Virus record (IMG/VR): IMGVR_UViG_3300027506_000017
Coordinates: 1 to 25,400 of that record
Length of the DNA: 25,400 nucleotides
DNA from: a virus
Direction: 5' to 3' (one strand)
Part shown: piece by piece, positions 1-25,400 of the stretch
Layout: each line of letters starts with the position of its first letter
Numbering within the stretch: position 1 is the first letter of the stretch
Notes under the pieces: model-generated
The model's input: the letters and a program-made list of their open reading frames with translations, nothing else
What the model was told of the DNA's origin: nothing
Databases searched by the model: none
Program-made: the position numbers and the translations under genes

Positions 1-1
1 T

Positions 2-73
2 ATCAACGCCGGCTCTGGGGTCTGGACGTGCTCCGCCAATTGGCGGACGCTGCGGGTTTACTCAATGAATTAA
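2..73 (+). CDS. 3' end of an upstream gene (partial, uncertain frame)
   Basis: An open frame enters from the left edge and stops at the TAA at 71-73, directly in front of the AAGGGG ribosome binding site of the next gene, which is the usual operon spacing. Only 23 residues are visible (ending VYSMN), so no family can be named. A second frame from base 1 is also open and would overlap the next gene by about 100 nt; that frame reads as a plausible helix (LDVLRQLADAAGLLNELRGL), so the choice is uncertain. The segment contains one copy of the recurrent palindrome at 32-47. Confidence 0.3.
   Translation: MNAGSGVWTCSANWRTLRVYSMN
32..47. repeat. recurrent palindrome, copy 1 (16 bp perfect)
   Basis: TCCGCCAATTGGCGGA is a perfect 16-bp palindrome lying 36 bp before the ATG at 84. 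The identical 16-mer occurs again at 21760-21775, and its 12-bp core CGCCAATTGGCG occurs at three more places (2459, 6399, 12146). Confidence 0.85.
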
Positions 74-83
74 GGGGTTTGAT

Positions 84-1454
84 ATGCTTGAATTGGCTTC
101 GATTTTGCTGGCGGTCGATGATGTGGAAGCGGTGCGGCTCGCGTGGGCAGCTGTCTTGCCGGCCGCGATCGATGGGGCGCCAGCTGATGGGGTGATTGAT
201 CCGGATTTATTCGATGAAAGCGGCGTTCGTTACGTTTCCTCTGAGCTGGTCAACCGTATTAATTCGCTGGTCGAATTAGTCGGCGAAGATCAGGTAGAGC
301 CAGCTGCTTACCGGCTTTGTCTGGCTGTCGATGATTTCGCACGCGTCTGGGTGGAATGGGCAGCTGCCGTGGCTGGAAGCTCCTCGGGGCAGTATACCTA
401 TCGATCGCGGCCCGACGCGGCGAGCTGCTGGGACTCTTGGCGTCGAGTCATGGAAGCGACAAAGCCGCGAACCTATCGTTTAGCGGAATCGATCGACGTG
501 CTGACGCGTGAACAAAATATCTCTCACAATCAAATCGCGTCAATATATGGCTGGGTGCGTCCTGACGGGTCGGCCGACATCGACAAGGTACTCGAAGAGA
601 TCGCGGCGCCAGGCAAGCACTACAACCCGACAACGTGGGTCAGCCCTGAGGTTGCGCGCCACGCAGCTGGTGACGCTCGCGAATGGGAAAGCCGGCGGGC
701 CGTCGATCTCGATCCGCGGTTCTTTGCTGCCGATCCTCGGAGCCGATCGGCGGCCGCAGCTGCTCCCGTGGTGCCGGCGATCGCACCGGAACCGATCCAC
801 GAATTACTTGCCATGGACGGTATGACGGTTGAGCAAGTGGCTCGAATGAAACAGCTAACCGTGGAAGAGGTTACGATCATACGACAGCAGCTGGCTCGGC
901 CGGCATCTCCCAGCGATCGAGTAGAGGCCGGCGCGTCACCGATCGACGCCCACACTGCTATCGATCGGGGTAGACCGGCGGTTCAATCCCTGACGGGCAC
1001 GCTTGCCGGCGATGTTATCGCGATCGCGGCGGAATCGCCCGAGATGTCAGCTGCGGAAATTGCGGGCAGGCTTTTGGATCGATGGCCAAGCGCATCGGTC
1101 GAGATTGTCGGAGCGATCGCGGACGCAGCACGAACCCCCACCCCCCACCAGCAGGGTACCCCCCCGAGCGAGGTACCCCCACCATCGGGGGGATCGGCCG
1201 ACCCAAAAATCAGCAGCGAGCCGGCGGCGGGTGGCGGGGGAACTGCTCTGAATCACATCCAATTTTTCGGAACTGATTTGGTTTCTCTTGAAAAGGCTTT
1301 GGTAAAATGCTCTAAGAAGGAGATTCTTGAAGCGGCAGTCACAATGCCTCTTGTCCCGCAGGTCGGCATAAGTCGGCGTAGCAAGTCGGCTTTAATTGAG
1401 GAGATGCTGTCAGCCGTCCGTCACAGTCCACAGGAGGCTTTAAATGAGCAGTAG
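84..1454 (+). CDS. unrecognised HTH-containing protein, GC-rich, with Pro/Gly linker and small C-terminal domain
   Basis: I do not recognise this 456-residue protein. The ATG at 84 follows a good AAGGGG site at 72-77. Two stretches look like helix-turn-helix elements: one around residues 135-160 (ISHNQIASIYGW) and one around 245-270 (MTVEQVARMKQLTVEEV). Residues about 350-388 are a Pro/Gly-rich linker coded by a C- and G-run tract at 1135-1235. The last 70 or so residues form a compact helical unit (SLEKALVKCSKKEILEA...SKSALIEEML) that resembles a SAP/HeH-like nucleic-acid-binding fold. Base composition is odd: GC-rich with very many CGATCG and CAGCTG sites up to about 1240, then AT-richer like the rest of the window, so the gene looks chimeric. 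Its place upstream of the terminase genes would fit a DNA-binding packaging or regulatory protein, but this is inference. Confidence 0.8.
   Translation: MLELASILLAVDDVEAVRLAWAAVLPAAIDGAPADGVIDPDLFDESGVRYVSSELVNRINSLVELVGEDQVEPAAYRLCLAVDDFARVWVEWAAAVAGSSSGQYTYRSRPDAASCWDSWRRVMEATKPRTYRLAESIDVLTREQNISHNQIASIYGWVRPDGSADIDKVLEEIAAPGKHYNPTTWVSPEVARHAAGDAREWESRRAVDLDPRFFAADPRSRSAAAAAPVVPAIAPEPIHELLAMDGMTVEQVARMKQLTVEEVTIIRQQLARPASPSDRVEAGASPIDAHTAIDRGRPAVQSLTGTLAGDVIAIAAESPEMSAAEIAGRLLDRWPSASVEIVGAIADAARTPTPHQQGTPPSEVPPPSGGSADPKISSEPAAGGGGTALNHIQFFGTDLVSLEKALVKCSKKEILEAAVTMPLVPQVGISRRSKSALIEEMLSAVRHSPQEALNEQ
777..1120. repeat. cluster of HIP1-type octamers GCGATCGC
   Basis: GCGATCGC occurs exactly at 777-784, 1020-1027 and 1113-1120. 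The core CGATCG occurs about ten times between 160 and 1120. GCGATCGC is the highly iterated palindrome (HIP1) of many cyanobacterial genomes. About 0.4 copies would be expected by chance in the whole 25.4-kb window. Confidence 0.7.
1135..1235. repeat. C/G-run low-complexity tract with repeated GGTACCCCC
   Basis: The tract holds several C runs, two copies of GGTACCCCC (at 1155 and 1172) and a GGGGGG run at 1187-1192 that can pair with CCCCC at 1176-1180 across a 6-nt loop. It codes for the Pro/Gly linker and sits at the composition boundary of the gene at 84-1454. Confidence 0.6.
1432..1437 (+). promoter_or_regulatory. ribosome binding site for the gene at 1444
   Basis: AGGAGG, 6 nt before the ATG at 1444, inside the 3' end of the preceding gene. 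It supports the 11-bp gene overlap. Confidence 0.8.
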
Positions 1455-1653
1455 ACGAATTACCGACCGCGATGCCCTTTTGATGCGTGTTATAGGCAAC
1501 CAGAGCCTTTACCCTCGCTTGTTTGCCAAGTACAGCTCTGACCAGATCGGCATGATGATGCGTCAAAGCAACGTACACTTGCTCCACGAGGCGGAGGAGT
1601 GGTGTGATGCCACGGAAAAGGCTTTACAGGAGCAGGAAGAGGCTGCCGAATGA
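1444..1653 (+). CDS. small hypothetical protein
   Basis: This encodes 69 residues (MSSRRITDRDALLMRV...ALQEQEEAAE) of no family I recognise. The start is fixed by a consensus AGGAGG site at 1432-1437, and the gene overlaps the 3' end of the 84-1454 gene by 11 bp, so the two are probably translationally coupled. The protein is predicted to be mostly helical, charged, with an acidic C-terminal helix (HEAEEWCDATEKALQEQEEAAE) that could form a coiled coil. There is no signal peptide or membrane segment. The overlap suggests a shared role with its upstream neighbour, but nothing in the sequence says which. Confidence 0.75.
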   Translation: MSSRRITDRDALLMRVIGNQSLYPRLFAKYSSDQIGMMMRQSNVHLLHEAEEWCDATEKALQEQEEAAE

Positions 1654-1669
1654 TCCGCCAGATGGCGGA
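1654..1669. repeat. near-palindrome related to the recurrent palindrome
   Basis: TCCGCCA-GA-TGGCGGA has the same outer arms as TCCGCCAATTGGCGGA but a different central dinucleotide context. It begins directly after the stop codon of the 1444-1653 gene. Confidence 0.6.
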
Positions 1670-1676
1670 AACTGCT

Positions 1677-1706
1677 TGCCTGGTAAAAATGGATTTCTCC
1701 CAGGCA
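1677..1706 (+). terminator. possible hairpin (7-bp stem), weak terminator candidate
   Basis: TGCCTGG at 1677-1683 can pair with CCAGGCA at 1700-1706 across a 16-nt loop. It lies in the 113-bp gap between two genes, but no T run follows the stem immediately (the nearest, TTTTTT, is at about 1731), so a Rho-independent terminator is only a possibility. Confidence 0.3.
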
Positions 1707-1766
1707 GGTTTAATTCGGCTTTCCCATATATTTTTTGTAAATTTCGGCGTTTAAATTGGGTTTCAA

Positions 1767-2207
1767 ATGAAAAATCGTTGCTATCCGGTTTTGCCGAGTG
1801 CGTTAAGTCGGCATGAGCTAGGCGTTCTTGACGGCGACACGTTAGATTTGCAAATTTCGGTTGGCCTTGGCGTGTTTGTGGAGCGTCGCGTGCGTCTTTT
1901 GGGCGTTAATTGCCCAGAGGTCCGCCGCAAGGCTACGGCCAAGGAGGGCAGTCGTTTCAAAAAGCTTACTTATGCGTTTGTGCATTACGCTGTAGAGGAG
2001 GAAACTCAGCGTTTGGAGGTCAATACTGGCGATCGTGAGCGTCACGACAGTTTTGGTCGGCTTTTAGGTGATGTTTTTCGTGTGTTTTTAGACGCCGACG
2101 GTTATGTTTTAAGCAAGGAATCGCTTTCAAAGTTTCTTTTAAAGAGCGGTGCTCCGGTTTATATCGGCGTTTCGGCCGATGACAAGCTTATGCAACACGG
2201 CCGATGA
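1767..2207 (+). CDS. staphylococcal nuclease (thermonuclease) homologue
   Basis: This 146-residue protein has the SNase fold of calcium-dependent phosphodiesterases that cut DNA and RNA. Visible landmarks are DGDT at 22-25 (D24 matches Ca-ligand D21 of staphylococcal nuclease), R43 and E51 within RRVRLLGVNCPE (matching catalytic R35 and E43), and R98 within SFGRLLGDV (matching R87). D40 and T41 of the model enzyme are replaced by N48 and C49, and about five extra residues lie between D24 and R43. There is no signal peptide, so it probably acts inside the cell, perhaps in host DNA breakdown or DNA processing. The ATG at 1767 has no clear Shine-Dalgarno site. The stop overlaps a possible ATG at 2204. 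The gene is rich in T-ending codons compared with its neighbours, a mild sign of separate origin. Confidence 0.85.
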   Translation: MKNRCYPVLPSALSRHELGVLDGDTLDLQISVGLGVFVERRVRLLGVNCPEVRRKATAKEGSRFKKLTYAFVHYAVEEETQRLEVNTGDRERHDSFGRLLGDVFRVFLDADGYVLSKESLSKFLLKSGAPVYIGVSADDKLMQHGR

Positions 2208-2222
2208 CCAAGGGAGTCACTT

Positions 2223-2253
2223 TGACACGTTTGGTCATTGACCTAACGTGTCA
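2223..2253. promoter_or_regulatory. 31-bp interrupted palindrome upstream of the small terminase
   Basis: Arms TGACACGTT (2223-2231) and AACGTGTCA (2245-2253) enclose an inner pair GGTCA (2233-2237) and TGACC (2239-2243), with single unpaired bases at 2232, 2238 and 2244. All 14 paired positions match. It ends just before the AAAGGAGG site that precedes the GTG at 2267, so it could be an operator, or an RNA hairpin that controls access to that site. No T run follows, which speaks against a terminator. Confidence 0.65.
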
Positions 2254-2256
2254 CAA

Positions 2257-2262
2257 AGGAGG
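2257..2262 (+). promoter_or_regulatory. ribosome binding site deciding a GTG start
   Basis: AGGAGG at 2257-2262 (within AAAGGAGGG) lies 4 nt before the in-frame GTG at 2267. The alternative ATG at 2204 has no such site. Confidence 0.65.
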
Positions 2263-2266
2263 GATT

Positions 2267-2866
2267 GTGGGTGCAAATACGGTTTTGGACATTTACAAGC
2301 GTAGAGATTTGGTGCGCCGGCTTTACATTCAGGGCAATCCGTTGTCCTCAATTGCAAAAATAATCGGCGCGCCTCTGTCAAACGTGAAAGAGGATGTGCA
2401 ATTCATACAGGCTGCTTGGCGTGAAGCTGGGGAAGTTGAGTGGAGTGAGCATGTTTCCCGCCAATTGGCGAGATTGGACATGCTGGAGCAGCAGGCTTGG
2501 TCGGCATGGGAAAGTAGCCAGTGCGAGGAAAATCAGGAGGTTCTTGATTTCAAGGATATGACTTCAGCTGGCCGAAAGGCTGTAAAAACGGCTTTGGGTA
2601 AGGGCGGTGCAGTCAGTGCGACCTTTAATTGGACCGTGAAGAAGAGTAGGAATCGGGGAAATGCTCAATTTCTTAACGTAATTTTGAGCGTAATTCGCGA
2701 GCGGAGCAAACTTCTCGGCCTTGACAAGATTAACACTGATGACGGTGCTGTGGATGACGTTCCAATCATTGCCGTGGTTGCAACAAGTTCGGATGACATT
2801 GATCAAATGCAGGACGCTCAATCATTTTTGGCTATAAACGCTGTGAAGGGGGACGGGGAGGGGTAG
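2267..2866 (+). CDS. terS: probable terminase small subunit
   Basis: The small terminase recognises phage DNA and loads the large subunit for packaging. This protein (199 residues from the GTG at 2267) begins with a helix-turn-helix region, about residues 8-45 (DIYKRRDLVRRLYIQGNPLSSIAKIIGA). It continues with a helical segment LARLDMLEQQAWSAWESS and ends with LNVILSVIRERSKLLGLDK, a pattern typical of phage small terminases of the type HTH, 'L..AW..W..S', 'ER.KLLGLD'. I chose GTG 2267 because a consensus AGGAGG precedes it; an ATG at 2204 in the same frame overlaps the previous stop as ATGA but lacks a site, and would add 21 residues encoded by the palindrome. The large subunit lies one gene downstream, which supports the call. 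Confidence 0.7.
   Translation: MGANTVLDIYKRRDLVRRLYIQGNPLSSIAKIIGAPLSNVKEDVQFIQAAWREAGEVEWSEHVSRQLARLDMLEQQAWSAWESSQCEENQEVLDFKDMTSAGRKAVKTALGKGGAVSATFNWTVKKSRNRGNAQFLNVILSVIRERSKLLGLDKINTDDGAVDDVPIIAVVATSSDDIDQMQDAQSFLAINAVKGDGEG
2459..2470. repeat. recurrent palindrome, copy 2 (12-bp core)
   Basis: CGCCAATTGGCG, here read as R-Q-L-A within the small terminase gene. Confidence 0.8.
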
Positions 2867-2915
2867 CGCAGCCTCTTCCATATGTATCGCAACTCGCCTG
2901 AAACGTCGGCATGGG

Positions 2916-2951
2916 TACTGTAATATGCCGTCACTTTTCTACTGTAATATG
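2916..2951. repeat. 12-bp direct repeat TACTGTAATATG, two copies 24 bp apart
   Basis: Exact copies lie at 2916-2927 and 2940-2951, in the 107-bp gap before the glycosyltransferase gene. They may be tandem binding sites or promoter -10 elements; neither ATG within them has a ribosome binding site. Confidence 0.7.
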
Positions 2952-2965
2952 TGGCTCGTTTTTTT

Positions 2966-2970
2966 AAGGA
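2966..2970 (+). promoter_or_regulatory. ribosome binding site deciding the start at 2976
   Basis: AAGGA lies 5 nt before the ATG at 2976. The in-frame ATGs at 2925 and 2949 have no such site. Confidence 0.6.
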
Positions 2971-2975
2971 ACATG

Positions 2976-3971
2976 ATGAAAGTAGCAGTTCAAAAACCAA
3001 TTATGGGGGGTGCCTTTAAGTTTATTCTTTATGGCATTATCAATGCACTAGAGGCTGCGGGCGTAACGGTTGTTACCACGCAGCATATTGATCTAAAAGA
3101 GTCGGACGGGATCGAGCTTTACATCGGTTCGCTGTCGCATTCAAGATTACAGCTGTTCGGCGAGGATATGTCGCTTTTTCGGCGGTTGCCTGGCTGTCGA
3201 TATGCACTGCATGCCCAGCCGTTTGTCGATAAACTTGACGATTTGAAGGGAATTGAGGGCCGGCCGAGCCTTGATCCGACAAATCTTGACCGAAAAATGG
3301 CTGCCATTGTCAATCCGGAGGTGATTTGGGGCTACGGATGGGATATTCACGCAGATTTGTGGAGCAAATGGGACAGAAAGTGGCAAAGTTTTATGCCAGC
3401 GGGCGATTCGGTCGCATATTATGACCAGCAGAAAGGTCGCAGAAACGATGTTGTGTTTCTGGGAGGCGATTGGCCCTACAAACGGCCGGCGATCAACGCA
3501 ATTCTTAGTCGGCTTACATCAATTGACCCAGATGTAAAGTTATCGGCAGCTGGGTGGGGCCGAAGCAAGACTATTCCATTTGGTCAGGGCAATACCTACC
3601 TTAATTCGGGCCGAGTCGGCTTTTGTCCTAGCGAACCGCACACGCAACTGCTTGGAATTGACGTTCCAGAGCGTGTTTTTAAGCTTCCGCTAGCTGGAGT
3701 GGCCGCTGTGCATGACAAAGTGCCGTTTTTAGGGCAAATGATGCCCAGTGTGCCGATCGGAAGCGATGGAATTGCCGTTGCAGAGCTGTGTTTTAACCTT
3801 TTAGAGCACGAAATGAACCGTTTAGCTGTCCAAATTGCCCAAAAACAATGGGTTTTGCAGCATCATACGTACTTTTGTAGGCTAAAATCGCTGGCTGAGG
3901 CTCTAGAAATGCCTGTTTTAGCCCAAAAATTGGCCGAAAAAATACCAAATTTGACTGAATCTGGAGTGTAA
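2976..3971 (+). CDS. CgeB-like glycosyltransferase
   Basis: This is a 331-residue, probably GT-B fold glycosyltransferase that would move a sugar from a nucleotide-sugar to an unknown acceptor. The start MKVAVQKP opens the first Rossmann-like strand. The C-terminal half shows the CgeB / Glyco_trans_1_2 pattern: a strand with VVFLGGDWPYKRP at about 158-170, then a conserved segment at about 211-246 (VGFCPSEPHTQLLGIDVPERVF then KLPLAGVAAVHD). In that family this segment carries the nucleotide-sugar-binding 'P.R.FE..A.G' element; here the acidic residue after F is K. The ATG at 2976 has AAGGA at the right distance; ATG 2973, 2949 and 2925 are less likely. It stops directly against the large terminase ATG. 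A glycosyltransferase between the terminase genes is unusual; it might decorate virion proteins, modified bases or the host surface. Confidence 0.75.
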   Translation: MKVAVQKPIMGGAFKFILYGIINALEAAGVTVVTTQHIDLKESDGIELYIGSLSHSRLQLFGEDMSLFRRLPGCRYALHAQPFVDKLDDLKGIEGRPSLDPTNLDRKMAAIVNPEVIWGYGWDIHADLWSKWDRKWQSFMPAGDSVAYYDQQKGRRNDVVFLGGDWPYKRPAINAILSRLTSIDPDVKLSAAGWGRSKTIPFGQGNTYLNSGRVGFCPSEPHTQLLGIDVPERVFKLPLAGVAAVHDKVPFLGQMMPSVPIGSDGIAVAELCFNLLEHEMNRLAVQIAQKQWVLQHHTYFCRLKSLAEALEMPVLAQKLAEKIPNLTESGV

Positions 3972-5492
3972 ATGCACTCAAAAACGACAAAAAAGGTGCG
4001 TTCTTTGCTGCTTCATCAGAAGCAGGCGGACTTTGTAAGCAGTTCTGCCAACATTAGTGCCCTTTTAGGCGGCCGTGGAGTGGGAAAAACCTTTTCTGGA
4101 GCCGTGAAAATCCTCACTCAGGCCAAAAATGGCGAGCCTTGGATGAGTGTCAGCCCAGATTCCGGCATTATTTTGGACACGACGCTGCCAACGTTCATTG
4201 AAATATGCCGACATTACAAGAAATTGATCAGGTACGTCCGCAGTCCGTATGCTCGGGTTTGGTTTAAAACGCAGGATGGGGGCGAGGCCAACCTGATTAT
4301 GCGATCCGGCGAGGCGCCGGAAAAGCTCAGGGGTCCAAATAAGGCTGGATTGTGGCTTGACGAAGCTTCGATCATGAGCCGAGACGTTTTTGACATCGGC
4401 ATTGCTACGTTGAGGATAAAAAACGCTGCAAATCAGGTGTTTTTGACAATGACACCCCGCGGTATCCACCATTGGACGTTCAGTCTTTTTTACCAGCTGG
4501 TGGATGAGTACGAGCAATTGCAGATCGATCCGGCGAGGCTAGTGCAAATTTCCGGACAAACCTACATGACGCGCGACAACACAGAGATCATTCGCGCAGC
4601 AAGCTATGAAAACCCGTTTTTGCCCGATGGGTACGCCGACCGATTGCGTGCCGAGTATTCCGAGGAGTTTGCCCAGCAGGAGATCGAGGGAAACTTTATC
4701 GATCTTTCAGGGCTTATGTTTAATCGATCAGATTTCCAATTCATTGACGCCATTCAGGTGCCAAGACTTGGAACTCGGGTGCGGTACTGGGATCAGGCGA
4801 GCACGCCAGGCAGTGGAGACTTTTCAGTCGGCTTGTTGATGTGCAGAGACGCGTCCGGAAGATTTATCATTGAATCGATTGTTCGGGGGCAGTGGTCAGC
4901 AAAGGAGCGTCGTGACATCATGAAACGCACAGCTGCCGTGGATGCCGAAAAATACAACAATGAGGTCGTAATTTACGTCGAGCAAGAGCCAGGCAGTGGT
5001 GGAAAAGAGCAGATGGATCAAAACGTTACATGGCTAGCGGGGTACCCCGTTTACAGAGACAAAGTAGCCGGATCGGGAAAGCGAAAGGTTCAAGGCGTTA
5101 TGCTGCCCAATCAAGCCAAAGTTGTCCGCGCCCAGCCACTATCCGCAATGGCGGAAAATGAAAACATTTATTTGGTTAGGGGCAAATGGAACGAACGCTT
5201 TCTTGGCGAATTGTCGTCATTTCCAGAAAGCAGGCACGACGACCAAGTTGATGCCGCGTCAGGAGCATTCAATAAACTTGCCCAGCGATCGAGCAGCAGG
5301 GTTTCTCCGGAATTGCAAAAGGTCAATCAATTGCAAAGTCATGCCGCTAGAATCTTGCAAATGGCGGAGGACAGCCGGCTGCAACAACTAAGTGAGCTGG
5401 GCAATGCGGCAAAAAACAAACCAGCCAATTCGCCCGAGCGGTTGAAACGGGGGTTAGATGATAGTGCAAGAGGAGGTTCGCATGTTGTTTGA
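3972..5492 (+). CDS. terL: phage terminase large subunit
   Basis: This 506-residue protein is the packaging motor: an ATPase that drives DNA into the prohead and a nuclease that cuts genome ends. The ATPase domain shows Walker A GGRGVGKT at 33-40, Walker B LWLDEAS with D130 and E131, and coupling motif LTMTPRG at 158-164. The RNase H-like nuclease domain has its acidic residues in place: D274 (YWDQAS), E337 (YVEQEPGSGG) and D423/D424/D427 (SRHDDQVDA). The length is normal for the family and all key residues are present, so the protein should be active. The ATG directly follows the TAA of the glycosyltransferase, and the 3' end overlaps the next gene by 11 bp. The tail after about residue 445 is a Gln/Leu-rich helix, possibly for portal contact. 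Confidence 0.95.
   Translation: MHSKTTKKVRSLLLHQKQADFVSSSANISALLGGRGVGKTFSGAVKILTQAKNGEPWMSVSPDSGIILDTTLPTFIEICRHYKKLIRYVRSPYARVWFKTQDGGEANLIMRSGEAPEKLRGPNKAGLWLDEASIMSRDVFDIGIATLRIKNAANQVFLTMTPRGIHHWTFSLFYQLVDEYEQLQIDPARLVQISGQTYMTRDNTEIIRAASYENPFLPDGYADRLRAEYSEEFAQQEIEGNFIDLSGLMFNRSDFQFIDAIQVPRLGTRVRYWDQASTPGSGDFSVGLLMCRDASGRFIIESIVRGQWSAKERRDIMKRTAAVDAEKYNNEVVIYVEQEPGSGGKEQMDQNVTWLAGYPVYRDKVAGSGKRKVQGVMLPNQAKVVRAQPLSAMAENENIYLVRGKWNERFLGELSSFPESRHDDQVDAASGAFNKLAQRSSSRVSPELQKVNQLQSHAARILQMAEDSRLQQLSELGNAAKNKPANSPERLKRGLDDSARGGSHVV
5471..5476 (+). promoter_or_regulatory. ribosome binding site deciding the start at 5482
   Basis: AGGAGG lies 5 nt before the ATG at 5482, inside the end of the large terminase gene. 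It favours ATG 5482 over the in-frame ATG at 5458. Confidence 0.8.
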
Positions 5493-5712
5493 CAGCCTGT
5501 ATATTGTCCAAGTGGTAATTGCAGAGGGCGAATTCAACGGATTTGGGTTGCCGGTAAAGGGGTATTACTTAGAAGTCCTTTGCTGTTCGCATTTTACACG
5601 AGGATGGCTGTTTGCTGAGTGCGATCCCGATAAACTTGAAATACCAATTGGGTATTGGGACATGGAATTACTAGCGTCACTGCCAACCGAAGCAGTTCAA
5701 AATCCATTATAA
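5482..5712 (+). CDS. small hypothetical protein
   Basis: A 76-residue protein (MLFDSLYIVQVVIAEGEFNGFGLP...AVQNPL) that I do not recognise. The start is set by a consensus AGGAGG at 5471-5476; an ATG 24 bp upstream lacks a site. It overlaps the end of the large terminase by 11 bp, which implies coupled translation. The N-terminal half is hydrophobic and likely beta-strand rich (LYIVQVVIAEG, YYLEVLCCSH), without a convincing membrane helix or signal peptide. Two adjacent cysteines are present. Context suggests an accessory packaging or head protein, but nothing specific can be claimed. Confidence 0.7.
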   Translation: MLFDSLYIVQVVIAEGEFNGFGLPVKGYYLEVLCCSHFTRGWLFAECDPDKLEIPIGYWDMELLASLPTEAVQNPL

Positions 5713-5722
5713 GGAACACAAA

Positions 5723-6124
5723 ATGGTTGAGTTTTTAGAGTCACCGAAGACCGTAATTGACACTCCGATGGGATTAATTACGAAAGAGGACGCCAGCAGA
5801 TTGCAATTTACGTTGGCTACATACGAATATGTCATTGAACGCGGCCAGAAGGGTGGCGGCATGTACTACACGATGATCATTCTGAGCAACTTAGATGAGG
5901 CCATTGTGGGCATTCACGAATCAAACATTCTGCCTCCGGTCGTGATTTATTGCAGCGAACTAATATGGCAAAAGCTAGAAAAGGACGGAATGCCGGCAGA
6001 GGACGTTCGTGAATACTTTGAATTTAACATTATTGGAGCACACATGGGCGCGCAAACTCCGCGCTTTGTTTCAATGTACGGCGATGAGGAAACCGGCGAG
6101 GATATGTGGCAATTTGACAAATAG
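5723..6124 (+). CDS. hypothetical protein
   Basis: A 133-residue acidic protein (MVEFLESPKTVIDTPMG...EDMWQFDK) of no family I can name. The ATG follows AAGGA with normal spacing, 10 bp after the previous stop, so it belongs to the same transcription unit as the terminase. The middle contains alternating strand-like hydrophobic segments (YYTMIILSNL, PPVVIYCSELIW), and the C-terminus is strongly acidic. No membrane segment or catalytic motif is evident. It sits between the terminase and the KTSC-domain protein, ahead of the portal. Confidence 0.75.
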   Translation: MVEFLESPKTVIDTPMGLITKEDASRLQFTLATYEYVIERGQKGGGMYYTMIILSNLDEAIVGIHESNILPPVVIYCSELIWQKLEKDGMPAEDVREYFEFNIIGAHMGAQTPRFVSMYGDEETGEDMWQFDK

Positions 6125-6164
6125 TATTCAAATACCTCATTTTTACCTGACCCTGTAGTTTTTT

Positions 6165-6248
6165 ATGGCAAAAACGAGCGTGCAGGGGTACGATTCGGTG
6201 ATCCAATTCTTTTTGTGTGAAAAGCAATATGCCAAGCGACAGTTTTAA
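6165..6248 (+). CDS. possible 27-residue micro-ORF
   Basis: ATG at 6165 opens MAKTSVQGYDSVIQFFLCEK and stops with TAA at 6246-6248, in a frame different from the following gene and overlapping its start by 20 bp. The peptide reads plausibly, but there is no ribosome binding site, so this may be chance. Confidence 0.2.
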   Translation: MAKTSVQGYDSVIQFFLCEKQYAKRQF

Positions 6249-7335
6249 TCTTGCCGAGGCCATGCGCAATCCAGCCACAAGGCGCGTTGCGATGGATTTA
6301 GAGGCCGGCCTTGCTGCTCACGAGAAAGGGCAAATGAGCCGCACAGCTTTGGATCGTCGCATACGTAACTACAGAGATGCAACAAATCAAAGCCAAGTCG
6401 CCAATTGGCGGAACGACAACCGCAACACAGCCAGACGTTCGAACGCGAATACAAAGGCAGCATTGACCGCGGCATTCGGCGGATTTGCCAAAGCTAAAAA
6501 CGTATTTAAAAGCTTGCTAGGCACAAAAAAGGCAGGAATGTCAAATGAGGACATTGAGACAACCGCAGATTTGATTCGTGATTACGTTGAGAATCAGTCA
6601 AATCCAAAGAAAATGGAGCAGGGTGCAAAGCGAGCGTGGCGAGAAAAAGGCTACATTGTTCGGCCAGATGATGACGACGATGAAGTGCGTTCGGATCGGG
6701 ATCGAAGACGGCAACATCGGCATTCCGACTTTCAAGAAAGTCGTCGCAGAGCAATTAGGCGAGGCGAGGATGATAGCGGTCGGCTAAGCAAAAAATACTT
6801 CACGCCATCCTCAAGTAATGTGTTTTCGTTTCAATATGATTATTCAATTAGCGTTTTGTATGTGTGCTACAAGGCGCCGGCAATAAATCCTGATTCAGTT
6901 AGTGGGTATTACTCAGAGGGCGGCATACCTACGGTGGCAGGAACGTTGGGAAGCACGGTCATGGGCAAGACTGACTCGGCCGGTTCGCTTTACGCGTATT
7001 ACGATGTCCCGATTGGAAAGTTTAAATCCATGATCACCTCCGCAAGTGCTGGAGGAGCGGTATGGGATCGGTTGCGAGTTCGCCATACAGTGTTTGGGAC
7101 GCAGCATCGATATTCGCTGGTAGCTGGAGCAGTTATTGATGGACCTGACGGCGATCCAGCAGTTTATGTACACAGAAGAGCAACAAAGCAAGGCTTTCGA
7201 TCGCGTAACGTTGTGGAGCCTGGCAGTGGCAGGCGCCGTTACGTCGGCAGCTCGCTTCCACAAGATTTAAGAGGACACGGCCGGACGTTGCGGCCAAATC
7301 GCGGAAAAAAATCACGGCCTAACAGAGGGAAGTAA
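6229..7335 (+). CDS. KTSC-domain protein with basic C-terminal tail
   Basis: The protein (368 residues from ATG 6229; a GTG at 6217 is an alternative) has an N-terminal helical region, about 1-130, an Asp/Arg-rich low-complexity stretch around 143-185, and a C-terminal domain at about 195-300 resembling KTSC. The latter has SSNVFSFQYDYSISVLYVCY, then GSLYAYYDVPIGKFKSMITSASAGGAVWDRLR, matching the family pattern 'S..I..v.Y......L.V.F..G..Y.Y..VP...y..l..A.S.G..f...IR', but with some 35 extra residues between the two halves. The C-terminus is very basic and ends in two RPNRGK copies. KTSC domains are frequent in phage proteins, with unknown molecular role. The stop overlaps the next ATG by one base. 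A nucleic-acid contact through the basic tail is inference. Confidence 0.65.
   Translation: MPSDSFNLAEAMRNPATRRVAMDLEAGLAAHEKGQMSRTALDRRIRNYRDATNQSQVANWRNDNRNTARRSNANTKAALTAAFGGFAKAKNVFKSLLGTKKAGMSNEDIETTADLIRDYVENQSNPKKMEQGAKRAWREKGYIVRPDDDDDEVRSDRDRRRQHRHSDFQESRRRAIRRGEDDSGRLSKKYFTPSSSNVFSFQYDYSISVLYVCYKAPAINPDSVSGYYSEGGIPTVAGTLGSTVMGKTDSAGSLYAYYDVPIGKFKSMITSASAGGAVWDRLRVRHTVFGTQHRYSLVAGAVIDGPDGDPAVYVHRRATKQGFRSRNVVEPGSGRRRYVGSSLPQDLRGHGRTLRPNRGKKSRPNRGK
6399..6410. repeat. recurrent palindrome, copy 3 (12-bp core)
   Basis: CGCCAATTGGCG, here read as V-A-N-W-R, a different frame from copies 2 and 4. Confidence 0.8.
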
Positions 7336-7793
7336 TGAGCAACATAAATCCAGTTCGATTGGAAGTTGTCAGCGGCAATCAAACTAACATTCTGAGAAGT
7401 TACACCCGTCGAGCCGATGGCACGCCGCTTCCGTCTGGATCAACGGCAGAAGATTACGTGCAAATTAGCTTTGAAACCTCTAGCCAAGGCGTGGGGTCTT
7501 GGCAAACATTTGCGTGGCGAAATGGCGATGCCGCTGTAACCGTTAGCCTGCCACAAAACGCAATGGTAGATGGAGGCGAGGGCGAAGTAGGGGTTTGGGA
7601 GCCGGCAATTGATGGGGTAGAGGGTTTTAATGTCAAACTTGAAATGCCCGCTATCATTATTTTAAGTCCACTTCCCAACTCTGTAATTGACTGGAATTTT
7701 ACTGTGGGAATTGGGTTTTACAAAATCACAGTGCCTTGGGTGTTTGGCAGCGAGCGGGTTGTTCAAGAGTTTGCGGTTTCCGTAAGAGAATAA
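7335..7793 (+). CDS. hypothetical beta-rich protein
   Basis: A 152-residue protein (MSNINPVRLEVVSGNQTNI...FAVSVRE) with alternating strand-like segments and no charge-rich or membrane regions. It begins with its ATG overlapping the previous TAA by one base, with an AGAGGGA site just upstream, and ends 17 bp before the portal gene. The pattern (short N-terminal strand, 'WQTFAWRNGDAAVTVSLPQ', and a terminal strand) would suit a small virion or beta-sandwich decoration-type protein. I recognise no family, so the role is only inferred from its place beside the portal gene. Confidence 0.75.
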   Translation: MSNINPVRLEVVSGNQTNILRSYTRRADGTPLPSGSTAEDYVQISFETSSQGVGSWQTFAWRNGDAAVTVSLPQNAMVDGGEGEVGVWEPAIDGVEGFNVKLEMPAIIILSPLPNSVIDWNFTVGIGFYKITVPWVFGSERVVQEFAVSVRE

Positions 7794-7810
7794 ATTAAGT
7801 AGGACAAGTA

Positions 7811-10800
7811 ATGTCATTTCGAGATATGCCAAATCAGCGCAGCGAGTCTAAAGTTCCACCTCGTCAGGTGCCGGCCTCGCATTTGCAAAAACACATAAAA
7901 GAACCTTACCAGTCATCTTGGCCAACCGGCGGAACGCCTTGGGGCGGTGGTACGTTCCTTCCGCACATCTTTACGGTTGCTGGGCGATATGGAGTTGCAT
8001 CAAAAGCATACTCCGTTGGTGACGAGGCGTTAATTGACAGTCGCGAAAACGCAGAAATGATGCGTAACGAGCTGGCAATTATGGAATGCCTCGAAGCTCG
8101 CATGCGATCCACAGCTCTTTTAAATTGGCATATCGGACCTAGAGACGAAACGTTAGATCAACGCACTAAAGCGACGCTGGCAAAGTCTGGGTTTGGCAGG
8201 TCAAACAAATGGCAAGCCGATGAGTTAGCTGCAAAGGTAAGCCTAATTTTGGCACGCACGCCGCATCTCACAAAATTGTTTTATTCATTGATGGATGCAA
8301 TTTGGTATGGGCGTTACGCTACGGAACAGTTTTGGCAACCGACTTCAATTGAGGGTTTAAGTAATCGCGCAATGATTATTAAGCGCTGGGAACCAAGGCA
8401 CGGCGACAAAATTATTTTTCGGTATGACGACGGGACGCAGGAGTACGATCCAGAGCAAATTGGCATTCGAATTGGGCCAGGCTACAAAATGCAACAGGAG
8501 TTTCGCGACTATGGCGGCAACCTGCACAAAAAAGTAGAGGCTACTCAGTTTGGATTAGCGTACTTTTTAGATGGTGCTGAAAGAAAAAAGTACGCCTTGC
8601 ACAAACACATCATTGAGGATGGAGATTTCAACCGACCAATTAAGGCTGGTAATCTGCACGGCGTAGGAATACGGTCAAGAATTTATTGGTCGTGGTATGC
8701 CTACACAGAGTCGTTGAAATTGCTCATGGAATACTTGGAGCGATCGGCATTAGGTATAGAGATTTGGAGATACCCAGCTCACAATCCACAAGCAAAAGCG
8801 GACGCGGCCGAGGCAGCCCAGCGTCGAGGAGCGCCTGGCCGATCGATCCTAATGGTTCCCGTGCCTGAGGGCGAGGCAGCCGCAATGTATGACGTAGAAA
8901 TCGTAGAGCCTGGCCTGCAAGGGGCAGACGTTCTGCAAAACGTTTTGCAGACATTTTTTGGTCACAAAATTAAGCGATACATTTTAGGCCAAACATTAAC
9001 AACTGAAGCTGATGCTACCGGCATGGGTTCAGGTATGGCCGATTTGCACGCCGCAACATATTCGGATATTGTCCGCTTTGACTCGCTTGGCCTTGCAGAA
9101 ACAATTACACAGGACATCGTTCGTCAGATTCAGTTGTTAAATTTCCCAGGCAGCGAAGGAATACATCTGCAATTTCGGTTCGACACCGAAAGCCCAATGA
9201 TGCAAATGAAGCTAGACGCCTATCGTCAATTATGGGAAATGGGTGCAAAAGTTAAAACAGATGATCTGTTTAAGACAATTGGAGCGTCACGCCCTAACAC
9301 TACTGACGAAACGCTGTTGAATCCAGCCTATTTTGAGATGGAACAAATGCAGCAGCAGCAAGGCATGGCGCCAGCAATGGACTTAGGTGCAATGCAAATG
9401 CCGGAGGGAGAGGAGCAGGCCGGTGACGCTGAAATGGCGCAGGACATGTTAATGCCGGCAATGATGGATCAATTTTCCGCTGAACCAATCATTAACGCGC
9501 AACCGCGTTACTCACAACCAATTACTGCACCGCAAGACAACGAAACAGTCGAAACGGATGTCATGCGATTTGCGGCGGAGATGTGCGAAAAATACGGCAA
9601 TGACGCATGGCAATCGTACGTTGACCGATACGGTCAGGGCGGCTTTGATTTTGAAAGCTCGGAACCCGAAGCCAGCTCGGACAAAGGGTTCCAAGAAAGC
9701 TTTGGGTTTGCAGAGGAGGCTGAGCCAAACAGCAAGGGCGAGGTTCAATCAGGTTTGTTTGGCAACGAATACAAGGCCGGAAGTTATACAAAAAAAGACA
9801 AGGACATTTTGCCAGAGGGATTTTTTGAGGCACAAAAGTCAGCTCCAATGACTCCGAGACGAACGAAGGCTCCGTTGCGGCCAGCGCCCAAGGGGATGTT
9901 TGATGAGACAGCAATTCCAGCAACCGCACAAAAATCTGCCAAAGAAGTGTTTACAGAGGGACTTCCGGCAGCCGATCGAGAAGCTCTGTACATGGCTGGT
10001 TACACAATTGACGATTACTGGAAAGCAATTAGTTCTGGCGACAAAGAGCTAATAAAACAGATTGCAAAATTATTGCCGAGCACAGCACCTGCGGTAGAGG
10101 CGGCAACTAAAAACCTTCCTCCGTCGGATGGAATGCTATTTTCAGTCATGAATCAAATGATTCTGCGATATGCAACGCAGGGGTCGTTTGACTTTGAGCC
10201 TAGCGATTCGCAACCTCAAAAAAAAAGTCACGATTTAGAAAACGTTACAGGTGGTAACGCCTCAAGCTCGCCAGTAGGTAGTGAAAATCTGCACCCTCAC
10301 TCTAGCATGGTAAATCATGACGGACCTACAAAGCTAACATTAATTCCCTGCACCGGCGGGAAAAACGAAGGTACGCACAAGGCTAAAGACCTTTACAAGG
10401 GCGATAACTTTGCAAAGCATCGAAAGTATGCTGAGTCCAGCGGAAACCCTTGGGCAATTGTTTCAGCCGAGCATCACATCCTTGATCCTGATGAAATGGT
10501 TGCAAATTACGACACGCCAATGCCAAAGCGAAAAGCTGATCAGGAGCGGTGGGGGCAGCAGCTAAAACCAAAATTGCTTAACCATTTGAAACGACTAGGG
10601 GTTAATGCAGAGCACGGTGTTGAAATCGAAACATTGGCAGGAAACGATTACAACAATCCAATGCGACAGGCGTTTCTTGGTCATGAGCAGGTAAAGGGAA
10701 TTACTGCGCCAATGCAGGGGCTAGGTCAGGGCTTAAAGAAAACATGGATGGTCAACGAACTGAGGCTGAAGGATTTAGAGTCAAAGCGTAACGACGACGA

Positions 10801-13078
10801 GGAAACTTTAGAAGACCTTGCAATTGAGGGCTACGATCGCGACATTTGGCGAAAACTTGCTCCGCACATTGACGACAATGCCCTAAATGCAATTCACGAA
10901 AATCCATCCTACCACGGAGAAAGCATTGTTTTAGGGGGCATTCCATTAGACGAGGACGTTGATCTGCATTACGGATCACCGCTCTACAGGGCGTTTAGGG
11001 AGCAGGAGGAAATGGGGATTGGTATTGATGGAAATGAATTGCGTCCTGGGTCCACCACGATGACTGGAGGTAATTACGAACCAGAGTCATTAGATGACAA
11101 AGGTTTAGATGAGTACGTAAAAAATCATTACCCAAATTTGCCCTACGACGAGGCGCATTGGGATTCCGCCGGATACATATTTGCGGACGGCAGCCTTAAC
11201 GACATGGGCCACGGGCAGGGGCAGAGAGCGGACGACCACAGAAGCGTAGTAGCAACCGACGACGCGTTAAAACGATGGGGGTTTAGCAAAGAGCAGCAGG
11301 ACAGCCGAACTTTGGCAATGAACGAAATGATGCGGCGAACTAATATGGCAAGAATTCATATTGGCGGTGGTGAATCTGGAACCGATTTGCAATTACACAT
11401 CGAGGCTCCCCTTACAAGTGCTCAAGAAGCCGCGTTGACATATTACGTAAAGCACTATCGACCGCAAAACGTTTTTTACGACATTGGTGGCGGGTTTGGC
11501 TATGCTGAGGACAATAAGTCCGGCGAAATAGACAACCCGAGATCATTTAACGACGTTTTAAATCACATGGAGGGTGCTGATAATGAAGACGAAGACGAAT
11601 ATGATTTAGATCAATATTCAGCTGACCTAAGCAGCTCGGGAGGCGCCGACGATCACAGCTGGTCGGACTACGGAAATGACACCTACGGACTTGCGACCAA
11701 CATGAAGGGCGTTGGCAAAGGTGAGGCAACTCTAAATTTCAACTCGGGAAACCCGCATTTGCATGTCGATATTTTCAGCAAGCATGACGGCGCTCCAAAA
11801 GGTTCGGGCAAGGCGATATTAAAAAACATGGCTAATCATGCCAAAAAGTATAATGCAAAGTCAATGTCGGGGCACTTTACAAATGCCAAGGCATTAGGTT
11901 CGCTTGGTTCCGCGTTTGGAAAAGACAACATTAAATTTAACCATCGTCATGACGGCAGCCCAGCGAATATATCCTACAAACAGGCAATGACAGAGCCGCA
12001 CAAATACATTTCCTCTGTTGCGTTGAGCGAAAAGCCGCAGAAATATTCAGCATCCTCGCATGATGAATCGGCAATAAGTACAGCAAATGCAACATCGCGA
12101 TCTGGCGGCGCGGTAGGTGGGCATCCGGTTACAATAAAATACGTCCGCCAATTGGCGAAAAGAAAAGTTCCAATATTAGACTTTGGTGCCGGCAAGGCAG
12201 CTGCACAGGCAAAGGAACTTAACAAAATGGGGTACAACGTTGTTCCTTACGATTACGGTAAAAACGCAGTTGATGGTGTGCATGATCCAGCGGCGTTGGA
12301 TCGCGAGTATCCGTTTGTTTACGCAAGCAACGTGTTGAACGTGCAAGATAGTATTGGGGAGTTGAAAAAAACTATTCAAGAAATTGCAGAAAGCGTTGCA
12401 GTAGGCGGTACGTTTATTGGCAACCTGCCGGCAAGTCCTCGCAAGGCTGCGTTTGACGGCATGTCGCCCGCCGATGGGGCAGACCTTGTGAAGAAACTGC
12501 TAGAACAGGCAATTGGCAATGTTCGAATAGAGGAGTCGCCAAGCCATCCAGTGTTTGTGGTTTCAAAAGGGCAAAGGCAAAGGTATTCGACAATGATTGC
12601 AGATCGCTATGAGGCCAGAATGCCAACGCGATCATCAAAAATGGGTGTTGGCAAGCAAATTGGCAATGCCGTCTACGTGCATCGGCAGTATACCGGAACA
12701 ACTCCCGAAGCAGAGCGAGTCAAACAAGCTGCAAAATGCGCAGGTAGTTGGGCGTGGGATATTGCAAAAATTACGCCAGAATCAATTTCGTTAATTAAAA
12801 GCCCAGACTTTGACAATTGCGATGAGCCAATTTCGGGCGATTCTCTAGTTGTTCGCAATAATGGATCAACACGACTGGTGTCGCAGCATTCTGATCCCAA
12901 TATTTACCATCACAAATGGCTAATGGTCGGCGATGACTACAAGGGGTTTGATGTTGAGCAAAGCAAACAACGCAGTAGTCAGTGGATTCAATTGCCTATT
13001 GATAAGTCAAAAATTGGCAAGCAATCGTATTGGCAAAAGCATGTTATTCCGTTAATTGACAAATGTAACGACGCATAA
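7811..13078 (+). CDS. DUF935 (Mu gp29-like) portal fused to a polyvalent enzyme tail (DUF6884, GNAT-like, SAM methyltransferase)
   Basis: This 1755-residue protein starts with a DUF935-type portal (about 65-510), the dodecameric DNA gate of the head; the segment MECLEARMRSTALLNWHI to TLTTEADATGMGSGMADLHA is typical, and normal family length is 400-520. A Met-rich hinge (about 510-560) and low-complexity linkers follow. Residues about 840-985 match DUF6884 (LIPCTGGKN, KDLYKGDNF, WAIVSAEHHILDPDE, YDTPM, ETLAGNDY). About 1120-1225 has a DDHRSV motif and fits a polyvalent-associated domain. About 1300-1380 resembles a GNAT (GSGKAILKNM...A..LG..FG). About 1438-1583 is a class I SAM methyltransferase, with motif I ILDFGAGKAAA and ASNVLNVQ. 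A last domain has KQIGNAVYVHRQYTG. The frame is unbroken. The enzymes' substrates are unknown; DNA modification is a guess. Confidence 0.88.
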   Translation: MSFRDMPNQRSESKVPPRQVPASHLQKHIKEPYQSSWPTGGTPWGGGTFLPHIFTVAGRYGVASKAYSVGDEALIDSRENAEMMRNELAIMECLEARMRSTALLNWHIGPRDETLDQRTKATLAKSGFGRSNKWQADELAAKVSLILARTPHLTKLFYSLMDAIWYGRYATEQFWQPTSIEGLSNRAMIIKRWEPRHGDKIIFRYDDGTQEYDPEQIGIRIGPGYKMQQEFRDYGGNLHKKVEATQFGLAYFLDGAERKKYALHKHIIEDGDFNRPIKAGNLHGVGIRSRIYWSWYAYTESLKLLMEYLERSALGIEIWRYPAHNPQAKADAAEAAQRRGAPGRSILMVPVPEGEAAAMYDVEIVEPGLQGADVLQNVLQTFFGHKIKRYILGQTLTTEADATGMGSGMADLHAATYSDIVRFDSLGLAETITQDIVRQIQLLNFPGSEGIHLQFRFDTESPMMQMKLDAYRQLWEMGAKVKTDDLFKTIGASRPNTTDETLLNPAYFEMEQMQQQQGMAPAMDLGAMQMPEGEEQAGDAEMAQDMLMPAMMDQFSAEPIINAQPRYSQPITAPQDNETVETDVMRFAAEMCEKYGNDAWQSYVDRYGQGGFDFESSEPEASSDKGFQESFGFAEEAEPNSKGEVQSGLFGNEYKAGSYTKKDKDILPEGFFEAQKSAPMTPRRTKAPLRPAPKGMFDETAIPATAQKSAKEVFTEGLPAADREALYMAGYTIDDYWKAISSGDKELIKQIAKLLPSTAPAVEAATKNLPPSDGMLFSVMNQMILRYATQGSFDFEPSDSQPQKKSHDLENVTGGNASSSPVGSENLHPHSSMVNHDGPTKLTLIPCTGGKNEGTHKAKDLYKGDNFAKHRKYAESSGNPWAIVSAEHHILDPDEMVANYDTPMPKRKADQERWGQQLKPKLLNHLKRLGVNAEHGVEIETLAGNDYNNPMRQAFLGHEQVKGITAPMQGLGQGLKKTWMVNELRLKDLESKRNDDEETLEDLAIEGYDRDIWRKLAPHIDDNALNAIHENPSYHGESIVLGGIPLDEDVDLHYGSPLYRAFREQEEMGIGIDGNELRPGSTTMTGGNYEPESLDDKGLDEYVKNHYPNLPYDEAHWDSAGYIFADGSLNDMGHGQGQRADDHRSVVATDDALKRWGFSKEQQDSRTLAMNEMMRRTNMARIHIGGGESGTDLQLHIEAPLTSAQEAALTYYVKHYRPQNVFYDIGGGFGYAEDNKSGEIDNPRSFNDVLNHMEGADNEDEDEYDLDQYSADLSSSGGADDHSWSDYGNDTYGLATNMKGVGKGEATLNFNSGNPHLHVDIFSKHDGAPKGSGKAILKNMANHAKKYNAKSMSGHFTNAKALGSLGSAFGKDNIKFNHRHDGSPANISYKQAMTEPHKYISSVALSEKPQKYSASSHDESAISTANATSRSGGAVGGHPVTIKYVRQLAKRKVPILDFGAGKAAAQAKELNKMGYNVVPYDYGKNAVDGVHDPAALDREYPFVYASNVLNVQDSIGELKKTIQEIAESVAVGGTFIGNLPASPRKAAFDGMSPADGADLVKKLLEQAIGNVRIEESPSHPVFVVSKGQRQRYSTMIADRYEARMPTRSSKMGVGKQIGNAVYVHRQYTGTTPEAERVKQAAKCAGSWAWDIAKITPESISLIKSPDFDNCDEPISGDSLVVRNNGSTRLVSQHSDPNIYHHKWLMVGDDYKGFDVEQSKQRSSQWIQLPIDKSKIGKQSYWQKHVIPLIDKCNDA
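9641..10206. repeat. repeated peptide motif RY..QG.FDFE (two copies in portal linker)
   Basis: RYGQGGFDFESS at about residue 606 and RYATQGSFDFEPS at about residue 788 sit at matching ends of two linker segments between the portal and the DUF6884-type domain. They look like short linear motifs, perhaps processing or docking sites. Confidence 0.5.
12146..12157. repeat. recurrent palindrome, copy 4 (12-bp core)
   Basis: CGCCAATTGGCG, read as R-Q-L-A just before the methyltransferase motif I in the giant portal fusion. Confidence 0.8.
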
Positions 13079-13126
13079 TCATCAAAACCCGATACAATAT
13101 TGACGGATTTAACTTAGGAAGCATAA

Positions 13127-16100
13127 ATGAATATTGACAGGTTTAGCAGTCAACTGAACAAGCATTGGTCGTCCATTTCCCGCTACGCTGATTTGCCAAT
13201 TGACGAGGGAAATAGGCCGAACGTAAATCCCTCATCCGCAAGCGTTCAACCACCGAGGCCAAGCATGCCAGCTGGGCGCGCTCGCGCTCAGCGATCGCAG
13301 CAGTCACGACTCAAATTTGAACCCAAAACTTCGACAAAAGATCGGTTGGGCAAGCCACTTAAGGGTGAATTCGACAAAGATTTTAGCATGGGCCAGGCAA
13401 CTAAAGAGCCTGTAATGCCGCACAATTCGCCAGATTCTGCGTTTCCTCGCCGAAAGCTACGAAAACGAAAAGTGCAGATGGAGCCTAATCTGCCTGCCCA
13501 AACTCCAAGCCTAAATACGCCAACAATTCCATCGCGGGCAATAGCGCCACCAGAAACGCCCTTTCAAAAATCAGCCTTTGCCGGCAGAAAGGAAATGACA
13601 TTTCGGGAGCAGCGAGGCAAGCAATGGCAGGAAAAACTGCCGCCAAAAACGCAGGCTCAGGCAATGGCTACTGAATTAATTCCGCCAGTAAAACCGTTTC
13701 CGAATACGCCAGACATTGAGGTGCCAGGAATTCAGGAGGTGTCGCAGGAAACTAGGCGTGGCCGGCAAAAAGCAATTGATTTGCGTCAAGGCCGTAGGGA
13801 TGATGACATGTCGCCGCCAGCTAGGAAACAAACAAAAGCAGCTGAGCCTAGTCCAAAAAGGCGTATGCCGACTTACGAGGAACTAAAAGCAAACACCCCA
13901 CCGAGCATTCCACAAGGCAGGGAACAACAAAGGGCTGCAAAACTTGCCACAGAAAAAGACCTCGCCCCTCCAGAGGGTGATTTTTATCAGGAGCCACCTG
14001 AGTCACCGGACATTTATGTAGACCGCGATCCGCAACCAGAGCAGCGATTGCCATTTCCTGATCCATCGCGAATAGGCCAAGCCCCTGACACTAGATCAGG
14101 CGAAGCCGGCAATGCAGAGGCAAGACGGCCTCGAAAGGCGGACATTAGCCCTGACGGCATGCAGGACCAGTTCAGCGACGCAGAGGAGACAAGAGGGCAG
14201 CCGGCGGACAAGCCAGCACAGCAACAGCCGGAACCGGCCGCAGAGCAGCCAGCGGATCAAACTGCCGAACCAGATATTGTGGATGCTGAAAAAGCAGAAG
14301 ATGTGCGTCCAATTAGCCAACGAATGCTAGACGACACCTTTGACGCTTGGGAAGTTAAGCCGGAGCTGACCGACAAAGAGTTTAAGGAAACATTTGGAAA
14401 AACCCGTGGTGGAATGGAGCGAGAAGCGCATTCCATGAGACGGAAGCAACGGGTTTTGCAATTTAACAGAGAAAACAGAATAGAAAGAGACAGGGATCGT
14501 GCCGCTACACGTCGTTGGCGACGAGCTATGCAACGTAATACCGGCGCATTTACAGGCGGCATTACAAATATCCTTGGTAATTTCTTTATTAACCGAGCCG
14601 AGCAGCAAAACCATGCTCGCCGCCTAGAATTTAACGAATACATGCAGGGCATAGACACGGAGTTTGTGCAGAAGCAGGCGGATCGATCGGAACGCAACTT
14701 TCAAGCAAAAATGAAACCCCTAGAAAAAGGTGGTACGTACACCGAATCGGAGTTTAATGCTTGGTACAGCCAGTTGCCGGCCGACCAGCAAATTAATAAG
14801 GATTTTTTAAGGACATCCGGCGATTTTACGATTGTGCCAGACGGCACCGACACAGGCAATATGCAGCCTGAAAAGGAGCCGATTGACGACTTTGCGGATC
14901 GATTAGACGCTCGCAAGCCAGGGCAGCCGGTTGCAGAAATGCCGGAGCGGACGCCAAGGCCGGAGCCAGTTCACCCACATAAAGAAAACCCTGAGTTAGG
15001 CGAAAAAGCAAAAGCAATGCTGGGCGATCTTGCCGATGACGAACTGTCGAAGTACGACAGAGAGGAAACCTTGCATTTTGACCAATTTGAAAGCCTGCAC
15101 GAAAATTTAAAACAAAAAACAAACGCCTTTATGGGTCGGCCGTACAACCCATCTGACGCTGAAACTTTGGCAAGGACAGCTCGCCGATTGCATTTAGCCG
15201 GCTACGAAACAAACGTACCTCACACCGTAGAGGGCATAAAAGATCGGCACAAAACTAATCATTACAAGAAGAAAACGGAAAATTTGTTTAAACGAATAAA
15301 CCGACTCACTTCAATGGCAGGGCAAGACAGGCAATCGTCAGATTACAAAAACTTGGAAAACGGCATTCGAATAGCAACTAAAGAAATTGAAGACGCTGGT
15401 TACGGGCATTTAATAAGCGGTACAGTTGATAACCTAGAAACGCTTAAGGAACAGCAATTAAACAACAAGATCAATTCCTTGTTTGCTACCTACAAAGAAT
15501 ACCAAGACGCTATAAATATAGAGAAAAACCCTCCGCGTAATCATCAAAAAACTATTAATGATTTGCACGCACAATTTACTAATACAGTACAGAGTTTGCA
15601 AAACGAAACTGGCGAGGACATTGGTGGCCTAACATCACACCTAGTGGAGCATCATCCTGAAATTGAAAGTCAAGATTTTAGAGATTTGGTTGACGAGACA
15701 AGCAAGCCTCATCAATATGTTGACGTAGCAAATTCTAATTTGGATCGGGACGAGCAGGAGGAGCTGTTAGAGCAAATGACAGCGTTGGGAAGTGAGGATG
15801 ACGAGGACGAGGTAGAGGATGTTACAGATCGCCCAGTAGTCAGCGGTGAAGGTCAACAGGTTTTAGACAACTTTAATGTCGATGTTGACGGTCAAATCAG
15901 GCCGCCGATGACCGGATCAATCGAACAGGAAATTACCCCAGCTGTAAACGTCACAACAGCCGACGAAGAGGACGACGATCCGTTTGTTGAGGATACTGTT
16001 ACAGCTCCGGTTGGCGGAGTAGAGGGTGGCACGTTGGGAGAGATGATGAGTGACCAACTGGCCGACACTGAAATTGCTCCTGTTGCTACGCCTTCGCAAA

Positions 16101-17719
16101 GTCAGGCAAGCGTGCCGGCGGACGCAGAGGATGAAGATGAGGAATCGGGTTTGCCATTTGACAATGACGCAGACCTAGATGTTGACGACGATGACATTCA
16201 ACACCCTTTGGCCGAGGCATTGTTTGATTCGCTTGTTGGTTTAGATCGAGAGGCAGACTTTTTCCCAGTGGCCAGTTTGCTAGAGCGTGAGTTTGAAAAT
16301 GGACGGTTAGATGAAATTTCTAACATGGACAGTGACGCGTACGGTGAAATGATTAATGGAATGCTGGCCCAGCTGGATGCTGGCGTAATAAGCAATCCCG
16401 AGGACAAAGTGCTGTCGGCCGACGAACAGGAAAGCAAGCAGGCGCACGACGCAGCCGTTGATCGATTGGTTGCTAACAATGCAGCTGAATATTACCGATT
16501 GCACACTGACAACGCGTCGCAATCTGACGTAATGCGTTACAAGCCTGAAGATGTAATCGTAGAACCGTCTAGGTTTCAGTACAAACGTAATGTTGATCGA
16601 GAGCACGGAGTCACCGGCGACTACCAGTCGGCCGAGGCATGGAATCCTGTTGGCGGCGGAGTTTTGCTAGGATGGAAAGACCCTGAGGATGGGCAGATGT
16701 ACATCGTTAATGGCCACCACAGGATGGAAATGGCAAAACGTCTAAATGCTCCGTTTGTTGACGTTCGCCCAATTGAGGCAGGCTCTGAAAAAGAAGCTCG
16801 GTCAATCGGCGCAATGATGAATATCATGGAAAACCAAGGAACTCCCCTCGATACTGCCGGCTATATGCGAGAAACAAACTCTAGCTTAGACGAATTAAAA
16901 AATGTTGGTCTGTCATTAAAAAAGAATGAAATTGCTACGGCATACAATTTGTCAAATTTGCTTGATGGGTTATGGCAAATGATGGTTGACGGCAAGCTTA
17001 AGCAAAACCAAGCTTCGCTAATTGGAGGCATATTGCCCGAGGGAGATCAGCAGGAAGCGTTTTGGAACAATCATGGCAAAGCAATCACCAAGGATACTCG
17101 CCTCGACAATTTGGAACAACGTTTGCGCATCACCAAATCGCAGTTGCAGCAGGTGGATGGCAAGAAGCAAAATGGTTTGTTTGGCGAGGGGCAGTTAGAA
17201 GTTAATTCGCCAGCATTTTACGATTTAATTTCCGCAATTGAAAACAAAGCCAGGAAAGGGAACCGCACCGGCAAAGCTTTGCAGTCTAATCAAACAAAGG
17301 AATTTGCCGGAGATAGAAATGTTTTAGATGACGAGCAAAATAAACAGCAGGAGTTAGCAAATGATCGCATATTGCGATTGGTCAACAAAATTGGCTTGAG
17401 GCATGACGACGAAATATTTAACGGTTTCATGTCTCAATTAAACGAGTCTGCTCAGCGGATCGACAACGCTCCCACAAAAGGGTCAAGCAAGTTACTAAAG
17501 CAAGTGGCAGATCAAATTTACAAAAAACTTAAATTTGAAATGGAAAATGTTGACGAGGATTCCATGCACTATTCGGCCTACGGCAATGCCTTGTCACGCA
17601 TAAGCCGCCAGTGCATCAGACGGCAATTTAACATTCAGCAATATATGGCTCGTAAATTTACGCGGCAGGATCATTTACAAAACAGAGTGGCAGCATTCTG
17701 GGAAGTCGAGTTAAATTAA
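13127..17719 (+). CDS. giant polyvalent-type protein with ParB-like nuclease domain
   Basis: The 1530-residue product begins with a Pro/Arg/Gln-rich, probably disordered region (about 1-400). A very basic helical stretch follows (about 420-545; HSMRRKQRVLQFNRENRIERDRDRAATRRWRRAMQRN), then a charged helical middle, then highly acidic linkers (about 885-1025; for example SEDDEDEVEDV). Residues about 1135-1270 form a ParB-type domain of the polyvalent subclass: FQYKRNVDREHGVTGDY, WNPVGGGVLLGWKDP, the hallmark VNGHHRMEMAKR at about 1194, and EARSIGAMMNIMENQGT. A C-terminal helical region includes the accompanying NGLFGEGQLEV motif. ParB-fold proteins of this kind bind or cut DNA. The ATG has TAGGAAG upstream, 48 bp after the portal fusion, and the stop abuts the next ATG. 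No toxin or MuF domain is visible. A co-packaged DNA-acting role is inferred. Confidence 0.8.
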   Translation: MNIDRFSSQLNKHWSSISRYADLPIDEGNRPNVNPSSASVQPPRPSMPAGRARAQRSQQSRLKFEPKTSTKDRLGKPLKGEFDKDFSMGQATKEPVMPHNSPDSAFPRRKLRKRKVQMEPNLPAQTPSLNTPTIPSRAIAPPETPFQKSAFAGRKEMTFREQRGKQWQEKLPPKTQAQAMATELIPPVKPFPNTPDIEVPGIQEVSQETRRGRQKAIDLRQGRRDDDMSPPARKQTKAAEPSPKRRMPTYEELKANTPPSIPQGREQQRAAKLATEKDLAPPEGDFYQEPPESPDIYVDRDPQPEQRLPFPDPSRIGQAPDTRSGEAGNAEARRPRKADISPDGMQDQFSDAEETRGQPADKPAQQQPEPAAEQPADQTAEPDIVDAEKAEDVRPISQRMLDDTFDAWEVKPELTDKEFKETFGKTRGGMEREAHSMRRKQRVLQFNRENRIERDRDRAATRRWRRAMQRNTGAFTGGITNILGNFFINRAEQQNHARRLEFNEYMQGIDTEFVQKQADRSERNFQAKMKPLEKGGTYTESEFNAWYSQLPADQQINKDFLRTSGDFTIVPDGTDTGNMQPEKEPIDDFADRLDARKPGQPVAEMPERTPRPEPVHPHKENPELGEKAKAMLGDLADDELSKYDREETLHFDQFESLHENLKQKTNAFMGRPYNPSDAETLARTARRLHLAGYETNVPHTVEGIKDRHKTNHYKKKTENLFKRINRLTSMAGQDRQSSDYKNLENGIRIATKEIEDAGYGHLISGTVDNLETLKEQQLNNKINSLFATYKEYQDAINIEKNPPRNHQKTINDLHAQFTNTVQSLQNETGEDIGGLTSHLVEHHPEIESQDFRDLVDETSKPHQYVDVANSNLDRDEQEELLEQMTALGSEDDEDEVEDVTDRPVVSGEGQQVLDNFNVDVDGQIRPPMTGSIEQEITPAVNVTTADEEDDDPFVEDTVTAPVGGVEGGTLGEMMSDQLADTEIAPVATPSQSQASVPADAEDEDEESGLPFDNDADLDVDDDDIQHPLAEALFDSLVGLDREADFFPVASLLEREFENGRLDEISNMDSDAYGEMINGMLAQLDAGVISNPEDKVLSADEQESKQAHDAAVDRLVANNAAEYYRLHTDNASQSDVMRYKPEDVIVEPSRFQYKRNVDREHGVTGDYQSAEAWNPVGGGVLLGWKDPEDGQMYIVNGHHRMEMAKRLNAPFVDVRPIEAGSEKEARSIGAMMNIMENQGTPLDTAGYMRETNSSLDELKNVGLSLKKNEIATAYNLSNLLDGLWQMMVDGKLKQNQASLIGGILPEGDQQEAFWNNHGKAITKDTRLDNLEQRLRITKSQLQQVDGKKQNGLFGEGQLEVNSPAFYDLISAIENKARKGNRTGKALQSNQTKEFAGDRNVLDDEQNKQQELANDRILRLVNKIGLRHDDEIFNGFMSQLNESAQRIDNAPTKGSSKLLKQVADQIYKKLKFEMENVDEDSMHYSAYGNALSRISRQCIRRQFNIQQYMARKFTRQDHLQNRVAAFWEVELN
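13291..13298. repeat. HIP1-type octamer GCGATCGC, fourth copy
   Basis: Exact GCGATCGC in the 5' part of the ParB-domain gene. Confidence 0.7.
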
Positions 17720-20700
17720 ATGGACGATGAAAATGTAGGCAGCGGCGTGTTTAACATGAAAAAAGTGCGGGCCGGCACAGAGGCGTGGCAGTCTAAGGTA
17801 AATTCACTAAAGTCCGATCACGAAACGCGACTGACGACAAACCCGAGCCTTGGGGGATTTAGCTTAGCAAAGGCTCGTGGAAAAACCTCGTCGCCAGCTG
17901 CGCCAATGCGGACTGCAAATGTGCCTAAACCGCCATCGGTTAAACCAAAGACGGTTGCGGCAACGGCCACAAAGCCATCCAGTACGCCTGATCCTAAGAT
18001 GACGCGTCCTGAATTTCCAGACGATTTTCCGCAGCGATTAAAAGACCTTGATTGGGACACGGACAAACTCGAAAACTTCCCTACGCCGGATGAAAACAAA
18101 TACGATTGGCTTGAACCCGACGAGCACGGTGGCTGGAAGCCAAGTGAAACGCCAGAGCAACCTGACGAAGATGAGACGCAGGACGATGCAATAAACGTAC
18201 CTAATGACGATAGTGCCGATGCAGAAGTAGCAGCTGCGGCCTCTACAGAAAAACCTCAGCCTCACGAATCGTTGAATGGGATAAAAGATCACGGCGATTA
18301 CGTAGAAATTCCAGAGGGATTAAACTTCGAAGTAAGTGCGGATTACAGCGACGAGGACATGGCAACTATGGGGAAGGCAATAATTGCCATTAAGCTTGCC
18401 GGCCACGCACAAAAACGACACGAAACGTCTCCGCATTCGTTGCTTGTTGAAATAGAAGAACAAGTAGAACAATACTTCGATCGACTAGAAGAGGATAACA
18501 ATGAAAATATAGAGGTCGGTTTAGCACCAAGGGATGATCCGTATGACGGTGATTACGACAAGCTGCTTAAAACAATTACAAACTTTGTAGGCAAAGACAA
18601 AGTTGAGGACGTAGAAGCCGATCCTGTAGACATGCAGGGCAATGCAGATTTAGAGCAGGAGGAAGGGCTTAGCGACGAGGGAACCTACATCAACATTCCG
18701 TTAGATTACGACTTTGCAATTGATCTTAGAGATGAAGAGTCGCCTCTTGCGATGCAGGCAAGAATTGCAACTGAACTTGCTCAGCAGTTGTTTAAGGAAA
18801 ACAAAAATTCAACTGAAGAAATGGATGATGAGGATTTAGAGTTTGCCATTGAGGGCATTATCGAGCAGCACAACGTCGAAACCTTTGGAACATCGTATCC
18901 GGACGATGAGGCCGACCCATTTGGTGGTGATTTTGACAAGCTTGGTCAAACAATATATCAGTATTTTAACAAGCTGAAAGAAGCAGAGGATTTACTTGAA
19001 CCCGTTGAGGATACAATTGAGGTTGCAAACGTCGGCATGGTAGACGACGAGGGCAACCAGGCGGAGTCTATTTTGCCTGAACCAATCAAAGTATCTGCAA
19101 GCAAAAGCGGAAATGTACCGCACCTTGCTGCTGACAGGGAATCTACAGAAACGTTGTGTGGCCGGCCAGTTGTCTACAACCATAAAGGATACGAAAATTA
19201 TGCCGTCAACAAGCCAACATGCAAGCGATGCGAGAATCGCCGCGCGGCCGATCTTCGAACAGCAAACGTACTTGCAGCTGCGGAAGCTGACGATGCTCCA
19301 CCAGCAACCTCCGACCCTCAAGACGAGCTAAAACAGTTTTTAATAAAGTACGAAACTAGAGAGATGGCGTTACAAGAAAAGGCTGACAGTTTCAGTCCAG
19401 CTGCTGGCACGCTTCCGATAGGCGCAGAAGGTACGAATGAACGCATACAGGCACACGCAATTTCAACGTTTTTGCAAATGATTAAAAAAGGGGCTACGCC
19501 GGACGCAGCGGCAGCCAAGACAATTGAGGATGCCGTCGGCTGGATTAACACACACAACAGCAGGCGGCCGGAAGATTTAAACTGGCAGCGATCGGCGGGA
19601 TGGATTCCAATTTTCGTTGACAGAATGAAGCAGGATTTGCCAAAATCTTATGCAGAAAGTAATGCCGGTCAATTAGCAGGCACTCAGGAGTTTTCGGAGG
19701 AGCAAATTGACCAATACTTTCAAAGCTTAACAAACTCTCAGGTCGCAATTGATATTCCTCAACTGGCAGGATTTAAGCGGCATTTTGTAAAAGACATTAC
19801 CTCTGAGGAGTGGGACTCGGTTGTAAATTACGACAACCCTAGAGATCAAATGCTTCAGCTATGGCAGGTTGCAGACGCAGCTGCAAATAGAAACCCAGAA
19901 AGCCTTTCAATAGATCATGTCGAGCGGCTTTTAGTAGATCAGGGTGTTGCCGAGCTAATACAAATGCCGGCATACAAAGGCGACATGGAGCATTTGTTTA
20001 GCCACAAGGGCAAAATAAGAGATGTAAAAGATCACAAGGGCGAAATGTTTCGAGGTTACGACGGGCAGGATTACATTATTAACCTGCCATCTAACCACCC
20101 CGATCTAAAAAAAACGGATAATTTAGAGGCCGCCGCGGAGGCTGTTGATTTTGACCTTGCAGCAAGGACAAACTCTCCTGACAGTGCTTTTAACTTTTGG
20201 GACGTATTAGACTACAAGGACATTTTAGCCATTGAAAGTCGCCGAAACGGCAGTAGCAGGTTTAACGTAAATGCAATGCGGTATGTTGGCGAACTAGCTA
20301 ACGCAATCCAAAACGCCGGTTCGAAATACAGCAAGCGAAGTTTGATCGAAGCTCTTAACGAAGGCGGATACGACGATGCTAAAATGAAACGAAGAGTTTT
20401 GTTGAACGGAAAGCCTGGACAGGCCGACCTGCACGGATCGTTTATCGACTTAAGCGATCCGTCCGCTGGAAGCACATTGTACGCGCTGTGGCGACATTTA
20501 AAAGACACTATCAAATTGTTAGATGATTACGACAACATAGAGAGCCGATTGCAAAATGAAACCCCGCAGCAGATTTTTGAATCTATGCGCAACGTAGACG
20601 ACGTTATTAGCCATTGGAATCGCGAGCGAGATGGGAATTTGCAAATTGATCCAGCCAATCCTACACCGGACCAATTAAAAGAGCTTTTAATTGCTGAGTT

Positions 20701-21835
20701 GTTTCAGGAACTTGATTTGCAAAGAGAAGTTGCGTGGGATTACAGTCTTCAACAGCATCATTCGTTTTTTGACACAAACGACGACGAATTATTTCAGGGT
20801 GATGACAGCTTAAGGCCGCCAATATTGACGCCGGATCAAATACTTCCCGATCGACCGGCATCCGCTACCGTGAAGGTAGGGCACGCCGGAAAATCTAAAA
20901 ATCTAGCAGCCGGCCTAGACTACAACGGACAGCCAATAGATTTTCGATCACAAGATGTCGCAAACGAGCAAATAAAAGTTTGGCAAGAACAAGCTCGCGA
21001 AATTGGCGCCACGCAGGACAATGGACACAAATTAATTCTTAGCCTATTTGACTGGACAGGGAACTGGTCGCAGCCATGGATTGACGCTGGGTACAAAGTT
21101 GTTCGCGTAGACGCTCGAACAGACGGTGATTTTAGCATTGACCGATGGTTTTACACTCAAATGGAAGACTGGCAAGACTCGTATGGCTACGTGGAGGGCA
21201 TTATTGCTGCATGCCCATGTACTGCATTTACAGCTACGTCCGCTCGCCACCGAAAAACCAAGCACGACAGGGAAGACGAATACGGAAAAGAATGGCTTGC
21301 AAAAACGTTTGGCTATTGGTCAACAATGTACGGGAATAACGTAAAGGAATTTACAACGTGGCTTGTAGGTCAAACTCGCGAAATCATTGAGTTTGCAAAC
21401 CCTCGGTTCCATGCAATTGAAAACCCAGGAATTGCGAGCCGTATCGGCGACCTAACTGGTATTCACAAACCATTGATGTTGTTTGACCCTTACATGTACG
21501 GCGATCCGTACACCAAAAGCACAGGGCTGTGGGGTTCATTTAACACAAACTTGCCTTTAAACCCTGTTAACCCCGACGAAGGATCAAAAATTCAAAGCAA
21601 ATTGTCCGGCAACAACCCTATGCAAAAAGCTATGCGATCGATTACTCCACTTGGATTTTCCTCAAGCTTTTTCCTAGCAAACCACGTAAACGACCAATAT
21701 GATAGAGAGGATTATAGTGCTCGAAATATACAAAGGTTTAGGTCTAACCGCACAATATTTCCGCCAATTGGCGGAAACGCAAATCAATATTTACAAAGCG
21801 ATTTACGCACCATTATTAAAACTACTTTACAGTAA
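17720..21835 (+). CDS. giant protein with duplicated acidic domain, zinc-knuckle-like motif and C-terminal C5-methyltransferase-like domain
   Basis: The 1371-residue product starts directly after the previous TAA, so translation is probably coupled. After a Pro-rich region (about 1-180) come two related units, about 191-295 (HGDYVEIPEGLNFEV...) and 319-430 (DEGTYINIPLDYDFAI...), each ending in a 'DP..GD(Y/F)DKL' segment. Around 465-512 H, C, C and C (VPHLAAD, TLCGRP, PTCKRC) could bind zinc. A long helical middle is unrecognised. Residues about 1100-1335 resemble C5-cytosine DNA methyltransferases: LILSLFDWTGNW as a diverged motif I, the catalytic-type Pro-Cys in AACPCTAF at about 1163, ENPGIASR at about 1234, KSTGLWGSF and TPLGFSSSFFLANH. 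The product of such an enzyme would be 5-methylcytosine, but the target is unknown. No separate target-recognition domain is obvious. Confidence 0.8.
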   Translation: MDDENVGSGVFNMKKVRAGTEAWQSKVNSLKSDHETRLTTNPSLGGFSLAKARGKTSSPAAPMRTANVPKPPSVKPKTVAATATKPSSTPDPKMTRPEFPDDFPQRLKDLDWDTDKLENFPTPDENKYDWLEPDEHGGWKPSETPEQPDEDETQDDAINVPNDDSADAEVAAAASTEKPQPHESLNGIKDHGDYVEIPEGLNFEVSADYSDEDMATMGKAIIAIKLAGHAQKRHETSPHSLLVEIEEQVEQYFDRLEEDNNENIEVGLAPRDDPYDGDYDKLLKTITNFVGKDKVEDVEADPVDMQGNADLEQEEGLSDEGTYINIPLDYDFAIDLRDEESPLAMQARIATELAQQLFKENKNSTEEMDDEDLEFAIEGIIEQHNVETFGTSYPDDEADPFGGDFDKLGQTIYQYFNKLKEAEDLLEPVEDTIEVANVGMVDDEGNQAESILPEPIKVSASKSGNVPHLAADRESTETLCGRPVVYNHKGYENYAVNKPTCKRCENRRAADLRTANVLAAAEADDAPPATSDPQDELKQFLIKYETREMALQEKADSFSPAAGTLPIGAEGTNERIQAHAISTFLQMIKKGATPDAAAAKTIEDAVGWINTHNSRRPEDLNWQRSAGWIPIFVDRMKQDLPKSYAESNAGQLAGTQEFSEEQIDQYFQSLTNSQVAIDIPQLAGFKRHFVKDITSEEWDSVVNYDNPRDQMLQLWQVADAAANRNPESLSIDHVERLLVDQGVAELIQMPAYKGDMEHLFSHKGKIRDVKDHKGEMFRGYDGQDYIINLPSNHPDLKKTDNLEAAAEAVDFDLAARTNSPDSAFNFWDVLDYKDILAIESRRNGSSRFNVNAMRYVGELANAIQNAGSKYSKRSLIEALNEGGYDDAKMKRRVLLNGKPGQADLHGSFIDLSDPSAGSTLYALWRHLKDTIKLLDDYDNIESRLQNETPQQIFESMRNVDDVISHWNRERDGNLQIDPANPTPDQLKELLIAELFQELDLQREVAWDYSLQQHHSFFDTNDDELFQGDDSLRPPILTPDQILPDRPASATVKVGHAGKSKNLAAGLDYNGQPIDFRSQDVANEQIKVWQEQAREIGATQDNGHKLILSLFDWTGNWSQPWIDAGYKVVRVDARTDGDFSIDRWFYTQMEDWQDSYGYVEGIIAACPCTAFTATSARHRKTKHDREDEYGKEWLAKTFGYWSTMYGNNVKEFTTWLVGQTREIIEFANPRFHAIENPGIASRIGDLTGIHKPLMLFDPYMYGDPYTKSTGLWGSFNTNLPLNPVNPDEGSKIQSKLSGNNPMQKAMRSITPLGFSSSFFLANHVNDQYDREDYSARNIQRFRSNRTIFPPIGGNANQYLQSDLRTIIKTTLQ
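21758..21777. repeat. recurrent palindrome, copy 5 (20 bp perfect)
   Basis: TTTCCGCCAATTGGCGGAAA is the longest copy, read as P-P-I-G-G near the C-terminus of the methyltransferase-like gene, the third reading frame seen for this motif. Confidence 0.85.
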
Positions 21836-21846
21836 TAGGAATGACC

Positions 21847-22128
21847 ATGGCTTCTTTAGGCACTTTAACCGCAGCAAACCCAACATCAACAGTCGTCGCT
21901 TGGGCAGGCGGCCAAGGGCTATTCAGCACAACCGGCACTATGATCACGCAAGGTGATCCCTGCGTTTGCATTCTTGAATGCGACGACACGGGTGTAATGC
22001 AGCCGGCCGGCGATGCTGTTTTGCACACTAGCCCAGCAAAAATTACGTTCTTTCTTCCACCGTGCAATATTCAGGTTCGGTGCGTAACTCCTGATTCTAA
22101 TACTTCAGTAGAGGTTTTTGTCTCCTAA
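21847..22128 (+). CDS. small beta-rich virion-like protein
   Basis: A 93-residue protein (MASLGTLTAANPTSTVVAWAGGQGLF...TSVEVFVS). The ATG at 21847 is favoured because AGGA at 21837-21840 lies 6 nt upstream; ATG 21841 would sit directly against it. The opening 'LGTLTAANPT....W.GG.G.F...GT' and the alternating strands fit small phage structural proteins that occur beside fibre or head genes, and the size suits a decoration or fibre-associated beta-sandwich, but I cannot name a family with confidence. It contains four cysteines, which is many for its length. The stop TAA overlaps the ATG of the following fibre gene, so the two are translationally coupled. Confidence 0.75.
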   Translation: MASLGTLTAANPTSTVVAWAGGQGLFSTTGTMITQGDPCVCILECDDTGVMQPAGDAVLHTSPAKITFFLPPCNIQVRCVTPDSNTSVEVFVS

Positions 22129-25100
22129 TGTATATCGACATAACTGCGGCCAACGCTCCAAATTTTCTCCGAAACTACGGCGTTGCTAGAGACATAGCCG
22201 ACACTCAACTTGCGCATGACATAAGCCGCAAGCTAATAGAATGGGAGGCCGATCCGTCTGGAACGATAGGCGAACTTGTTGAGTTTGCTCAAGCTTTAGC
22301 AATGGGCGAGGACTGGCTTGCAGAAAAAGGCGTTGTTGCAGACACCTCGACAGAAGGCGCGCCTCGCACACCACGCCCTGGCACCGCACTCAACTTTACG
22401 GCAACGGAGTATGTCAACGCGGGGAGTATGCCCGCATTTGGCAGTCAGATGTCGGGCGGCATTTGGTTTAGAGGCAGCCCAACACACAGTGCGGATGCCG
22501 GTTTGTTTTCGGCCTACAGCGTCACCCCCGATCCCGACCGATCTCTTAGGTTTTATGTGAACACATCAGGCCAGTTGCTTGGGTATTTTAGCGACGATGG
22601 AAGTACCGCAACCCAAATCGCTGGCGCACTCAGCACGCCCACAATGCCTCTTGGTTTAAATGATGGTCAATGGCATCATTTTTGGTTTACATTTGACGCT
22701 GGTGCGTGGAAATTTTACATCGACGGAATGTTAAAAGGCACGCAGGTGACATCCCAGACAACCATCAGGGTTCCCACCACGCCGCTTCTTATCGGAAGCG
22801 ACTTTCAGGGGAACCGTAAATGGTTTGGCCAGTTGTTTGATTTTAGGCTTTACGACACCGTTTCAACAGCCGACCATGTGTGGGCGTTGTGGCTGCAAGG
22901 CAAACAGCCATGGAAGGTTGCCACGGGGCAGCCGGAATATCCCGTAAGGCATTACCCGCTAAGTTCGGGCAGCCGACATGCGGCATTTGCAGCTCAAGGT
23001 TTAGGAGCCGATCAGTACGCCACCACCGTTCCATTTACTGACGAAAACTGGGATATATCAAATCCTTCCGGTGGGGGGTTTGTAGACGGAGAGGTGCAGC
23101 TGTCTGGAAGCTACGTTTCGCTTCGCCCTGCGGCACCGGAAAACCAAGTTCTTCGGGGCGGCACATCGTACCTCGTTACGTTGGTAATTAAGGACTGGAA
23201 CGGTGGCCATATACAGTTCCGACCATACGTGGGAGGCACCACAACAAACATCGTGACCGCTAGAACTTTTGCCGGAGCTGTGGCTGGGCCAATTACCATT
23301 CAGCAGATCGTTGAGATGCCCAAAGCGAATGGGTTGGGTTATATAAACTTCCAAAGCAACTCCGGCGGCACGACCCGAGAAATGACTGTTGTTAATTTTA
23401 AGGCGCAAGAATACCACTCGATCAATGATTTGACCGCCAACATTATCAACAGCAGTGATGACACCGTTTACATTGGCAGCGATGTCCCGTTCAGCCCGCA
23501 AAACCTAACAGGGTCAACCACACACTGCCGCTACAATTTTGATTCGTCTGACCACGTTCAATGGGATTTAGCCGGTTTTGATGTTCCGGAGCAATTCAGC
23601 TGGCGGTTCATTTTTACCGTTGAAAGTTTTGCAAACAGTAGTGGCGGCACCCATGTTCACACGCTGGTTTCTTCTGGCTACATCTCGCCATATTGGATTG
23701 GACCGTATAATCCGTCAAATTTTAGAGTTATCTACAAAGACAGCAGCAATGCCCAGCAGGTAGTATCGGCCTATGGCGACATGACGTGGTTGGAGGGTGT
23801 GGAATATGACCTTACTGTTGATTTTGATTCAATTGCGGGCACCATTACTCTGACAGAGGCTAATTACGGGCAGTCACATGTACACACCATGCCCAACGGC
23901 CTGTATGGAGTTCGGGGCGGAGTGACCATGTTTGGTGGGTATGGAAGCGGGGCGGCAGCGGGGGCTAATTTTGACGGCTCCATTGACTTTATCCAATACA
24001 AAAAGGCTGGCACAACGGTGCTTGAGCTAGATTACCGGCAGGACGGGCTTGTAAGCGCATCTGATGCCAAAGTTGCCACCGTGGGCTTCCCGACATTCAA
24101 TGGATTAGACACTTTTCCAGAGCTAATAAGCACCCCGTCCAAGGCCATTGATCGCACGAAGGACAGTTACGGCCAAGGGTCTGTGCAACACGCCGGGCTG
24201 TGCCCCAAGCAAGGCCAACTCGTGAACAGCGGTTGTGCCACACTTGATGGAAACGATTATATCACCTCCAGCGTCGCGCCAACCAGTTACCAGCAAGTCA
24301 CAGTCGCATCGTGGGTGCGACTGTCAACAAATACGCCATGGCCATTTGTTTTCTCAACTACTTCGACAAACGCTGGGTTCGAATTAGCCCTTGCAAATTC
24401 AAACAGGTATGTCGTTTGGCGTGTAAAAAATGGCGCGGCTTGGTATGACGCGACAACGCTGTACAGAGTGCCGGTTGGGGAATGGATTCACTTGGCAGCC
24501 ACATATGACGGGCAGGCTTTACGTGTTTACATGAATGGTCAATTGGCTGCTGAAACTATTCAACCCAATATTGATTTCGGTACTGGGGCGGGTAATATCC
24601 TCATGGGTCAACGGGGTGGATATTATTGGTACGGGCAGCTCATGAATGCCCGTGTGTATGACCGTGGTTTATCAGCATCCGAAGTGGCAGCCGTTTATGA
24701 GGGCAACGGCACAAACACCGACCTTCAAATTCACTGGCCTATGTCTGAAACGGTTGGGACAACAGTTCATGACGCTAGTGGTAATGGCAACAATGGCACA
24801 GTGTCGGGCGGGAGCATTGATGACTTCTGGGAAACAAAACAAACCCTGTTCCACCACAACGTCAGCAAGGGGTGCGATGTTGTTGCCGATTTTCCCAATA
24901 ATGGAGGGACTGGGAAAAACCCAACATGCCCGCAGCCTGTTGGTGCCAATTCCTGTTATTCATTTTGGTTTAATTCGCGGAACAATTCAGCAACTTCTAA
25001 CTTGTTCCGAAACAGTGGAATTGCCTGCACGATTTTGCCAAACAACCTGCGATTCACCTACGCCGCCATCCTTGATTATCACTTCAACACTACTGGCACG

Positions 25101-25400
25101 TTGGCCGTAAACGAGTGGCATCACTGCACCATCAGCGTTGACGACAATGACGCGACATTGTATTTAAACGGCGTGTTCAGCGAAACAGTATCGGGAAGCC
25201 AAAACCCAAACCAAGGTGGGACAATTTTCATTGGTGGATACGGCACGTTGGGTGGGCTGTTCAAGATGGCAGATTTCATTGTGTTGGATCGGCCAGTCAC
25301 AGGCGCGGCAGAGGCGGCCAGCATTTACCAAGGCAACGTCCCGTCAGACGCCTTGGCCGCCTACAAATTGGCGGGCAGCCTTGAGGATTCTACAGGCAAC
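22128..25400 (+). CDS. LamG/concanavalin-repeat tail fibre or adhesin (3' end beyond the window)
   Basis: The ATG at 22128 overlaps the previous stop (TAATG), and the frame stays open for 1,091 codons to the last base, so the gene continues outside. Residues 1-75 are helical and may be the virion anchor. LamG-like (Laminin_G_3) beta-sandwich units follow: about 85-262 (WHHFWFTFDAGAWKFYIDG, LYDTVSTADHVWALWLQG), about 702-862 (WIHLAATYDGQALRVYMNGQL, RVYDRGLSASEVAAVYEGN) and about 904-1073 (WHHCTISVDDNDATLYLNG, VLDRPVTGAAEAASIYQGN). Another begins at the edge (AAYKLAGSLEDSTGN). Residues 265-655 hold two further beta-sandwich, carbohydrate-module-like units. Such domains bind glycans, so adsorption to a host surface is likely. 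No lyase or peptidase motif is seen. Confidence 0.85.
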   Translation, partial: MYIDITAANAPNFLRNYGVARDIADTQLAHDISRKLIEWEADPSGTIGELVEFAQALAMGEDWLAEKGVVADTSTEGAPRTPRPGTALNFTATEYVNAGSMPAFGSQMSGGIWFRGSPTHSADAGLFSAYSVTPDPDRSLRFYVNTSGQLLGYFSDDGSTATQIAGALSTPTMPLGLNDGQWHHFWFTFDAGAWKFYIDGMLKGTQVTSQTTIRVPTTPLLIGSDFQGNRKWFGQLFDFRLYDTVSTADHVWALWLQGKQPWKVATGQPEYPVRHYPLSSGSRHAAFAAQGLGADQYATTVPFTDENWDISNPSGGGFVDGEVQLSGSYVSLRPAAPENQVLRGGTSYLVTLVIKDWNGGHIQFRPYVGGTTTNIVTARTFAGAVAGPITIQQIVEMPKANGLGYINFQSNSGGTTREMTVVNFKAQEYHSINDLTANIINSSDDTVYIGSDVPFSPQNLTGSTTHCRYNFDSSDHVQWDLAGFDVPEQFSWRFIFTVESFANSSGGTHVHTLVSSGYISPYWIGPYNPSNFRVIYKDSSNAQQVVSAYGDMTWLEGVEYDLTVDFDSIAGTITLTEANYGQSHVHTMPNGLYGVRGGVTMFGGYGSGAAAGANFDGSIDFIQYKKAGTTVLELDYRQDGLVSASDAKVATVGFPTFNGLDTFPELISTPSKAIDRTKDSYGQGSVQHAGLCPKQGQLVNSGCATLDGNDYITSSVAPTSYQQVTVASWVRLSTNTPWPFVFSTTSTNAGFELALANSNRYVVWRVKNGAAWYDATTLYRVPVGEWIHLAATYDGQALRVYMNGQLAAETIQPNIDFGTGAGNILMGQRGGYYWYGQLMNARVYDRGLSASEVAAVYEGNGTNTDLQIHWPMSETVGTTVHDASGNGNNGTVSGGSIDDFWETKQTLFHHNVSKGCDVVADFPNNGGTGKNPTCPQPVGANSCYSFWFNSRNNSATSNLFRNSGIACTILPNNLRFTYAAILDYHFNTTGTLAVNEWHHCTISVDDNDATLYLNGVFSETVSGSQNPNQGGTIFIGGYGTLGGLFKMADFIVLDRPVTGAAEAASIYQGNVPSDALAAYKLAGSLEDSTGN

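Follow-up and report, generated by a model that had tools for sequence, protein, structure and literature searches.

A phage portal protein with exchangeable in-frame enzyme tails joined at a candidate processing motif

One ORF of the window (the whole IMG/VR record, 25,400 bases) was found to encode, in a single frame, a Mu-type portal followed by a long tail of unrelated domains, several of them enzymes. Such tails recurred throughout a phage lineage, and the tail is a cassette swapped at a short motif between phages with nearly identical portals. Near-identical portals bear quite different enzymes, joined at a motif resembling a site of the capsid-maturation protease, which points to a use of the portal for loading enzymes into the head.

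The portal ORF and the domains of its tail

The ORF at 7811-13078 (+) started with ATG, comprised 1755 codons and contained zero internal stops, as an earlier note on this DNA had described (features in Table 1). The DUF935 portal that the note had placed in the N-terminal part was confirmed by Pfam: Portal_Mu (PF06074, DUF935) matched residues 82-491 (E 1e-33; 117.5 bits vs. a cut-off of 23.9), covering profile positions 6-335 of 336. The portal core was 41-56% identical to its relatives and, in the portal tree, was sister to the clade formed by L193, L194, L195, L205 and L222 (support 100/99). A family match was sought for the linker (residues 511-840), and none was found. As candidate slippery sites for early termination within the tail, two in-frame runs of seven A were noted, at codons 660 and 803, both far downstream of the portal core.

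Table 1. Features of the window, with coordinates, strand and basis of the assignment.
Feature	Coordinates	Strand	Basis
Large terminase (TerL; lineage marker, motif-free control)	3972..5492	+	Pfam, relatives
fam0, 372 aa, upstream of portal	6217..7335	+	lineage gene family
Single ORF, Mu-type portal and polyvalent tail, 1755 aa	7811..13078	+	reading frame, Pfam
Portal core, residues 38-510	7922..9340	+	Pfam, relatives, tree
Linker, low-complexity, residues 511-840	9341..10330	+	sequence
Candidate processing motifs C-E-K-Y-G (592-596) and V-D-R-Y-G (604-608)	9584..9634	+	lineage-motif variants
DUF6884 (YaaA-like), residues 843-980	10337..10750	+	Pfam
Unnamed module, residues 985-1276, AG[YF]I..DG...D...R..DHR	10763..11638	+	relatives
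GNAT acetyltransferase fold, residues 1277-1411	11639..12043	+	predicted structure
K-Y-S (1411-1413), GNAT/methyltransferase border, possible weak motif variant	12041..12049	+	sequence
Class I SAM methyltransferase, residues ~1420-1590, LDFGAGK at 1456, SNVLNV at 1506	12068..12580	+	relatives, profile
R-Y-S (1591-1593), methyltransferase/VHR border, possible weak motif variant	12581..12589	+	sequence
"VHR" domain, residues 1607-1745, phrog_16075, C-terminal domain of TIGR04096	12629..13045	+	PHROGs, NCBIfam
Giant ORF, 1530 aa	13127..17719	+	profile matches
Giant ORF, 1371 aa	17720..21835	+	profile match

The three enzyme-like domains proposed for the tail in the earlier note were recovered: DUF6884 by Pfam, the GNAT by its predicted fold, and the SAM methyltransferase by family identity and profile similarity. 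The module at residues 985-1276 and the C-terminal domain at residues 1607-1745 had been missed. DUF6884 (PF21818) matched with E 6e-27 (94.8 bits vs. a cut-off of 30). Of the two motifs of this family, CxxxK and LSAxxG (PMC11701544), the first was present as C-T-G-G-K, and the position of the second reads VSAEHH. DUF6884 is related to the DNA-binding protein YaaA and to YfjM, which interacts with DNA lesions (PMC11701544). The only PADLOC names obtained were a DUF6884-type family and a weak match to DpdC.

The module at 985-1276 was 26-33% identical to parts of giant ORFs located 3' of short portals in four loci (L214, L210, L206 and L207). In an AlphaFold model of residues 985-1425 (modest confidence), the part 1277-1411 matched GNAT acetyltransferases. 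Nearly all of the 50 structural matches listed for this part were GNATs: the best was 2g3a (Z 8.5), and AcrVA5 (6iuf), a compact anti-CRISPR acetyltransferase, scored Z 7.7. The KGSGKA sequence in this region resembles motif A, as judged by eye only.

The methyltransferase was 38-50% identical to six other proteins with the LDFGAGK/SNVLNVQ motifs, SNVLNVQ being invariant in the family, and the 50% identity was reached in the giant downstream ORF of L198. Its hhalign score with Dnd-associated methyltransferases was 32.6, vs. 19.9 or less in 40 shuffles. Since both this methyltransferase and the 985-1276 module recur in downstream giant ORFs, cargo moves between portal tails and neighbouring genes.

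The 140-residue C-terminal domain (here VHR; phrog_16075, E 8e-18 in PHROGs over residues 1607-1744) was common to the window protein and Dnd-associated methyltransferases. TIGR04096, the family of DNA phosphorothioation-associated putative methyltransferases, was matched in its C-terminal part only, and full membership was rejected (17.9 bits vs. a curated cut-off of 150). TIGR04096 proteins, with the order methyltransferase then VHR, have the same methyltransferase type (SNVLNV/GFVLNV motif) and the same C-terminal domain, but are shorter than the window protein. The VHR domain was located in 49 viral and 23 bacterial loci. Its pairing with the same methyltransferase came in either order, the methyltransferase standing first in L169, as in the window, and VHR standing first in L102, L108 and L157. 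It was also paired with TIGR04096 proteins on plasmids, and lay within giant phage ORFs as long as 3777 aa, the one in L103 carrying an ART-PolyVal domain. VHR was widespread in giant phage ORFs (loci L098-L169), and its fusion in L122 with a CCA-adding/poly(A) polymerase hints at a role involving nucleic acids. No solved structure similar to VHR was matched, and no dnd genes were recognised in the window. The DUF6884 and methyltransferase-VHR cargo could plausibly act at an early stage, either on DNA or on host defences.

Recurrence of tailed portals, cassette exchange and frameshift forms

Exact-peptide scans with the whole window protein or with its C-terminus retrieved zero relatives; these were gathered by a degenerate scan from an alignment of two portals, those of the window and of L185. 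The alignment matched 52 viral loci and 15 of 397 genomes, the latter being one class of the planctomycete phylum, drawn through a planctomycete. The closest genome match, L185, belonged to a genome of this phylum and encoded a normal-length portal (498 aa) with 41% identity. The 23 bacterial loci with VHR pointed in the same direction: 21-22 of them were Planctomycetota or had planctomycetal names, and the others included Prochlorococcus and a Myxococcales record. The host lineage is probably Planctomycetota.

Gene order was conserved in the relatives: rep1, small and large terminase, fam0, portal, at least one giant ORF, fam5, fam9 and fam8, the last judged by eye to be the major capsid protein. 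Among 48 non-redundant related portals, 22 had extensions of at least 200 aa (221-2208 extra residues), 23 were short, and 3 were frameshift candidates. The longest portal frames reached 2743 codons, and long frames were recurrent in many assemblies. On the portal tree, the tail length class underwent at least 12 switches, 9 of them forced by well-supported branches. The earlier impression that a portal is a rare carrier was thus not borne out, given the 22 tailed portals and the published fusions discussed below. Tails contained an InPase in L223, L229, L200, L239 and L248 (E 1e-40 to 1e-51) and a topoisomerase IB in L197 and L238 (E 5e-16 and 6e-20), both conserved between portals only 37-54% identical; others contained a methyltransferase, or matched less strongly a metallopeptidase, part of a sigma factor or a SAM lyase. 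One 1194-aa portal (L045:7557-11141) seemed, judged by eye, to be fused to MuF with an intein-like insert. L232 encoded two portals of the family approximately 7 kb apart (at 9872 and 16626, +), one of which ends in the frameshift manner while the other has its tail in frame.

The exchange of tails was most evident between L193 and L194, whose portal cores were 98% identical and whose tails were unrelated behind residue 600. Identity was 0.85 in residues 581-600 and approximately 0.3 or less over the next 100, and the last shared residues hold VERYS/VERYA, with the motif at 597. The same pattern of a tail swap at the motif was observed for L193/L222 and L194/L222, and the swaps preserve the reading frame.

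In the three frameshift candidates (L185, the first portal of L232, and L245), the portal stop was located soon after a zero-frame CCCTTT(T/C), a canonical XXXYYYZ heptamer, in three cases out of three; slippery heptamers were present in the last 20 codons of 20 of the 762 lineage ORFs. The -1 frame behind the heptamer stays open for 249-291 codons. Two of the three had no start codon within 130 bases of the stop, and L245 had non-ATG candidates at +35 and +44. Each of the three -1 frame ORFs started with the same kind of small module (G-x-T...RWxR, or a variant of this), and in L223, L242 and L235 that module follows the portal in frame. RNA structure downstream of the slippery sites was not above chance (fold z-scores of -0.4, 0.6 and -0.2). 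The sequences suggest fusion by -1 frameshifting in these relatives; a sequencing error in a single contig is less likely as a source, because the three cases are independent. The -1 ORF of L185 (portal at 1402-2898, -; 3' end 1400-1440) has an HExxH zincin-like site.

The junction motif and the prohead protease

The [VI]-E-R-Y-[AS] motif was first seen by eye in the protease/scaffold protein (fam5) and in the window protein, and was then tested with the pattern [ED][RK]Y[SAT] against shuffled sequences, the tails, giant ORFs and controls all being from the same lineage. Sites were enriched in fam5 (23 vs. 1.0 in shuffled sequences), tails (11 vs. 1.7), giant ORFs (17 vs. 4.0) and fam0 (10 vs. 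1.2), fam0 of the relatives often holding one [VI]ERY[AS] near residues 70-126. There were 0 sites in the terminase, rep1 and major capsid protein of the lineage, and 1 in 41 portal cores. A mixed set of other lineage ORFs had 14 sites, above its own shuffles, so that the motif is not exclusive to the four enriched groups. V or I precedes the motif at 38 of 62 sites, though this position was outside the search pattern.

With F and G also allowed in the pattern, the motif was present within 100 aa behind the core in 11 of 27 tails (shuffled mean 0.78, maximum 5 in 1000), and in none of the short portals. Its density was 13/2700 in the first 100 aa behind the core vs. 6/14992 further on (p 2.6e-7). 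When one member was taken per junction family, the motif was found in at least 4 of 17 families in every draw (mean 5.2 vs. 0.37 shuffled), approximately 10 of the 17 being without it near the core. In the window protein, the motifs behind the core were the variants VDRYG and CEKYG, not VERYA. A motif just behind the portal core lends indirect sequence support to a possible cleavage after about residue 510, the site considered in the earlier note.

The fam5 protein (approximately 490 aa) encodes the protease together with the scaffold, and was present in 18 of 20 records, including G758, home of L203, a near-identical twin of L193; the window record stops before the protease/scaffold and capsid genes and had no fam5 match. 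H35, H76 and S134 were invariant in 12 fam5 sequences. The best solved match of the fam5 model was T4 gp21 (Z 6.7), followed by herpesvirus proteases; this Z is within the range of chance matches, though biologically expected proteins top the list. The BFVD matches of fam5 were annotated prohead proteases, and searches against the PDB by Foldseek and by sequence gave nothing significant. Pfam PF10123, considered for fam5, had no match in these records and was rejected. One copy of the motif is located after the protease domain, and the scaffold has several. Assemblins cut themselves at the end of the protease domain, and we infer that [VI]ERY[AS] is the cut site of the fam5 protease.

Proposed role of the tail, known systems and other genes of the window

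We consider it fairly probable that the portal is a carrier of polyvalent cargo, anchored in the procapsid and freed by the prohead protease for injection. The Mu-type portal core would form a dodecameric ring at the capsid vertex. In known portals the C-terminal end faces the capsid interior, and here it would display the enzyme tail (YaaA-like DUF6884, GNAT, and Dnd-type methyltransferase with its partner domain); the figure of twelve copies per virion is arithmetic. During prohead maturation, a protease similar to T4 gp21 and assemblins would cut at [VI]-E-R-Y-[AS] behind the core and between cargo modules. The freed enzymes would remain in the head and then enter the host with the DNA, where they may modify or repair DNA, or acetylate host proteins, helping the phage past defences. 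Domains also shuttle to and from the neighbouring giant ORFs, and some relatives appear to fuse cargo to only part of their portal copies by -1 frameshifting. The most complete version, in which the portal of a probably planctomycetotal phage lineage is a modular loading dock whose cassettes are released at [VI]ERY[AS] by the prohead protease, some members setting the number of loaded subunits by -1 frameshifting, is proposed tentatively, its chances being slightly short of even.

The tail might instead stay attached, the motif being an encapsidation or scaffold-binding peptide and the enzymes acting in the head or at the vertex with no injection. Several motif copies in the scaffold would suit a docking peptide, and the portal fusion alone already puts the enzymes inside the head. 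We nevertheless regard this as unlikely: the motif lies where the protease domain ends, within the scaffold and at the borders of swapped modules, as processing sites would, the lineage has an assemblin/gp21-type protease, and up to twelve tails of 1240 residues would presumably crowd the packaging channel. Even less probable is a non-functional tail, generated by read-through or decay, with the enzymes as ordinary cytoplasmic late proteins. Some cargo modules do occur in separate downstream ORFs or as free proteins, but the very long open frames recur across many assemblies, the InPase and topoisomerase tails are conserved between divergent portals, and the reading frame is kept through the swaps.

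An assembly or sequencing error joining the portal gene of the window to a separate downstream gene was considered very improbable. No second contig was found over the portal/tail junction, and the nearest, L002 (95-98% protein identity to the window), spans only from the terminase to approximately portal codon 161; against this, all five closest relatives of the window portal also carry long in-frame tails (support 100/99). The single-frame architecture is not an artefact in kind, because it recurs in many independent assemblies.

Portal-effector fusions have been published, and the kind is therefore already known: fusions to PBECR, 2H and InPase (BcepF1.124) were described by Iyer et al. 2017 (PMC5512222), and a 2022 survey reported Nudix and ADP-ribosyltransferase domains on portal or other head proteins (PMC9503650). 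The link to polyvalent proteins made in the earlier note was supported, the window protein combining several unrelated domains (portal, DUF6884, GNAT, methyltransferase and VHR) in one polypeptide, among virion structural genes. As in polyvalent proteins (PMC5512222), unrelated enzyme domains are joined in one polypeptide among head genes, with GNAT, InPase and ParB-like domains in common; unlike in these, a whole lineage has the portal as a hub, with swappable tails, [VI]ERY[AS] and, in some members, -1 frame forms. For processing, embedded metallopeptidases are stressed in that work, whereas the candidate here is the lineage's own prohead protease. MuF-toxin/effector fusions and polymorphic toxins (PMC3482391) likewise have a conserved carrier with exchangeable C-terminal effector modules; compared with the MuF fusions, the carrier here is the portal, an essential ring protein in twelve copies, and not a minor head protein. 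The open-licence literature searched gave no mention of a lineage that combines exchangeable tails on the portal with a common junction motif and a frameshifted variant.

The internal proteins and Alt of T4 are packed in the prohead, cut by gp21 at a short motif, and injected. Packing in the prohead, cutting by a gp21-type protease at a short motif, and injection are proposed here as well, but the T4 cargo is unattached to the portal and its motif is (L/I)xE, whereas here portal and cargo form one covalent chain, with [VI]ERY[AS] as the motif. Beyond a few models, it is still an open question how phages load enzymes and deliver them with the DNA. This lineage makes the question directly testable: sequence defines the cut site, the protease and the natural exchanges of cargo between near-identical portals. 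If the proposal is true, injected early-acting proteins could be found by looking behind the motif, which would also be a source of new anti-defence enzymes, including the methyltransferase module shared with Dnd-associated proteins.

In the window, the portal gene lies near TerL in a head-gene cluster. Residues 1085-1313 of the 1530-aa ORF matched a ParB-like family and phrog_21, a portal profile, the latter only in its far C-terminal part, implying that other portals also carry the ParB-like module. Residues 1098-1335 of the 1371-aa ORF matched the DNA-methyltransferase family phrog_757. A glycosyltransferase-like gene (2925-3971) was located between a small-terminase-like gene and the large terminase. 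The first 1500 bases had a G+C of approximately 0.59, vs. 0.48 elsewhere, and the ORF in this region (84-1454) had homologues lineage-wide. At the other end (22128-25400), several laminin-G/concanavalin-like domains were encoded by an ORF of 1091 aa or more, left open by the end of the record.
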